Positions 1 through 64,000 of a stretch of 64,000 nucleotides of DNA are shown here, piece by piece (within the stretch, counting starts at the first letter, position 1; the number at the start of each line of letters is the position of its first letter). This DNA is from Hyalangium ruber. Lineage in GTDB: Bacteria > Myxococcota > Myxococcia > Myxococcales > Myxococcaceae. A program made the translations under genes and the position numbers. The stretch spans positions 1-64,000 of the forward strand of contig NZ_JAXIVS010000008.1 of NCBI RefSeq assembly GCF_034259325.1. The letters are read 5' to 3'. Below the pieces are notes generated by a model. That model made no database searches, had not been told where the DNA came from, and worked only from the letters and a program-made list of their open reading frames with translations.

Positions 1-2
1 AG

Positions 3-554
3 GCCTGGAAAGCGGATACCCCGCAGACAATCCACCGCCTGCGCAACGCGCACCTGCGCCCGCACCTGGAGGCCTTCTTCCGCTGGGCAGAAGAGGAGTA
101 CTCCCAGGTGCGCGACGAACGGGGCCTCGTGCGCTCCGCTCTCGGCTACGCGGTGCGCCAGAAAGAAGCCCTGATGCGGGTGCTCGACGACGGCCGGCTC
201 GTGCTCGACAACAACCGCTCGGAGCGCGCGCTGCGGACAATCGCCGTGGGCAGGAAGGCTTGGCTCTTCGTCGGCAGCGATGGCCACGCCCAGAGTGCCG
301 GCAACATCCTCTCCCTCGTCGCCTCGGCGCGCCTGCACGGGCTCGACCCTGAAGCCTACTTGCGCGACCTGTTCCGCGTCCTCGCCCACTGGCCCAGGGA
401 GCGCTACCTGGAACTGGCCCCCCGCTACTGGGCCAGCACCCGGGCTCGCCTCGACAGCCAGCAACTCGCTGCGGAGCTCGGTCCTCTCACTGTCCCGCCG
501 CCCCTCTCCCCGACGCCGGAACAGGAAGCTGCGGCGAACGGCTCGTCCCGATAG
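3..554 (+). CDS. IS66-family transposase, C-terminal part (cut by window start)
   Basis: The frame is open from base 3, so the gene begins outside the window. The visible 183 residues match the end of IS66 transposases: a block reading LVLDNNRSERALRTIAVGRK, followed by WLFVGSDGHAQSAG and the leucine-rich tail with DPEAYLRDLF and HWPRERY. The DNN/ERALR segment carries the last acidic residue of the DDE catalytic centre in this family. IS66 transposases act with small TnpA/TnpB partners, which are not in the window. No frameshift is visible here, so the copy could be intact upstream. It ends 490 bp before remnants of an unrelated IS91-like element, which marks this edge as an insertion hot spot. 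Confidence 0.9.
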   Translation, partial: AWKADTPQTIHRLRNAHLRPHLEAFFRWAEEEYSQVRDERGLVRSALGYAVRQKEALMRVLDDGRLVLDNNRSERALRTIAVGRKAWLFVGSDGHAQSAGNILSLVASARLHGLDPEAYLRDLFRVLAHWPRERYLELAPRYWASTRARLDSQQLAAELGPLTVPPPLSPTPEQEAAANGSSR

Positions 555-1040
555 CGCTGGCTGTGAGGGCCTCGCGTCCATCGCCCCACTCTGCGCGCCT
601 CTCCTGGCTCATGCCAGACGGGGTTCGTGCAGCGGATACCCGGTGTGCGGAGCCCGCCAGCACAGCGGGCAGGCTTCACGCTTGCCCGTCCGGTACGGAG
701 GCAGCGGAGCCAATAAACAGAGGGCGCACGCGGACGCGCCGCGCCGTCTGGAGCCTTTAGCAGCCCTGCTGGAAGTAGCGAGCGGCGCGCCCTGGTGTTG
801 CTCCTGGCGTTTCCGCTGGCCTTCCTTGCTTTGCTGCCGGTGTTGTCGCCGGTGTTGCTGGCGTTCTTCCCGCCGCTGCTACCGGCCAACCAACGGCGCA
901 CGACTGCGCCGCACATGGAGGGTTGCCCCTCCTGGGAGTTTTTCCCACCCATCGCCCTAACCCGCCCTTCCAAACTCGCCTAACCAAACTGCCCCGGAAC
1001 TTCCCAGAGCAGGAGTGACACAACGCAAAGGAAGGTGTCA
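555..1040. other. Gene-free stretch between two IS remnants
   Basis: I see no convincing gene here. Open frames exist on both strands but have low-complexity, arginine- or leucine-rich translations typical of GC-rich shadow frames. Bases about 795-890 contain short imperfect repeats of a ttgctgccggtgttg type. The stretch probably holds the 3' end of the IS66 element and the trailing end of the IS91-like element. I could not identify terminal inverted repeats with confidence. Confidence 0.5.
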
Positions 1041-1041
1041 T

Positions 1042-1215
1042 CGTCAGATACGCCAGCACCCGGCGCCTGCCTCCACACCTGCCGCAGGCGAACACGTCCA
1101 GCGCGAAGCTCCTGCGCAGCAACCCGGCCCAAGTAAGCCGCGGCGTGCGCTCTTGGGTCGGCTCCTGCCTCGTCGCTGCTAAAGGCGGCTCACTTGCCTC
1201 TTCCGGCTTCGGCTC
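1042..1215 (-). pseudogene. IS91-like transposase, C-terminal remnant
   Basis: On the minus strand a short stretch reads PRLTWAGLLRRSFALDVFAC followed by GRCGGRRRVLAYLT. This is the conserved end of IS91-like (Y2 / zinc-binding transposase) proteins, where the family reads WAxLLxRxFxxDxxxCPxCGGxxRxxA. Nothing of the catalytic HUH/tyrosine region is present upstream, where the frame runs into a short tandem repeat and a fragment of an unrelated gene. The matching N-terminal piece of such a transposase lies in the same orientation at 4582-4669, so the two look like the ends of one disrupted element. Confidence 0.75.
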
Positions 1216-1253
1216 TGTCCCCGCTTGAGGGAGCTCTGCCCCCGCTTGAGGGA
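1212..1253. repeat. Two-copy 21-bp tandem repeat at a break point
   Basis: The unit gctctgtccccgcttgaggg(a) is repeated once directly with a single mismatch (1212-1232 and 1233-1253). It lies exactly where IS91-like similarity stops and phospholipase-D-like similarity starts, which suggests a recombination or repair scar. Confidence 0.6.
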
Positions 1254-1260
1254 GCCGGCC

Positions 1261-1356
1261 ATGTACCACGTCAAGACGATGATCGTGGACGGCGTCTGGA
1301 CTTCGGTGGGGTTGACCAACTTCGACCCGCGCTCGCTGCGGCTGAACAGCTCTGAA
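1261..1356 (+). pseudogene. Phospholipase D / cardiolipin synthase fragment
   Basis: Thirty-two codons starting MYHVKTMIVDGVWTSVGLTN and continuing FDPRSLRLNS carry the second HKD signature of the PLD superfamily: H-x-K, D, G-x-N, then the DxRSxxLN strand of cardiolipin synthases. In that family the motif sits near the end of a protein of roughly 400-500 residues. Here everything before the motif and most of what follows is missing. The fragment ends about 60 bp before the left copy of the 11-bp repeat, so the parent gene was destroyed by element insertions. It cannot encode an active enzyme. Confidence 0.75.
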
Positions 1357-1417
1357 CCGAGGCAGACATTCAGGCGCGGTTCTCGGACCAGGGCAGTCCC
1401 CACGCGGCATGCCCGAT

Positions 1418-1428
1418 AGGCATGCTAG
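1418..1428. repeat. Left copy of 11-bp direct repeat AGGCATGCTAG
   Basis: The same 11 bases recur at 4570-4580. The two copies bracket the amidohydrolase / GMC / LysR block. A 9-base word, GGGCAGTCC, also lies just outside each copy (1391-1399 and 4592-4600). The repeat could be a target-site duplication or a recombination site, but no integrase or transposase lies inside the block. Confidence 0.5.
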
Positions 1429-1545
1429 TCCCTACGAACAAGTATTGTTCCGGGATTTTCTTCCGTACGAGACTCTCACCCAAGGCAGATCACTTGGCCC
1501 TCTGCTGGCCTCCCAATGCAACCCACTGCCGTGAAAAAGGACCCC

Positions 1546-3345
1546 ATGTCTGCACTCCGACTCCTGGCTCTCTCGCACCTGTTGCTCGTCGGCCTCCATG
1601 CGCGTGGAGACGAGCTTCGTCCCGGGGCCGATCTGATCGTTTTCAACGCGAAGATCACCACTCAGCACCTAGCGCAGCCGACGGCTTCCGCGGTCGCGAT
1701 CAAAAGAGGGCGGATCTACGCAGTGGGCGACGACGCCGAGATCCTCGCCCTCAAGAACAGCAAAACCAAACTGATCGATGCGGAGGGGCATCGCCTGATC
1801 CCGGGCATCAATGATGCCCACGTCCACGTGCTGAATGAGAACAACTACAACTACAACGTGAGGTGGGACGGGGTTCCCACCTTGAGCCGCGCCCTCGAGA
1901 TGTTGAAGGAACAGGCCAAAAGAACGCCCAAGGGCCAATGGGTCAAGGTGATCGGGGGTTGGTCGCCGTATCAGTTCAAGGAGAACCGGTTCCCGACCTT
2001 GGAGGAGCTGAACGCCGCGGTACCTGACCGGCCGTACATCGTTCAATACGCCTACAACCAGGCGTTCTTGAACGAGTTGGCGATGAAGGAGATCGGCGTG
2101 GGAACCCCCAAGTTCCAGATGCCGCCCGGCACGGAATTCGAGAAAGACATGCAAGGCAAGTACACCGGCGTCGTGCGAGGGTTCACCTGGACCTTCGTGG
2201 CGCTCGAAGCGGTGGTCCCGTTGCCTTCCTTCGCGGAGAAGGTGAACTCGCTCGCCTACGCGATCAACGACTTGAACCGGTTCGGAGTGGTATCGGCGCT
2301 GGAGTCCGGCAGCATCATCCCCTACCCGGAAGGGCACAAGCCCATCGAAGCCCTGATCAGGGATCAGCGTTTGAACGTTCGTTTCCCTTTCATGGATCTC
2401 CAGCTCGTCGAGCCCGGCGCTTCGATGGTGGACGCCGAGATCGATGCCATCACCAAGAAGTCTCCGACCAGCCCCGGGGACAACACGCACCCGACCCTGG
2501 CGCATGGTCACGAATACCAAACCAACGGAGAAGTGCTGAACGCCCAACTCCACGACCATGAGAACTTCGACCGGCCGGCTGTGGTGATCGATCGGGAATT
2601 CATGCGAAAGACCGTCGAAGAGGACGTGGGCAAGCTGGTGAAGCGGCGAAGCCCGTTCCGGATGCATATCAGCTACGACGAGAACATCTCTCCATTCCTG
2701 GATGCTCTGGAAGCGCTGAACAAGAAAACGCCTTTCGACGGCCTGCGGTGGAGCATCGAGCACGCCGAAACGATCAGCCCGAAAAACATCGAAAGGATCA
2801 AGAAACTGGGCGGCGGAATCGCGCTGGACGACAAGATGGCGCTCCACGGAGACGGCTTCATCAAGACCCACGGCCGCGAGGTGGCCCTGCAGACGCCTCG
2901 CTTGCGTCAGCTCGTCGACAGCGGGATCCCGCTGGCCATGACCACCGACGGATTCAGGGCTTCTTCTTACAACCCGTGGGTGGCTATCCAGTGGATGGTC
3001 ACCGGCAAGTCGGTGTCGGGCTCGGAGATCCTGGCCAAGGACAACCGCCTGAGCCGGGAAGAGGCGCTCAAACTCTATACTTTGGGTGCCGCGTGGTTCA
3101 CCAAGACCGAGAACGAGAGCGGGAGGATCGCGCCGGGCAACCTAGCGGACTTCGCGCTGCTGAGCACCGACTACTTCTCGGTGCCGGAAGAGGAGATCCA
3201 GCATATCACTTCCGTGATGACCGTCGTGGACGGGAAGGTCGTGTTCGGTGCGGGCAAATACAGCAAACTCGCTCCGGAACTGCCGAAGATCATCCCGACG
3301 TGGTCCCCGATCAAGTACTTCGGCGGCTACTATGGCGCGAAATGA
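1546..3345 (+). CDS. Exported amidohydrolase, YtcJ-like (Amidohydro_3)
   Basis: The product, about 599 residues, resembles YtcJ-type metal-dependent amidohydrolases. After a hydrophobic N-terminus (LRLLALSHLLLVGLHARGDE) it has the N-terminal beta-sandwich (ADLIVFNAKI, AVAIKRGRIYAVG). The metal-binding HVH motif follows in INDAHVHVLNE, about residue 92, and IEHAETI and TTDGFRASSYNP are later ligand segments. The C-terminal SGRIAPGNLADFALLS is typical of the superfamily. The ATG at 1546 is preferred over an in-frame ATG at 1516 because it starts the signal peptide directly. The substrate is unknown; YtcJ relatives hydrolyse amide or carbamate bonds. The gene is intact and sits inside a block of transposon scars, followed at once by a broken GMC oxidoreductase gene in the same direction. 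Confidence 0.88.
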   Translation: MSALRLLALSHLLLVGLHARGDELRPGADLIVFNAKITTQHLAQPTASAVAIKRGRIYAVGDDAEILALKNSKTKLIDAEGHRLIPGINDAHVHVLNENNYNYNVRWDGVPTLSRALEMLKEQAKRTPKGQWVKVIGGWSPYQFKENRFPTLEELNAAVPDRPYIVQYAYNQAFLNELAMKEIGVGTPKFQMPPGTEFEKDMQGKYTGVVRGFTWTFVALEAVVPLPSFAEKVNSLAYAINDLNRFGVVSALESGSIIPYPEGHKPIEALIRDQRLNVRFPFMDLQLVEPGASMVDAEIDAITKKSPTSPGDNTHPTLAHGHEYQTNGEVLNAQLHDHENFDRPAVVIDREFMRKTVEEDVGKLVKRRSPFRMHISYDENISPFLDALEALNKKTPFDGLRWSIEHAETISPKNIERIKKLGGGIALDDKMALHGDGFIKTHGREVALQTPRLRQLVDSGIPLAMTTDGFRASSYNPWVAIQWMVTGKSVSGSEILAKDNRLSREEALKLYTLGAAWFTKTENESGRIAPGNLADFALLSTDYFSVPEEEIQHITSVMTVVDGKVVFGAGKYSKLAPELPKIIPTWSPIKYFGGYYGAK

Positions 3346-3358
3346 CGAGCTGAAACCC

Positions 3359-3621
3359 ATGGGCCAAAGCGTGAACAAAGCGCATGGAGCCGCCGGAGCG
3401 GACGTGATCATCGTGGGCGCTGGGTCGGCGGGGGCCGTCCTGGCCCGCCGATGGGCGCGGAGAGCGATCCGACCTCGGTCGTGGATCGATGGGGACAGGT
3501 TCGGGCCGTGGAAGGCCTACGGGTCATCGATTCGTCGATCATTCCGGCGATCCCGTCGGTTCCTACCAATCTGACCACGATCATGTTGGCCGAGAAGCTC
3601 GCCCATGAGCTGTTCCGATGA
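3359..3621 (+). pseudogene. GMC oxidoreductase with internal deletion
   Basis: The first codons encode the FAD-binding N-terminus of a GMC oxidoreductase: DVIIVGAGSAGAVLARR, a GxGxxG dinucleotide fold. At about base 3450 the similarity jumps to the C-terminal end of the same family in another frame: MGAESDPTSVVD, VEGLRVIDSSIIP, then PTNLTTIMLAEKLAHELF and a stop at 3619-3621. Roughly 400-450 residues that should lie between are missing and the frame changes at the junction. Both halves are clean matches, so this is a single internal deletion and not gradual decay. The start lies just past the amidohydrolase stop, so the two were probably once an operon. Confidence 0.85.
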
Positions 3622-3627
3622 GAGGCG

Positions 3628-4551
3628 TCAGACGATGAGCAGACCCGCCGCCGGACGAAGCGACTTCAGCTTCACGGCGGCCAGGATGGCCAGGAAGTCG
3701 GTCCCTGCCGAGGACAGCTTGGCTTGATCGTAGATCACCACGACGGGCAGCCTGGGCGGGGCCGGCAGCACCGGACGGAAGTTGAGCCGGCTGCCCGCGA
3801 GCTTAGCCATCGTCTCGAAGCCGATCGCGACGCCTTTGCCGGACTCGACGGCCGCGAAGAGACTGGAGATCCCGTCGCACTCCATCACGATGTTCGGCTC
3901 CTCGGTGAACCCGGAGAGGATCTTCCGGATCGCCGAATGAGCCTCCGGGTGCTCGCTCTTCGTGAAGGTGATCAGCCCTTCCTTCGCGACTTCGGCCAAC
4001 GGCACTTGCTTCAGCTTCGCGAAACGGTGCTCTTTGGGGAAAGCCACGGTGACGCCGTAGCTTCCGAGCTCTTTCATCGCCAGCCCCTCGAATGACTGGG
4101 GGGCGACGCCGATGGTGATTCCGAGATCCAGCTTCAGATCCCTCACGCCGCGGACGATCCCGTTGCTCGACAGGTCTTTTAGCTCGATCTGGATCGATGG
4201 ATGCTGCTTGTGGAAAACCCGCATCGCTTGCTTCAGGAGTTCCACGGCCGGCGTGGCGGCGAATCCGATCCTCAGGATGGACCGATGCGAAGGCGATTTC
4301 CGTCGCACCTTCTCGACGGCGTCTTCGACCCGACGAAGGATGACCTTGCATTCGGCGAGAAACACCTTGCCCGCTTCCGTCAGAGCGATGGAATTGGGAT
4401 ATCGCTCGAGGAGCTCGACTCCGAGCTCCTCCTCCAAGTCGCGGATTTGCCGACTGAGCGCAGGTTGAGAAACATGAAGCAGTTGCGCCGCGCGGGTCAC
4501 GCTGAGCTGCTCGGCAACCGCCGCGAAATACCTCACGTGTCTGAGTTCCAT
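3628..4551 (-). CDS. LysR-family transcriptional regulator
   Basis: The 307-residue product begins MELRHVRYFAAVAEQLSVTR and continues with AAQLLHVSQPALSRQIRDLE, the classic LysR helix-turn-helix. A substrate-binding domain follows (LRIGFAATPAVELL, LDLGITIG, EGLITFTKSEHPEA). An upstream in-frame ATG at 4575 lies in the 11-bp repeat and is unlikely to be the native start. The gene is convergent with the amidohydrolase/GMC pair 6 bp away. LysR genes usually control a divergent neighbour, but upstream of this one there is only an IS91-like remnant, so its original target may have been lost or may be the amidohydrolase. It appears intact. Confidence 0.92.
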   Translation of the reverse strand: MELRHVRYFAAVAEQLSVTRAAQLLHVSQPALSRQIRDLEEELGVELLERYPNSIALTEAGKVFLAECKVILRRVEDAVEKVRRKSPSHRSILRIGFAATPAVELLKQAMRVFHKQHPSIQIELKDLSSNGIVRGVRDLKLDLGITIGVAPQSFEGLAMKELGSYGVTVAFPKEHRFAKLKQVPLAEVAKEGLITFTKSEHPEAHSAIRKILSGFTEEPNIVMECDGISSLFAAVESGKGVAIGFETMAKLAGSRLNFRPVLPAPPRLPVVVIYDQAKLSSAGTDFLAILAAVKLKSLRPAAGLLIV

Positions 4552-4569
4552 GATCGCAGCATAACCAAA

Positions 4570-4580
4570 AGGCATGCTAG
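4570..4580. repeat. Right copy of 11-bp direct repeat AGGCATGCTAG
   Basis: This is an identical copy of the sequence at 1418-1428. It lies 18 bases upstream of the LysR start codon and supplies the in-frame stop that ends the truncated IS91-like reading frame on the minus strand. It marks the right edge of the 3.2-kb passenger block. Confidence 0.5.
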
Positions 4581-4581
4581 C

Positions 4582-4669
4582 GGCACCTAAGGGGCAGTCC
4601 GCGCCCCAGCTCGCCTGCCTCCGCCAGCAGCGTGGCGAGGTTATCCCTCACCGCCTCATACAGGATCAT
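4582..4669 (-). pseudogene. IS91-like transposase, N-terminal remnant
   Basis: The minus strand reads MILYEAVRDNLATLLAEAGE then LGRGLP. This resembles the start of IS91-like zinc-binding transposases, which begin with a similar LYxxVRxxLxxxLxxA helix followed by GxxLPRxVExxFxxYLxCG. Similarity stops after GLP, about base 4592, and the frame ends at a stop in the 11-bp repeat. The zinc-binding and catalytic domains are absent. The C-terminal end of such a protein is found in the same orientation at 1042-1215. The assignment is from recall of the family and rests on fewer than 30 residues. Confidence 0.6.
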
Positions 4670-5054
4670 CGAGGGAGAGCAGCTCACACTGCGTACGCAG
4701 TCGCTCACTGTCGATCCCAACGTTAGAAATCAGGGCTCGGGCTGCGACGCGCAGATAACCACGGAGGTAAGTTGGGAGAACAACACGCTCGTGATTCCGG
4801 CGACCGTGAGTAGCTCGGGCACCGTGGAACAGTTCGTCCGCGACAAAAAGAAGGGCACGACGGCGACGAAGCCCCTTAGCTCGTCTCAGGAGTCGTGCTC
4901 CGTCAGTCTCACGAAGGGCCGCTACTCGCTGACAGTCCGCGATGACGGGGTGGTCCTTCTCACGTCCTCGGCGGAGCCGGGTGTAGTGGAGCTGGAGCCG
5001 ATAGACGACGTGGAGCCGAAGTTCTTCGAGCGCTTCAATGCCCTGGTGAAGTAA
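4632..5054 (+). CDS. Hypothetical protein, probably 5'-truncated
   Basis: This is an open frame of 140 codons with no recognised domain. The later part (ITTEVSWENNTLVIPATVSS, KGRYSLTVRDDGVVLLTSSA) has alternating polar/hydrophobic strands suggesting a beta-rich secreted or surface protein. The first dozen codons from the GTG at 4632 run antisense through the IS91-like remnant, so they are not native. There is no signal peptide or good ribosome binding site. The simplest reading is the 3' part of a gene whose beginning was replaced by the insertion. Expression is doubtful. Confidence 0.5.
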   Translation: MARLSLTASYRIIEGEQLTLRTQSLTVDPNVRNQGSGCDAQITTEVSWENNTLVIPATVSSSGTVEQFVRDKKKGTTATKPLSSSQESCSVSLTKGRYSLTVRDDGVVLLTSSAEPGVVELEPIDDVEPKFFERFNALVK

Positions 5055-5162
5055 GGCGCGCAGCAGAGCGCGGGGTGTTGAGCCCCAAGCACCCTGTCAG
5101 CCCTTACGTCGGCAAGCTGCTGCTCGCTGTCCCCGTGCTGCACCCATCGCGAGCGGAGTGGG

Positions 5163-5585
5163 CTAGTTGTTGATGACTCGAAAGACTCTCCAAGGCGCTG
5201 CTGGAGAGTCCCTGCGGAGGAGCCAGCAATTCACACCGACCGTGCTCGGCTGGAGCGTATACGTACCGATGGTGTAGAAATGGAGGCCATCGGGCATCGG
5301 TAGGTACTCCCAGCCCTCGTACTGCATGACGAGCAGGTTCTTTTCTTTGCTGCTCGAGCCACGGTACGCGCCGACGATGCCATCGTAATAGGCTTGCCGC
5401 CCGTAGATGAGGCCAGTGCCTGACGTCGACTCGGGGGCGTTGGCGATGCCGACATCCTCGGTCGCCAGCTCCTTCATTGCTTCGAACTTCTCTGCTGCGT
5501 AAAGCTGGTTCCAGGTTCGAGCGAACTGCTTCACTTTCTCAATCTCGGACTTCACATCAAAAGTCACGGGCTTGCTTTCGGTCAT
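5163..5585 (-). CDS. NTF2-like / SnoaL-type protein
   Basis: The product has about 140 residues, starting MTESKPVTFDVKSEIEKVKQ. The pattern FARTWNQLYAAEKFEAMKEL, then a conserved D-V-G, then GRQAYYDGIVGAYRG, then four beta-strands (LLVMQYEGWEYL, LHFYTIGTYTL, CWLLRRD, WRVFRVIN) is that of the NTF2-like cone fold. No catalytic residues can be assigned and the ligand is unknown. A GTG nine bases earlier is possible; the ATG is chosen. It stands downstream of an esterase gene in the same direction with about 30 bp between them, so they may be co-transcribed. Confidence 0.65.
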   Translation of the reverse strand: MTESKPVTFDVKSEIEKVKQFARTWNQLYAAEKFEAMKELATEDVGIANAPESTSGTGLIYGRQAYYDGIVGAYRGSSSKEKNLLVMQYEGWEYLPMPDGLHFYTIGTYTLQPSTVGVNCWLLRRDSPAAPWRVFRVINN

Positions 5586-5615
5586 GCCCGCCACGCTAGC
5601 TCACCCGCGGCCGAC

Positions 5616-6479
5616 CTACGCGGGTTGAGGGGACACCTCTCCTGCAGGCGGTGACGAGGCGGCCTCGGGACGCTTGCCCGGCGTTCCGGTGAAGAGGAAC
5701 TGCAGCGCGGCGGGCGCGCGCTTGCGCCAGTCGTGCTCACTGTGCGTTCCGTCCTGGTCCGCGATCCAGCAGAGCGAGGTGTCGTCCCAGCCGCGCTCGC
5801 GCAGGTGGTGGACCAGGCGCTCCGCGTCGGCGACGACCGAGCCCCCGTCCTCCTTGGCGCCCGCGTCGATGTAGATACGCGACGTCCAGGGCTTCGGCTG
5901 CGCGGCGACGTAGTCGAAGATCTTCCGCTCCGCGAACCAGAAGGACGGCGACATGCACAGCGCGGCGCCGAACAGGTCCGGATGGCGGAAGTGCGCGTAG
6001 AGCGCGGCGAGGCCGCCCATCGATGAGCCGCCCACGGCGGTGCCCGCCGGGTCCGTCCGCACCTTGAACTCCTGGGCGATTTGCGGAGCCAGCTCCGCCT
6101 TCACCCACGCGAGCAGGTCATCCGCCCGCCCCGCGCTGTCACCCGAGGTGAAGGGCGACAGCTCGTCGAGCCGCGAGGAGCCGCCGTGGTCGATCCCCAC
6201 GATGACCGGCGCGGGCAGCCCCTGCTCCGCCAACTGCTTCACCGCGTGGTGGACGTACCACCCGCCCGAGAACGAGGGCGCGTCGTGAAAGATGTTCTGT
6301 CCGTCGAACATGAACAGCACCGGCGCGCCACCCGCCGCTTCGTTCGGCGCGTACACGCGCACGTGGCGTTCCTGCCCCAGGCCGGGCACCTGGAAAGGCC
6401 CCAACAGGTAGATGATGTGCTCTGCCATGAATGTGGGCATCCCCTCGTTGGGCCCAATTTTTGAAGCACTCCGCGTCAT
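5616..6479 (-). CDS. Alpha/beta-hydrolase, esterase D / Fes-like
   Basis: The 287-residue protein belongs to the putative-esterase family (PF00756 type). Visible landmarks are the strand VLFMFDGQNIFHD, the nucleophile elbow GGSSMGG, the acid-bearing segment YIDAGAKEDGG and the histidine in DGTHSEHDWRKR. Together they give a complete Ser-Asp-His triad. Family members hydrolyse acyl esters, including siderophore esters and S-formylglutathione; the substrate here is unknown. No signal peptide is seen, so it is probably cytoplasmic. The ATG at 6479 is preceded by a GGAAGGGGG ribosome binding site. The gene is divergent from the long repeat protein starting at 6626. Confidence 0.85.
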   Translation of the reverse strand: MTRSASKIGPNEGMPTFMAEHIIYLLGPFQVPGLGQERHVRVYAPNEAAGGAPVLFMFDGQNIFHDAPSFSGGWYVHHAVKQLAEQGLPAPVIVGIDHGGSSRLDELSPFTSGDSAGRADDLLAWVKAELAPQIAQEFKVRTDPAGTAVGGSSMGGLAALYAHFRHPDLFGAALCMSPSFWFAERKIFDYVAAQPKPWTSRIYIDAGAKEDGGSVVADAERLVHHLRERGWDDTSLCWIADQDGTHSEHDWRKRAPAALQFLFTGTPGKRPEAASSPPAGEVSPQPA

Positions 6480-6625
6480 GGCAAGCCCCCTTCCACACGA
6501 ATGGCGAAAATCTCGGTGGGGGAGCGGAGGCGGCTCGGGAGCGGGAGAAGGACTTACAGCGCTTCCAGAGGGTGTGCGATGAAGGGTCGTCCATATGACG
6601 CCACGTTCGGCCTGAGACCCCCGAC

Positions 6626-9532
6626 ATGCGCAAGTTCCTCATCGTGGCCGCAGTCCTCGGAGCCGTGGGGCTCGGCCTCTTCATGCTCTCGCGCTGGGGA
6701 GGCTCCCCCGAGGTGTCGAGCCCGGGGCAGCCCTCGGCGTCGCTGAAGCCAGCCGCCACGAAGCTGGGAGCCGAGAGTCCCGAGGACCTCGGCGCGCGAG
6801 GCACCGCGGACGCGGGCAGCACACCGACGCTGGCTCGTCTGCCCTCGGAGGGAGACGGACTGCTGGAGGTAGAGGTACTCGCGGGCGGGCGCCCCGTGCC
6901 GGGTGCCAGCGCGCGGCTGTACTGGCGCGGGGCGAGGGATCCGAACCTTGGCGAGGTGTCCTGGCGCCTGGCGAGCACGGGCACCACGGATGCCCAGGGG
7001 CGCGTCCGCCTCGCCTCGCGGCCCGGCCTCTACCTGGTGGCGGTGCGAGCACCGGGCTACGCGCCACTCAAGCGGGATGTGACGCGCCCCTCTGGCGAGG
7101 TACGCACCTTCCTGAGCCTCACGTTGGAGCAAGGCCAGTCCCTCACTGGCCACACAGTGGTGAAGGGCTCGCGGGAGCCGCTGCCCCTGGTGGAACTCGT
7201 CTTCACGGTACAAAGCCCCCAGCTGCCTCTCTGGCAGGATGCCGAGGCTCCCGCCGAAGAGCGGGCGTACGCCAGCAGTGATGCACGGGGCGCCTTCAGC
7301 GTGGAGGGCCTGGCCTCTGGCAGCTACCTGCTGGAGGCGCGCGCGCCCGGCCATGCGCGAGCGGTGATGCGCAATGTGCGGGTGCCCGCGGCGGGCCCGC
7401 TGACGGTGGCGCTGTCAGTCGCGGGAGTCATCGAGGGCTTCGTCGTGGACGCGCAGGGGCAGCCGGCCGCGGGCGCCGAGGTGCTGCTCGGCGGCTTCGT
7501 CCCCCAGACCGTCTCCACGGGCGAGGGGGGTGGCTTCTCCGTGGAGGTGGAGGCGGGCGACTACACCGTGTCCGCGCGGCGCGGCGAGGAGGCGGGCGCG
7601 CTGGACAGCCCCGTCCCCGTCAGCGCGGGTCAGACGGTGCGCGACGTGCGGGTGCGGCTCGGCCAGGGCGCGGGGGTGGAGGGGCGCGTGGTGGCCCACG
7701 CCACGGGGGCTCCCGTGGCAGAGGCCAAGGTGGACGTCAGCCCCTATGGCGCCAGCGGTGACTCCGGCCGCGCGGTGACGGACAGCCAGGGGCACTTCTC
7801 CGTGGGGGCCCTGGCGCCGGGCAGCTACGATGTGGTGGTGAATGCCCCGGGCTTCGCGCCCCTCACGCGGCGCGGGCTCACGGTGTCCGGGGGCGAGCGC
7901 TTCACCCTGGAACTCGCGCTCACGGCCACTGGCGCCGTGGAAGGCCAGGTGCGGACCGGGGCGGGCCAGCCCGTGGCTGGAGCCCTGGTCACCGCCGGAA
8001 CCCGCTGGGGCGGGCCCCTCGTCGGCGAGCCGGCCGAGTCCCGCACCAACGCCGAGGGGCACTACCGCCTGGAGGGGCTCGGTGTCGGTCGCCTCTACCT
8101 CTCCGCCAGGTGGGAGGGCGCGACGGCTGGGGTGAGCCAGCCCGTGGAGGTGACGGAGGGCGGCACGCAGCGCCTGGACTTCACCCTGGAGGAGACGGGC
8201 ACCGTGGAGGGCGTGGTGCGCGCCGCTCAGGGCGCCCTGCCTTCCTCGCCTTTGACGGTGATGGCCTTTCCCCAGGATGGCGATCGCAGCGGTCCGGCGG
8301 GCATTGGTCAGACGCAGGTGGAGGCCCGTGGCAACTTCACGATGAGTCTCCCACCGGGCACCTATGACTTGTACGTCTCAGAGGAGCGGCGAGGCCTGGG
8401 GCTCCGAAAGCCGAAGCAGGTGCGGGTGGAGGCGGGGAGGACCGTCCAGGCCGAACTGACCTGGCAGAGCGAGGCCCCTGGAACTGACGAGCTTCGGGGC
8501 ATCGTCCTCGAGCCGAGCGGGGCACCTTCTCCGCTGGCCTTCGTCACCCTGTCCATCGAAGGCCAGCGCGGGGGCGTGGGCTCGCTGATCCCCACGGACG
8601 AGGAGGGGCGCTTCTCCATGCCCTTGCCTGCGGGGAGAGGAGGCACCGCCGCGCGCTCCATCACCTTGAGCGCACGCAATGGCGGGCGCATGGCGGAACT
8701 CCATGACGTGAAGCCCGAGGCGGGAGAGGTGGTGGTGCGGCTCCAGCCCGCGGCCTCGATCCAAGGCCGGGTGGTACGCGCGGGCCAGGGCCTTCCGGTG
8801 CGGGGCTTCACCGTCTCCTTCCAGCCGAGGAGCTGGGATCGCTTCCCGCTGGATGACCTGAGCTGGGAGTTCGCGGGTGATCGCTTCGAGCTCCGAGACG
8901 TGCCCGCCGAGCCGCTGGAGCTGGTCGTGCGCACGGCGGACGGCGCTCGGGGTGACGCCCAGGTGTTCCCGGATCCCGGCGCTTCGGTCACGGTGGAAGT
9001 CACGTTGGCGGCCACCGCGGGCGTGCGCGGCCGGGTGGTGGATGCGGCCACCCTGGAGCCCATCTCCGAGGCGTTCATCTTCCTGGAGGGAGAGCGCCCC
9101 ATGAGCATGAATCAGGAGACGGCGAGCGATGGGCGCTTCAAGCTGGATGGGGTTGCGCCAGGCGAGCACACGCTGGTCGTCGTCGCGGGCAGGGAGCGGG
9201 AGCCGGTGCGGCGTCCCATCACGGTGGTGGAGGGCCAGGTCCACGACGTGGGAGACGTTGCCTTGAGCGTGCCCCGAGTTCCCTCTGGCACCATCGGTAT
9301 CCGGGTGAGCCCCGAGGGCGCGCGGATCGTCATCAGCCAGGTGGTGCATGAGAGCCCCGCGGCCCGAGCGGGGCTCGAGGTGGGAGATGTCCTGCTGAGC
9401 GTGGACGGTACGCCCGTCACGGAGCTCATGGACGCCTTCCGGAGGCTGAAGGGGGCCCCCAGCTCGCCGGTGGTACTCACGGTGCGAAGAGAGGGCACGG
9501 AGCAGTCCTTCTCCGTCCTCCGTGCCCCCTGA
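6626..9532 (+). CDS. Membrane-anchored carboxypeptidase-regulatory-repeat protein with PDZ
   Basis: This 968-residue protein has an N-terminal hydrophobic anchor (LIVAAVLGAVGLGLFML). A long array of carboxypeptidase-regulatory-like beta-sandwich modules follows, each about 80-90 residues with the signature G-x-V-x-D/A-x-x-G-x-P-x-x-x-A and T-D-x-x-G-x-F-x-x-x-x-L-x-x-G-x-Y. Examples are GFVVDAQGQPAAGAEVLLGG and GRVVDAATLEPISEAFIFLE. The last 80 residues are a PDZ domain (SPAARAGLEVGDVLLSVDG). Such proteins are probably periplasmic or cell-surface scaffolds; no enzymatic residues are visible. The PDZ could bind C-termini of exported partners. Confidence 0.85.
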   Translation: MRKFLIVAAVLGAVGLGLFMLSRWGGSPEVSSPGQPSASLKPAATKLGAESPEDLGARGTADAGSTPTLARLPSEGDGLLEVEVLAGGRPVPGASARLYWRGARDPNLGEVSWRLASTGTTDAQGRVRLASRPGLYLVAVRAPGYAPLKRDVTRPSGEVRTFLSLTLEQGQSLTGHTVVKGSREPLPLVELVFTVQSPQLPLWQDAEAPAEERAYASSDARGAFSVEGLASGSYLLEARAPGHARAVMRNVRVPAAGPLTVALSVAGVIEGFVVDAQGQPAAGAEVLLGGFVPQTVSTGEGGGFSVEVEAGDYTVSARRGEEAGALDSPVPVSAGQTVRDVRVRLGQGAGVEGRVVAHATGAPVAEAKVDVSPYGASGDSGRAVTDSQGHFSVGALAPGSYDVVVNAPGFAPLTRRGLTVSGGERFTLELALTATGAVEGQVRTGAGQPVAGALVTAGTRWGGPLVGEPAESRTNAEGHYRLEGLGVGRLYLSARWEGATAGVSQPVEVTEGGTQRLDFTLEETGTVEGVVRAAQGALPSSPLTVMAFPQDGDRSGPAGIGQTQVEARGNFTMSLPPGTYDLYVSEERRGLGLRKPKQVRVEAGRTVQAELTWQSEAPGTDELRGIVLEPSGAPSPLAFVTLSIEGQRGGVGSLIPTDEEGRFSMPLPAGRGGTAARSITLSARNGGRMAELHDVKPEAGEVVVRLQPAASIQGRVVRAGQGLPVRGFTVSFQPRSWDRFPLDDLSWEFAGDRFELRDVPAEPLELVVRTADGARGDAQVFPDPGASVTVEVTLAATAGVRGRVVDAATLEPISEAFIFLEGERPMSMNQETASDGRFKLDGVAPGEHTLVVVAGREREPVRRPITVVEGQVHDVGDVALSVPRVPSGTIGIRVSPEGARIVISQVVHESPAARAGLEVGDVLLSVDGTPVTELMDAFRRLKGAPSSPVVLTVRREGTEQSFSVLRAP

Positions 9533-9672
9533 AGCAGGCGGGAGCGGACAGCCGTCAGCTCGCTCGGCAGGTTGTTCCAGCATGTCGCAGGAGTGACGGG
9601 CTCCGGTATCCTTGACACGGGACGGGTGGCCCTCATCCTCGACGTGCCCTCGCTCCTCAAGAAGGCCCACCC

Positions 9673-11382
9673 ATGACGTGGTTCCGAAACCTCTCGATTC
9701 TGACCAAGCTCTTCGGAGCGTTCGTCATTCTGCTGGCCCTCTCCACGGCGATCGGGATCTTCTCGCTCCGGCAACTGTCCTCGTTGCATGGCGCGACCCG
9801 GCGGCTCACCAATGACGAGCTGCCGGCGCTCGCCTCCGTCGCTTCGTTCCATAGCGGTTTCAGGAACTACCGGGTGGCGGAGATGGAGCACATCCTCGCC
9901 ACGGACGCGGAGAAGATGTCGCGGATCGAGCGCCATATGGAACGCTTGCTGGCGGAGATGGTGAAGGCCGCCGAGAAGTACGAGATCCTCATCACGGAGC
10001 CAACGGAGCGCCGCCTCTTCGCCGAGCTAGGGGCGCTCTGGAACGAGTACTCCGCCGAGCATGACAAGGTGCTGGCGCTGTCTCGGAGGAACGAAGACGC
10101 GCAGGCAGAGGCGATCCTCACCGGCCGGTCCGCGCAGATCTTCGAGACCATGACCGCCAAGCAGGATGAGTTGATGGCGCTCCAGCTTCAGGGCAACCAT
10201 GAGGCGACGGCCGCTGCGGAGCGTACTTACGAGGCGGCGCGAGGCTTGATCGTCACGCTGATCCTGGCGGGAGCCGTGCTGGGCCTCGCCCTGTGCCTGT
10301 CCATCGCCTGGAGCATCTCGCGCCCGCTCGCGGAGGCCGTGAGGGTGGCCGGCCGCATCGCCGAGGGAGACCTGACGGTGCGAATCGAGGCCACGGGGGA
10401 CGATGAGCCGGGCCGGCTGCTGAAGGGCATGGGGGCCATGGCGCAGCGGCTGGCGCAGGTCATCGGGGAGGTGCGGGAGGGCGCGGCGGCGCTGGCCTCC
10501 GCGGCGGGGCAGGTCTCCTCCTCCTCGCAGACCCTGTCGCAGGGCACCTCGGAGCAGGCCAGCAGCGTGGAGGAGACGACGGCGAGCCTGGAGCAGATGA
10601 GCGCCACGATCGAGCAGAACAGCCAGCACAGCCGGCAGATGGAGCAAATGGCGCTCGAGGGCGCGCGGCAGACGAAGGAGAGCGGCGAGGCGGTGAAGGC
10701 GACGGTGGAGGCGATGAACACGATCGCGGAGAAGATCGGCATCATCGAGGAGATCGCCTACCAGACGAACCTGCTGGCGCTGAACGCGGCGATCGAGGCC
10801 GCGCGGGCGGGAGAGCACGGCCGGGGCTTCGCGGTGGTGGCGACGGAGGTGCGCAAGCTGGCGGAGCGCAGCCAGACGGCGGCCAAGGAGATCAGCGGCC
10901 TGGCGGGCACGAGCGTGAAGGTGGCCCAGCGCAGCGGCGAGCTGCTGGGGGAGCTGGTGCCGTCGATCCAGAAGACGACGCAGCTGGTGCAGGAGGTGGT
11001 GGCGGCCAGCGGGGAGCAGGCCGCGGGGGTAGGGCACATGAACCGGGCGATGGTGCATGTGGATCAGGTGACGCAGCGCAACGCCTCCGCGGCGGAGGAG
11101 CTGTCGGGGACGGCCGAGGAGCTGTCCGCGCAGGCAGAGACGCTGCAGCAGCTCGTGGCGTACTTCAAGGTGAGTGACAGAGAGGGCAGGAGGCCCTGGA
11201 CCGAGCTAGCCCGGCAGAGCGTGAGGCGGCCGGGAGCGGGTGGGCAGGGCGGCCCTGGCGCTTGGAGCCTGCCTCCCCCCGCGCAGGGCTTGAAGGCCGC
11301 CAGTCAGGCAGAGACGTCCCAGGCGAGCGAGGCGGGCCAGCACCCGCTGTCCGCCGAGGATCGTGAGTTCAGGCGCTTCTAA
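9673..11382 (+). CDS. Methyl-accepting chemotaxis protein
   Basis: The 569-residue receptor has TM1 at about residues 12-31, a periplasmic four-helix-bundle sensor of about 155 residues (4HB_MCP type) and TM2 at about 191-214. A HAMP domain runs to about 266 ([20 protein letters not shown]) and a long signalling coiled coil follows. The hairpin tip that contacts CheA/CheW is intact ([20 protein letters not shown], then [20 protein letters not shown]). After the coiled coil there is a proline/serine/glutamine-rich tail of about 70 residues ending EFRRF, which could tether adaptation enzymes. The ligand is unknown and no che genes are in the window, so this is an orphan receptor. Confidence 0.95.
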
Positions 11383-11542
11383 GCGGTAGACGGTGGTTCA
11401 ACGGTCACGGCCGTCGAGCGCGAGCAGCTCCGGCTGTGGAACCTATGGCGGCACATTGACTCACCGCGCAATGACAACCTGAGAAGTCGGCTGCTAGACA
11501 GCGCCGAAACCTGAATCAACTTTCAACTTCGGAGGGGTTGTC

Positions 11543-13936
<2,394 letters not shown>

Positions 13937-13967
13937 CGCGAAGCGGTGTCCGGGATATAGGGCGGGG

Positions 13968-15212
13968 GTGACTTCCACCTCCGCCCCTGTTCCACCCATC
14001 AGCGCTCTTCGCCTTCCCGGCTACGTCGCATTCCTCGCGACGTTCATGCTGGCGATGATGGCCGACAACATCGAGCACGTCATCAGCTACTGGGTGGCGT
14101 TCCAGAAGTTCCACTCGCCGGCGCTGGGTGGCTTCGCGGTCGTCTCGCACTGGTTGCCCTTCCTGCTGCTCTCGGTGCCCGTCGGGGCGCTGAATGACCG
14201 CTTCGATTCACGGCGGCTCATTCAAATGGGGATGGTGCTCTTCATCCTCGCGTCGCTGGGCTGGGGCTACTTCTTCGTCACGGACTCGCTGAAGGTCTGG
14301 CATGCGATGGTGCTCCTCACGCTCCATGGGGGCGCGGGCGTGCTCTGGAACACCTCCAGCCAGATGCTGCTCTACGACATCGTCGGGCCCGCCTCGCTGG
14401 CCAGCGCCGTGCGGTTGAACGCGACGGCACGCTACCTCGGGGTGCTGGTGGGCCCTGGCGTCGGCAGCCTCATCATGCGCACGCTGGGGCCGACATACGG
14501 CATCTTCCTCAACGTCGTCTTCTATCTGCCCCTGGCCATCTGGCTCATCCGCGCGCCGTATGGCCGCCACTACCGCGGCGTCGAGGCGGGGCCCAAGCGT
14601 GCGGTGAGAGGCCTCGCCGACATCCTCCAGACGGTGCGAGACGTCCGTGGCCTTCCCATCGTGTCCGGCATGGTGCTGCTCGCGGGCGCCGCGTCGTTCT
14701 TCATCGGCAACAGCTACCACGCGCAAATGCCGGGCTTCGCCGATGACCTTGGGCATGGAGATCCGGGCGCGGCCTACACAGCCCTGCTCGGCGCCGATGC
14801 CGCTGGCGCGCTGCTCGCCGGCATTCTCCTCGAGACGCGTGGAAGCTGGCTTCGGATGACGCCCACGGCCGCGATGACGCTCGCGCTTCTGTGGGGGAGC
14901 GCGCTCTTCGCCTTCGCGACGGTACACGTCTACGCGGTGGCGATCGTGCTGCTCTTCGCCGCGGGGTTCTTCGAACTCTCGTTCAGCAGCATGGCGCAGG
15001 CCCTGGTGCAGATGAATGCCCCCGACGCGATCCGGGGCCGCGTGCTCGGGCTCTTCGCGATGGCGGCGCTGGGCCTTCGCGCTTTCAGCGGCATCGTGGT
15101 GGGCCTGCTGGGGAGCGTGGTGGGAACCCACGTCTCTCTGGGCATCGCTGCCGCGGGTTTCGTCGCAGTCATCGCGTTCCTCTTCTGGAGGACGAGGCCT
15201 GCGACGAGGTGA
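13968..15212 (+). CDS. MFS transporter, EntS-like (MFS_3)
   Basis: The roughly 414-residue product has about twelve hydrophobic segments. It resembles the MFS_3 group that contains the enterobactin exporter EntS: SVPVGALNDRFDSRRLIQMG is the loop 2-3 motif, SASAVRLNATARYLG-like and LVGPGVGSLIM lie mid-protein, and IRGRVLGLFAMAALGLRAF lies near the C-terminus. The GTG at 13968 with GGGCGGGGG just before it is chosen, because the frame upstream of it overlaps the TonB receptor gene. Proximity to that receptor is the only pointer to a substrate and makes siderophore export plausible but unproven. Confidence 0.8.
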   Translation: MTSTSAPVPPISALRLPGYVAFLATFMLAMMADNIEHVISYWVAFQKFHSPALGGFAVVSHWLPFLLLSVPVGALNDRFDSRRLIQMGMVLFILASLGWGYFFVTDSLKVWHAMVLLTLHGGAGVLWNTSSQMLLYDIVGPASLASAVRLNATARYLGVLVGPGVGSLIMRTLGPTYGIFLNVVFYLPLAIWLIRAPYGRHYRGVEAGPKRAVRGLADILQTVRDVRGLPIVSGMVLLAGAASFFIGNSYHAQMPGFADDLGHGDPGAAYTALLGADAAGALLAGILLETRGSWLRMTPTAAMTLALLWGSALFAFATVHVYAVAIVLLFAAGFFELSFSSMAQALVQMNAPDAIRGRVLGLFAMAALGLRAFSGIVVGLLGSVVGTHVSLGIAAAGFVAVIAFLFWRTRPATR

Positions 15213-15284
15213 CGAACCCTCGGGTGAGAGGTGGGCGGTCACTGTAGGGCATCGCCGGATATGTCGGGTCTCGCCGTTTAAGCT

Positions 15285-15308
15285 AAATTAGTGGGACTTT
15301 CTTAATTT
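15285..15308. promoter_or_regulatory. AT-rich inverted repeat upstream of protease operon
   Basis: AAATTA (15285-15290) and TAATTT (15303-15308) form a symmetric pair with a 12-base spacer inside a markedly AT-rich patch about 105 bp before the metallopeptidase start. It could be an operator or part of the promoter; no regulator is identified. Confidence 0.3.
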
Positions 15309-15413
15309 ATTGGAGTTCAAAGATAGAATGCTCTATGAGGTCTGGACTCTTTCCCGACGCGTCCGTGCTGGGCCCGTGGGAAGGACCGATTCAGAACCAG
15401 AGGGGAAACGGGC

Positions 15414-16181
15414 ATGTTCAAGAAAGCGGCAGTTCTCGTGGCGAGCTGTGGGGCGTTGCTGTCCGGCTGCGGTACCGAACCGCAGACCGAGAACGAGGAG
15501 ATCATCTCCAACCTGGTCGAGGCCGGCTTCCCGGCCAGCGACATCATGGTCTCCGAGGGCTCCGTGTACGTGGGGCGTGATGCTCACGTGACCCTCGATG
15601 CGTCCCGGGAGATGCTCCAGGCTGGCAGTGAGGGCCCGGAGCAGTACCGGACGACCAATCTCGTCGGCACCAGCGTGACGAAGATCTGCGTCGTTCCCAC
15701 CACCCAGTTCAACAGCTACAGCCGGCTCAGCGCGGGGCTCGATCTGGCCATCGCCAACTACAACAGCCTGGGACTCCGCCTGACCTTCGCGCGTGGCTCG
15801 GGCTCCGGCTGCACCGCGACCATCAGCGCGAAGACCATGAGCGGCACCGGCGGCTCCGCAGGCTTCCCCACGGGTGGCAAGCCCTACGGAACCATCAATA
15901 TCGGCACCGGGCTGCAGAGCTACAGCGAGGACGTGAACGAGCACGTCATTACCCACGAGCTGGGCCACGCGATCGGCTTCCGCCACACGGACTACTACAA
16001 TCGGTCCATTAGCTGCGGCTCCGGCGGCGACGAGGGCGCCTCGAACGTGGGAGCCATCCACATCCCCGGGACGCCGACCACTGCCACGGTGGGCGGGTCG
16101 GTCATGAACTCCTGCTTCCGCTCGACCGAGTCCGGCGAGTGGACCAACTCTGACAAGACCGCGCTGAACGCCCTCTACTGA
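15414..16181 (+). CDS. Lipoprotein zinc metallopeptidase (M57 / HEIGH-like)
   Basis: The 255-residue precursor has a lipobox (VASCGALLSGC). The zinc signature HELGHAIGFRH places zinc ligands at about H181, H185 and H191 with E182 as the catalytic base. It fits the extended HExxHxxGxxH metzincin-type site of the myxobacterial dual-action HEIGH peptidases (PF12388). The upstream part (TKICVVPTTQFNSYSRLSAG, LRLTFARGSG) matches the architecture I recall for this family. It is probably exported and membrane-anchored. The serine-protease lipoprotein gene begins 3 bp after the stop, so the two are almost surely one operon. Confidence 0.85.
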   Translation: MFKKAAVLVASCGALLSGCGTEPQTENEEIISNLVEAGFPASDIMVSEGSVYVGRDAHVTLDASREMLQAGSEGPEQYRTTNLVGTSVTKICVVPTTQFNSYSRLSAGLDLAIANYNSLGLRLTFARGSGSGCTATISAKTMSGTGGSAGFPTGGKPYGTINIGTGLQSYSEDVNEHVITHELGHAIGFRHTDYYNRSISCGSGGDEGASNVGAIHIPGTPTTATVGGSVMNSCFRSTESGEWTNSDKTALNALY

Positions 16182-16184
16182 GCG

Positions 16185-16952
16185 ATGGTGCGACAGCCCC
16201 CTGGTTCGTTCACCACTCCGTGGGGGCTGATCCTCGCGGGCACCGTTCTCCTGGGTGTTACTGCCTGTGGAGATGCGGTGCCCGCGGCTCCTCTGGTCTG
16301 CTCGGATCCGAAGCAGCCGGAGGTGCGCAGTCTGTGGCAGTGCGGCCCGAGCCTCGATTTCACCCCCATCAACCGCTACCAGGGCGAGTTCGCTGACGTC
16401 CAGGACAGGGAAGACGCGGTCGTCCTGGTCGAAGGACGCTGCACCGGGACGCTGATCGAAGCGAGCGCGGGACCGGTGGTGATAACGGCGGGGCACTGCG
16501 TTGGGCTCGGGGATCGGCTATTGCTGGTCTTCAACTTCGAGGACGAGCCCGACGGAGACCCGCTGATCACCGAGGGCACTGTCATCGAGCAAGCGCTTGA
16601 GCCCGACTATGCGCTCATCCAGCTCGACGTGCTTCCCGCGGTCACGCCGGCCTTGCTGACGACCCAGGTCAGCGAGCGGTTGGCGATCATCCAGCACCCC
16701 CGGGGCTACCCCAAGGTCATCGCCGAAGGCAGCTTCCTGGACTCATGTAATCAGCTTGTCTACTACACGGACCTGGACACCCTGGTAGGGAGCTCCGGCG
16801 CTGGCGTGCTCAACCGTCAAGGCCACCTGCTGGGCATCCACACCGACGGCGATTGCGATGAAAAAGGCGGCGGATCCAACCGAGGCTGGACCGCGGAAGT
16901 GATCGTCGAAGCGTCCCCATACCTGCAGAGCGTCGACATCGCCGACCGCTGA
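16185..16952 (+). CDS. Lipoprotein trypsin-like serine protease
   Basis: The 255-residue protein has a signal and lipobox (LAGTVLLGVTAC). A chymotrypsin-fold protease domain follows with the full triad: H104 in VITAGHCV, D141 in DYALIQLD and S204 in VGSSGAGVLN. The spacing is that of bacterial trypsin-like / V8-like enzymes. It lies 3 bp after the metallopeptidase stop, with no good ribosome binding site of its own, so translational coupling is likely. The pair suggests cooperating extracytoplasmic proteases, for example one activating the other, but that is inference. Confidence 0.85.
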   Translation: MVRQPPGSFTTPWGLILAGTVLLGVTACGDAVPAAPLVCSDPKQPEVRSLWQCGPSLDFTPINRYQGEFADVQDREDAVVLVEGRCTGTLIEASAGPVVITAGHCVGLGDRLLLVFNFEDEPDGDPLITEGTVIEQALEPDYALIQLDVLPAVTPALLTTQVSERLAIIQHPRGYPKVIAEGSFLDSCNQLVYYTDLDTLVGSSGAGVLNRQGHLLGIHTDGDCDEKGGGSNRGWTAEVIVEASPYLQSVDIADR

Positions 16953-17013
16953 CGTGGCCATTGCATCCTTCCTCCGGGCTCGCAGTGATGGAGCCTTCGG
17001 CGGCGCTGGGCGC

Positions 17014-17865
17014 TCAGAGCAGCTGCTCGAGCTGCTTCTCATCGAAGCCGAGGACGAGCGTGCCCTTCACGTCGATGACCGGCACGCCGCGAGGGGACTT
17101 CTTGGCCGCCGCGGCCTTGTTGGCGAGTTCGGCTGCGGCATCCGGATCCTTCTCGACGTCCCTCTCCACGAAGGCCACACCGCGTGCCTTCAGCCAGGCC
17201 TTGGCTCGCTTGCAGTACCCGCACCACGCCGTGGTGTAGATCACCACGCCCTCGGATCTGGCCTCAGCCCGAGAGCCGGTTCGGCGCGAGGGGTTCTTCG
17301 TCGCCTCCTCCTGCGCCCGCGCGAGCTGCTTCTCGAGGTCCTTCAGCGTCGATAGGCCCGTTGCTTTCTCCTGGTGCTCCTTCCTGGCGCGTTTGCGCAG
17401 CTCCAGGGCCTTCGCGCTCTTGGCGGCGGGCCCTTTCACTGCTTCGAGATGGGAGAGGGCGACGTCCCACTCCGCGGCCTCGACCGCGAGCTCGGCCCGG
17501 AAGAGGTGGCCGGCGTCGCTGCGCGGGGCTGACTCCAGCCACCGGTCGGCGTACTTCTCTGCGTCTTCGAACTGCTCGAGGGCGCGGCTCGCACGCGCGG
17601 CGGTCTCGAGCACCCCTGCGTGCGCCTTGCCGTACTTCTCCGCCATGCGCGCAAGCTGGAGCGCCATGACGGCATCCTTCTTCGTCAGCGCCTTCCTGGC
17701 TGCGTCCGCCAGCACGTCTGCCGCCGCCGGGTGCTCTGCCTCTGGAAGTTGCTGGCCCTCGAGCGCGAAGTAGACGTCATCGATGCGGCCCGCCTTCAAG
17801 TGGGACTTCGCTTCATCGAGGGGCGGCGAGGCCGCGAAGACCATGGCGATCAAGAGCGCGTGCAT
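17014..17865 (-). CDS. Exported TPR-like protein with C-terminal glutaredoxin domain
   Basis: From the ATG at 17865 the 283-residue product begins with a short signal-like stretch (MHALLIAMVFAASPP). Helical repeats rich in alanine and charged residues follow, probably degenerate TPRs at about 18-150, then a charged coiled linker. The C-terminal glutaredoxin-type domain reads VVIYTTAWCGYCKRAKAW (redox pair CGYC at about 215-218), then a GVPVIDV cis-proline strand and LVLGFDEKQLEQLL. Glutaredoxins are normally cytoplasmic, so an exported fusion is unusual. The gene begins 7 bp after the aldo/keto reductase stop and is probably co-transcribed with it. Confidence 0.8.
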   Translation of the reverse strand: MHALLIAMVFAASPPLDEAKSHLKAGRIDDVYFALEGQQLPEAEHPAAADVLADAARKALTKKDAVMALQLARMAEKYGKAHAGVLETAARASRALEQFEDAEKYADRWLESAPRSDAGHLFRAELAVEAAEWDVALSHLEAVKGPAAKSAKALELRKRARKEHQEKATGLSTLKDLEKQLARAQEEATKNPSRRTGSRAEARSEGVVIYTTAWCGYCKRAKAWLKARGVAFVERDVEKDPDAAAELANKAAAAKKSPRGVPVIDVKGTLVLGFDEKQLEQLL

Positions 17866-17872
17866 GTCGGCA

Positions 17873-18838
17873 TCAGCGGACCTGCCTCGACAGCTCGTCG
17901 ATGCGGCGCAGCTCGTCCTGCGAGAGGGTGAAGCCCATGGCGCCGACGTTCTCCTCGGCATGGCGCCGCTTGGTGGCGCCGGGGATGGCGACCACGGTGT
18001 CCCCATGGAAGTGGATCAGCCAGTTGAGGGCCACCTGCGAGGCGGTAGCGCCGTGGGCCGTGGCAATTTTTCGCAGCTCGTCCACGAGCGGGCGGGTGCG
18101 CGCGAGCCCGCGGGGGCGGAAGCTCGGCAGGAACTTGCGAGGGCCCGGGCTCTTGCGGATGAGCTTCGGATCGTCGTGGAACTTGCCCGAGAGCAGACCC
18201 TGCGCCAGCGGCGAGTACGCGATGATCGTGATGCCCAGCTCCTTGGCGGCATCGAGCACGCCGTTGGACTCGATTCTGCGGTCCAGCAGGCTGTAGGGCA
18301 TCTGGTTGGAGACGAGCGGAATGCCCCGGCGAGCCAGCGCCGCGTGGAACGCGCGCATTCGCTTCGCGGAGAAGTTGCTCACGCCCACCGTGCGGATCTT
18401 CTTCGCCTCGACCAGATCCGCCATGGCGTTGGCCTGGGCCTCGACCGTGGCGATCGCGAAGGGCTGATGGACCTGATGCAGATCGATGCCATAGGGGCTC
18501 AGGTACGCGATGCGTTCATCGATCGTCTCGGTGATGCTCAACGAGCCGCGCATCAGCGGCAGCCACTTCGTGGCGACGATGACCTCTCCCGGCTTCTTGC
18601 CCAGGTGCTCGAGCGCGGACGCGAGCGCCTGCTCCGAGCGGCCATGGCCGTAGGCCTCGGCGGTGTCGAACCAGTTGATGCCGCCGCGCAGGGACGCATC
18701 GACGATCTCCCGGACCGTCTCGGGGGGCAGGGCCTCCCAGAAGCCACCCACCAGGCCAAAGCCCTCGGAGAACTGCCAGCAGCCAAGGCCAATCGAGGAG
18801 ATCTGGATATCCGACCGCCCGAGTCTTCGAAGTTCCAC
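17873..18838 (-). CDS. Aldo/keto reductase
   Basis: The protein of about 321 residues is a canonical NADPH-dependent aldo/keto reductase. It has GLGCWQF at the first strand, NWFDTAEAYGHGRSEQAL with catalytic Asp and Tyr, VIVATKW with the catalytic Lys, and DLHQVHQPFA with the His position. Cofactor-binding segments TVGVSNFSAKRM, IIAYSPLAQGLLSG and VAIPGATKRRHAEEN follow. The GTG at 18838 begins VELRRLGRSDIQISS, which is where the family normally starts, so longer N-terminal extensions are rejected. The substrate is unknown. It is the first gene of a two-gene unit with the TPR-glutaredoxin gene and is divergent from the OmpA-like lipoprotein gene. Confidence 0.93.
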   Translation of the reverse strand: MELRRLGRSDIQISSIGLGCWQFSEGFGLVGGFWEALPPETVREIVDASLRGGINWFDTAEAYGHGRSEQALASALEHLGKKPGEVIVATKWLPLMRGSLSITETIDERIAYLSPYGIDLHQVHQPFAIATVEAQANAMADLVEAKKIRTVGVSNFSAKRMRAFHAALARRGIPLVSNQMPYSLLDRRIESNGVLDAAKELGITIIAYSPLAQGLLSGKFHDDPKLIRKSPGPRKFLPSFRPRGLARTRPLVDELRKIATAHGATASQVALNWLIHFHGDTVVAIPGATKRRHAEENVGAMGFTLSQDELRRIDELSRQVR

Positions 18839-19017
18839 GCTGTACGCCTCCTGCGAACAGCATGCTCCGGACCCACGTGGGCTTGCAGGAATTTTCGTCA
18901 CACAACGAGGCTGAAGGACTGTGATCCTGTTGCGCCATTCCGTCCATAGGACGCACTCCGGGCCGTTTTCGCGCACATGGCGTTTCTGCCAAGAGTCGGG
19001 CCCCTTGGGAGGAATGC

Positions 19018-19842
19018 ATGAAGCGGACGATCGTGTCGTTGGTGGCGGTGGGACTCTTCGCGGGGTGTGGCGTGCCGAAGGCGCAGCTCGACGCCAAGGC
19101 CGTGGAGGCGGAGAACTACCGTCGGCAGTACGGAGATGAGGCCGATAAGGCGAAGGCGCTCGAGGAGAAGGTGGCGCAGCTCTCGGCGGACCTGGAGACC
19201 GCGCAGAAGGAGCGCACGAAGTCGGATGAGGCGGCTGCCGCCAGCGAGGCCCGTGCCCAGGAGCTCAAGAAGAGGGTAGGGGAGCTGTCGGCGCTCAACG
19301 AGTCGCTCGCCCAGAGCAAGGACAAGCTGGAGAAGGCGCGCGCGGAGCTGGAGAAGAAGTCCGAGGAGTACCAGTCGCTCGCGAGCAGCCTCAAGGATGA
19401 GATCAAGGCAGGGAAGATCGAGCTGTCCGAGCTGAAGGGCCGGATGGTGGTGCAGATGAAGGACAAGATCCTGTTCTCGTCCGGCAGCGTGAAGATCAAC
19501 CCGGAGGGGCAGGCGGCGCTGGCGAAGGTGGCCGAGGCGCTCAAGGGCGCGGCGGGCAAGCACATCCGCGTGGAGGGCCACACGGACGACGTGCCGACGG
19601 ACCCGAAGGGCTCCTTCCCGAGCAACTGGGAGCTGTCCACCACGCGCGCGATCGAGGTGGTGAAGCTGCTCAAGGAGAAGGGCGTGCCGGCGGAGCGACT
19701 CTCCGCCGCGGGCTATGGCGAGTACCACCCCATCGCCTCCAACCGGACGCCGCAGGGCAAGAGCCAGAACCGCCGCATCGAGATCGTCCTCGCGCCCGAA
19801 GACCAGGCGCCGGGAACGAAGACGAATTCGGCGAGTCGCTAG
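19018..19842 (+). CDS. OmpA-family lipoprotein with coiled-coil stalk
   Basis: The 274-residue lipoprotein (lipobox VGLFAGC) has a long alpha-helical coiled coil at about residues 25-140. A peptidoglycan-binding OmpA/MotB domain follows: KILFSSGSVKINPEGQAALA, IRVEGHTDDVP, NWELSTTRAIEVVKLL, LSAAGYGEYHPIASN and NRRIEIVLAP. This layout anchors the outer membrane to the cell wall across the periplasm. A strong GGGAGGAATGC ribosome binding region precedes the ATG. A second lipoprotein gene follows after 28 bp, so the two are likely co-expressed. Confidence 0.92.
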   Translation: MKRTIVSLVAVGLFAGCGVPKAQLDAKAVEAENYRRQYGDEADKAKALEEKVAQLSADLETAQKERTKSDEAAAASEARAQELKKRVGELSALNESLAQSKDKLEKARAELEKKSEEYQSLASSLKDEIKAGKIELSELKGRMVVQMKDKILFSSGSVKINPEGQAALAKVAEALKGAAGKHIRVEGHTDDVPTDPKGSFPSNWELSTTRAIEVVKLLKEKGVPAERLSAAGYGEYHPIASNRTPQGKSQNRRIEIVLAPEDQAPGTKTNSASR

Positions 19843-19870
19843 ACCCGAGCCCCCACAGGAGGAGGAATCC

Positions 19871-20506
19871 ATGAACGTTCGACTTGCCTGCACCGCCACG
19901 TTCGCGGCGGTGTTCGTGTCTGGTTGTGCCGCCCGGAGCCTGCAGCTCCCGGCCCTGGAGATGCGCTTCTACGAGACGCCTGCCCAGAGCGCGCCCAAGG
20001 AGCGGTTCCGCGAGGACGTCATCCTGAACGCGACGGTGATCGGGGATGCGGGCCTGCGCTACATGAAGCCCACCGAGCTGCTGAAGGCGGCGGAGACGGG
20101 CTCGAACCGGGGCGATCCGCAGAAGCTGATGCGGGCCGCGCGCACGCTGGTGCCTGGGGATGGCGTGGTACTGCTCGGCACGGTTCGCAGCACCTCCTCT
20201 GGAGGAGGCAGCGCGAACCTGGCCATCTACTCGCTGGCGCTGGCGTGCGAGAGGACGGACCTGGACCAGTCGGGAGACCTGCGTGGCTGCAAGGGCTACG
20301 TGCTGCGCGCGACTCGCACGTGGCCCGCGGAGGTGTATGCGCTCCCGGAGGCCACGGTGTCCCTCATCTCCGAGGGAGGCACGGCACATGGGCGCCTCCG
20401 CGCCAAGAGTGAACCGGGCGCGTTCAAGGCCGAGCTGGAGGGAGAGTTCGCCGCGAGCATCGTCGAGCTGGGCGCGGGGGCGCTTGCCTCGGACTCGGCG
20501 AAGTAA
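19871..20506 (+). CDS. Hypothetical lipoprotein
   Basis: The 211-residue product has a clear lipoprotein signal (TATFAAVFVSGCAARS). I do not recognise the mature domain. It contains several beta-strand-like segments (DGVVLLGTVRSTSS, NLAIYSLALACERTD, GCKGYVLRATRTW, VSLISEGGTAHGRLRAKS) and two later cysteines that could pair. A GGAGGAGGAAT ribosome binding site precedes the ATG. It directly follows the OmpA-type lipoprotein gene and probably shares its role at the envelope. Confidence 0.8.
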   Translation: MNVRLACTATFAAVFVSGCAARSLQLPALEMRFYETPAQSAPKERFREDVILNATVIGDAGLRYMKPTELLKAAETGSNRGDPQKLMRAARTLVPGDGVVLLGTVRSTSSGGGSANLAIYSLALACERTDLDQSGDLRGCKGYVLRATRTWPAEVYALPEATVSLISEGGTAHGRLRAKSEPGAFKAELEGEFAASIVELGAGALASDSAK

Positions 20507-20558
20507 GGCGGCGCTCCGCGGGACCTGATTGGCTGGTGCTCGAAAATTACCGTGCGGG

Positions 20559-20584
20559 TTTCCAGGCCTCTCAGAGCCTGGAAA
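20559..20584. terminator. Stem-loop downstream of lipoprotein pair
   Basis: TTTCCAGGC (20559-20567) and GCCTGGAAA (20576-20584) form a perfect 9-bp stem with an 8-base loop, 53 bp after the lipoprotein stop. There is no good T-run after it, so it may be a weak terminator or a processing hairpin. Confidence 0.4.
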
Positions 20585-20621
20585 TTCGCCGATTAATTCC
20601 CAGGAAACTTCTGCTTCTCAG

Positions 20622-20639
20622 CGTTCGATAACACGAACG
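20622..20639. promoter_or_regulatory. Small palindrome upstream of the Ala-rich gene
   Basis: CGTTCG and CGAACG are separated by ATAACA, 60 bp before the start of the next gene, in an otherwise AT-richer intergenic region. It is a possible operator; nothing more can be said. Confidence 0.3.
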
Positions 20640-20698
20640 ATGTAGGCATCCTGGCCCCATCAGCCTTCACTGCCCCCCGTTCCCTACCGGAGACGCAC

Positions 20699-21727
20699 AT
20701 GGCCCCGATCAACAACTACCTGCGCCGCAACCCCCTCGCCCGGTACGCCCCCCTCCTCCAGAAGGGTGTCACGGACGCCGTCAACCGGGCCAAGGACAAG
20801 GTCGCCCAGGATCCGGCGGGTCAGGCCAAGAAGGTCGTCGACACCTTCACGAGCGTTCGGGACGGCATCCAGGGAGCCCGGGACCAGCGCCAGGCCGTGC
20901 GAGACAACGGCTTCAAGGACACCTTCAAGAAGAACTGGTCCAACGCGGCCAACCCCCAGATCAACTTCGACAAGGCCACCGCCCTCAAGCAGGGGATGAA
21001 GGGCCTGGGCCTGGTGGACAACCTCCGCAATCTGCCCGGCCAGGTGAACACGGCCATCCAGGACGCGCGCCAGGGCTTCCGCAGCGGCGCCACCCAGCAG
21101 GAGCGTGACAAGGCCATCGGCTCGGTCGCCACGGCCAGCAAGACGACGCTGGGCACCCTCAAGACGGGGATCGAGCTGGGCCGTGACGCGAGCAAGGTGG
21201 TGGGCACCTACCGCGCTGCCTCCAAGGCCTTCTCGGAAGTTGCGCCGGATGCGACCCGGGGTGCCCGGTTCGCCGCCGCCTCCACCGCCACCAAGGAAGT
21301 GCTTGGCGGCGCGGAGAAGACGAAGGACGTCGCCAACGCCGCGCGCGCCGCCGTGTCGGAGCTGGCGGGGGGGACCCGTGCCGGCGTTCCGGACGTGATG
21401 GGCGGTGGGACCGTCAAGGCCGCCAACCGGGCGCTGACCCAGGCCGCGGGTGAAGCCGCGGGTGCCGCCGTCGCCAAGAACGTGGGCAAGACGGCCGCCA
21501 AGGCCGCGGGCCGGTTCGTCCCGGGCCTCAACGTCGCCATGGCCGCGGCGGACGCGGCGACGGCCTACTCCACCGTGCGTGATCCGAACGCCAGCGCGAC
21601 CAAGAAGGTGACGAGCGTCGTCACGGCGCTGGGCTCCGCGGCGGCCGCCACCAACATCCCGGTGGTCAGCCAGGTGGGTGCGGCGGTCTCCGCCGTCTCC
21701 GGCCTCGTCGGCGGTCTGTTCGGGTAG
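20699..21727 (+). CDS. Ala-rich protein with hydrophobic C-terminus, unknown function
   Basis: I do not recognise a family. The 342-residue product lacks a signal peptide. It starts MAPINNYLRRNPLARYAPLL, continues with charged helical stretches, and becomes strongly alanine/glycine/valine-rich after about residue 225. It ends in a small-residue, weakly hydrophobic tail (VSAVSGLVGGLFG) like glycine-zipper or membrane-inserting segments. Such a layout is seen in proteins that insert into or cross membranes. The next gene, 55 bp downstream on the same strand, encodes a trigger-factor-like protein and could be its dedicated chaperone. That pairing is inference from context only. Confidence 0.75.
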   Translation: MAPINNYLRRNPLARYAPLLQKGVTDAVNRAKDKVAQDPAGQAKKVVDTFTSVRDGIQGARDQRQAVRDNGFKDTFKKNWSNAANPQINFDKATALKQGMKGLGLVDNLRNLPGQVNTAIQDARQGFRSGATQQERDKAIGSVATASKTTLGTLKTGIELGRDASKVVGTYRAASKAFSEVAPDATRGARFAAASTATKEVLGGAEKTKDVANAARAAVSELAGGTRAGVPDVMGGGTVKAANRALTQAAGEAAGAAVAKNVGKTAAKAAGRFVPGLNVAMAAADAATAYSTVRDPNASATKKVTSVVTALGSAAAATNIPVVSQVGAAVSAVSGLVGGLFG

Positions 21728-21782
21728 TTACGCAACGTGCGCGGAGTGGTGGGACAGTTGTCCCTCCGCTCCCGAGTCCACC

Positions 21783-22826
21783 ATGGGCTACAGCCCCAAC
21801 CCGCTCGCCGCGCAGCGCTTTGCCCGCGTGGACACCACGGCCGTGCAGCTCCCCGAGGCCACGCTTGCCTCGGACGAGCCCATTCGCGTCACGGTTCCCG
21901 CCCCACCTTCTCTCACCGAGGAGGAGCTCGTCCGCCGCTTCAACCAGCTGGCACGTGAGCACGCGCAGGTGCGTGAGCGCGAGCCGGGGGAAGCGGTGGA
22001 GCAGGGAGATGATGTCCAGCTGGACATCATTGGCTACGCCAACGACAAGCTCATTCCCTTCAGCATCCGCACCGGGCTGTGGATGGAGCTGGCGCCCGAC
22101 GACGCGCTGCCTGGCTTCGCGGAGCTCCTCGCGGGCTCGGCGGTGGGCGACTGCGTGGGCATCACGCTCGTGCTGCCCGACACCTACCCGGTCGAGTCCC
22201 TGCGAGGGGTGACCGCACGGTTCATGGTCGATCTGCTGGCCGCGCGGGAGGTGCTACCGCCCGAGCCCGACTCCGTGGGGTTCCTGCGCCAGCTCGGCCG
22301 GGGGAACTCGCTTTCGGAGGTGATGAACGCCCTGGGCCAGGAGTTGCTCCAGGAGCGGACCGATGCGCAGTGGCTGGAGGCGCAGAACCGGGTGTTGGAC
22401 GTACTGGCTTCCCGTCTGCGGGTGACGCTGCCCAAGGCCCTCATCGACGAGGAGATTCGTCGCCGCTGGGTGATGGCCGAAGGGCAGACGGTGCAGGAGA
22501 AGAACTTCTCTCCGGCCGAGGAGCAGGAGGCGCTCGAGGCGTGGAAGACGGACCCGGCCACGCGAGCGGAGGTGGAGCGGCGGCTGCGCATCTCCCTGGC
22601 GCTCAAGGCCGTGGCCCAGCGTGACGAGCTGAGGCTGGAGCCTGGCGAGGTGTTCGGTTTCCTCGAGAAGTACCTGGACGCCTACGGGCTTCAGGCCTCG
22701 GAAGTATGGGAGGCGCTCGTCAATCCCGAGACAGCCGCTCCCCTGCAAAACCTCGCCTGGCATCTGCACGCCGTCGAGCACGTGATGAAGCAGGCGGAGA
22801 TCCACTTCGAGGGCGGCGAGGCCTGA
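21783..22826 (+). CDS. Trigger-factor-like chaperone / FKBP-type PPIase
   Basis: The protein of about 347 residues looks like the middle and end of trigger factor. An FKBP-type domain lies at about residues 60-150 (GDDVQLDIIGYANDKLIPFS, LPGFAELLAGSAVGDC, PDTYPVESLRGVTARFMVDL). The helical C-terminal substrate-cradle region follows (LPKALIDEEIRRRWVMAEGQ, RRLRISLALKAVAQRDELRL). Residues 1-55 do not resemble the ribosome-binding tail domain and no FRKG loop is present, so ribosome docking is unlikely. The start at 21783 is the first ATG after the upstream stop, with only a weak ribosome binding site. It probably assists folding or holding of the Ala-rich neighbour. Its 3' end faces the CHAT gene 76 bp away. 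Confidence 0.8.
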   Translation: MGYSPNPLAAQRFARVDTTAVQLPEATLASDEPIRVTVPAPPSLTEEELVRRFNQLAREHAQVREREPGEAVEQGDDVQLDIIGYANDKLIPFSIRTGLWMELAPDDALPGFAELLAGSAVGDCVGITLVLPDTYPVESLRGVTARFMVDLLAAREVLPPEPDSVGFLRQLGRGNSLSEVMNALGQELLQERTDAQWLEAQNRVLDVLASRLRVTLPKALIDEEIRRRWVMAEGQTVQEKNFSPAEEQEALEAWKTDPATRAEVERRLRISLALKAVAQRDELRLEPGEVFGFLEKYLDAYGLQASEVWEALVNPETAAPLQNLAWHLHAVEHVMKQAEIHFEGGEA

Positions 22827-22902
22827 AGCGGCTCTTGTCCTCCCAAGGCCCGGCCCCTGCCTGGTACGGCACGGCCCGCTGGCTCGAGTGACCTCCGAAG
22901 AG

Positions 22903-25164
22903 TCACCTCAAAGTGGATGCACTTGGCCAGCCCCGGATCCAGTACTTCTCGACGCCGGAGTCTTCCATGTGTCGGGACAGCGTCTTGCTGATCTCGATCA
23001 TGTCAGCGGTTCCCCACTGCCACAGCTCGTAGCGACGCAGCTGTCGATGCAGGCTGTACGCATCGAAGGCGTAGTGGCTGGGGCTGAGTCGGAGGAGTTC
23101 GAGCATCTCCTGAACGTACTGAAGGGCCTGTTGCTCGCACGTGTCGCGCTCCTCCCAGGCGGCGGCCAGGATCATCAGCTCGACCATGCTGGACAGCGCC
23201 CAGAAGCGATGCTGGAGCTCCACCGCCTTCAAGGCGTCGCGAGTCATGACGGCCGCGGCGGTCCATCGGTCCTGGAAGTCCTGCGCCTCCCACGCTCGGG
23301 GATTCAACGCCAGGGTGACGGCCAGGTATTGGACCAGGGCCCAAGAGTCCCGCGCTCCTCCTTGCTGGTAGCAGGAGTGGTAGTACTGCTGGGCCTCCTC
23401 CAGGTAATAGCGCCGTTCCTTCTTCAGCTGCTCCGGGCGAAGGTCCTCTTCGGGCTTCACGGGCTCCGCCTCGGTGCGCGCCGGCCCACGTCCCGCTCGG
23501 GCTGTACGCGCCCTCCGGGACGCGGGCGAGGTGTTTCGGGCTTCTTCCAACGAGGCGAGCAACAGCCCGATGACCCCCGCCACCTGCTTGCTGGCGCTCG
23601 CCAGGACTCCGAGTGCCGAGACCTGCTCCAGGCCTTTGCCTCCCGTAGGGGCCGCGTCCTTCAGCCACTGCATGGCGGTGATCAGATCCTGACGGAACTC
23701 GGGGAGTCTGATCCGAGAGGCTTCCAAGCCCTCCTGTTTTTGCCAGGTCTGCTCCAGGAAGTTGTCGATCCGGGACATGACCGCGCCCAGCAGGTCCCGG
23801 GCCCGCTTGAAGCCGACCCGCTTCAGCTGGAGGTCGAGATCGACGGGAAGCGCAGCGTACACCACCAGCGAGGCCCAGTCGTGAGTGGAGTCTGGCAGCA
23901 AGGCCCGAAGCTTCTTGCGCAGCAGGATGATGGCGTCCCGAGGGTCCGTGCCGCGAAGGAGCTGGGTGTAGATCTCCTCCGCCATGATCACCGAACCCTT
24001 GAAGGACAAGGGGAACTGCGAGCCGATGACCAGCGGGATGCCATGCTCATGCAGTTCGTGCGCAACGCTGGCGCCCGGAGCGAGCACTCCCCCCTGATTG
24101 GCACTGTCGCAGCTTGCGATCGTCAGGACGACGGGCTTGGACCGCGAGTGCTTCTCATACTGCGCGTTGAGGGGAATCAGCGCCGCCGCGAGCCGCTCGC
24201 CGGGGACGACGTCGATCTTGTTCGGGTTCTCGGAGTCATGGAAGGCGAGCCCGTACTTGGGCGTCTCTCCGATGGCACCTTCCACCGCGAAGCCATGCAC
24301 CAGCAGATGCACATGGGTGTAGGGGATGGAGCCTTCCCGGCAGGCCTCCGCGATGGCCTGCTGGATGGAGGCCACGCTCGCCTCCGGGAGGAGGGTGACG
24401 TAGCGGCGGAACTCCTTGTCGAACTCCTCGTCCCCCGGACGATTCACCATGTACGGCTGCAGCGCCTGTTGAATGGCCTGCTTGTGCTCGCGGAGCGGCA
24501 CGGCCGCCATCGGTGGCGGGGCCGCGGAGATGACCAGGATGCGCACCTGTTCCGGCCAATCGAAGGTGGTCGCCGCAACCCGGCGGGCCTCGCGGGTGAT
24601 GCAGACGGGACTCACCGTCTGGAGGCTCATGAACTGCCCATGTCCCTGGAGCCCCGTGTAGGCCTTGGCCAGCTCGAAGGGGAGCATCGCCAGCTCGGAC
24701 GCGGACAGGACGATGCGCAGGTGAATCTTCCGCTTTCCCTCTTCTGGATCGGAAGTGGACAGCTCCGCGGTGAGGGAGTGGATGGACTCCAGCAGGCGGG
24801 TGACTTCCTCGGAGGCTTCCCGCAGCGCCACCGAGGCCATGGTCGGCCCCATCTCGTAGCGAAGTTGCTGGATGCGCAGCAGGAGGTCCAAGTGCTCGAC
24901 CCCGACGCGGACGGTCTCCGCGTCATGGTTGCCGCACAGCGCCAGATAGGGGGTCAGCGGGGAGAGCAGGTGGTTGTGGGCCGGGCCGTGTCGAAGCAGC
25001 TCCAGCTTCACGGTGCGGATGGCGCGGGGAAGCTCGGTCGCCGTCGCGGGAGGCAGATCCCGGAGCTCGCCGTCGGAGCGGAGGGAAGTCTCTTTGGCCT
25101 TGGGCTCGGACGCACCGCGAGTCGCCGAGGCTTCGCCGTTGCGCTGGGTCTTGGGTGGCTCCAT
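22903..25164 (-). CDS. CHAT-domain (caspase-like) protease
   Basis: The protein of about 753 residues has a helical N-terminal region at 45-135, then a CHAT protease domain at about 145-445. Visible are IVLSASELAMLPFELA, RILVISAAPP, the catalytic histidine H290 in HVHLLVHGF and the catalytic cysteine C352 in VVLTIASCDSANQGG. The family C-terminal pattern follows (LVIGSQFPLSFKGSVIMAEE, GTDPRDAIILLRKKL, HDWASLVVYAALP). After it come a linker rich in Arg/Ala and about 200 residues of TPR-like helices. The ATG at 25164 has GGGGAGGG before it. CHAT proteases are executioner or signalling peptidases in bacterial conflict systems. The gene is divergent from an MBL-fold gene 129 bp away. Confidence 0.9.
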   Translation of the reverse strand: MEPPKTQRNGEASATRGASEPKAKETSLRSDGELRDLPPATATELPRAIRTVKLELLRHGPAHNHLLSPLTPYLALCGNHDAETVRVGVEHLDLLLRIQQLRYEMGPTMASVALREASEEVTRLLESIHSLTAELSTSDPEEGKRKIHLRIVLSASELAMLPFELAKAYTGLQGHGQFMSLQTVSPVCITREARRVAATTFDWPEQVRILVISAAPPPMAAVPLREHKQAIQQALQPYMVNRPGDEEFDKEFRRYVTLLPEASVASIQQAIAEACREGSIPYTHVHLLVHGFAVEGAIGETPKYGLAFHDSENPNKIDVVPGERLAAALIPLNAQYEKHSRSKPVVLTIASCDSANQGGVLAPGASVAHELHEHGIPLVIGSQFPLSFKGSVIMAEEIYTQLLRGTDPRDAIILLRKKLRALLPDSTHDWASLVVYAALPVDLDLQLKRVGFKRARDLLGAVMSRIDNFLEQTWQKQEGLEASRIRLPEFRQDLITAMQWLKDAAPTGGKGLEQVSALGVLASASKQVAGVIGLLLASLEEARNTSPASRRARTARAGRGPARTEAEPVKPEEDLRPEQLKKERRYYLEEAQQYYHSCYQQGGARDSWALVQYLAVTLALNPRAWEAQDFQDRWTAAAVMTRDALKAVELQHRFWALSSMVELMILAAAWEERDTCEQQALQYVQEMLELLRLSPSHYAFDAYSLHRQLRRYELWQWGTADMIEISKTLSRHMEDSGVEKYWIRGWPSASTLR

Positions 25165-25293
25165 ATCCCTCCCCTGGAGCGGCTCAGTCTTGGCCAGGGA
25201 GTCTGACGGCGCAAGAACTGGGACGGCTCCTCCTGGCCCTGTCGTCAGTCGGGAACGTGCTCCCTCCAGGATTGCCACATAAGCTCCGGCGGC

Positions 25294-26367
25294 ATGTTCG
25301 CGATCGAGATGCTGCCGGCGGATCACGGCGATTGCCTCGTCATCAGCTACGGCAACGAGAGGCGGCCGAATCGCATCCTCATCGATGCGGGAACGCCCTC
25401 CACGTTCAAGCGGCTCCAGCAGTACATCGAGAAGCTTCCCGCCCGGCAGCGGAGCTTCGAGCTGCTCATCGTTACGCACATCGACAGCGACCACATCGGC
25501 GGGGTGCTCCCGCTGCTCCGTGCGAACCTCGGCCTCACCTTCGGAGACATCTGGTTCAACGCCTGGCACCACCTGACGCCCCCGGTGAGGAGGTTCCTGG
25601 GGCCACAACAGGGCGATCTGCTGGGGAATCTTCTCAGCCAGCGCCCGGATCTTCCTTGGAACAAGGCCTTCGGTGGAGACACCGTGGTCATCCCGGACAC
25701 GGGTGCCCTGCCGAGCGTCGAGCTGGCGGGAGGCATGACGCTCACCTTGCTCTCTCCCCGTTGGAAGGAGCTCGAGAACCTGGAGAAGTCCTGGACGGAT
25801 CAGGCCTTTCGCGCGGGGCGGATCCCCGGGGAACTCCCCATGCTGGCGGCCAGCGCTCCAGGGGCGATGGAGCTGCTGGGCGGTTCCTCTCGCATTGAGC
25901 AGCTCGCGGCGGCGCGGTTCTTCCCGGACGCGGCGGTCGCCAATGGGAGCAGCATCGCGGTGCTGGCGGAGTATGAGGGGAAGCGGGCCCTGCTGACCGG
26001 AGATGCCTTCGCCCCCGTGCTCACGGAGTCCATCCAACGACTCCCTGGTTTCGAGAAGCGCCTCACGGTGAATGCCGTCAAGCTCCCGCACCATGGCAGC
26101 GAGTCGAACGTGAGCCGGGAACTGCTCCATGTCCTCAAGAGCAACCGGTACCTCGTCTCCACCAATGGGAAGATCTTCAAGCACCCCGACGAAGTCGCCA
26201 TCGCCCGTGTCCTCGAGGAGGGTGGGGGAAGTGCCAGGATCTTCTTCAACTACAAGAGCCTGACGACACTCCCCTGGAAGACGAAGCGGATTGCCAAACG
26301 CTCAGCCAGAGGCTCCCCTTTCATCTACCCAGAGCGGGACGAAGAGGGGATTCTCGTGCGGCTCTGA
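25294..26367 (+). CDS. MBL-fold hydrolase, ComEC/Rec2-like domain, soluble
   Basis: The 357-residue soluble protein has a metallo-beta-lactamase fold close to the C-terminal domain of ComEC. It begins FAIEMLPADHGDCLVIS; RILIDAGTP follows, then the metal motif THIDSDHIGG (H62, D64, D66, H67). SSIAVLAEYEGKRALLTGDA supplies the bridging Asp at about 237, and AVKLPHHGSE carries the next His pair. All metal ligands appear present. Relatives are nucleases or phosphodiesterases; MBL hydrolases paired with proteases occur in type I AVAST defence loci. It shares a 129-bp divergent promoter region with the CHAT protease, so the two are probably co-regulated. Confidence 0.88.
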   Translation: MFAIEMLPADHGDCLVISYGNERRPNRILIDAGTPSTFKRLQQYIEKLPARQRSFELLIVTHIDSDHIGGVLPLLRANLGLTFGDIWFNAWHHLTPPVRRFLGPQQGDLLGNLLSQRPDLPWNKAFGGDTVVIPDTGALPSVELAGGMTLTLLSPRWKELENLEKSWTDQAFRAGRIPGELPMLAASAPGAMELLGGSSRIEQLAAARFFPDAAVANGSSIAVLAEYEGKRALLTGDAFAPVLTESIQRLPGFEKRLTVNAVKLPHHGSESNVSRELLHVLKSNRYLVSTNGKIFKHPDEVAIARVLEEGGGSARIFFNYKSLTTLPWKTKRIAKRSARGSPFIYPERDEEGILVRL

Positions 26368-26417
26368 TGTCCGCGATGCATTGCCTCGGGTAGCTTCCCG
26401 ATTCGGAGGAACAAAGG

Positions 26418-27062
26418 ATGCCCACCGCGCTCGAAGAGTCCGCCAAACTCGTCATCATCGGTCGGTCGAGTTCACACTTCACGCGCATCACGCGGATCTT
26501 CGCCGCGGAGCTGCGCGTCGACTACACCCTGCAGGTGGTGCGCGATCTCATGTCCTCCAATGCAGGGGACTACGGCGGCAACCCCGCGCTCAGAATACCG
26601 GTTCTGCAGACGCCTCAAGGAGTCTGGTTCGGTGCGCTCAATGTCTGTCGCGAGCTCTGGCGGCGGTCGAGTCGCAGGCCCCGTGTGGTATGGCCGGAGG
26701 AGTTCGACAAACCGGTGCTGGCCAATGCTCAGGAACTCATTCTCCAGGCCATGGCGACGGAAGTGGCGCTGATCATGGCGAAGGCGGCGGATGCCAGCGA
26801 CAGCAACGTTCACAACGCCAAGATGCGAACGGGACTGGCCAACATGATGTCGTGGCTGGAGGAGAACGTGAGCGCCGCGCTCGCCGCACTCCCGCCGGAT
26901 CGGGACCTGAGCTTTCTGGAGGTCACGCTCTTCTGCCTCGTGAAGCACTTGGAGTTTCGGAACGTGTTGCCGACGGACGGCTACGCGGAGCTGAACAAGT
27001 TCTGTCAGCAGTTCGCAACGCGGGCTTCCGTCAGTGAGACCCCGTTTCGCTTCGACACGTGA
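26418..27062 (+). CDS. Glutathione S-transferase-like protein
   Basis: The 214-residue product has a thioredoxin-fold N-terminus with the GST pattern: KLVIIGRSSSHFTRITRIFA, then the cis-proline region NPALRIPVLQT and WFGALNVCREL. A mostly helical C-terminal domain follows (ANAQELILQAMATEVALIMA, DLSFLEVTLFCLVKHLEF). The usual catalytic Tyr/Ser/Cys cannot be assigned; SSSH in the first loop is the candidate region. GGAGGAACAAAGG precedes the ATG. It is on the same strand as the MBL gene with 50 bp between, so co-transcription is possible, though a role with the CHAT/MBL pair is only a guess. Confidence 0.75.
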   Translation: MPTALEESAKLVIIGRSSSHFTRITRIFAAELRVDYTLQVVRDLMSSNAGDYGGNPALRIPVLQTPQGVWFGALNVCRELWRRSSRRPRVVWPEEFDKPVLANAQELILQAMATEVALIMAKAADASDSNVHNAKMRTGLANMMSWLEENVSAALAALPPDRDLSFLEVTLFCLVKHLEFRNVLPTDGYAELNKFCQQFATRASVSETPFRFDT

Positions 27063-27239
27063 GAAGAGGCGAGCCTCGCGCCTGAAGTAGCGCGAAAGGT
27101 TACGACTGGCGGGCCGCTGTGGCAGTTCATGTTACCCGGAGGGCCGCGAGCGCTCCTGCGCTCCGTGGAGCACAGGGGGTGGGGCGTTGGCCCGTTCTGT
27201 GCTCTTGGGAGCCTTGATCTGCTGAGAAAGGCTCATGGC

Positions 27240-30200
27240 GTGAACACGAAGTTGCTTGCGTTGGTCCTCTTTGTTGCTGGGTGGGTTTTCCCCACGGCTG
27301 CCCTGGCCACCGATGTGATGGGGCCCCTTGCTGCCAATACGACGTGGACGGCCGCGGGCAATCCCTGGGTGTTGACTGGCGACGTGACAGTCCCGCAGGG
27401 CATCACGTTGACGATCGATCCGGGCGTACGGATCAAATTCGCGGAGACGGATGGCCTGAGCTCGGGTTATGACTTGACCAAGGTCGAGCTCATCGTTCAG
27501 GGCACCCTGAATGTCCAAGGCACCAGCGCCTCCCCCGTGACGATGAACGCCTACCGGGCTTACGGCATCTTCGTCCAGGGCACAGCCACCCTCAACTACG
27601 CCCACCTCATCGACGGCGCCGAGTGTCTGGGCGTCTTTGGCGGCACCGCCACTGTCACTCACAGCACCTTCGAAAGCTGCGCCGTGGCCCTCTACACCTA
27701 CGAGGGGATGACCCACATGAGCTACAGCCTGGTGATCGAGAATGGCGTCAGCCCCAGTTCAAAATACGCCCTCATGATCGCAGGGTCCGCGGACATCATC
27801 CACAACACCATCACGGGCAATACCTACGGCGGCATCTGGGTCTTCAACTTCACCGGCACCGCCAACATCTACGACAACATCATCACCTCCAACGATCAGT
27901 ACGGCATCCACTTCGTCTCCGTCACCAACCCCACGCGGTCCGTTCACCACAACGACGTCTGGAACCACGCGACCAACTACACCCGGGTCGCTGCTGGCAC
28001 CGGCAGCATCTCCGCCAACCCCCGCTTCGTCAGCGACACCAGCTTCGTGCTCCAGACCGCGTCGCCGTGTCGGAACGCCGCGTCCGACGGAACGGATATG
28101 GGCGCGTTCCCCAGCATTCCTCCGCCTGCCGCGTCCATCGTCGTGACGCCCTCGTCCCACACCATGGCAGTGCAGGGCACGAAGCAGTTCAGCGCTACGG
28201 CGTACGACGCCTCCGGCAACCCGCTCCCGAACGCCGTCATCACCTGGGCCGCGTCCGCAGCCGCGGGCTCGGTTAGCTCGAGCGGCCTGTTCACCGCGGG
28301 CTGCACGCCTGGGACGTACACGGCCGCGGTGACCGCGACGGTGGAAGGTCACTCGGCCATCGCGAATGTGACGCTCCAGCCTGGAGCCGCCGCGACGATC
28401 AGTCTCTCACCCTCGACCGCTACCGTGCCCATCCATGGCATTCAGACGTTCACGGCGACCGTCAAGGATGCCTGTGGCAACGCCCTGCCTGCGGAGCAGG
28501 TGAGCTGGGGCGTGACCGGCGGCGGTACCATCAGCTCCAGCGGAGTGTTCACCGCGGGCACCACCCCGGGCACCTTCACCAACGCTGTCACCGCTCAGAG
28601 CGGCTCCTTGAGCGCGAGCGCCACCGTGACTGTCACGCCCGGCGCTCTGGCCAGCCTCGAGGTGGCGCCGGCAACGGCCACCCTGTCCATCAACGGCACC
28701 CAGCAGTTCACGGCGACGGGCAAGGACTCGGCCGGCAACACCGTGCCCGCGTCCATCACCTGGAGCGTCGTCAACGGCGGTGGCTCCATCAACCCCTCCG
28801 GCCTGTTCACCGCAGGCACGGTGGCTGGAACCTTCGCCCAGACGGTCAAGGCCACCAGCGGCACGCTGTCCGCGACGGCGAGCGTCACGGTGAACCCAGG
28901 GCCGATCCAGAGCGTGGCGGTGGCGCCTGCGTCCGTGACACTGCCGGCGCGTGGCGCACGGCAGTTCACCGCTACAGCTACCGATGCCTGGGGTAACACC
29001 GTCTCTGGCACACCGGCGTGGACGGTCCAGCCGGCCGCGGTGGGCACCATCGATGCGACGGGCTCGTTCACCGCCGGTGGCACCGCCGGCTCCTACCCGG
29101 CCGCAGTGACCGCGACGCTCGGCGGAGTGAGCGGCTCGGCCAGCGTGACGATCTCCGCGAGCTCGCTGGCGAGGATTGTGGTCTCTCCCTCCGCTGTCAC
29201 GCTGGAGCCTCTCGCCGTGCGTCAGTTCACCGCTCAGGGCCAGGACGCGGATGGCAACGTCGTGTCCATCACGCCCGCCTGGTCAGTGGTGAGTGGGGCC
29301 GGCAGCATCACTCAGGACGGCCTCTTCACCGCCACCCAGGCCCCTGGCTCCTACCTGAACAGCGTGGTCGCCACGGCCAACGGAGTGACCGGCACCTCCT
29401 CCATCACCGTGACTGCCGGTGGCATCCAGCGCGTGGCGCTCTCCCCGCAGAACCCGACTGTCGCCGTGAATGGAACCATCGCGTTCAGCGCGAAGGCCTT
29501 CGACGCGTTCGACAACGAGCTGCCCCAGCTCACCGCCACCTGGGAGGTCGTCAACGGTGGCGGCACCCTCGATGCCTCGGGCGTCTTCACCGCCGGAGCC
29601 ACGAGCGGAGCCTTCGCGAACACCGTCAAAGTCACCCTGGGCGGCCTGAGCGCCACCACTTCCGTGACCGTCTCGACCGACGTCGACGGTGATGGCCTTT
29701 CCGACGCGTGGGAGCTCGCCCACGGGCTCGATCCGAGCCAGCCGGGTGATGCTTCGCTCGACCCGGACGGCGACACGCTTTCCAACCTGTCTGAGTTCCA
29801 AGCGGGGACGAACCCCCAAGACGCGGACACGGATGATGACGGCGCACTCGATGGCAAAGAGCAGCGCCCCTCCGAGGACACGGACGGCGACGGCCTGCCG
29901 AACGCACGGGACCCGGACAGCGACAATGATGCCCTGTTCGACGGGATGGAGATGGCGGTCGCCTCGCCCCACGCGAACACCGACACGTCCAAGGGCCGGT
30001 TCATCGCCGACACGAACCCGGCGACCAGCACGGCTCCGCTCATCGCGGACACGGATGGCGATGGACGCAAGGACGGCGAGGAGGACGCAAATCACAACGG
30101 CAAGGTCGACTCGGGTGAGACGGACCCGAACCACCCCGACACGTTCTGCAGCGCGACTCCGGAATGCGGCAGCGGCCAGGTGTGCGAGGCCGGAGTGTGT

Positions 30201-30329
30201 GTGGACGACACCTCCGCTCCGGAAGAAGGCGGAGGAGGTTGCGGCTGCAACGGTTCGGGTGCCGGAGCCTCGGTGTTTGGCCTGTTGCTGCTGTCGATTC
30301 TCGGGCGCGTGGGTGCCCGGCGACGGTGA
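27240..30329 (+). CDS. Surface protein: beta-helix, six Ig-like repeats, Ca-binding repeats, MYXO-CTERM-like tail
   Basis: The roughly 1029-residue exported protein has a signal peptide (LLALVLFVAGWVFPTAALA). Residues about 25-280 form a right-handed beta-helix (ITLTIDPGVRIKFAET, ALMIAGSADIIHNTITGNTY). Six Ig-like/Big repeats of about 80 residues follow, each starting like VVTPSSHTMAVQGTKQFSAT and ending FTAGxxPGTYxxxVTA (bases about 28129-29680). Calcium-binding DxDxDG repeats come next (DVDGDGLSDAWELAHGLDPS). The C-terminus has Cys-rich GGGGCGCNGSG, a short hydrophobic helix and a GARRR end. That tail fits the MYXO-CTERM sorting signal, processed by a CPBP-type myxosortase, so the protein is probably displayed on the cell surface. 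The GTG at 27240 starts the signal peptide and is chosen over an upstream frame start. Confidence 0.88.
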   Translation: MNTKLLALVLFVAGWVFPTAALATDVMGPLAANTTWTAAGNPWVLTGDVTVPQGITLTIDPGVRIKFAETDGLSSGYDLTKVELIVQGTLNVQGTSASPVTMNAYRAYGIFVQGTATLNYAHLIDGAECLGVFGGTATVTHSTFESCAVALYTYEGMTHMSYSLVIENGVSPSSKYALMIAGSADIIHNTITGNTYGGIWVFNFTGTANIYDNIITSNDQYGIHFVSVTNPTRSVHHNDVWNHATNYTRVAAGTGSISANPRFVSDTSFVLQTASPCRNAASDGTDMGAFPSIPPPAASIVVTPSSHTMAVQGTKQFSATAYDASGNPLPNAVITWAASAAAGSVSSSGLFTAGCTPGTYTAAVTATVEGHSAIANVTLQPGAAATISLSPSTATVPIHGIQTFTATVKDACGNALPAEQVSWGVTGGGTISSSGVFTAGTTPGTFTNAVTAQSGSLSASATVTVTPGALASLEVAPATATLSINGTQQFTATGKDSAGNTVPASITWSVVNGGGSINPSGLFTAGTVAGTFAQTVKATSGTLSATASVTVNPGPIQSVAVAPASVTLPARGARQFTATATDAWGNTVSGTPAWTVQPAAVGTIDATGSFTAGGTAGSYPAAVTATLGGVSGSASVTISASSLARIVVSPSAVTLEPLAVRQFTAQGQDADGNVVSITPAWSVVSGAGSITQDGLFTATQAPGSYLNSVVATANGVTGTSSITVTAGGIQRVALSPQNPTVAVNGTIAFSAKAFDAFDNELPQLTATWEVVNGGGTLDASGVFTAGATSGAFANTVKVTLGGLSATTSVTVSTDVDGDGLSDAWELAHGLDPSQPGDASLDPDGDTLSNLSEFQAGTNPQDADTDDDGALDGKEQRPSEDTDGDGLPNARDPDSDNDALFDGMEMAVASPHANTDTSKGRFIADTNPATSTAPLIADTDGDGRKDGEEDANHNGKVDSGETDPNHPDTFCSATPECGSGQVCEAGVCVDDTSAPEEGGGGCGCNGSGAGASVFGLLLLSILGRVGARRR

Positions 30330-30457
30330 GGCCGCCATGGCCACGGCGGAGGGCACACCGGGGCAGACCCAGGCACACGCGGCCCTCTGCGCCTACAGCT
30401 CCCGCCAGCTGCTATTGCTTTGCCTGAGTCGGTCGCGTGGGACTATTCACGCGCACC

Positions 30458-33400
30458 ATGAGAAACATTGTTGCTCTTGGAGTGAAGTCCTCCCTGCGGC
30501 AGGCCAGCCTGGCGCTGGTCTTGGCGCTGGGGCTGTTTCCGCGAACCGGGCTTCGGGCGCAGACGTGGAACGCCGCGGATGTGCTCGGGCCGGACGGCAT
30601 CATCTACCCCGATTGGTCCTTCGCCGGTGTACCCGGTGGCATTCCGACCGGCGGGGCCGACTGCGGGTCGGTCACCCTGCAGGGCGCCGTGGCGAACGAC
30701 AACCTGGATGACTCGGCGGCGCTGGAGGCCGCGGCCACCGCGTGCGGACAGGCGGGAGGCGGCGTCATCAGCATTCCCGCCGGTAGCTTCCACCTGGACC
30801 GGCCGATCTTCATCAAGCACTCCGGCGTGGTGCTGCGCGGCGCGGGCCGGGACACCACGAAGCTCATCTTCCGCTTCGCCGCGCCGTCCCAGGATGTCGC
30901 CTTCTTCTTCCCGTCGGGCGTCAGCAACAACACGCTCGCCAAGAACAACTGGCTCGAGGTCCACGCCGATCCCACGGATCTCCAGCGCCTCAGCATCAAG
31001 TACAACGGCCAGGTCGTGTCCGAGCGCCTGCGCTCCACCGGCCACTGGGGCGCGAGCTTCTCCCTGCGGGTCACCGGGAGCACTCTGGCGGGCAAGTCCG
31101 GCTATGGCAGCGCCAAGTCCTTCGTAGCAGAGGCGGAGTACCCCAACGGTCTGATCCGAACCGAGACGGTCTCGCTCACGCTGAACAACGCCCAGGATGC
31201 CAACGCCATCCCGAACACGGGCTACCTGGGCGCCATCAACTTCAATGGCACGGGCCGCATGGGCAACACGTTCCTGCTCGCTCAGGACGGCCTGCGAGGT
31301 CAGACGTCGCTGACGCTGAGCTCCGGCCACACCGTCGTCGCGGGCGACTTCCTGGAGATCTTCGCGGAGGCCACCGCGCGTTGGAATGACGAGGTCGACA
31401 ACGCCTGCACGACCAGCACCAACTTTCGCCGCTACCAGGTGAAGGCGGTGGCGGTCAGCGGCAACGTCGTCACCCTCAATCAGCCCCTGCGCATCGACTT
31501 CCCGACCATCGATGGCAGCTACGTGCAGAAGTTCACGCCGATGACCGGCAACGGCGTGGAGAGCCTCACCCTGGAGCAGACGCAGAACATCTGGACCAAC
31601 GGCATCATCTTCAACTGGGCCTGGGGCAGCTGGGCTCGGAACGTGCGGGTCAACAAGGCGGGCCGGTTCCCGCTCTACTTCAACGCCAGCAAGTTCTGCG
31701 AGATCCGCGACAGCATCATCGATGATGCCTGGTTCAAGGGTGATGGCGGCACGGCGTACGTCGGCTTCGAGTACGCCTATGACTGCCTGATGGACGGGGT
31801 GACCACCTACGAGATGCGCCATGGGCCGCTCGTCCAGTGGTCGGCGGCGGGCAACGTGGTGCGGCGCAGCAAGTTCGTGAACAGCGACATCCAGTGGCAT
31901 GCGGGCTGGACGAACGAGAACCTCTTCGAGCAGGTCACCGTGGAGTCCAACCGTGGCACCGGCGCCTACGGCTACGGAATGTGGGCCTCTCCGCCCGAGG
32001 ACACCGCGCACGGCCCGAACGGCCCGCGCAACGTCGTCTACAACAGCGACGTGACGTCACCGAAGCTCGGTGCCTGGCTGGGCGGCATGAACCGGGGCTG
32101 GATCTTCGCCTACAACCGCATCCAGAGCGACTCCGGCGAGGGCCTCTTCGCCAAGGACAGCAGCAGCGACCACACCATCACCGGCAACGTCTTCTCCTTG
32201 AGATCGGCCGGCTCTGGCATCCGCCTGGAGACCAACGACTGCACGGGCGTGAAGCTCACGAGCAACGACTTCTACGGCGTGCAGAGCCCCACGGCCATCT
32301 CGACCGGAGCGGGCACGCCCGCCGTGGCGCAGAACAACACCACCGTCGATGTGCTCTCGCCGTCCCTCTTCACCAACCCGGGCTTCGAGAGCGGCTGGAC
32401 GGGGTGGACGCAGGACGCGTCGGACGGCGGGATGAGCCAGCTGTCCGCCTCCGCCGCATACCAGGGCTCCCAGGGCCTGCGGGTGACGGATGCGAGCTCT
32501 ACGTTGGGCTCCTCCGTCCACTCGGCCGCCTTCGCCGTCCAACCCAACAAGACCTACGGTGTTCGGTACTGGCAGCGCATCGTCAGTGGCAGCAACGGGG
32601 GCATGGGGCTCTACATCCAGTTCTTCTCCAGCAGCGGCTCGCAGCTCCAGAGCCGCGCCATTGGCCTGGTGTCTGGGAGCAACTGGCAGCGTGTCCTCGT
32701 CCGGGAGACGGCTCCTCCGGGCGCCGCCACGGCCCAGATCTGGCTGCACTCCTACAGCAACGGCATCGTCACCGCGGACTTCGACCAGTTCGAGTTCGGT
32801 GAGCTCGCCCCCGAGCTGGGCAATGGCGGGTTCGAGAGCAGCCTGACCTCCTGGGACACGAGCGGCGACAACGGCATGAGCCAGGCCTCCACGTCGGCGA
32901 AGTACAGCGGCACCTACGGCCTGCGGGTGACCGACAGCAGCGCCACCCTTGGCTCCTCGCTGCGCTCCGCGCGCCTGACCGCCCAGGCAGGGTGGACCTA
33001 CCAGGTGCGCTTCTGGGCCCGGCAGCTTTCGGGGACCGGCGTCGCGATCCACCTCCGGTTCCTCGACAGCGCCCAGCAGGAGCTCAGCCAGAGCCTCAAG
33101 TCGCTGCCCGCGCAGGCCGAGTGGCGCGAGTACACGGTCCGGGCGGACGCCCCCGCGAACACCGCCTCGGTGGAGGTGTGGATCCGCTCGGGAGACACCT
33201 CCCAGGTGACGGCCGACTTCGATGATCTGCTCTTCTCCGAGAGCCCGCCTCGCCCAACTCCCGCTGTCGCCTCCATCTTCGAGTGGCAGCGCAACCCGGT
33301 CTTCCCCCTGCCCAACCCGGGCTTCGAGTCCGGCCTCGCGGGATGGGACATGACCAGTGACAACGGGATGAGCCTGGCCACGTCCACCGCGGCGCGCTCG

Positions 33401-33751
33401 GGTGGCCAGGGCCTTCGCGTGACGGATGCCAGCACCTCGGTTGGCTCCTCGGCCTACAGCCCGTCGTACTTCGTTCAGCCGGGCAGGAGCTACCGGCTCC
33501 TGTTCTGGAGCCGCGTCGTATCGGGCAACAGCGGCATGGGGGTCTACATCAAGTTCCATGACGCGAACGGGGCGGAGATCACCTCCGCCACCGTCAACCG
33601 CACCGTGCCCAACAGCGCGACCAGCTGGACCCAGCTCCAGGTCAACGGCGTGGCACCCGCCAACGCCGTGACCGCTCGGATCTGGCTCCACAGCTACGGA
33701 GCTTCGGTCGTCACCGTCGATCTCGACGACCTGGAGTTCATCCGGCTGTAG
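30458..33751 (+). CDS. Exported pectate-lyase-like beta-helix protein with three carbohydrate-binding-like modules
   Basis: From the ATG at 30458 the product has about 1097 residues. A signal peptide (LALVLALGLFPRTGLRA) precedes a pectate-lyase-3-type entry (DDSAALEAAATACGQAGGGV, HSGVVLRGAGRDTTKLIF). Parallel beta-helix turns run to about residue 630. Three copies of a roughly 145-residue beta-sandwich module then follow, starting TNPGFESGWTGW, GNGGFESSLTSWDTSGDNGM and PNPGFESGLAGWDMTSDNGM. These resemble CBM_4_9-like carbohydrate-binding modules. It is probably a polysaccharide-active or -binding secreted protein. A catalytic residue set cannot be assigned, so lyase activity is not certain. 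Confidence 0.82.
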   Translation: MRNIVALGVKSSLRQASLALVLALGLFPRTGLRAQTWNAADVLGPDGIIYPDWSFAGVPGGIPTGGADCGSVTLQGAVANDNLDDSAALEAAATACGQAGGGVISIPAGSFHLDRPIFIKHSGVVLRGAGRDTTKLIFRFAAPSQDVAFFFPSGVSNNTLAKNNWLEVHADPTDLQRLSIKYNGQVVSERLRSTGHWGASFSLRVTGSTLAGKSGYGSAKSFVAEAEYPNGLIRTETVSLTLNNAQDANAIPNTGYLGAINFNGTGRMGNTFLLAQDGLRGQTSLTLSSGHTVVAGDFLEIFAEATARWNDEVDNACTTSTNFRRYQVKAVAVSGNVVTLNQPLRIDFPTIDGSYVQKFTPMTGNGVESLTLEQTQNIWTNGIIFNWAWGSWARNVRVNKAGRFPLYFNASKFCEIRDSIIDDAWFKGDGGTAYVGFEYAYDCLMDGVTTYEMRHGPLVQWSAAGNVVRRSKFVNSDIQWHAGWTNENLFEQVTVESNRGTGAYGYGMWASPPEDTAHGPNGPRNVVYNSDVTSPKLGAWLGGMNRGWIFAYNRIQSDSGEGLFAKDSSSDHTITGNVFSLRSAGSGIRLETNDCTGVKLTSNDFYGVQSPTAISTGAGTPAVAQNNTTVDVLSPSLFTNPGFESGWTGWTQDASDGGMSQLSASAAYQGSQGLRVTDASSTLGSSVHSAAFAVQPNKTYGVRYWQRIVSGSNGGMGLYIQFFSSSGSQLQSRAIGLVSGSNWQRVLVRETAPPGAATAQIWLHSYSNGIVTADFDQFEFGELAPELGNGGFESSLTSWDTSGDNGMSQASTSAKYSGTYGLRVTDSSATLGSSLRSARLTAQAGWTYQVRFWARQLSGTGVAIHLRFLDSAQQELSQSLKSLPAQAEWREYTVRADAPANTASVEVWIRSGDTSQVTADFDDLLFSESPPRPTPAVASIFEWQRNPVFPLPNPGFESGLAGWDMTSDNGMSLATSTAARSGGQGLRVTDASTSVGSSAYSPSYFVQPGRSYRLLFWSRVVSGNSGMGVYIKFHDANGAEITSATVNRTVPNSATSWTQLQVNGVAPANAVTARIWLHSYGASVVTVDLDDLEFIRL

Positions 33752-33778
33752 CCACGCCGGCGAACGTCTCCAGGAGGC

Positions 33779-34885
33779 TCAGTAGGGCTGGAGCTCGCAG
33801 CGCTGCCGCGGGTACTGGGGGTCATAGGGGCAGGGATCGACCCACGTCGAGTAGCGCGTGACGTAGTAGGGCCCGATGGTGAACGCCGCGCCCTGCCCGA
33901 AGAGCCGCGAGCTGTGCTGGCTGGTCTCGTCCGCGAACGAGAGCGCGGACGAAGTCCCCACCGGAGGCAGGAAGTAGAACCCAGGGGTGCTGGACAGCCG
34001 TACCAGTCCAGCACCCCAGTTCATGGAGCCATCCAGCAGCGAGAACATGCCCATGCCGCAGTTGAGCTGGCGCATGACCACCGCCTGCTCCGTGCCCCCA
34101 TGGTCGATGACCATCCACTGGCGGTCGATGCGATAGCCGGGCTGGGTGACGGTGAAGACGACCACGCCATCGAGGATCCACGTCACCGTGCGCGCCATGC
34201 GATCATAGGAGATCGTCATCTGGTGGGTCTGGCTCGGCGTCCGCGCCTTCACCGGGATGGCGTAGGTGAAGGCCGCGTAGTGGTTGGTCGCGGTGCGTCC
34301 GAAGGGCAGGCGCTCGTAGATGACGTAGACGCGCTGGTTGGTGAGCATGAAGTCGAAGACCATGTTGCTCTCGAAGTCGACGGTGTTCATCGCGACTCCG
34401 GCCAGGCGCAGGTCATCCTGGGCGTTGCTCACCAGCCCTCCGAAGGGGTGGTACTCGGTGCCGAACGTCTGAGCGCTCAGGGAGGTGCTGCACTCGAGCG
34501 CCTCCCGGAAGCCCACGTTGAAGCCCGGGAAACCCCAGGAAGACGTCGTGTTCATGTAGGCCAACCACTTGACGTGGTCGATCCCGCCCGGCAGCCCGCT
34601 GGACGCCTCGGGGGCCACGCTGAGGGTGTAGGCCGGCTTGCCGGTGCTGGGGTTGGTGCCCGGGGCGCGGACATACATCCCGCCCGCATAGGGAGTCGTC
34701 AGTCCGTTGTTGCCCGTGAACCCGCCCGCCTTGAAGTAGGTCCACTTCGCGCCGGCTGTATCCACCGAGAAGCCGTTGGCGAAGTTGTCCCACACCACCG
34801 ACATCTCGTCCGCGGGCGCCGCGCTGGGGACCAGCGCGCTCAGCAACACCGCTCCGAGCACCCACTGCCTGAGCTTCATCGTCAT
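33779..34885 (-). CDS. Secreted protein of unknown function (possible DUF6081)
   Basis: The 368-residue precursor has a signal peptide (VLGAVLLSALVPSAAPADE). The mature part is rich in aromatic beta-strands (SVVWDNFANGFSVDT, KWTYFKAGGFTGNNGL, FESNMVFDFMLTNQRVYVIY, HQMTISYDRMARTVTWILDG) and looks like a concanavalin/LamG-type jelly roll. The layout reminds me of DUF6081 proteins, but this is from memory. The C-terminus YDPQYPRQRCELQPY has an unpaired-looking cysteine. It is convergent with the beta-helix gene (27 bp apart). GGGAGG precedes the ATG, with a perfect inverted repeat just upstream. Confidence 0.75.
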   Translation of the reverse strand: MTMKLRQWVLGAVLLSALVPSAAPADEMSVVWDNFANGFSVDTAGAKWTYFKAGGFTGNNGLTTPYAGGMYVRAPGTNPSTGKPAYTLSVAPEASSGLPGGIDHVKWLAYMNTTSSWGFPGFNVGFREALECSTSLSAQTFGTEYHPFGGLVSNAQDDLRLAGVAMNTVDFESNMVFDFMLTNQRVYVIYERLPFGRTATNHYAAFTYAIPVKARTPSQTHQMTISYDRMARTVTWILDGVVVFTVTQPGYRIDRQWMVIDHGGTEQAVVMRQLNCGMGMFSLLDGSMNWGAGLVRLSSTPGFYFLPPVGTSSALSFADETSQHSSRLFGQGAAFTIGPYYVTRYSTWVDPCPYDPQYPRQRCELQPY

Positions 34886-34901
34886 GGAGTCCCTCCCGTT
34901 T

Positions 34902-34930
34902 AATTCTGCTTTTATTGGAAAAGCAGAATT
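34902..34930. promoter_or_regulatory. Perfect 12-bp inverted repeat before the secreted-protein gene
   Basis: AATTCTGCTTTT (34902-34913) and AAAAGCAGAATT (34919-34930) are exact reverse complements with a 5-base loop, 17 bp ahead of the minus-strand start codon. The AT content contrasts with the surroundings. It could be an operator, a leader hairpin, or a bidirectional terminator for the upstream di-haem gene, though no T-run follows on the minus strand. Confidence 0.5.
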
Positions 34931-35032
34931 TCATGGTAACGCACCAGGAGTGCGCGGGAGAAGACTCGGCGTGGCCGAATGTCCGCGGCGGGCTCGAAAC
35001 CTGGGGTGAGCCCGCCGCGAGGTGTGCCTTCG

Positions 35033-37288
35033 TTAGAGGGACTGCAGGAACCGGATGAGCGCGGCCCTGTCGGCGGCGGACAGGTTGGCGAAGGCGTTCT
35101 TGGACGCGTTCGCCTCGCCGCCGTGCCAGAGGATGGCCTCCGTCAGGTTCCGGGCCCGGCCGTCATGCAGGTAGGCCTCGCCGCCGCTGACGCCGGCCGT
35201 CAGGCCAATGCCCCACAGCGGCGGGGTGCGCCACTCCGAGCCCGAGGCCGTGCCCTCGGCCAGGTTGTCGGCGAGGTTCGGGCCCATGTCATGCAGCAGC
35301 AGGTCCGTGTAGGGGTGGATCGTCTGGCCGCGCAGCTCCGCGTTGGGGTGGTAGGGGCTCGTGGTCAGGGTCTGCCTGTGGCAGCTGGCGCAGCCCGCAT
35401 TCTGGAAGAGCGTCTCTCCCCGGAGCGCCTGGGTGTTGGTCAGGTCACGGCGCGCAGGGACGCCCAGCAGGGCGATGTAGCGGGTGATCTTGTCGAGGTC
35501 CGCATCGCTCAGCTCCGTGCTGGTCCCCGAGCAGCCCTGCTGCGAGGAGCCGCAGTCCAAGGACCGGAAGACGGAGGAGGTGACGCCCAGGTCGCCGTTG
35601 AAGGCCTCGGCGATCTGGTGCCGCAGGCGCGCCGAGCCCGCCTTCCACCCGAAGCGGCCCATGCGCGTCTGGCCCGTCTGCGGATCCGTCACGGTCCGCA
35701 TGCGCCCGGAGATGCCGTCCCCGTTGCTGTCATTGGGGTCCGCCAGGGCGGAGATGCTGCTCTCGGGCACCGCCTCCAGCAGGCCCATGCCGACGAGCTG
35801 GGGCGTGATGCGCGCCGAGTGGGCGGCGGGGATGACGTTCAGGAAGGAGTAGACCGGCTTGCGCAGCTGGTAGGTGGTGCCGTCGCCGAACTGCCCGTTG
35901 GTCGTGGTCCACGAGCCAATGCGGACATCCGCCTCGGGGGTGCCGCTGGTGCTGCGAGGCTGCAGCTTGGAGCCCAGCTGGGGATCCGGGTTGCCGTTGG
36001 CCTGGCCCACGCGGACCACGAAGTTGCCCAGGGTGGTGTTGGTGGTGGTGGGCGGCAGACCGCGCCCGTTGTTCACGTGGCACGCGACGCAGGAGCGGCT
36101 GATGTAATTGGTGCCCAGCTTGTTCACATGCTCGTTGAACACGGGGTTACCCGGCTCGGAGTGGCTGCCATTGCCGAAGTCGGTGTGGTGGATGCGGCGC
36201 CCCTCGACGAAGGGCTGCGTGTTCACCGGCGCCAGGTTCAGCGCCATCTGCATGAAGCGCTCGGGGGGCTCGTTCGAGTACGGCGCGTTCAGCGTGGTCC
36301 GGCCACCGCTCCAGCCCGCCTCGGGCATCGGGAAGGAGTCCAGCGTCGCGCCCACGCCCTCGAACGGCACGATGCCGCCACTGCCGACGATGTAGAGCCA
36401 GGCACCCGAGTAGTAGTTGAAGCGGCCCTCCACCGGCTGCTTCAGGAAGACGCCGATCTCGATCTCCATGCGATCGCCGATCCGGATCGCCCGGCCTTCC
36501 TTGGCGTTGTAGTTGACGCTGGCGGTGTAGAGGTAGTCATTGACCTTGGTGAAGGTCCCGTTGTGGAAGTACTCCGCCACCGTGTTGAGGCCCCGGAAGA
36601 ACGCCCGGAAGTTCGTTCCGTCATGCGGGTAGGTGGTGTGCATGTTGACGGTGATCTGGCTGCCGCCCTTGGCCACCTCGTCGATGATGTCGACGTAGAA
36701 GGTGCGGTTGGTGAAGTACAGCGGCAGGAAGTGGTCATACGCCTGGAACTGGGACTCGCGAGCATGGCGGTCGCGCACGCGCTCACCCACGTGCGTAATC
36801 ACCGCCTGGGCCGTGTTCTCGACCAGCGCGGGCTCCAGCGCCGTCGAGCTGTTGAACAGCGGCACCACGGGGCCACCAGCGCCAGCATCGGGCGTCCCCG
36901 CGTCCGGAGTGCCAGAGTCGGGAGTGCCAGAGTCCGGAGTGCCCGCGTCAGGCGGCGCGGTGCTGCCATGGGTATAGCGGGCCATGGGAGTGTCGTAAGC
37001 GCAGTTACACGCCACATCCCAGTAGGTGAAGTTGTAATCAATGACATCGCCCGCGACGAGGCTGCTCACCGTGTATTGGTTCCGGCCGTTGGTGACCGTC
37101 ATCCTGACGTTGAGCTGGCCCCCGTTGTTGAGGCGGTAGTGGATGTCCGCCCAGGACGTGGTGTTGATGAAGACGATGGCGGAGCTACCCGAGCCCTGTG
37201 CGCCGTAGGCAGGGGCGGCAAAGCCATCCACTGCCCACAAGGTAGACACCAGCGTGGCAACGACGATTGCGGTTGATCGGGACGACAT
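35033..37288 (-). CDS. Di-haem oxidoreductase with N-terminal carbohydrate-binding-like module
   Basis: The protein of about 751 residues has a signal peptide. A roughly 75-residue module follows (SAIVFINTTSWADIHYRLNN, VTNGRNQYTVSSLVAGDVID) that resembles CBM56-type glucan-binding domains. Next comes a PDAGTPDSG repeat linker, a beta-rich middle region, and a C-terminal di-haem oxidoreductase domain of the DHOR/PF06537 type. It has two CxxCH haem sites, SCVACH at about residue 399 and GCASCH at about 631. Other family segments are GRFGWKAGSARLRHQIAEAF, LLLHDMGPNLAD and TPPLWGIGL. It probably acts outside the inner membrane as a cytochrome-c-peroxidase-like or other redox enzyme. Fusion to a sugar-binding module suggests oxidation at a polysaccharide surface. 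The ATG at 37288 is chosen because it starts the signal peptide. Confidence 0.87.
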   Translation of the reverse strand: MSSRSTAIVVATLVSTLWAVDGFAAPAYGAQGSGSSAIVFINTTSWADIHYRLNNGGQLNVRMTVTNGRNQYTVSSLVAGDVIDYNFTYWDVACNCAYDTPMARYTHGSTAPPDAGTPDSGTPDSGTPDAGTPDAGAGGPVVPLFNSSTALEPALVENTAQAVITHVGERVRDRHARESQFQAYDHFLPLYFTNRTFYVDIIDEVAKGGSQITVNMHTTYPHDGTNFRAFFRGLNTVAEYFHNGTFTKVNDYLYTASVNYNAKEGRAIRIGDRMEIEIGVFLKQPVEGRFNYYSGAWLYIVGSGGIVPFEGVGATLDSFPMPEAGWSGGRTTLNAPYSNEPPERFMQMALNLAPVNTQPFVEGRRIHHTDFGNGSHSEPGNPVFNEHVNKLGTNYISRSCVACHVNNGRGLPPTTTNTTLGNFVVRVGQANGNPDPQLGSKLQPRSTSGTPEADVRIGSWTTTNGQFGDGTTYQLRKPVYSFLNVIPAAHSARITPQLVGMGLLEAVPESSISALADPNDSNGDGISGRMRTVTDPQTGQTRMGRFGWKAGSARLRHQIAEAFNGDLGVTSSVFRSLDCGSSQQGCSGTSTELSDADLDKITRYIALLGVPARRDLTNTQALRGETLFQNAGCASCHRQTLTTSPYHPNAELRGQTIHPYTDLLLHDMGPNLADNLAEGTASGSEWRTPPLWGIGLTAGVSGGEAYLHDGRARNLTEAILWHGGEANASKNAFANLSAADRAALIRFLQSL
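36885..36956. repeat. 15-bp tandem repeat encoding a PDAGTPDSG linker
   Basis: Roughly five 15-bp units (consensus gcgtccggagtgcca on the plus strand) encode repeated GTPDS/GTPDA pentapeptides on the minus strand. They lie between the carbohydrate-binding-like and middle domains of the di-haem protein. Copy number is likely variable between strains. Confidence 0.75.
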
Positions 37289-37358
37289 GGCGGCGCAATG
37301 CCCCTTTCTCTCCAAGGCTTCGGTGGACGCTTTGACTCCAGCGAAACCAGCTTAAGCT

Positions 37359-37374
37359 GTGAAAACGTATTCAC
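37359..37374. promoter_or_regulatory. GTGAA-N6-TTCAC inverted repeat
   Basis: A symmetric GTGAA/TTCAC pair lies 71 bp upstream of the di-haem gene start, in the gap behind the kinase gene. The symmetry and position suit a repressor or activator site. The spacing differs from a CRP site, and no regulator is assigned. Confidence 0.3.
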
Positions 37375-37423
37375 GGAAGGTGAAAGGGGCGATTGTCTGA
37401 AATCGGACGCTTTCCGGCGGGAT

Positions 37424-38866
37424 TCAGGGGTCGTCGGAGGTGGGTTGACGCGCTGAGTCGAAGACGGGGTAGTAGCACCCGCCCGCCCACTCGTAGCCCT
37501 CGTCACCGCAGGGCGGCTTGACCCGGGCGAGCTCGATCCAGCATCCGCCGTTGACCGGCACTTGTGCCTGGCGAGGGCACTGGCCGTCTCCATTGGGTCT
37601 GAGCTGTCCAGGGAAGGGGCGGCGAGGCATGTCGAGCCAGAGGCCGGCTCTGGATTGGGGCTGGGAGGCGCTCGCGATGGGCGCGGCGATCACGATGTCC
37701 GCGAGCCCCACGGTGCCGCCATCCCAGGACACTCCGGCGTCCGGCGTCTCCTCTGCCGCCTGAGCCACGGGTGGCGGGGCTTCCGCAGGCCATTGGGAAG
37801 CGGGCTCCTGGGAAGCCAACGCCCAGGTGAGCAGCACTCCCGCGCTGGCCGCCGCGAGCCAGGTGGAGCGCCGCTCCCATGCCCGGGCCCACCGTGAGCG
37901 AGGCCCTGGCTTCGAGGTGCGCTCCGTGGGCGCCATGCAGGGCCGGGGGAGGAGAGGCAGGTCCGCTTCGGGGCCCGCGTGCCGCGCTGCCTCCTCCAGC
38001 GCCTGGGCCAGTTTGGCTGCGCTTTCACGGGCCCCGGGCTCCTCCGAGAGCATGCGCAGGATGATGGCGCCCAGGGGCTCGCTCACGGTCACCAGCTCTC
38101 CCGGAGGCAGCAGGGCAGGAGGTGGCGGGCAGCGGGGATACTCCTCGCGCTGGGGTGCCGTTCCGGCCGGGGGATAGATGCCGGTCACCATCCGGTACGC
38201 CATCACGCCCAGTGCGTACACGTCATCCGCGGGCGGGTACTCGTAGTGGGCGTCCAGGTCGCGCTGGAAGCGCCACTGGAAGCGCAGCGCCTGGGGACTG
38301 CGGTAGTGCGGCGTCCCCGGAGGAATCGGCGTGTCCGTGAGCGGGCGAGCGCCGACGTAGCTGCCCACGCCAAAGTCCGTGAGGAAGGCCTGGCCCTTGC
38401 GCCCCACCAGCACGTTGTCTCCTTTAACGTCCCGATGCACACCCTGGAGCGCATGCGTGGCTTCCAGGGCGCGGGCCACCTGGGCCAGCAGCCGCATCGC
38501 CTGACGGGAGGTGGGCCGCTGCTGCTCGGCCCACTCGTACAGCGTCACGCCCTCCACCCACTGCATGACGAGGAAGGGGAAGGGCGGCCCTTCCGGAGGC
38601 TGCCACCAGCCGCTGTCCACCAGGGCCGGCACGCTGGGATGGCGCATGCGCGCGAGCAATTCCGCCTCGCGCGCGAAGCGCGGGTCTCGCGGGTACAAGG
38701 CGAGCTTGAGGGCCACGGGCTCGCCGGGCTCGGGGCCGATCGGAACCGCCCGGTAGACCACCCCATACGTGCCTCGGCCGCGCCGCGCCACCACGCGCCA
38801 CTTGCCCACGATCGTGCCCGCGGGCAGCGATGCGGGCCCCGCCCCCAAAGACTGTCTGAATTCCAT
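37424..38866 (-). CDS. Membrane-bound eukaryotic-type Ser/Thr protein kinase
   Basis: The 480-residue kinase has a P-loop (RGRGTYGVVY), ATP-binding K54 in VALKLA, the catalytic loop HRDVKGDN at about 144-151 and DFG at 164-166. A GTPHYRSPQALR activation segment follows; all key residues are present. A transmembrane helix lies at about 335-352, followed by a Pro/Ala-rich segment and a cysteine-containing extracytoplasmic tail of about 120 residues (GDGQCPRQAQVPVNGGCWIE, GYEWAGGCYYPV). The tail may sense envelope signals. The gene lies upstream of, and in line with, the di-haem oxidoreductase gene with a 135-bp gap, so regulation of that gene product is possible but not shown. Confidence 0.93.
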   Translation of the reverse strand: MEFRQSLGAGPASLPAGTIVGKWRVVARRGRGTYGVVYRAVPIGPEPGEPVALKLALYPRDPRFAREAELLARMRHPSVPALVDSGWWQPPEGPPFPFLVMQWVEGVTLYEWAEQQRPTSRQAMRLLAQVARALEATHALQGVHRDVKGDNVLVGRKGQAFLTDFGVGSYVGARPLTDTPIPPGTPHYRSPQALRFQWRFQRDLDAHYEYPPADDVYALGVMAYRMVTGIYPPAGTAPQREEYPRCPPPPALLPPGELVTVSEPLGAIILRMLSEEPGARESAAKLAQALEEAARHAGPEADLPLLPRPCMAPTERTSKPGPRSRWARAWERRSTWLAAASAGVLLTWALASQEPASQWPAEAPPPVAQAAEETPDAGVSWDGGTVGLADIVIAAPIASASQPQSRAGLWLDMPRRPFPGQLRPNGDGQCPRQAQVPVNGGCWIELARVKPPCGDEGYEWAGGCYYPVFDSARQPTSDDP

Positions 38867-39023
38867 GTGGAGCCTCTCGGTGGAGGACGACGGCCTCCAC
38901 GCGCGAGCACCCTACTCGATCAGTAGGGTGACTGCAGCCCGTTGCCATGGGTAGGCGTTCGCGCCTCACACAGGCCTGCTCCGGTGCTTGCGTGCATAGA
39001 GGCTGTCTGCCAGGGTCCCTCCC

Positions 39024-39518
39024 ATGCAGACGACTCGACCCTTTCGGATCCTGGGCATCCAGCAGATCGCTCTCGGCGGGCTCGACAAAGGCGCGCTGCG
39101 CCGGCTCTGGGTGGACCTGCTGGGGCTCCACCCCCATGGCAACTACCGCAGCGAGCGCGAGAACGTAGACGAGGACATCGTCGTGGCCGGCGCGGGCCCC
39201 TTCAAGGTGGAGGTGGACCTGATGCAGCCCATCAACGCCGAGGGCAAGCCGCGCGTACACGATCCCGCGCTCAACCACTTCGGCCTGTGGGTGGATGACC
39301 TGCGCGCCGCGGTGACGTGGCTGGAGGGGCAGGGCGTGCGCTTCGCCCCCGGAGGCATCCGCAAGGGCGCGGCAGGCTTCGATGTGACCTTCATCCACCC
39401 CAAGGGCAACGAGCAGTTCCCCCTGAGCGGTGAGGGGGTGCTGATCGAGCTGGTCCAGGCCCCCGCCGAGGTCATCTCGGCGTTCGATCGCTTCGCCTTC
39501 GCCACGGGCGGGTACTGA
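39024..39518 (+). CDS. VOC-family (glyoxalase-like) protein
   Basis: The 164-residue protein has the vicinal-oxygen-chelate pattern of methylmalonyl-CoA-epimerase-like proteins. It has two beta-alpha-beta-beta-beta halves: [12 protein letters not shown] then [15 protein letters not shown], and [20 protein letters not shown] then [12 protein letters not shown] and VLIELVQAP. The histidine of NHFGL and the glutamate of LIELVQ are typical metal ligands; the first-half ligand would be Q14 in place of the usual His. The reaction is unknown. The neighbouring gene is a convergent acyl-CoA thioesterase 12 bp away, which would fit CoA-ester metabolism. Confidence 0.8.
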
Positions 39519-39530
39519 GCGCGCGGACGC

Positions 39531-39956
39531 TCAGGGCGTACACTTCTCGTCGATCGGCTCGATCGCGAAGCGCTCCATCACCTCCGGAGGGATGCGCACG
39601 GGCCGGCCGTTGGTCGTGGAGATATAGGCCCACTGCGTCTGGGCCTGGACCAACAGTTGCCCGTCGCTTGCCCGCCGGATGAAGGTCCTCCGGGTGGCGG
39701 TGACCGGGCTGACCGCGACGACGCGGGTCTCCACCTCCAACTCGTCGCCGGCGAGCGCCGGGCGCAGGTAGTCCACCTCGTGGCGGCGCACGACGAAGAG
39801 GGCTCCTCGCTGCCGGTACTCCTCCAGGCCCAGCCCCACCGAGGCGGAGTGCGCCACGGCCACCTCCTGGATCCACCGGACGTAGACCACGTTGTTCACG
39901 TGCTGGAGCTCATCGAGGTCCTGCGGCGCGACCTGGATTCGGATGGAGAAGGGCAT
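39531..39956 (-). CDS. Acyl-CoA thioesterase, 4HBT / YbgC-like
   Basis: The 141-residue product is a single hot-dog domain. It begins FSIRIQVAPQDLDELQHVNN, where D-x-D-E-L-Q-H-V-N-N is the 4-hydroxybenzoyl-CoA-thioesterase active-site motif with the catalytic Asp/Glu. VVYVRWIQEVAVAHS and the strand DYLRPALAGDELEVETRVVA follow. Family members hydrolyse short- or aromatic-acyl-CoA thioesters in the cytoplasm. It is convergent with the VOC gene and lies downstream of a lipoprotein gene on the same strand (60 bp). Confidence 0.9.
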   Translation of the reverse strand: MPFSIRIQVAPQDLDELQHVNNVVYVRWIQEVAVAHSASVGLGLEEYRQRGALFVVRRHEVDYLRPALAGDELEVETRVVAVSPVTATRRTFIRRASDGQLLVQAQTQWAYISTTNGRPVRIPPEVMERFAIEPIDEKCTP

Positions 39957-40016
39957 GGGGAGCCTCGGCGGAGGCGGAGGTCATATCAGGTGGGCATTAC
40001 CGGGCGAGACTCGGAG

Positions 40017-40736
40017 CTACTCCGTGGGCGACTGCCACCCCGAGTCGAGCAGCAGGGCGGAGGAGACCATCACGGTGAGTACACGCACCTCGGGGGTGAG
40101 GTCCGGCGCGAGCCAGACGCGGCCCTCGTTGAGGGTCTCCACCGCGGCGACGAGCCGCTCGCCCTGCCGCAGGTGGAAGCCGGCGAAGGCCAAGGAGGCG
40201 CCTCCCTCCAGGCGCGTGCTGGACTCGATCTCCAGGGCCACCTCTCCGAGCCGTGCGCGGCCCGTCACCCGCCCGTGGGGATTCGAGAGGTCGCGCCCGG
40301 GCTCATGATCGAGCCGGAACTGCCCGGCGGGGAACTCCGGGCCGTCCGCGGCGATGACGCAGTTCACCCGCCGAGGCTGCACGTCCGCCTCCAGGCCCCC
40401 CGCCTCGATCCGCTCCCGCGTCACCTGGCACTCCACCGCGCGCGTCTTCTCGCCTTCGGGGGTGCTGCGGAAGCGGTAGGGGGTGGACTCCGCCCGCAGG
40501 TTCACACCGCTCACCTTCACGCCGGGCGCGGACGTCCATCCTTGCTGGAAGTCCGTCACCTGGTGCGGGCCGAAGCGCAGCGAGCCGCCGCCGGTCAGCC
40601 CCATGTGGCGCTCCACGGGCAGGGCCGGGGCCTGTCCTTTCAGCTCCGACGGCACCGCCATGCGGGCCGCCGTGCAGCCTCCCGAGGCCATGGCCACCAC
40701 CAGCAGCGCTCCCCAAACCATCCCGTGCGTCGTCAT
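40017..40736 (-). CDS. Hypothetical lipoprotein
   Basis: The 239-residue precursor has a lipobox (LLVVAMASGGC). The mature part is beta-rich with repeated amphipathic strands (GGSLRFGPHQVTDFQQGW, GEVALEIESSTRLEGGASLA, RLVAAVETLNEGRVWLAPDL) and two cysteines (VECQVT, VNCVIA) that could form a disulfide. I do not recognise a family. It may be a myxobacterial lineage-specific outer-membrane lipoprotein. Confidence 0.75.
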   Translation of the reverse strand: MTTHGMVWGALLVVAMASGGCTAARMAVPSELKGQAPALPVERHMGLTGGGSLRFGPHQVTDFQQGWTSAPGVKVSGVNLRAESTPYRFRSTPEGEKTRAVECQVTRERIEAGGLEADVQPRRVNCVIAADGPEFPAGQFRLDHEPGRDLSNPHGRVTGRARLGEVALEIESSTRLEGGASLAFAGFHLRQGERLVAAVETLNEGRVWLAPDLTPEVRVLTVMVSSALLLDSGWQSPTE

Positions 40737-40854
40737 CGTGCTCTCCCAGAAGCAGGTCTGTTCTCTGGACTCCCCAGGGCCCGAAAAATGGGAACCCCGA
40801 GTTGCACGCGGCTAAATTTTCACCTTTTCCCGAGGCGAATCGGGCACTTGAGGA

Positions 40855-41661
40855 TCACGTCGGGGAGAGCAGCCCTTGCTCCACCGCGCGCCACAGGATT
40901 TCGGCGAGCACGTCCAGCCCCCCCGCGGTCTCCACGCTCGTCTGCGAGGGCCTGCTCGTCCGAACCTCGCCGCCGATGAACATCGGCAGGGGACGGCGGC
41001 CCAGGCGGATCAGGCGCTCGTCATGGAAGGCGCCCGGGGTCTTCTCCTTGAGCAGCCGCGCCAGCACGGCGATGTTGGCGGTGCGCGTCGGCTGCATCGC
41101 CGCCCCGAGGCAGGAGTAGTCGATCCCCTGCTCACGCAGGGAGATGCGCTGCCCCCCTCGGCCGTAGACGAGGATGACCTGCTCGACCTGCTCCTGATGC
41201 GAGCGCACGGTCTTCTCGACCGTCTGGGACGTCTTGAGGCCCTGGGTGGCGATGGCGGTGGCCAGGGAGAACTTCTTCGACTCCTGGACGGAGCTCATCT
41301 CGGTGCGCACCGCGCTCACGCCGCGCAGAATGGCGACCACCTCTCCCCAGGGCAGCTCGACTGGCGCCCCGGAGCGAGGCTGGAAGGTCGCCCCCGTGGG
41401 TCCGAGCGCGACCGTGCGAGCCACGGTGCGCTCCGAGTCGGAAGGCACCGCCGCGTCCACCGAGAGCACGGCCATGCCCGCTCCGCGCAGCTTGGACACG
41501 AGCGCGTCCGCCGGCGCTGGCGCCAGCAGCGCGAGGACCGTGGGGGGCTCTGGCGCCAGGCGCATGCGCGCTTCGGCGAGGGTGAGGCCCAGGGCGTTGC
41601 CCAGGCTGCTGGCCGCCTCCTCGGGCTTCGCGGGCGCACGCACCATGGCAACGAGCTTCAT
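40855..41661 (-). CDS. Conserved-looking cytoplasmic protein of unknown function
   Basis: From the ATG at 41661 (MKLVAMVRAPAKPEEAASSL) the product has 268 residues and no signal peptide. The first 80 residues alternate helices and strands (ALLAPAPADALVSKLRGAGM) like a small alpha/beta regulatory domain. A middle segment (VELPWGEVVAILRGVSAVRT) resembles a PH-like or beta-barrel module. The end (RTANIAVLARLLKEKTPGAF, LDVLAEILWRAVEQ) is helical. No catalytic signature is visible. Longer upstream frames run through low-complexity sequence and are rejected. It is divergent from the propeller lipoprotein at 41873. Confidence 0.7.
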   Translation of the reverse strand: MKLVAMVRAPAKPEEAASSLGNALGLTLAEARMRLAPEPPTVLALLAPAPADALVSKLRGAGMAVLSVDAAVPSDSERTVARTVALGPTGATFQPRSGAPVELPWGEVVAILRGVSAVRTEMSSVQESKKFSLATAIATQGLKTSQTVEKTVRSHQEQVEQVILVYGRGGQRISLREQGIDYSCLGAAMQPTRTANIAVLARLLKEKTPGAFHDERLIRLGRRPLPMFIGGEVRTSRPSQTSVETAGGLDVLAEILWRAVEQGLLSPT

Positions 41662-41872
41662 GGATCCACCGTACTTCACCTGCTTCGAGGGGGCACTTCG
41701 CGTGCGACAAGCAGGGCAACCCCTGGCGGCCATGCCTGCTTGCTCGCTTCCAACAGCCAGGGAGTGTCGCGCCCACGACACCCCAGGGGGCTGGAAGGAA
41801 TTCGGCTCGGTGGGTTCGTCCATTTCGCGCCCGGGATTCATTCCCCTTTTGCAGGCATCACAGGGGGACGCC

Positions 41873-44071
41873 ATGGGCGGGACAGGGAAAGGCCTTCGGA
41901 AGGCCGGGGGGATGGAAGTGGGGACGGGAGTGGTGGAGGGAGGGCGGGATGGAAGCCGCCCATGGCGCGGGGGATGGGGGAGGGCGTGGGTCTGCGTGCT
42001 CCTGGTGCTCGCTGCATGCGGGAGTCCGCAGGAGGAGGTGGTGGAGCCCGGCTCCGACACCCCACCCGCGGAAACCGAGGACACCTCGCCTCCTCCGCGT
42101 TCGGAGACGTGTACGCCGGTGAGCTGCGAGGACCGGGGCGCCAACTGCGGCACCCTCCCGGACGGTTGCGGTGGAACCTTGAACTGCGGCGGCTGCGCGG
42201 ACGGCCAGAGCTGCGGGCTCCACCAGCCGAATGTGTGCGGCACGCAGGCCTGCGCTCCCCGCACCTGCCAGGAGGCGGGCGCCTTTTGCGGCGCGATCGA
42301 GGACGGCTGCGGCGGCACGATCCAGTGCGGCACCTGCGGCGCGGGAATGACGTGTGGTGGCGGGGGGAAGGACCACCAGTGTGGAACCCCGAACTACGGC
42401 ACGGACACCGCCTGCTCGAGCGATGGCGTGTGCTTCTTGAATCCCCTGCCGGTGTCCCATGACTTCAAGGACGTCTGGGGCCGCTCGGTCGATGACTTCT
42501 GGGGAGTGGGCAACGCGGGCTACATCATCCATGGTGGGAAGAGCGGGCTGACCGTGCTGCCGAGCAAGGCGGAGCTGTCCGGCATCTGGGGCAGCGCGGG
42601 CGAGGACGTCTGGGCGGTGGGCTCGGAGATCCTGCACTTCGATGGGCGGCGCTGGAACACCGCCGCACGCCCCGAGCGCTTCCTGCTCGACGTCCATGGC
42701 ACGGGCGCCGGCAACGTCTGGACCGTGGGAGAAGGGGGCCTCGCCTACGCGTGGAACGGTGCCCGCTGGGAGCGCCAGAACACCGGGACCTCCGCGGACC
42801 TCTATGGCGTGTGGACCCACGGCGACGAGGTGTGGGCCGTGGGCACGGGGGCCACCATCCGCGTGCGTGATGCGAAGGGCTGGCGAGGGCTCGATGCCCC
42901 CGCGCGGGATGTCACCTTCACCGCCGTTTGGGGCACCGGGCCTCGGGACGTGTGGGTGACCGGAGACAGGAGCGGCACCGTGCTGTTCCACTGGGACGGC
43001 CAGGCCTGGTCGTCGGTGCAGCTGGCCTTCTCTGCGCTCTACGGCATCTCGGGGAAGTCCTCCGGAAACGTCCTCGTCGTCGGCGAGGAGGGCGCCGCGC
43101 AGTACAACGGCGGAAGGTGGACCACCACCCTCGGGGGAACACCGACCCGCCTTCTGGGCGCGTGGCATATGGCGGATGGGGTGGTGGTGGTGGGAGCGGG
43201 CGGGCGCGTGCATCGCTTTCGCGATGGCAGCTCTGGGGTCTCCCTCGATCAGGGTGCCCGCGCGGACTTCGTCTCGCTGTCGGCGACGGAGGACGGCCGG
43301 TGGTGGTTCGCCGATGGGAGCGGTGTCCGCACGGGCCTGCCCCCTTCGGAGTTCGCGACGCAGGGGCCCGGCAACGCGCTCACGCTGCATGTGCCGGGGC
43401 GCCTGTGGGCGGCGGGGAACTTCGGTCGGGTGAACCTCCACTCCTGGAGTGCCACCATCAACGGAACGAACCACTTCTACATGCCCCAGAGCTTCAACTT
43501 CCACGGTGTGTACCCCATCCTCGACATGCTGGCATGGGTGGTGGGGACCGACACGGCGACGGGGGAGGGCGTGCTCATCCAGCTCGACGGCCACACCTCG
43601 TGGACCCGCTACCCGCTCACCGCGCCGGGAGCGCTCAACGCCATCCACGGGGCGACGAACGACGACGTGTGGGCCGTGGGGGAGTCCGTCATCCTGCACT
43701 GGGACGGGACCGCCTGGACGGAGACGCGTGGCCCCTGGCTGCCTGCCTTCCGTGCCGTCCATGCCGTGGGCCGCGATCTCGCCTGGGCGCTGAGCCCCCA
43801 CAGCCTCTGGCGCTGGGACGGCATGCAGTGGGCGCCCATCACGCTGCCCACGGGCCTGGAGACGCTCGAACTGCGCGCGCTCTTCGCCGACTCCCGCGAC
43901 ACGCTGTACGTCGCTGGCGATGGTGGCCTGCTGCTCCGCTATGACGTGGCGCGTAACGCCTGGCGCCGCATCGACACGGGCACGCGCAAGAGCCTGCGAG
44001 CGCTCTCAGGTGGGCCCCGGACGCTCATCGTCGCCGGCGAGGACGGCACGGTGCTCAGGCTCTACCGCTGA
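41873..44071 (+). CDS. Large lipoprotein: Cys-rich modules plus beta-propeller-like repeats
   Basis: The roughly 732-residue protein has a late lipoprotein signal (AWVCVLLVLAAC), so an ATG nearer the hydrophobic stretch is possible; GGGGG precedes the chosen one. After a Pro/Glu/Thr-rich linker there are two Cys-rich modules of about 45 residues (SCEDRGANCGTLPDGCGGTL and TCQEAGAFCGAIEDGCGGTI). About ten repeats of a propeller-like unit follow with consensus GxxxxDVWAVGxxGxxxHWDGxxW (GTGAGNVWTVGEGG, GATNDDVWAVGESVILHWDG). It is probably an outer-membrane surface protein with a six- to eight-bladed propeller. Such proteins are common in myxobacteria and their function is not known. A strong terminator follows. 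Confidence 0.85.
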   Translation: MGGTGKGLRKAGGMEVGTGVVEGGRDGSRPWRGGWGRAWVCVLLVLAACGSPQEEVVEPGSDTPPAETEDTSPPPRSETCTPVSCEDRGANCGTLPDGCGGTLNCGGCADGQSCGLHQPNVCGTQACAPRTCQEAGAFCGAIEDGCGGTIQCGTCGAGMTCGGGGKDHQCGTPNYGTDTACSSDGVCFLNPLPVSHDFKDVWGRSVDDFWGVGNAGYIIHGGKSGLTVLPSKAELSGIWGSAGEDVWAVGSEILHFDGRRWNTAARPERFLLDVHGTGAGNVWTVGEGGLAYAWNGARWERQNTGTSADLYGVWTHGDEVWAVGTGATIRVRDAKGWRGLDAPARDVTFTAVWGTGPRDVWVTGDRSGTVLFHWDGQAWSSVQLAFSALYGISGKSSGNVLVVGEEGAAQYNGGRWTTTLGGTPTRLLGAWHMADGVVVVGAGGRVHRFRDGSSGVSLDQGARADFVSLSATEDGRWWFADGSGVRTGLPPSEFATQGPGNALTLHVPGRLWAAGNFGRVNLHSWSATINGTNHFYMPQSFNFHGVYPILDMLAWVVGTDTATGEGVLIQLDGHTSWTRYPLTAPGALNAIHGATNDDVWAVGESVILHWDGTAWTETRGPWLPAFRAVHAVGRDLAWALSPHSLWRWDGMQWAPITLPTGLETLELRALFADSRDTLYVAGDGGLLLRYDVARNAWRRIDTGTRKSLRALSGGPRTLIVAGEDGTVLRLYR

Positions 44072-44084
44072 GGCGCGGAGAGGC

Positions 44085-44129
44085 GAGTGCGGAAGCCGCA
44101 GCGTTCACTGCGGCTTCCGCACTCCTTTT
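44085..44129 (+). terminator. Rho-independent terminator
   Basis: A perfect 17-bp stem (GAGTGCGGAAGCCGCAG with its complement at 44108-44124), a 6-base loop CGTTCA and a following CTTTT lie 14 bp after the propeller-lipoprotein stop. This is the clearest terminator in the window. Because the stem is symmetric it could act on either strand, but only the plus strand has a gene to end here. Confidence 0.9.
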
Positions 44130-44220
44130 CGCACGTCCCGCGCGCGGCTCGCTCGGACGCCTGTCTGGCCCGTGCCTTGCTGAAGCCCCCGGAAGACCCC
44201 CGAGCTTCTGGAGGCACACC

Positions 44221-45741
44221 ATGAAGGTCCCGAGCGAGAAGAGCCGTGCGTGTCTGTTGGGAGCAATCCTGCTGACGCTGTCGAGTGGGTGTGACCCCAC
44301 GGGCGCGGAGGCGGAGCCCACCCAGCCCACCGTGGATCCGATAGAGGAAGCCACGGACAGGCCCAACCCCGAGCGTCGAGGCATCGGCGCCATGCCCATG
44401 CCTCCGCCCCCGAACCCTTCGCAGCAGGCCCTCGCGGTGGACCCACGGCGCTCCCTGGTGGTGACGGATCAGGCCATCCTCGCCAGGTTCACGTTCCAGG
44501 GGGTGATGAACCAGCTCGTCGCCACCAGCGGGACGCCGACGACGGCGCTGGATCTCTTCCACCAGTGGTGGGACACGGCGCGGCCGGGGCCCGGGCTGGG
44601 CCTGGGGCCCAACTGCAACAGCCCGGGGATCGCCAACATGAATGGCTTCCCGTACGCCTGCCCGCGCGCCGAGGGCAACCAGGCCACGGTGGACCCCTTC
44701 ATCAACCCCACCACCAGCCCGAACGCCTACCTGCCCATCGGCTTGTTCAACCGCTTCGATCTGGCCTCCACCAGCGGCGCGGACTGCGGCGAGTACCGTG
44801 TCGTCTTCGCCAAGCGCTCGGGCCTCGCCAACCCGCAGGATCGCAACCTCATCATCTTCGAGGCGGCACTGCCCAACCCTACGCCGTCGCTGGGCCTGGA
44901 GGGCTGCCGGCCGGTGGTCAACTTCTGGAGCGGCCTCAGCGCGGATCCGGATGTGAACTCGCGCGGCGCCAAGCTGCGGGACTTCTATTTCCAGGGCCTG
45001 CCGGGCTTCATGCCCGTGCTCCACATCGACAACCTGGGCAACCGGGCCAGCAACACCGGCCAGGTCCGCACCAACCAGTTCATGCAGGCCAACTGGATGC
45101 TGCGCGAGTTCAAGATCCGGCGGGACTGCAGCGCGGGCCCGTGTGTCGTGCGGTTCCTCCCCGTGACGGTGAAGACCAACCCGGGAGGCACGCTCTTCAA
45201 CCCCGGCTCGGGACACGCGCTGGCCGCGAACTTCCAGAACACCGTCTTCCCCGCGCAGGTGTCGAGCCTGGCCATCAATGACATCAACCGTTTCACGCTG
45301 TCCGTCCCCGACTCCTTCAACAGCGGCCAGAGCGACTCGCAGGGCCCGATGGAGAACCACTACGTGAACCAGCTCGGCGCGGGGCCCAGCTCCTTCCGGA
45401 CGAACATCCAGACCGAGCTGACGACACTCTCCAGCACGCTCACGCCGGAGAACGTGGTGGCGCGGTCGATGGCGCTCTCGTGCGCGGGCTGCCACCAGCT
45501 CAGCAACGGAGCCAACCTGGGTGGCGGCATCACCTGGCCGCTCTCCCTGCGCTTCGTCCACATCTCCGAGCAGACCGACCCGGGGCCGGACGGTCCGCGC
45601 CACCGCATCTCCCCGGCGCTCAACACCGTGTTCATCCCGCACCGCAAGGCCGTGCTCGAGACGTTCCTCAACGCCTCGTGCGGAGATGCCGTGTGCGACG
45701 CCTGGGAGACCGCGAGCGTCTGCGGCGCGGACTGCCCGTAG
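44221..45741 (+). CDS. Lipoprotein with a single CxxCH haem-like motif
   Basis: The 506-residue lipoprotein (lipobox LLTLSSGC) has a long mature region without a recognised fold. Segments such as LVVTDQAILARFTFQGVMNQ, PIGLFNRFDLAST and GEYRVVFAKRSG suggest a mixed alpha/beta domain. Near the end SMALSCAGCHQLSNGANLGG contains one CxxCH, the c-type haem attachment motif, followed by a small Cys-rich tail (CGDAVCDAWETASVCGADC). If haem is bound it would be an exported monohaem protein; the rest does not look like a standard cytochrome. It starts 150 bp after the terminator, with GGAGGCACACC near the ATG. Confidence 0.78.
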   Translation: MKVPSEKSRACLLGAILLTLSSGCDPTGAEAEPTQPTVDPIEEATDRPNPERRGIGAMPMPPPPNPSQQALAVDPRRSLVVTDQAILARFTFQGVMNQLVATSGTPTTALDLFHQWWDTARPGPGLGLGPNCNSPGIANMNGFPYACPRAEGNQATVDPFINPTTSPNAYLPIGLFNRFDLASTSGADCGEYRVVFAKRSGLANPQDRNLIIFEAALPNPTPSLGLEGCRPVVNFWSGLSADPDVNSRGAKLRDFYFQGLPGFMPVLHIDNLGNRASNTGQVRTNQFMQANWMLREFKIRRDCSAGPCVVRFLPVTVKTNPGGTLFNPGSGHALAANFQNTVFPAQVSSLAINDINRFTLSVPDSFNSGQSDSQGPMENHYVNQLGAGPSSFRTNIQTELTTLSSTLTPENVVARSMALSCAGCHQLSNGANLGGGITWPLSLRFVHISEQTDPGPDGPRHRISPALNTVFIPHRKAVLETFLNASCGDAVCDAWETASVCGADCP

Positions 45742-45775
45742 CGCGCCGGCTTCTCAGCGCGTACCTTGCGCGCCC

Positions 45776-46474
45776 ATGTCCTCCCTCACCGCCATTGGTT
45801 TCGACGCCGACGACACGCTCTGGCAGAACGAGCAGTTCTACAGGATGACCGAGGCGCGCTTCGCATCCCTTCTGGCCGAGCATGCGGAGGCCAGCCACCT
45901 CTCGGCCAGGTTGTTGGAGGCCGAGAAGCGGAACCTTCAGCACTACGGGTTCGGCATCAAGGGCTTCACGCTCTCCATGATCGAGACCGCCATCGAGGTG
46001 ACCGAGGGCCGGGTCCCCGCCTCCGTCATCCGGCAGATCCTCGAGGCGGGCCGTGAGATGCTCAGCCATCCGGTCGAGACGCTGCCCCATGTCCGGGAGA
46101 CGCTCGAACGCGTGGCGGGTACCTACCGGATCATCCTGATCACCAAGGGAGATCTCTTCGATCAGGAGCGCAAGCTCGCCCAGTCCGGGCTCGGTGAGCT
46201 GTTCGATGCGGTCGAGATCGTCAGTGACAAGACCACGTCCACCTACGAACGCATCTTCACCCGCCACGGCGATGGGCCAGCCCGGAGCATGATGGTCGGC
46301 AACTCCCTCAAATCCGACGTCGTGCCGGCGATCAAGGCGGGAAGCTGGGGTGTCTACATTCCACAGCCCCAGCCGTGGGCGCTCGAGCACAGCGAGGCCC
46401 CCGTGGGGGAGCCTCGCTTCAAGCAACTGGTCCACCTGGGCGAGCTCATCGAGCTGCTCGAGCAGATCGACTGA
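45776..46474 (+). CDS. HAD-superfamily hydrolase
   Basis: The 232-residue product has the HAD motifs. Motif I is IGFDADDTLW (nucleophile D10, acid D12). Motif II is IILITKGD with the Thr. The motif III lysine lies in VEIVSDKT, and motif IV-like MVGNSLKSDVVPAIKAG supplies the acidic pair region. The helical cap between motifs I and II is of the phosphoglycolate-phosphatase-like C1 type. It is probably a cytoplasmic phosphatase; the substrate is unknown. It is convergent with the next lipoprotein gene, only 4 bp apart. Confidence 0.9.
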   Translation: MSSLTAIGFDADDTLWQNEQFYRMTEARFASLLAEHAEASHLSARLLEAEKRNLQHYGFGIKGFTLSMIETAIEVTEGRVPASVIRQILEAGREMLSHPVETLPHVRETLERVAGTYRIILITKGDLFDQERKLAQSGLGELFDAVEIVSDKTTSTYERIFTRHGDGPARSMMVGNSLKSDVVPAIKAGSWGVYIPQPQPWALEHSEAPVGEPRFKQLVHLGELIELLEQID

Positions 46475-46478
46475 GGGC

Positions 46479-47333
46479 TCAGCCACAGGTCTCGGTTTCC
46501 AGCCGCACCCGTACCGTCTGGGTCCACCAGGGGGAGAGCAGGCCTGGCTTGCACTGCCAGTAGGGACCATTCTGCACGCACGACAAGGCGCACGGTCCGA
46601 GCGGCATCAGGCCGCAGAGCAGCGAGTCGTCGCAGATGCGCTCTCCGAGCAGGGGTAGCCCCAGCAGGCCACACGACTGGGGCAGCAGGCTCTCCCAGCA
46701 GACGTACACATTGAAGGCGGGCAAAATCCCCAGCAGCGGGACATCGGACGAGAACAGGTCGCCAAAGACGGTCGACTCCGCGATGGGGTACTGCGGAGTA
46801 AAGGTGGAGCTCTGGGCGATTGCCGAGTGGGGACCTTCGAGGAGGATGGGGACGGACGTGCCGGAGTAGTTCAGCCGCTGGACCATGCAGGCCGTCACGT
46901 ACCGGCGTCCGTCGACGTTCAGGGCAGCCTCCCGCCACGAGGGGGCAAGCCCCCACCAGCCCGTGTAGAGCTCGCCCGTCACGGGATCGCTCACGGATTG
47001 ATCGGTGGTGAGGGCGCACTCGACGGCGGAGCGAAGAACCTCCCGGCAGTCCTGGGAGATCTGGCTGAGAGGAAAGCTCGAGAGGAATCCGTTTCCTTGA
47101 TCGAGCGCTGCGGCTCCCAGGGTCCTGAGGGCTTGTTGGGAGCCATGGGCCCAGAAGCAGGAGGGACGCGTGCCATTGGCGCCGTTGGGTGGGGGGCGCT
47201 CCTCATCGAGCAGCGGCTGCTCGCGGACATCGAGGGGACTGCCCTGCTCGAAGTCCTCCTCCACGGGGCCGCACGCCGAGAGGGAAGCCACGAGGGAAGC
47301 AAGGAGGAGGAAGCGTACGCGCCAGGTCACCAT
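46479..47333 (-). CDS. Hypothetical lipoprotein, Cys-rich
   Basis: The 284-residue precursor has a lipobox (LLASLVASLSAC). The mature protein starts with an acidic linker (GPVEEDFEQGSPLD) and has about a dozen cysteines, concentrated in the C-terminal third (RICDDSLLCGLMPLGPCALS, CVQNGPYWQCKPG), suggesting several disulfides. No known domain is recognised. It follows a kinase gene on the same strand after a 117-bp gap, so it could be under separate control. Confidence 0.75.
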   Translation of the reverse strand: MVTWRVRFLLLASLVASLSACGPVEEDFEQGSPLDVREQPLLDEERPPPNGANGTRPSCFWAHGSQQALRTLGAAALDQGNGFLSSFPLSQISQDCREVLRSAVECALTTDQSVSDPVTGELYTGWWGLAPSWREAALNVDGRRYVTACMVQRLNYSGTSVPILLEGPHSAIAQSSTFTPQYPIAESTVFGDLFSSDVPLLGILPAFNVYVCWESLLPQSCGLLGLPLLGERICDDSLLCGLMPLGPCALSCVQNGPYWQCKPGLLSPWWTQTVRVRLETETCG

Positions 47334-47450
47334 GGGAACCCCTGAACTCTGGATTCAACGTGGGTGCGAGAGAACGACCTCGCATCAACATTCTCACGGT
47401 GTTCTGGAAAGTTTGGTTTTACCCTGAGGTCTAGGAGGAGTGGAGACCAA

Positions 47451-50400
47451 CTAACGAACCAGCGCATCGAGCTCTTGCATGACGCTCGCGGTCTCCCGGG
47501 TCAGGCGTGGGTGTTGTTGGAGCGCTGTCTGGAAGGCTTTCCTGGCGCGTAGCCCATCGTTGGTACGTGCCTGATGCTCGCGGTCCGTGCGCGCCCGCGC
47601 GAGGTAGAGCCGCCCCTGAGCGAGCAGGGCCTCCAGGTTGCGAGGGTTCTTGGAGAGCGCCTCGTCCACCTGGGTGAGGCCGGCGCGAATGTCCTCCGCG
47701 GTGTCACGGCCTCGCTGCGCGAGCCACGCCGCGCGCTCGGCATGGAGCTCGGCGGTCAGTTGATGGGGCTCGGAATCATTGCTCGGACGGGAGAGCAGGG
47801 GACGCAAGTACCCAAAGGCCGTCTCGAAGCGCTCTTCTCGGAGATCCTTGCGCCGCGTGTCCGCGCGAATGGCCGTGAGCTCGATCTTCGCCAGGAGCAG
47901 GGACAGGGACGGACTCATCCGAGTGCTCAGCGCGGCCAGCTTCCGTGCCGCGGTCCGTGCCTTCTCCAGGGGGGATGCCGGGTCCAGCCCCTCGCGCCGA
48001 GCGTGCTCGGCTTCGAGCAGGTGGCACCGGACCCACTCCTTGAGCAACCAGGAGTTGTTCGGGGCCACACCCTCGGCCGCGCGGATCGCCTCGACCGCTG
48101 CCGCGAGCGATGGGCGCGGATCCCTCCCGTGGGCGAACTCGCGCAATCCTCGGAGCCGCTGCTCGCGCGCCTTCCAGAAGACGACGAGCCAGGGGCTGGA
48201 GTTCGTCTGCTCGAACTGGGACACCGCCTGGGACAAGGCCTGGAGCGCCTCGTGCGCATCCTGTCCCTGAGCCAGCTGGGACTCGAGCCGCACCGCCAAC
48301 GCCTCCAGCCGGCGGCCCGCGGAGAGCGAGAACCTGGGGTCCAGCGCCATGGCGCGTTCGTACTGCCGGATCGCGTTCTCCAACAATGGCGCGGCCTCCC
48401 GTCCACCCGCCAGTTCCCGCTTGGCCTCCTCGAGGTACACGTCCCCCAGCTCGTTCACCGCCCAGGTGAAGCCCGGATCCAACGCGAGGACCCGCTGGTA
48501 CCCTGCGATGGCCGTCTGCATGGACGCATCCCGGCCAAGGTCGTGCAGGAGCCTCGCGCGCAGGTAGAGGGCCTGGGCCACCGCGTAGTGGGCCATGACG
48601 TCTCGGGGACGTGCCCGTACACCCTGCTCGGCGGCCGCGAGCGCCTCCTCCACGGCGGGGATCGTGCCCTCCGACACGTTGTTTCCCAGGACATGGACGC
48701 TCGCGAGGAGCACGAGCGCGCGCTGGACCAGGGCCCTGCCGTCCGTCGAAGTCGAGAGCACCGCGCGATCGCACGCTGCCCGGGCGGCCTCGAATGGGGG
48801 GCCAGTCGGCAAGCCCTGCGCCGAGGCTGCCCATCCCAGCTTCTCCCAGAGCTCGCACTCGGCCCGGTGTACGTCCGGATCGCTGCTGCCCATCTCCGCC
48901 GCCACGCGGTAGGCCTCGGCCGCGCGCTCGAAGTAGCCCCTCATCTTTCCGTAGTCGAACGCCGCGTCATGCCTGTACTTGCTGCCCTCCGCGTACAGCG
49001 CGTCCCCTTCGAGCTTCTTCGGCTCGTACATCCACGGCGCCTTGGCGAACGCGGCCTTCGCCTTGAGGATGGCCTCCTCGTTCTTTCCTTCGTAGAGCGC
49101 GATCAGCCCCTCCGCGTACTCGGGCACCTCGAGCCTCAGCCCCACGGCGGCGCGCAGGTGCAGGAGTGCCGGCTCGCGGATCTCCTTGTCGAGCTGCGCG
49201 ATTCGCCTCTGGCGCTCCTCTTCGGGGGTGATGCGCCGAGTGTCCTCCAGGGCTCGCCGGAAGAGCTCTCCCAAGGCCCGCCCCAGCGCATAGTCGAGAT
49301 CCGGTGGCGAGTACCCCGCGGCGAGTGCCCGTTCCAGGTGCTCGCGGGCCTGCTCGGGGTCTCCCAGCGCGAGCTGTCCCAGCCCGAGCGCATAGTGGCC
49401 TGGGCCCGCTCCGGCTTCGCCCGCCGCCGTCATCCGCTGCTGGATCTCCCCGAGCCTGACGCGCACCACGTCCCGCTCCCGTTCCACGTCGTGGAGGGGC
49501 AGCCCGTACGCCGTGCGCAGGAACAGCTCCGCCTCCTTCACGCTCTCGCCCAGCTCCCGGGCCAGCCGCGCCTGCTCCGCCGCGTGGCGCTGAGCCCCCA
49601 CCCAGACGCTCCCCAGGCCGAGCGCTCCCAGCACCAGGGTCGCCACGAATGCCGTGAGCAGCTTGTGCTTGCGTGCCTTCTTCCAGAGGACATACCCCCA
49701 GGAGGCCCGCTTCGCTTGAATGGGCTCGCCGTCCAGGACGCGCTGCAGCTCCTCCGCGAGCGCCCGCGCCGAGTCGTAACGGCGCGCCCGGTCGCGCTCC
49801 AGGCACTTCATCACGACCGTCTCGAGATCCTGGGGGACCTCCGGCTTCACCTCTCGGAGCGGCGGTGGGTCTTCGAGCATCATCATCAAGAGCAGCTTCC
49901 AGGGCTGCTCCGAGACGAAAGGCGGCCGCCCGGCGATGACGTCGTACAGCGTGGCCCCCAGCGAATACACGTCGGAGCGGCGGTCCAGCTCATGCACATC
50001 CCCGTTGGCCTGCTCGGGGGACATGTACGCGGGCGTACCGAGGACTTCCCCCGTCTGGGTCTGCCCAGGGTCCTCGACCTGGCGTGCCAGCCCGAAGTCC
50101 ACGACGTACGGCTTCCACGTCCCGTCCTCGCGCCGCTCGACGAGGATGTTCCCGGGCTTGAGGTCCCGGTGGATCATCCCCAGCCGGTGCGCCTCGTGGA
50201 CGGCGGCGGCGACCTCCTGGAGCAGCTTCACCTGCTGCTCGAGCGTCAGCTGGCCGCTCATACGGGACAGCGGCTCGCCATCGATGAACTGCATGACGAT
50301 GTACGGCTCGCCGTCGGCCTGCCCGGCCTCGTACACCCGGCACACGTGCTCGTGTTGGATACGCGCCTGCGCACGAGCCTCCGCGATGAACCGTTGCGAG

Positions 50401-50630
50401 AGGGAGGGCGCGTCGCTCTTCAGAAGCTTCAGCGCGATGGTGCGCCCGAGACGCGGATCCACCGCCCGATAGACGGTCCCCATGGCGCCTTCGCCGGCGA
50501 CCTGGATGTCCTCGTACCGCTGGACCAGGGAGGGAGGGATTCTCCTGCGCGAAGGAGATGACGGCTCGGAGGTTCTACCCTGAAGAGTCAAGGCAACCGA
50601 GTGACTGCCTTGGCTGTCCTCCGTTGGCAT
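47451..50630 (-). CDS. Ser/Thr protein kinase with large TPR-type C-terminal region
   Basis: The 1059-residue protein has an N-terminal Hanks-type kinase: GEGAMGTVYRAVDP, K68 in IALKLLK, HRDLKPGN at about 154-161, DFG at 178-180 and GTPAYMSPEQA. All catalytic residues are present. A transmembrane helix follows at about 330-350 (LLTAFVATLVLGALGLGSVW). The remaining roughly 700 residues are mostly TPR-like helical repeats (GHYALGLGQLALGDPEQARE, AVNELGDVYLEEAKRE). Such kinase-TPR proteins are abundant in myxobacteria and probably bind partner proteins. The gene is divergent from the MFS transporter gene at 50821. Confidence 0.94.
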   Translation of the reverse strand: MPTEDSQGSHSVALTLQGRTSEPSSPSRRRIPPSLVQRYEDIQVAGEGAMGTVYRAVDPRLGRTIALKLLKSDAPSLSQRFIAEARAQARIQHEHVCRVYEAGQADGEPYIVMQFIDGEPLSRMSGQLTLEQQVKLLQEVAAAVHEAHRLGMIHRDLKPGNILVERREDGTWKPYVVDFGLARQVEDPGQTQTGEVLGTPAYMSPEQANGDVHELDRRSDVYSLGATLYDVIAGRPPFVSEQPWKLLLMMMLEDPPPLREVKPEVPQDLETVVMKCLERDRARRYDSARALAEELQRVLDGEPIQAKRASWGYVLWKKARKHKLLTAFVATLVLGALGLGSVWVGAQRHAAEQARLARELGESVKEAELFLRTAYGLPLHDVERERDVVRVRLGEIQQRMTAAGEAGAGPGHYALGLGQLALGDPEQAREHLERALAAGYSPPDLDYALGRALGELFRRALEDTRRITPEEERQRRIAQLDKEIREPALLHLRAAVGLRLEVPEYAEGLIALYEGKNEEAILKAKAAFAKAPWMYEPKKLEGDALYAEGSKYRHDAAFDYGKMRGYFERAAEAYRVAAEMGSSDPDVHRAECELWEKLGWAASAQGLPTGPPFEAARAACDRAVLSTSTDGRALVQRALVLLASVHVLGNNVSEGTIPAVEEALAAAEQGVRARPRDVMAHYAVAQALYLRARLLHDLGRDASMQTAIAGYQRVLALDPGFTWAVNELGDVYLEEAKRELAGGREAAPLLENAIRQYERAMALDPRFSLSAGRRLEALAVRLESQLAQGQDAHEALQALSQAVSQFEQTNSSPWLVVFWKAREQRLRGLREFAHGRDPRPSLAAAVEAIRAAEGVAPNNSWLLKEWVRCHLLEAEHARREGLDPASPLEKARTAARKLAALSTRMSPSLSLLLAKIELTAIRADTRRKDLREERFETAFGYLRPLLSRPSNDSEPHQLTAELHAERAAWLAQRGRDTAEDIRAGLTQVDEALSKNPRNLEALLAQGRLYLARARTDREHQARTNDGLRARKAFQTALQQHPRLTRETASVMQELDALVR

Positions 50631-50820
50631 GGGAGACCTCGACGCCCCTCACATGCCGACATGATGGCATATTCATGGGATCCTGGAACCTGCCCTCAGG
50701 TCAGAGTCTCCAGCGCGTCCTCGATGGCCACGAGCCCGACGGAAGGCGTGTTTCTCAATGGTTGGGAGCGTGGCAGTGATTGCTTCTCCTGCCCTACGGA
50801 AAGTGCTGAGGTGCCGCGCG

Positions 50821-52053
50821 ATGACTTCTTCGACCGATCGCCGTCGCCCAGCCCTGCTCGTGCTAGCGTATCTCGCCTTCGTCAGCCTCGGGTTGCCCGA
50901 CAGCATTCTGGGTGTTGCCTGGCCGTCGCTGCGTGAATCGTTCGCGCTTCCTCAGGCCTTGCTGGGCGCACCGCTGGCATCGGCTGCCACCACCTATTTT
51001 CTCTCTGGCCTGTTGGCGGGCCGGCTCATGCGGGCGATGGGGGTCGGAGGGCTCCTGGCGGGGAGCACCTTGCTCGTCACCCTCGGCGTCTCCGGCTATG
51101 CCTCGGCGCCGATCTTCATCGTCTTCCTGATCGCCGCGTGCATCGTGGGCTTCGGGTCGGGAGCGATCGACTCGGGGCTCAACTCGTACGCCGCTCACCA
51201 CTTCGGGGCGCGCCACATGACCTGGCTGCATGCCGCGTACAGCGCGGGCGCGGCGCTGGGGCCCGTGATCATGACGGCGATGCTCGCGCGCGGAGCGGGG
51301 TGGCGGGCGGGCTACACCGTCATCGGTGTGGCGCTGGGGCTGCTGGCGGTTGCCTTTGTCGTGACCCGCCGACAGTGGAGCAATGGGCAGACGAGCGCTC
51401 CAGTGGCCGACTCACACGGGGCCGCCAGTGTGGAGCCTGCCCAGGAGGCTCCGAGCGCGAGCAGCGGATGGTCGGTGCTGCGCAGCTCCCGGGTGTGGCT
51501 GCAGATCGTCCTCTTCTTCGTGTACACGGGAGTCGAGGTCACGGCGGGCCAGTGGAGCTACACGGTCCTCGTCGAGGCGCGTGGCGTGGACCCCACCACG
51601 GCCGGAGCGTGGGTCAGCTTCTACTGGGCCAGTCTTCTGGCCGGACGCGTCGTGCTTGGCTTCATCGTCGAGCGGGTGGGCACCGTCCGGCTGCTCAGGT
51701 TCGGCACGGTGGTGGCGGTCATGGGCGCCCTCCTCTTCGCCGCGCCGGGGCTCCCGGTCTGGGTGGGCGCAATCGGGTTGGGGGTGCTGGGCTTCGCGCT
51801 CGCTCCCATCTTCCCAGGCCTCATGGCCGAGACGCCGCGTCGGGTGGGCGCGACAGCGGCTCCTCACGCCGTGGGTTTCCAGGTAAGCGCCGGAACCGCG
51901 GGCGTCGCGGTCGTCCCAAGCGTCGCCGGCCTCCTGGGCGAGAAGCTTGGCCTGGTGGCCATCGCGCCATGGATTGCCGTTTGCGCGGTTCTTCTGCTTT
52001 TGCTCCATGAGGGGCTCATCGCCAAGGCCGATCGCGGCCCGCCTACAGAATGA
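50821..52053 (+). CDS. MFS transporter
   Basis: The 410-residue product has about twelve hydrophobic segments. It begins TSSTDRRRPALLVLAYLAFV, with LGLPDSILGVAWPSLRESFA as the first-helix pair of FucP/YbjJ-like transporters. GRLMRAMGVGGLLAGSTLLV marks the loop 2-3 and GLMAETPRRVGATAAPHAVG lies in the C-terminal half. The ATG at 50821 gives the usual short cytoplasmic start; a longer frame begins 63 bp earlier. YbjJ/FucP-like members move sugars or related compounds, but the substrate is not known here. It is divergent from the TPR kinase gene. Confidence 0.88.
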   Translation: MTSSTDRRRPALLVLAYLAFVSLGLPDSILGVAWPSLRESFALPQALLGAPLASAATTYFLSGLLAGRLMRAMGVGGLLAGSTLLVTLGVSGYASAPIFIVFLIAACIVGFGSGAIDSGLNSYAAHHFGARHMTWLHAAYSAGAALGPVIMTAMLARGAGWRAGYTVIGVALGLLAVAFVVTRRQWSNGQTSAPVADSHGAASVEPAQEAPSASSGWSVLRSSRVWLQIVLFFVYTGVEVTAGQWSYTVLVEARGVDPTTAGAWVSFYWASLLAGRVVLGFIVERVGTVRLLRFGTVVAVMGALLFAAPGLPVWVGAIGLGVLGFALAPIFPGLMAETPRRVGATAAPHAVGFQVSAGTAGVAVVPSVAGLLGEKLGLVAIAPWIAVCAVLLLLLHEGLIAKADRGPPTE

Positions 52054-52162
52054 GCCCAATTTTTCAAAGCAAGTATTATCAGCTCATGAATGGCCAATAA
52101 GGTTGTCTATTATTTCTCCCGAAGATTAGACTTATTTCGTCTCATCGACGGGAGGCCTCATC

Positions 52163-52621
52163 ATGAGCAGTGTTCTCGCGACGCGGCAGTCGACTCTCAC
52201 CCGCTGGACGCTTGTAAGTCTTGCACTCATTGTCAGTGCTTGTGGCCAGACAGACGACTCACAAGGGCTTTCCCAGAGCAAGGCAAGGCTGGATGACCCT
52301 TGCACCGTGACAGAGACTAGCCCGAATCCCACGTTGAGCCTGCCAGATCCGGCTTCCATACAAATCCAGTGCGGTGACGCGTGGGTCCCTCCTGTCGTCA
52401 CGGCTGTCGATGGATGCGGTCAACCGCTCCCGGTGCATCAATACAACACCGGAGATGATGATGGTGACGGGGTGCCTGGCATCAGTGATCTCGACGACTT
52501 TGGCCCGGGCCCCGATACCTCTACGCCGGGGCTCTATTACGTGCAGTACCTCGCGTGGGACAACAATTACAATATCGCGAGTTCCATTGTGTCGGTGACA
52601 GTGTTGCCCCCCTGTCCCTGA
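52163..52621 (+). CDS. Small hypothetical lipoprotein
   Basis: The 152-residue precursor has a lipobox (LVSLALIVSAC). The mature part reads like a single Ig-like or HYR-type beta-sandwich (IQCGDAWVPPVVTAVDGCGQ, GLYYVQYLAWDNNYNIASSI, VSVTVLPPCP) with a DDDGDGVPGISDLDD loop that could bind calcium. GGGAGG precedes the ATG. The 109 bp in front are AT-rich, so it probably has its own promoter. It is convergent with the WYL regulator gene. Confidence 0.8.
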   Translation: MSSVLATRQSTLTRWTLVSLALIVSACGQTDDSQGLSQSKARLDDPCTVTETSPNPTLSLPDPASIQIQCGDAWVPPVVTAVDGCGQPLPVHQYNTGDDDGDGVPGISDLDDFGPGPDTSTPGLYYVQYLAWDNNYNIASSIVSVTVLPPCP

Positions 52622-52655
52622 GACGTGCCGGGGCTTTGGCTCCGAACCCTCTCCC

Positions 52656-53645
52656 TCAGCGCGAATCCGTGACCTGAGCCGACGCTTCCGTGCGTTGCGC
52701 GGCCCGGGCGAAACGCTCGGCCAGGCGGCGAAGGTGGTCCACGAGCTCCTTCGGCTCGTGGACCTCGAAGTCGAACCCCATGAATCCGAGGTGGAACGCG
52801 AGCGCTTCGAGCGTCTCGCCACCGGTGTGGACCATGCAGCGGTCCTGATCCAACGCTTCGATACGTCCCGCGACTCCAGACAGTTGCGCCGAGACAACCT
52901 GCGCGGAGGCATACACCGTCGCTCGCGCGCGGAAGCGATAGGCGTCCGTCGAGACGGACTGAGACACATATGCAGCCACGTCTTCGGAGGGCAGAGGGCG
53001 TGGCTTGAAGCGGCGCCCGGTGCTCGGCTTGGCGCCGATGCGATCGACGCGGAATGTCCGCCATGCCTCGCGTTCGAGATCATACGCCAGCAGGTACCAC
53101 CGGGAGCGGGTATGTACGAGCCGGTAGGGCTCGACGAGCCGCTCGCTCGCGGAGCCCTCGCGGCTGCTGTACTCGAAGCGCAGGAGCTCGGAGTCCCGGC
53201 ACGCGTTCGCCATCACCGCCAGCAGCTCCGCGTCGAAGGAGGGACCGGCGTCACCCAGTCGTACGCTCACGGCATTCAGCGCGCTCACCCGGCGCCGGAG
53301 CCGCTTCGGGAGCACCTGCTCCAGCTTTCCGAGCGCGCGAACCGAGGCCTCCTCCAGCCCTTTGATCGGTCCGGTCGCGGCGACCCGCAGCCCCACCGCG
53401 ACGGCGACCGCCTCCTCGTCCTCGAGCGGAAGCGGGGGCAGCTCCTTGCCGGCGCCCAGCTGGTACCCGCCGCCGATGCCCGCGGCCGCATGCACCGGGT
53501 ACCCGAGGCTCCGCAGCCTGTCCACGTCGCGGCGGACGCTGCGCTCGGTGACTCCGAGCTCGCGCGCCAGCTCTCCACCCGCCCAGAAGCGCCGGGATTG
53601 CAGCAGCGCCAGCAACTTCAACAGGCGCGCGGAGGTCTGGACCAC
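52656..53645 (-). CDS. WYL-domain transcriptional regulator (YafY type)
   Basis: The 329-residue protein starts at a GTG. It has an N-terminal winged helix (RLLKLLALLQSRRFWAGGEL, ELGVTERSVRRDVDRLRSLG), a YafY-type linker (GGYQLGAGKELPPLPLEDEE) and a WYL domain (EPYRLVHTRSRWYLLAYDLE, AWRTFRVDRIGAK). A C-terminal WCX-like extension follows. WYL regulators sense small ligands or nucleic acids. The gene lies 12 bp after the LysR gene on the same strand, so the two regulators are likely co-transcribed, which is uncommon. Confidence 0.93.
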   Translation of the reverse strand: MVQTSARLLKLLALLQSRRFWAGGELARELGVTERSVRRDVDRLRSLGYPVHAAAGIGGGYQLGAGKELPPLPLEDEEAVAVAVGLRVAATGPIKGLEEASVRALGKLEQVLPKRLRRRVSALNAVSVRLGDAGPSFDAELLAVMANACRDSELLRFEYSSREGSASERLVEPYRLVHTRSRWYLLAYDLEREAWRTFRVDRIGAKPSTGRRFKPRPLPSEDVAAYVSQSVSTDAYRFRARATVYASAQVVSAQLSGVAGRIEALDQDRCMVHTGGETLEALAFHLGFMGFDFEVHEPKELVDHLRRLAERFARAAQRTEASAQVTDSR

Positions 53646-53657
53646 GTGCGGCTCCTC

Positions 53658-54635
53658 TCACTGCGGGCGGGTTTTGTCCGCACCCCTTCCTAACCGTTTC
53701 TCTTCACTCGGGCGAGTCCCCGAGACGGGCATCTCCTCCACGATGCGAGCGATGCGCGAGCGCAGGAAGCGGCAGGCCTCGTCGTCGTCGACGGCCGCGG
53801 GCCAGAGAAGCTCCATGGGGGCGCCGCCGAGCTCGAAGGGGAGGGGAGCGGTGCGCAGGTGCGGACGGACAGCGAGGATCTGCTGTGCGACGAGCAGGGG
53901 GACGGTCGCCAGGAGCGCGGAGCCATCGATGATCGCGCCGAGGTTGGCGAAGCTCGACACGGAGCAGCGGACGCGACGCGACTTCTGAAGGGCGTCCTCG
54001 ACGACGCCGCGGAGATCGCCGTTGTACGAGACGATGACGTGCTCGTGGGCGAAGTAGTCGGACTCGCGGATGGTTCGCTTGAGGCGAGCGTGTCGCGGGT
54101 CGAAGAGGCAGACGAAGCCGCCCCAGTAGAGCGTCTGGCGGTGGATGCTGGCGGGGAGCTCGTCGGCGACGGTGATCGCGGCGTCGATGGACGCGGAGGC
54201 GAGCACGGCGGCGACGTTTCGGAACTGAACCGGCAGGGAGATGACGCGCATGCGGGGGGCTTCCCGCTCGAGCACGCGCAGCAGCGGCGGCAGGAGCCAG
54301 ACCTCGGTGGCGTCGGAGAGCCCGAGGCGGAGCGTGCGGTCGCTGGTGCGAGGATCGAAGCTGGGCGGCGCGAGGGCCGCGTCGACGAGGGACTGCAGGT
54401 GCGGGTGGATGCTCGCCAGCAGGCGCTCGCCGCGGGCGGTCAACACGAGCCCCCGGCCCTGGCGGACGAAGAGGGGCGCGCCGACGGCGGTGGTGAGTCG
54501 GCGCAGTGCCGCGCTCACGGCGGGCTGGGTGAGGTAGAGGCGCGACGCCGCCTGGGTGACGCTGCGGTTCTCGGCGACGACAGCGAACACCCGGAGCAGG
54601 TTGAGGTCGAGGGTGCGTCCATAAATGTCAGGCAT
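53658..54635 (-). CDS. LysR-family regulator divergent from aldo/keto reductase
   Basis: The 325-residue LysR protein has the helix-turn-helix LNLLRVFAVVAENRSVTQAA followed by SRLYLTQPAVSAALRRL. The effector-binding domain starts at RTLRLGLSDATEVWLLPPLL. Its start codon abuts a palindrome in the 57-bp gap to the divergent reductase gene, the classic LysR arrangement for autoregulation and control of the neighbour. The ligand is unknown. A WYL regulator gene follows downstream. Confidence 0.94.
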   Translation of the reverse strand: MPDIYGRTLDLNLLRVFAVVAENRSVTQAASRLYLTQPAVSAALRRLTTAVGAPLFVRQGRGLVLTARGERLLASIHPHLQSLVDAALAPPSFDPRTSDRTLRLGLSDATEVWLLPPLLRVLEREAPRMRVISLPVQFRNVAAVLASASIDAAITVADELPASIHRQTLYWGGFVCLFDPRHARLKRTIRESDYFAHEHVIVSYNGDLRGVVEDALQKSRRVRCSVSSFANLGAIIDGSALLATVPLLVAQQILAVRPHLRTAPLPFELGGAPMELLWPAAVDDDEACRFLRSRIARIVEEMPVSGTRPSEEKRLGRGADKTRPQ

Positions 54636-54655
54636 GAATAGAATCCATCCTATTC
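54636..54655. promoter_or_regulatory. Palindromic LysR-type operator
   Basis: GAATAG (54636-54641) and CTATTC (54650-54655) are separated by eight bases between the LysR gene and the reductase gene. The inner ATAG...CTAT pair fits a T-N12-A LysR box. It touches the LysR start codon, so binding should repress lysR and affect the reductase. Confidence 0.55.
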
Positions 54656-54692
54656 ACTGGTTTGATGCGATGCACGCTCGTACTTTGCAGCC

Positions 54693-55640
54693 ATGACAAG
54701 AACACTTGCGCTGGGCTGCATGGGCATGTCGGGCATGTACGGAGATTCCGACGAGAACGAGAGCATCGCGACGATTCACGCCGCGCTGGATCGAGGCATC
54801 ACGCTCCTCGACACGGGTGACTTCTATGGGCAGGGGCACAACGAGCTGCTGATTGGCCGCGCGCTGCGCGACCGTCGCGGCAAGGCGCAGCTGTCGGTGA
54901 AGTTCGGCGCGCAGCGGGCCCCGGGTGGCGCGTTCATCGGCGTCGACGCGCGCCCCGCCTCCGTGAAGAACTTCCTCGCCTACAGCCTGACGCGGCTCGG
55001 AGTGGATTACGTGGACATCTACCGCCCCGCGCGACTGGACCCCACGGTGCCCATCGAGGACACGATTGGCGCGATCGCCGAGCTGGTGAAGGCGGGCTAC
55101 GTGCGCAAGATCGGGCTGTCGGAGGTGGGGCCGGAGACGATCCGCCGGGCGAACGCGGTGCATCCGATCGTCGATCTGCAGATCGAGTACTCGCTTATCA
55201 GCCGTGGCCCGGAGGAGAAGATCTTCCCGGTTCTCGAGGAGCTCGGCATCGGGGTCACCGCGTATGGGGTGCTGTCGCGCGGGTTGCTCACGGGCGCGAA
55301 GCCGACGGCTCCCAATGACTTCCGCGCGCACCTGCCGCGCTTCACCGGCGAGAACCGCGAGCGCAACCAGCAGCTCATCGATGTGCTCCAGCGGCTCGCC
55401 GCCGATAAGGGCGTGCGTCCCGCTCAGCTCGCGATCGCCTGGGTGCTCGCGAAGGGCGAGCGCATCATCCCCGTGATTGGCGCTCGCAAGCGCAGCCAGC
55501 TCGAGGAGTCGCTCGGCGCGCTCGCGATCCAGCTGTCACCCGAGGAGGTCGCGCGGATCGAACAGGCGCTGCCGGCGTCGCAGGTAGCGGGCACGCGCTA
55601 CCAGGCGCAGCAGATGGCGCACCTCGACAGCGAGCACTAG
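54693..55640 (+). CDS. Aldo/keto reductase, YakC/AKR13-like
   Basis: The 315-residue protein starts TRTLALGCMGMSGMYGDSDE. It has the Asp and Tyr of the AKR tetrad in LLDTGDFYGQGHNELLIGRA and the Lys in LSVKFGAQR. The usual His strand is replaced by DIYRPARLDPTVPIEDTI, as in a subset of this family. Cofactor segments IGLSEVGPETIRR, VTAYGVLSRGLLTG and IPVIGARKRSQLEE follow. It is probably an NADPH-dependent carbonyl reductase under control of the divergent LysR protein. Confidence 0.93.
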   Translation: MTRTLALGCMGMSGMYGDSDENESIATIHAALDRGITLLDTGDFYGQGHNELLIGRALRDRRGKAQLSVKFGAQRAPGGAFIGVDARPASVKNFLAYSLTRLGVDYVDIYRPARLDPTVPIEDTIGAIAELVKAGYVRKIGLSEVGPETIRRANAVHPIVDLQIEYSLISRGPEEKIFPVLEELGIGVTAYGVLSRGLLTGAKPTAPNDFRAHLPRFTGENRERNQQLIDVLQRLAADKGVRPAQLAIAWVLAKGERIIPVIGARKRSQLEESLGALAIQLSPEEVARIEQALPASQVAGTRYQAQQMAHLDSEH

Positions 55641-55801
55641 GCGGCGAGAAACATTTTGGCGATGGGGCCAGGCTCTCAAAAAGCTACGGCCCCAGTCGCC
55701 CGGGGCCTTGAACCCGATTAGCTGGGATATTTAAAAATAATCGACCAGTATGTTTTGGAGGTAAAAACATTTTTATCGGATTCTAAGAAATCGGGTAATC
55801 C

Positions 55802-55839
55802 GTCACCTGGAGCATCGTTTTCCCCTTTCCCCTGGTGAC
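55802..55839 (+). promoter_or_regulatory. Possible Shine-Dalgarno-masking hairpin
   Basis: GTCACC (55802-55807) can pair with GGTGAC (55834-55839), and the pairing extends by two G-C pairs after one mismatch. The second arm is the only ribosome-binding-like sequence before the ATG at 55842, so the leader could fold over it. The preceding gap (55641-55801) is unusually AT-rich and also holds a GGCCCC/GGGGCC pair (55688-55707) that may end the reductase transcript. Confidence 0.3.
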
Positions 55840-55841
55840 AG

Positions 55842-56708
55842 ATGAAGAAGCGAGTCCTGTCCATCGCGGTGTTGACGCTGGTAGCCACCAGCGCCACGGC
55901 CGCGGACCGTATGCACCCCGCGGACCTGCGCCGTATCCAGAAGGCGCGCGAGCGCCTTGTCCCCGCCGTCGAGAAGGAGTTCGGGCCCAAGGCCAAGTTC
56001 ACCCATCTGTTCGGTCAGGGCCGCGGCATGCTGGCGGGCGTCATCGCTGAAATCCCGGCGGAGCCCCTGGCGACCGATGACCTGCCGCTGCTGGCCATCG
56101 TCCAGTACGACGAGACGACCGGCGCGGTGCGCGTGGTGGATCGTCAGTTCAAGTACCGCGAGGCGCGCTCGGTGGGGCCGAGCGTGGCGCTGCTGGATGG
56201 CGAGGGCACGCTGCGCCTTCGCGAGTCCAACGGCCGCGAGCGGGTGCTGGCCCGGGGCGTAGGGGGCGATCTCTTCCCGACCGCGAAGGGTGACGCCGTG
56301 CTGGCCACGATGCAGGCCACCGGCAATCAGGCCCATGAGACGTCCGTGGCCATCATCGACATGAAGGGCAACGTGAAGGTGCTGGCGGATGGGCCCGGAG
56401 TGGACGCGACGCCCACGATCTCGCCGGATGGCAAGACGGTGGTCTACGTGTCGGGCCGCACCTCCGTGGCTTCGTTCTACGTCACGACGGTGGAGGGTGA
56501 AGAGCCCAAGCAGATCACGAATGTCGGGCTGGAGAACTGGATGCTGTTCGAAGGTGTTCCGGCGAGCTTCGTCCCCCCGCCCGTCTCCAGTCACCACATG
56601 GAGTGGGTGAGCGAGGACGTGCTTCGCTACAACGCCGGCGGCGGCGAGTTCTGGAAGATCAACGTGCGGACGGGCCAGGCGGCTCCGGATCTCGGAGGTG
56701 GGCTGTGA
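55842..56708 (+). CDS. Exported TolB-like (PD40) beta-propeller protein
   Basis: The 288-residue precursor has a signal peptide (LSIAVLTLVATSATAAD). The mature part includes a PD40/TolB strand pattern (DATPTISPDGKTVVYVSGRT, SFYVTTVEGEEPKQITNVG) and related blades (SVALLDGEGTLRLRESNGRE). It is probably periplasmic. Its stop codon overlaps the start of the M23 peptidase gene by one base (TGATG), so translation is coupled and the two proteins likely work together, for example by positioning or controlling the peptidase. Confidence 0.82.
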   Translation: MKKRVLSIAVLTLVATSATAADRMHPADLRRIQKARERLVPAVEKEFGPKAKFTHLFGQGRGMLAGVIAEIPAEPLATDDLPLLAIVQYDETTGAVRVVDRQFKYREARSVGPSVALLDGEGTLRLRESNGRERVLARGVGGDLFPTAKGDAVLATMQATGNQAHETSVAIIDMKGNVKVLADGPGVDATPTISPDGKTVVYVSGRTSVASFYVTTVEGEEPKQITNVGLENWMLFEGVPASFVPPPVSSHHMEWVSEDVLRYNAGGGEFWKINVRTGQAAPDLGGGL

Positions 56709-57355
56709 TGAACACGGTGAAGAAGCTCGCATTCACGCTGGCCTTCGCGCTGCTGGTCCTGCCGACGGTCGCCTCGGCGCAGACGTACTTCCGCTTTCCC
56801 ATCTCGATGCTGGCGGACCAGTGTGGCAACGGTGGCTGCACGGTGAGCGCGTACAAGGACTACGGTGGTAGGGATTACGCGTGTGGCGGCGTGCGCTACA
56901 GCGGCCACACGGGCACGGACTACGCCTTGGTCGGCGGGTTCGGAAAGATGGACTACGGCGTATGGGTCATGAACGCCGCCCGGGGCTACATCGAGGCCTC
57001 GGTGGATGGGTACTACGACCGATGCAACTACTGGGACCAGAACAATCCCTACGCCGCCTGCGGCCTCTACACGGCCAACTACATCATCATGCGGCACCCG
57101 GATAACACCCAGACCAAGTACTGGCACCTGAAGAAGTACACGCAGCAGTTCGCTCGGGGCACCTCGCTCAGCTGCGCGTACTGGATTGCGCAGGTGGGTT
57201 CGTCCGGAGCCTCCACCGGCCCGCACCTGCACTTCGAGTACTGGGTTCCGGGCTACGGCACGGATGACCCGTACGGGGGCTCTTGCGGAACTCCCTTCAC
57301 GCGGTGGACCTCACAGGGGGCGTACCGGGGCCTGCCCGGAATCGCCTGTCAGTAG
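56708..57355 (+). CDS. Secreted M23-type zinc metallopeptidase
   Basis: The 215-residue precursor has a signal peptide (LAFALLVLPTVASAQ). The M23 fold carries H67 and D71 in RYSGHTGTDYAL and the H173-L-H175 motif in TGPHLHFEYWVPG. Together these form the zinc site of LytM/lysostaphin-type endopeptidases. An insertion with YDRCNYWDQNNPYAACGL supplies extra cysteines. The family cuts peptidoglycan cross-bridges or, in predatory bacteria, prey cell wall. It is translationally coupled to the PD40 protein gene upstream; the first JmjC-like gene begins 36 bp downstream on the same strand. Confidence 0.9.
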   Translation: MNTVKKLAFTLAFALLVLPTVASAQTYFRFPISMLADQCGNGGCTVSAYKDYGGRDYACGGVRYSGHTGTDYALVGGFGKMDYGVWVMNAARGYIEASVDGYYDRCNYWDQNNPYAACGLYTANYIIMRHPDNTQTKYWHLKKYTQQFARGTSLSCAYWIAQVGSSGASTGPHLHFEYWVPGYGTDDPYGGSCGTPFTRWTSQGAYRGLPGIACQ

Positions 57356-57391
57356 CAGCGTCCAACCACGGCTTGAGGTAGCGTGGCACGA

Positions 57392-58390
57392 ATGGATTCG
57401 CAGCCCCTCGCGGCGGAGCAGCAGGCCTGGTTGGCTGAAAACCTCACGCGAGGGGTTCCCCCGGCGCTCCTGACGGAGCGCCTGGTTCGGGAGGGCGTGG
57501 AGTCCGAGACGGCGCGGGCCGCGGTGGAAGCGGCCCGTCGTCACCCGGCGGTGGTGGCGGCGACGCGCGTTACCCAGCGGCAGGGTGAACTTCGGGCGCT
57601 GTTCGAGACGTATTCCGTGCTGCACCGTCAGTCCGGGTGGCACCAGCGCCTGGAGCGCCGGGCGGACCTCTCCGCGAGCGAGTTCTTCGAGCGCTACTAC
57701 TACGCACACCGGCCCGTCATCCTCCAGGGGTTGATGAAGGACTGGCCCGCGATGGAGAGCTGGCGCCCGGAGCGCCTGGCCGAGCGTTTTGGGGATGTCC
57801 AGGTGGAGGTGATGGCCGGCCGGGAGAGTGACCCGGTCCATGACATCGCCCCCGAGCGCTTCCGCTCGGTGATGAGCCTGAGAGACTTCATCCAGCGGCT
57901 GCGGAGCGGCGGCCCCACCAACGACCTCTATCTCACCGCGCGCAACTTCGCCCTGGAGCGGCCGGAGCTGCGCGGCATGTTCGACGATCTCCGCCCGCTG
58001 GAAGGGTTCCTACGCCCGGTCCGCGACCGGACCGTGAAGCTTTGGGTGGGCCCCGCGGGGACCCTCACCTCGCTGCACCACGATCTGTCCAACATCCTCT
58101 TCGCGCAGGTTCACGGGCGGAAGCACTTCAAGCTCATCCCGTCCTTCGAACTCCACTGTCTCTACAATCACCACGGCGTCTGGAGCGAGGTGGACGCCAC
58201 ACGCCCGGACCTCGAGCGGTTCCCCGCGTACCGCGATGTGGATGTGGTGGAGGCCGTGCTCGAGCCGGGAGAGCTGCTCTTCATCCCGGTGGGCTGGTGG
58301 CACTGGGTCCACGCTCTCGATGTGAGCGTGTCGGTGTCGTTCCAGACGTTCGAGGTTCCAGGGGGCAACACGCCCTGGCGACTGCTGTGA
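57392..58390 (+). CDS. JmjC / cupin-8 dioxygenase, paralogue 1
   Basis: The 332-residue protein has a short N-terminal helical domain (QAWLAENLTRGVPPALLTER) and an FERYYYAHRPVILQGLMKDW entry segment typical of cupin-8. The core is WVGPAGTLTSLHHDLSNILF, with H229-x-D231 as the iron-binding facial-triad start, then HGRKHFKLIPSFE. The distal His lies in LFIPVGWWHWVHALD. This is the pattern of Fe(II)/2-oxoglutarate hydroxylases acting on protein side chains. It is the first of three similar genes and follows the M23 peptidase gene closely, so it may be part of that operon. The substrate is unknown. Confidence 0.88.
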   Translation: MDSQPLAAEQQAWLAENLTRGVPPALLTERLVREGVESETARAAVEAARRHPAVVAATRVTQRQGELRALFETYSVLHRQSGWHQRLERRADLSASEFFERYYYAHRPVILQGLMKDWPAMESWRPERLAERFGDVQVEVMAGRESDPVHDIAPERFRSVMSLRDFIQRLRSGGPTNDLYLTARNFALERPELRGMFDDLRPLEGFLRPVRDRTVKLWVGPAGTLTSLHHDLSNILFAQVHGRKHFKLIPSFELHCLYNHHGVWSEVDATRPDLERFPAYRDVDVVEAVLEPGELLFIPVGWWHWVHALDVSVSVSFQTFEVPGGNTPWRLL

Positions 58391-58402
58391 CTTCGCGACC
58401 CC

Positions 58403-58570
58403 TCAGCGCGCGAGCGGCGGCTTGGAGGGCGGAGCGGTCGGCTTGCGCCGGGTGCGCTCGAAGGTCTCTTCGCCGGGGTTCGGTGGAGGGTCCGGGACGA
58501 TGAACGGATTCGGGACGATGGCCCAGCTGTTCCTGCCCTGCTTCGACGACGAATCACCGTTGCTCGACAT
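58403..58570 (-). CDS. Small proline-rich ORF between JmjC genes
   Basis: This is a 55-codon minus-strand frame with an ATG at 58570 and GCGAGGAC placed as a ribosome binding site. The product is hydrophilic with a Ser/Gly/Asn start (MSSNGDSSSKQGRNSW), a hydrophobic/proline centre (AIVPNPFIVPDPPPNPG) and a basic proline tail (RKPTAPPSKPPLAR). It has no homologue I can name. It sits alone in the 227-bp gap between the first two hydroxylase genes, so it could be a substrate peptide or chance coding. The evidence is modest. Confidence 0.45.
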   Translation of the reverse strand: MSSNGDSSSKQGRNSWAIVPNPFIVPDPPPNPGEETFERTRRKPTAPPSKPPLAR

Positions 58571-58617
58571 GAAGTCCTCGCTTCGAGAGCCGCTCCTCCT
58601 CTTATCATACCCGCGCC

Positions 58618-59688
58618 ATGACGGATGAGCGCCAGGCTTCTTCCGCGCCTCCGGTGCGAGAGTGGATCGCCGAGAACCTCGCCCAGGGCGTCTCCCAGGA
58701 GGCGCTGTTCTCCTCGCTGCTCCAGGTGGGCGTGGCGCCCGAGGTGGCGCGCGCGGAGCTGGAAGCCGCCGCGGCCCATCCCGCTGTGCGCAAGGTTTCG
58801 CGCCATCTCCCACACCGGGTGCGACTGAAGTCGCTCCTGGACACCTACAGCGCGCTATACCGGCAGTCTCCCGAGGCACAGGGAGTCGAGCGTCGGGCTC
58901 GGCTCGACCCCGTCGAGTTCTTCGAGCGCTACTACTTCCAGAATCGGCCTGTGGTGATCGAAGGACTGCTCGAGGACTGGCCGGCGCTGCGGCACTGGTC
59001 GCCCAGGTTCTTCGCGGACCGATACGGAGATGCTCAGGTCGAGGTGATGGCCGGGCGGGACGCAGAGGACCAGCCGGACCTCCACGTCTCTCGCCTGAGG
59101 ACCTCACTGTCGATGCGCGAGTACGCCGCGCGGATCGAGGCTGCGCGGGAGACGAACGACATCTACATGGTTGCTCGGAACAGCCTGTTGAAGCGTGAGG
59201 CGTTCCAGCCCTTGTTGGAGGACATCCGCCCGCCGAAGGGCTTCATTCGTCCTGATGTTCACGTCCCCGACAGCGTCCACCTGTGGTTCGGTCCGGCGGG
59301 CACCTGGGCCGCCCTGCATCACGACCACCTGAACGTGCTCTTCTGCCAGGTGCTGGGGCGAAAGCGCTTCCGGCTCATCCCTTCGTTCGAATTGCCCCGC
59401 GCCTACAACCATCAGGGGCTGTACAGCGCGGTGGATCCTCGGACGCCAGATCCCGCGCGCTTCCCGGAGTTCCAGCGCGCCACGGTGCTGGACTTCGTAG
59501 TGGGGCCGGGAGATGCGCTGTTGATTCCCGTGGGGTGGTGGCATGCCGTGCAGGCCCTGGATGTGAGCATCTCCGTGACGTTCGTGAGCTTTGACCTCCC
59601 CGAGAGGAACACGTACTGGCGCAACTGCTGGATCGGCCCGGATCCGGACCGCGAGGGTGCAGCCATGAGAAAGGTGGAGACTCCATGA
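58618..59688 (+). CDS. JmjC / cupin-8 dioxygenase, paralogue 2
   Basis: The 356-residue protein has the same layout as paralogue 1: an N-terminal helical domain (REWIAENLAQGVSQEALFSS), FERYYFQNRPVVIEGLLEDW, and the JmjC core WFGPAGTWAALHHDHLNVLF with the HxD ligands. GRKRFRLIPSFELPRAYNHQ and the distal His in LLIPVGWWHAVQALD follow. All iron ligands are present, so it should be an active Fe(II)/2-oxoglutarate hydroxylase. It has its own upstream gap. Its stop overlaps the start of paralogue 3 by four bases (ATGA). Confidence 0.88.
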   Translation: MTDERQASSAPPVREWIAENLAQGVSQEALFSSLLQVGVAPEVARAELEAAAAHPAVRKVSRHLPHRVRLKSLLDTYSALYRQSPEAQGVERRARLDPVEFFERYYFQNRPVVIEGLLEDWPALRHWSPRFFADRYGDAQVEVMAGRDAEDQPDLHVSRLRTSLSMREYAARIEAARETNDIYMVARNSLLKREAFQPLLEDIRPPKGFIRPDVHVPDSVHLWFGPAGTWAALHHDHLNVLFCQVLGRKRFRLIPSFELPRAYNHQGLYSAVDPRTPDPARFPEFQRATVLDFVVGPGDALLIPVGWWHAVQALDVSISVTFVSFDLPERNTYWRNCWIGPDPDREGAAMRKVETP

Positions 59689-60542
59689 CCCAGGACTCGG
59701 GCAAAAGCCCTTCCGCGCTCTCCGTCGAGTGGAGGGAGTGGCTCGTCGAGAACCTCCTGCTCGGAGTGGAGGCAGAGGACCTGCTGGAGGTGTTGGTGAA
59801 GGGTGGGGTGGACGCGGAGTTAGCGCGAGCGGCCCTGCTGGCCGAGACACAGGATCCCCATTTCCAGGGCGTCGTGCGGGTGGCACAGATGCAGCGGAAG
59901 ATGGAGACGCTCCTGGACGTCTACGCGGAGTTCTTCCGGCAGTCCGGGGCGCACCAGCAGGTGGACCGGCACGCGGCGCTGTCCGCGGATGCCTTCTTCG
60001 AGCGCTACTACTTTCGCAACCGGCCGGTGGTGGTCCAGGGCGCGCTCACCGGCTGGGCGGCCCTCGGCGAGTGGACGTTGGCCCGGCTCACCGAGCGGCT
60101 CGGCTTGACCCAGGGGACGGTGTCCTTGCTGGAGCGCGAGGAGTGGAAGCCGCTGCTGGCCGAGTTCCATCCGCCTCGCGGCTACGCCGCCGAGGATCTT
60201 CAGGCCAGCGCGCCCCGGCTCAGCCTCGAGCCCGCCGGGTCGGAGCTCCCCCTGGGGCCGCTGCGGAAGAACCTGCTGCGCTGTCAGGTCTCGGGGCGGT
60301 GCGTTCTGCAACTCGTCCCCTCGTTTGAACTCCACCGCCTCACCCGAGAAGAGGAGGAAGCAGCACCGCCCGCGCTGCGCCTGAATGTGGAGCTGGCGGC
60401 CGGCGAGATGCTGTTGCTCCCCGTGGGGTGGTGGTACCGCCTCCAGGCGCCGGAAGACAGCCTCGCGGTGACCTTCGAGGGGTTCGCACTCCCCGAGCGG
60501 AACACTGCTTGGCTCCTGGATCACCGCGACACGGGCAGGTGA
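59685..60542 (+). CDS. JmjC / cupin-8 paralogue 3, predicted pseudoenzyme
   Basis: The 285-residue protein keeps the N-terminal domain (REWLVENLLLGVEAEDLLEV) and the FERYYFRNRPVVVQGALTGW entry but has lost the active site. Where paralogues 1 and 2 read LHHD in an equal-length segment, this one reads LGPL (SELPLGPLRKNLLRCQ). The distal His of GWWH is Tyr in LLLPVGWWYRLQAP. About 60 residues before the core are also deleted. The frame is intact, with a four-base overlap with paralogue 2, so it is probably expressed and acts as a partner or regulator. Its last 22 bases overlap the end of the convergent VWA gene. Confidence 0.85.
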   Translation: MTQDSGKSPSALSVEWREWLVENLLLGVEAEDLLEVLVKGGVDAELARAALLAETQDPHFQGVVRVAQMQRKMETLLDVYAEFFRQSGAHQQVDRHAALSADAFFERYYFRNRPVVVQGALTGWAALGEWTLARLTERLGLTQGTVSLLEREEWKPLLAEFHPPRGYAAEDLQASAPRLSLEPAGSELPLGPLRKNLLRCQVSGRCVLQLVPSFELHRLTREEEEAAPPALRLNVELAAGEMLLLPVGWWYRLQAPEDSLAVTFEGFALPERNTAWLLDHRDTGR

Positions 60543-62257
60543 TCGAAGTCCATGTTCGCCACGGGCCCGGCACTCTCGAACTTGTCCCCGCGCATGTCGT
60601 AGGACTGGGCCAGTTGGATGAGGTTGCGCAGCTCGGTCACCTCGTCCCGGGCACGGATGTTCTCCGGGAGCCGGTACCACAGGCGCAGCAGCTCCTGGTA
60701 GGACACGTTGCGCGCCCAGTAAGAGCCGCGCAGCTTCTCGGCGAACAGGCCCGCCACGAGCGAGAGCTGCACGGGGCCGGATGCCGCCTCCAGGCTCCGG
60801 CGGACCATGGCCGTCGGTAGCGCCTGGACCACCTCTTGGGACGTGCCTTCCTCCAGCCGGGTGGACGGATCCTTGTAGCGGATGCGCAGCGTGGCGAAGG
60901 AGGGCGCCTGGGAGTCGCGGAACTTCACCTCATAGAGCGCGGTCACGGTGTGCCCCGCGCCGATGTCACCCGCGTCCACCCGGTCGTTGGCGAACTCCTC
61001 CTTCTTCAGCAGGCGGTTCTCGAAGCCGATGAGCCGGTAGCGGGAGACCGCGGCCGTGTCGAACTCGACCTGCACCTTCACGTCCCGCGCGATGAGCTGG
61101 AGCGTGCCCGTGAACTGTTCGACGAAGAGCTTGCGCGCCTCGGCCATCTCATCCACGTACGCGTACTGGCCATCCCCCATCTGCGCCAGTCGCTCCATCA
61201 GCACGTCGTTGTAGTTGCCCATCCCAAAGCCCACGGTGGTGAGCCGCACGCCCTGCCGTGCGTGCTCCTTCACGGACTCGAAGATGGCGTCCGCGTTGGT
61301 GACGCCGTTGTTCGCCACTCCGTCCGAGCACAGGATGATGCGGCGGATGGCTCCCTCCCGCCCCTGGCGTGCCGCGATGGCGTAGGCCACCTGCAGCCCG
61401 GCCTGGACATTGGTGGAGCCCTCCGGCTTCAGGGAGTCGATGGCCGCCATGATGCGCGAGCGCTCCGTGGCGCGCGTGGGCTCAAGCACCGCGCGAGCGT
61501 CCGAGCCGTACACGACGATGGCGATCGTGTCGCGCTCATCGAGCTGCTTCACCAGCAGCGCCAGCGCGCGCTTCACCATCTCCAACCGGTTCTCCTGCTC
61601 CATGGAGCCCGACACGTCGATGGTGAAGACGAGGTCGGCGGGCTGGCGCTCGGCTGCGGTCACCGCTCGGCCCTGCAGTCCCACGTGCAGCACATGGTAG
61701 CCGCGGCGGTTGGGCGAGGGGAACGCCTCCACCTTCACCCCGAAGGCCGCGTCGCCCGGCTTCGTGTACTCATAGTTGAACGCGTTGATGAACTCCTCCA
61801 CGCGGATGGCCTCCTCGGCGGGCAGGTGGCCGCGTGAGAGGTAGGCGCGGGCCAGCGAATAGGACGCGCTGTCCACGTCCACGGAGAACGTGGAGACGTT
61901 CTCCTCCTCCGTGTCGATGGTGGGATTCACCCCGTAGTGCTTGAAGTACATGTCCGCGTACGGCTTGCCGTTCACCACCGCCACGCGTGAGAATTCCGCG
62001 GATGTCTCCTTCTTGGGGGGCCGCTCCCTCCGTGGGGGAGAGTCATTCGTCGCCCTTCCCGTGACGATGACCTCTTCAAGGTACTCCCCCGTGTCGACTT
62101 CCTCGGAGGAACTCACGGGCGGAGGGCTGGAACTCTTGGCCGAAGGCCTGCTGGCGCAGCCAGCCCCGAAGACCAGCAGGAGCGCCACCGAGAGGGAGCC
62201 CCCCATGCGCTTCCATGAGGAGCGGGGAGGCCGAGGGTGAAGGGAAGTGTGCGACAT
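60521..62257 (-). CDS. VWA-domain lipoprotein, YfbK-like
   Basis: The 578-residue lipoprotein (lipobox LLVFGAGC after a basic N-terminus; GGAGG precedes the ATG) has a Ser/Pro-rich stretch with EEVIVTGRATND. An N-terminal VWA-associated region follows (ENVSTFSVDVDSASYSLARA). The von Willebrand A domain has an intact MIDAS (FTIDVSGSMEQ, then GSTNVQAG and IILCSDGVANNG). The C-terminal YfbK-type domain follows (VKVQVEFDTAAVSRYRLIGF, YWARNVSYQELLRLWYRL). It is probably periplasmic or outer-membrane anchored and binds a metal-dependent ligand. Its 3' end overlaps that of JmjC paralogue 3. Confidence 0.9.
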   Translation of the reverse strand: MSHTSLHPRPPRSSWKRMGGSLSVALLLVFGAGCASRPSAKSSSPPPVSSSEEVDTGEYLEEVIVTGRATNDSPPRRERPPKKETSAEFSRVAVVNGKPYADMYFKHYGVNPTIDTEEENVSTFSVDVDSASYSLARAYLSRGHLPAEEAIRVEEFINAFNYEYTKPGDAAFGVKVEAFPSPNRRGYHVLHVGLQGRAVTAAERQPADLVFTIDVSGSMEQENRLEMVKRALALLVKQLDERDTIAIVVYGSDARAVLEPTRATERSRIMAAIDSLKPEGSTNVQAGLQVAYAIAARQGREGAIRRIILCSDGVANNGVTNADAIFESVKEHARQGVRLTTVGFGMGNYNDVLMERLAQMGDGQYAYVDEMAEARKLFVEQFTGTLQLIARDVKVQVEFDTAAVSRYRLIGFENRLLKKEEFANDRVDAGDIGAGHTVTALYEVKFRDSQAPSFATLRIRYKDPSTRLEEGTSQEVVQALPTAMVRRSLEAASGPVQLSLVAGLFAEKLRGSYWARNVSYQELLRLWYRLPENIRARDEVTELRNLIQLAQSYDMRGDKFESAGPVANMDFDHLPVSR

Positions 62258-62393
62258 GCATCCTCCGTGCTTCCGGTCAGCGCCAACCGGTACACGAAGA
62301 AGGTCGCACGGATCGCCGCTGGGAGCCTCCAGGCAGCCTCATCTCTTCTTCACGGTTTGCTCATGCGGGCCTGCTTGCTTCCCCGCGCGCGGC

Positions 62394-63008
62394 TCAGGAC
62401 TCGAAGAAGTCCACCTCGCCGCTCTCCAGGCTGTACTCCGCTCCGACGACGCGCAGCCCGTCCTCCAGCACCAGCTTCTCGAGCATGCGCGAGCCGTGCC
62501 GCAGGTGGTTGACCGAGGCACGCACGTTGGCACGCACCGCCTCGCGAATGAGACGGGAGCGGTCCTTCGCCAGCTCGGTATGCACCAGGCTCTCGATGGA
62601 GGGCCGGACGCGGTCCACGATGGACAGCAGGTTGGGTGAGCGCGGAGCTTGGGGGTTCTCGATGACGTCGAGGGTGACGTCGATGGCGCCACAGGAGGTG
62701 TGACCCATCACCACCACGAGCCGGGTGCCGAAGGCCTCGGCGGCGAACTCGACGCTGCCCACCTGGGAGGGGGCCACGATGTTGCCCGCCACGCGGATGA
62801 CGAAGAGGTCTCCCAACCCCTGGTCGAAGACGATCTCCGCGGGCACCCGCGAGTCCGAGCAGCCCAGGACGATGGCGAAGGGCTTCTGGCCCTTCACCAG
62901 CTCGCCCCGGCGCAGCTGGCTTAGCAACACCTCGGCGCTCCGCAGGTGATTGACGAACCGCCGGTTGCCTTCCTTGAGCCGCTCCAACGCCGCCTGCGCG
63001 TTATCCAT
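62394..63008 (-). CDS. Beta-class carbonic anhydrase
   Basis: The 204-residue enzyme has the zinc ligands and Asp-Arg dyad of beta-carbonic anhydrases: C50 with D52 in VLGCSDSRVPAEIVFDQGLG, then H103 and C106 in VVMGHTSCGAID. VIRVAGNIVAPSQVGSVEFA is also typical. It interconverts CO2 and bicarbonate in the cytoplasm. It appears complete and stands alone, downstream of a divergent gap to the NADAR gene. Confidence 0.95.
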   Translation of the reverse strand: MDNAQAALERLKEGNRRFVNHLRSAEVLLSQLRRGELVKGQKPFAIVLGCSDSRVPAEIVFDQGLGDLFVIRVAGNIVAPSQVGSVEFAAEAFGTRLVVVMGHTSCGAIDVTLDVIENPQAPRSPNLLSIVDRVRPSIESLVHTELAKDRSRLIREAVRANVRASVNHLRHGSRMLEKLVLEDGLRVVGAEYSLESGEVDFFES

Positions 63009-63115
63009 GCGGCCCCTCTACCTTACGGGCCGCGCGCTCACCATGCTCTCCGTCAGGTTCGCGGAAATTCTCCGTCATGGGTGTTCAATCTACACTAACC
63101 CCCGGGAGCAAGCCC

Positions 63116-63607
63116 ATGGCTGATGAGCAGCGCAGGTTCACCTTCTTCTGGCGCTCGGAGTCCCCCTTCTCTCAGTGGTACCCGTCGCGGTTCGTGGTGG
63201 AGGGCAAGCCGTTCATGTGCGCTGAGCAGTACATGATGCATGGCAAGGCGGTGTTGTTCGGAGACCTGGAGGTGGCCAGGCGCATCCTGGCCAGCGAGTC
63301 TCCTAAGACGCACAAGGCGCTGGGACGCAAGGTGCGAGGCTTCGATGACCAGGTGTGGAAGCGCGAGCGGGAGCGCATCGTCTATGAAGGCAACCACGCC
63401 AAGTTTACCCAGAGTGACGAGCTGCTGAAGGCGCTGCTGGCCACGGCGGGCACGGAGTTGGTGGAGGCCAGCCCCCTGGATCGCATCTGGGGTGTGGGGC
63501 TCTCGGCGGAGGATCCTCGCATTCAGGATCCCTCGCTTTGGCGGGGGCAGAACCTGCTGGGGAAGGTGCTCACGCGTCTGCGGGAGGACCTTCAGGGCAA
63601 AGCCTAG
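63116..63607 (+). CDS. NADAR / YbiA-like N-glycosidase
   Basis: The 163-residue protein matches the YbiA-NADAR superfamily: RFTFFWRSESPFSQWYPSRF, then FMCAEQYMMHGKAVLFGDLE. LGRKVRGFDDQVWKRERERI, ASPLDRIWGVGL and RGQNLLGKVLTRLRE follow. Known members cleave riboflavin-pathway intermediates or ADP-ribose linked to guanine. The ATG at 63116 follows CGGGAGC and gives the usual start of the family. Its stop overlaps the end of the convergent lytic transglycosylase gene by four bases. Confidence 0.92.
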   Translation: MADEQRRFTFFWRSESPFSQWYPSRFVVEGKPFMCAEQYMMHGKAVLFGDLEVARRILASESPKTHKALGRKVRGFDDQVWKRERERIVYEGNHAKFTQSDELLKALLATAGTELVEASPLDRIWGVGLSAEDPRIQDPSLWRGQNLLGKVLTRLREDLQGKA

Positions 63608-64000
63608 GGAGGGCAGCGCCCCTTCTGGGTCTTGGCCGAGGCGCCCGAGCTCCAGAAGTGCTCCATCGGCAGCGGCTTCGTGTCGATGACCCGCGATGAG
63701 TACCAGTAGTGGTTGCGGATGATCTGGGACACGTAGTCGCGCGTTTCCCGAACCGGCAGGGCTTCGATGAAGTCGATGAGCTCGTCTTGGACGAGGCCCT
63801 GCTTCCTCCAGTTGGCGACCTTCCTCATGCCGGCGTTGTAGCCCGCGAGCGCGAGGGCGCGGTTGCCGCAGAAATGGTTGAGCAGCTTGCGCAGGTACTT
63901 CGTCCCGACCCGGATATTGGGCTCCACCTGCGAGAGCTGCTTGCCGATTCCCTTCTCCATCTCCTCGGCGGTGCTCGGCAAGAGCTGCATCAGCCCGACG
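63604..64000 (-). CDS. Lytic transglycosylase, C-terminal part (cut by window end)
   Basis: The frame is open to the window edge, so the gene begins outside. The visible part carries the SLT motif order: VGLMQLLPSTAEEM, then VEPNIRVGTKYLRKLL and ALALAGYNAGMRKVANW. The late ALPVRETRDYVSQIIRNHYW segment follows. The catalytic Glu lies upstream of the window. Such enzymes cleave peptidoglycan glycan strands in the periplasm. A proline/lysine tail (SSGASAKTQKGRCPP) ends the protein. Confidence 0.9.
   Translation of the reverse strand, partial: VGLMQLLPSTAEEMEKGIGKQLSQVEPNIRVGTKYLRKLLNHFCGNRALALAGYNAGMRKVANWRKQGLVQDELIDFIEALPVRETRDYVSQIIRNHYWYSSRVIDTKPLPMEHFWSSGASAKTQKGRCPP

Follow-up and report, generated by a model that had tools for sequence, protein, structure and literature searches.

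We examined a window of Hyalangium ruber DNA, the whole 64,000-nucleotide stretch, in which two genes lie back to back. One runs on the minus strand from an ATG at 25164 to 22903, with a Shine-Dalgarno-like sequence (GGGGAGGG) right upstream, and encodes a 753-residue protein with a CHAT protease domain (Pfam PF12770, E=1.5e-13). The other runs on the plus strand from 25294 to 26367 and encodes a 357-residue protein of the metallo-beta-lactamase (MBL) fold (Pfam Lactamase_B, E=5.6e-11). They are divergent neighbours, and the 129-bp spacing given in the preliminary description was exact. Each is present in one copy in the 10.8-Mb genome. The features are as follows.

22903..25164, minus strand: CHAT protease gene, 753 aa (ORF; Pfam CHAT match, E=1.5e-13; AlphaFold2 model; Foldseek)
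22930..23838, minus strand: all-helical C-terminal region, CHAT residues 443-745 (model), TPR-S-like in relatives; candidate sensor or oligomerisation part
23857..24774, minus strand: CHAT (caspase-fold) catalytic domain, residues 131-436 (Pfam match)
24109..24111, minus strand: Cys352 of CHAT, predicted catalytic, invariant in 28 members, with the low-confidence loop 354-364 after it
24295..24297, minus strand: His290 of CHAT, predicted catalytic, invariant in 28 members
24925..25017, minus strand: N-terminal signature RTVxLELLRHGPxHNQLLSPLTxYLALCGNH, CHAT residues 50-80 (alignments of 3 and 28 members)
25165..25293, no strand: divergent intergenic region, 129 bp, the gap between the CHAT and MBL ORFs
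25294..26367, plus strand: MBL-fold protein, CanC-like candidate pro-nuclease, 357 aa (ORF; Pfam and PADLOC; tree; 9ic4 fold match)
25477..25494, plus strand: MBL metal motif HIDSDH, residues 62-67, with H62, D64, D66 and H67 invariant in 23 proteins
25564..25611, plus strand: candidate gating loop 1, MBL residues 91-106, with G103 and beside invariant G107 (pLDDT <50; alignment)
25801..25926, plus strand: candidate gating loop 2, MBL residues 170-211, with GRIPGE at 175-180 (pLDDT <50; absent from the ComEC domain)
26002..26004, plus strand: Asp237 of MBL, predicted metal ligand, invariant
26089..26094, plus strand: His266-His267 of the MBL HHGS motif, invariant

Scans of the CHAT-MBL region for sigma-70-like promoters and for terminator patterns came back empty, which says little because the genome is GC-rich, and an RNA family search of the same region found none. 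The neighbouring genes encode trigger-factor-like and GST-like proteins, which had been put forward as possible further parts of the module. Neither gene adjoins the corresponding pair in a second genome (G030, below), and an orthologue of the GST-like gene (81% identical) in genome G007 has neither CHAT nor MBL alongside, so we dropped both. Nothing clearly marks the window as a defence island.

The catalytic residues of both proteins are intact, as had been claimed. In an alignment of 28 CHAT family members, H290-G291 and C352 showed no variation. The AlphaFold2 model of CHAT (pLDDT 83.6, pTM 0.84) is all-helical over residues 443-745, and the loop directly past Cys352 (354-364) was modelled at pLDDT <50; because of this low confidence, the model may represent an inactive resting state. 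With CHAT as the query, the PDB gave no match by sequence, and matches came from fold search alone: the closest solved folds found by Foldseek were SAVED-CHAT, Csx29/Craspase and separase, which are regulated, specific proteases, at sequence identities of ~10-16% and with E-values that speak of fold, not function. The pair thus shares with SAVED-CHAT and TPR-CHAT/Csx29 (Craspase) a CHAT protease fold that a sensor part probably activates, but it has no SAVED domain and no CRISPR effector nearby. The suggestion that the helical C-terminus acts as the sensor was borne out in part. The model is helical, and 17 of the 28 family members match Pfam TPR-S, described as a putative sensor of signals derived from nucleotides, but the window CHAT itself does not. 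We treat this region as a candidate sensor or oligomerisation part.

In the MBL protein, H62, D64, D66, H67, D237, H266 and H267 showed no variation among 23 aligned proteins, and H297 was kept in 22 of them. Its top PDB fold match was the ComEC nuclease domain (9ic4, E=1.6e-9), in agreement with its earlier description as ComEC-like. The structure model contains exactly two internal segments with pLDDT <50, residues 91-106 and 170-211, in a model of pLDDT 71.7 built from five sequences, a shallow alignment that may partly explain the low values. Aligned with ComEC, the MBL protein has ~60 residues more ahead of the NxSS motif, and loop 2 is missing from the ComEC domain.

Such loops have a published counterpart in MBL proteins that are made as pro-DNases: two disordered insertions keep them inactive until they are released by a partner protease, which is trypsin-like in Hachiman and AVAST and a caspase in the caspase-nuclease system canu (CanABC) (Tuck et al., 2025; PMC12799240). 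Both gates of the canu nuclease CanC contain conserved glycines, and CHAT is not mentioned in the main text of that study (Tuck et al., 2025). In our alignment, position 103 in loop 1 is Gly in 17 of 18 proteins of the caspase/CHAT group and Ser or Ala in all five trypsin-associated ones. The candidate gate glycines of the window protein are G103, common to 17/18 of the group, and G175 in loop 2, found in most, not all; the GRIPGE motif that begins at G175 is identical in both CHAT-paired MBL proteins, those of the window and G030.

A tree of MBL proteins placed the window and G030 proteins together (92/86), within a caspase-associated (CanC) group that is split from the Avs1a/LmuA group (95/94); this placement holds for the caspase-associated group as a whole, with no finer position inside it. 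Most relatives of the MBL protein accompany a C14 caspase. Relatives encoded on plasmids (37-42% identical) stand third in operons, after a caspase and a CanB-like gene, in Sinorhizobium, Rhizobium, Streptomyces, Bradyrhizobium and Caballeronia. A caspase-CanB-MBL operon is also present in a genome of the window's own family (G126), and a CanB homologue adjoins the MBL gene in genomes G116 and G130. On an Agrobacterium plasmid (L143, 907-10506), a canu operon has TIR, caspase and metallophosphoesterase genes ahead of it and a CHAT protein and an S8 peptidase behind it, forming a dense conflict cluster; we checked this CHAT, and it does not belong to the family of the window CHAT. At L125 (6001-12000), a CanC-like MBL with Ser for Gly in gate 1 lies beside a metallophosphoesterase and a P-loop ATPase-like protein, and no protease was seen adjoining it.

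The window pair and canu have in common a ComEC-type MBL with two disordered loops and a candidate gate glycine in loop 1, a neighbouring protease of the caspase clan and the position of the MBL in the tree with CanC. They differ in that CanA is a C14 caspase with an Ig-like fold, encoded upstream on the same strand, whereas the window protease is a CHAT of another family on the opposite strand. In canu, CanB lies between caspase and nuclease; here no gene lies between CHAT and MBL, and CHAT shows no similarity to CanB (best E 0.51). Finally, canu is operonic and the window genes are divergent. The pair therefore works like canu, as we read it, yet is no member of it, since it is without C14 caspase, CanB and operon.

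Type I AVAST had been cited as a case of protease plus MBL, with the reservation that no STAND NTPase was seen. The reservation stood: no trypsin domain, STAND or SMC gene lies beside the pair, and our results favour a conflict module of protease and MBL that does without a STAND protein. AVAST is not the nearest system. The best PADLOC matches of the MBL protein were LmuA (4.5e-68) and then Avs1a (3.5e-44), but these models are not discriminating, because true canu MBL proteins score equally high with them. Against the NCBIfam Avs1a model the protein scored 207.5 bits, with a cut-off of 420; a real Avs1a/Avs1b pair from the window's family (control locus L118) scored 291 and 748 bits in PADLOC. 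We rejected membership in type I AVAST on this sub-threshold score, the separate clade, the Gly in loop 1 and the lack of an Avs1b STAND protein with a trypsin-like domain, and membership in Lamassu on the separate clade and the lack of an adjoining trypsin-like protease or SMC-type LmuB. Both systems resemble the window pair in combining an MBL nuclease with a protease, but their protease is trypsin-like, fused to or beside sensor parts, the gate residue after the cut site is Ser or Ala, and their MBLs fall in the other clade. The phage collection held remote MBL relatives only, and the MBL loci on viral contigs were of Lamassu/AVAST type; on three phage-borne loci (L127-L129), serine-protease-like and SMC/AAA-like genes, judged by eye, adjoin the MBL gene.

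We next asked how widely the pairing is conserved. In another genus of the same family (G030), the same divergent CHAT-MBL pair is found, with 49% identity in CHAT and 52% in MBL, and it shares no other neighbour with the window pair. Of the 145 genomes covered for the order, three have a CHAT of this family (the window, G030 and G124) and two have the divergent pair (the window and G030); in the 195 genomes searched for the phylum, no additional pair came up. In G124, the CHAT gene has no MBL beside it, and a calcineurin-like metallophosphoesterase gene ends ~10 bp upstream. Since the pair is kept in a second genus at ~50% identity, its adjacency is not chance. The linkage predicted by the preliminary description is thus conserved, resting on two cases, and the MBL gene is not always found without CHAT, but in its exact form the pairing was seen in these two of the genomes searched.

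The phosphoesterase gene in G124 proved to be the usual partner of this CHAT family. Used as a query of the species-genome collection, the single CHAT sequence retrieved nothing, and a three-member alignment retrieved 28 loci, in Acidobacteriota, Actinomycetota, Bacteroidota, Myxococcota, Planctomycetota, Pseudomonadota, Thermodesulfobacteriota and a PVC MAG. The members have in common the signature RHGPxHNQLLSPLTxYLALCGNH. Most accompany a phosphoesterase: at 26 of the 28 loci the gene immediately upstream, in the same orientation, encodes a calcineurin-like metallophosphoesterase, and at the remaining two (L056 and L073) a subtilase (Peptidase_S8) takes this position. At two loci (L055 and L072), subtilase, phosphoesterase and CHAT stand in series. 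The phosphoesterase partners retain the metal motifs DLHxG, GDxVDF, GNHD, HGNE and GHTH and have a long, variable insert ahead of GHTH.

The subtilase-containing loci span 6806-10067 (L056), 6764-10019 (L073), 5129-10217 (L055) and 5004-10073 (L072), and L055 has another MBL gene just upstream of its row of three. The widespread metallophosphoesterase-CHAT pairs are L050-L077, L038 and L126. At L065 (4247-10025), a metallophosphoesterase with a weak pYEATS match adjoins the pair, and at L038 (1768-11345, in G124) the pair is flanked by CAP12/PCTIR-type TIR, TIR_2 and MAP3K_TRAF_bd/TPR-S proteins.

The window CHAT is a true member of this family, alike in N-terminal signature, helical tail and position in the tree; it differs in its partner, which is an MBL encoded divergently instead of a phosphoesterase encoded directly upstream. 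In the CHAT tree, the window and G030 proteins form a clade (100/98) whose sister is the phosphoesterase-paired CHAT of Minicystis rosea (100/100), so that both are nested inside the phosphoesterase-paired family. The simplest reading of this nesting is therefore a change of partner, from phosphoesterase to MBL, at the window and G030. For the metallophosphoesterase-CHAT pair itself, PADLOC gave a generic CHAT match only, NCBIfam gave no match, and the literature searched, within limited coverage, held no description or name; the pair is apparently new to the literature and libraries covered.

A second arrangement couples CHAT to a CanC-like MBL. In four genomes of the window's family (G093, G030, G014 and G086), the MBL gene lies between a gene for a protein of ~990-1000 aa and one for a protein of 1780-1813 aa, the latter combining TPR-like repeats with a CHAT domain at its C-terminus. 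These loci span 5243-14660 (L113), 3156-12725 (L114), 6594-16094 (L115) and 3166-12671 (L116), and a further example (L117) is cut by a contig end. The C-terminal end of the ~990-aa protein appears CHAT-like by eye (VHTD...GCS). CHAT has thus been coupled to a CanC-like MBL at least twice, and a functional reading of the coupling is therefore stronger.

From the two loops, the ComEC fold and the extra residues relative to ComEC, which match the published marks of gated nucleases, together with the loop-1 glycine and the GRIPGE motif, we infer that CHAT is the activating protease. Our preferred reading, to which we assign a probability of about 0.6, is that CHAT and MBL form a minimal protease-activated nuclease switch in which CHAT cuts the gates of the MBL protein and frees a DNase. 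The MBL protein would be made as a gated pro-enzyme of ComEC type, with the insertions at ~91-106 and 170-211 covering the metal site. A trigger would be sensed or relayed, probably via the helical, TPR-S-like C-terminus of CHAT, and render CHAT active. Active CHAT would then cut both gates, our guesses for the sites being near F101-L-G103-P and near G175-RIPGE-180. The nuclease released in this way would degrade DNA, so that infection is stopped or the cell killed. This switch is favoured because the pairing is kept, the MBL falls among CanC proteins, CHAT has the caspase-clan dyad and its fold resembles those of specific proteases. It is weakened because the divergent pairs number two only, CanB, which co-purifies with CanA, is absent, the orientation is unlike that of the canu operon, confidence in the MBL model is intermediate, the cleavage sites are guessed and the window does not stand out as a defence island.

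The roles might instead be reversed, with CHAT as the effector and the metallo-enzyme as its regulator: the MBL would act as a phosphodiesterase on a nucleotide signal, by making, removing or trimming it, and the CHAT tail would read that signal. The partners of this family, metallophosphoesterase or MBL, are both phosphoester hydrolases, and two unrelated di-metal phosphoesterases would be interchangeable because they have the same role; the TPR-S matches in 17/28 family CHATs point the same way. We nevertheless consider this unlikely, as a subtilase partner at two loci better fits a substrate of the protease, and the MBL has the two loops of gated pro-nucleases and groups with the CanC DNases. 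It also seems improbable to us that CHAT and MBL are unconnected, each with a housekeeping or other role of its own. Each gene mostly occurs without the other, two pairs are known and the genes lie on opposite strands, but the divergent adjacency is kept across genera at ~50% identity with nothing else shared nearby, each of the two families elsewhere has a protease or hydrolase of the matching kind as its partner, and their occurrence is patchy. That the pair is a remnant of type I AVAST or the Lamassu hydrolase-protease module, or a variant with its sensor elsewhere in the genome, is very improbable despite the best PADLOC matches to LmuA and Avs1a, given non-discriminating models, a tree that separates the MBL from Avs1a/LmuA, an Avs1a score of 207 against a cut-off of 420, Gly and not Ser/Ala in loop 1, and the lack of trypsin domain, STAND and SMC gene beside the pair.

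If the protease-activated switch is true, caspase-activated nucleases would gain a second family of the caspase clan and a form of two genes that lacks CanB. The window pair would also be a clue to the mechanism of the whole CHAT family, because its MBL partner is of a kind already shown to be protease-activated. Tentatively, the metallophosphoesterase-CHAT pairs may be protease-activated zymogens, in which a CHAT with a TPR-S-like sensor unlocks interchangeable effectors (phosphoesterase, MBL DNase or subtilase); the prediction for these pairs is that CHAT has its phosphoesterase partner as substrate. The partner swap ties the gated-nuclease principle described in 2025 to a gene pair that occurs in at least seven phyla, and the lock-and-key principle, in which a protease unlocks a nuclease, may reach beyond the known cases.
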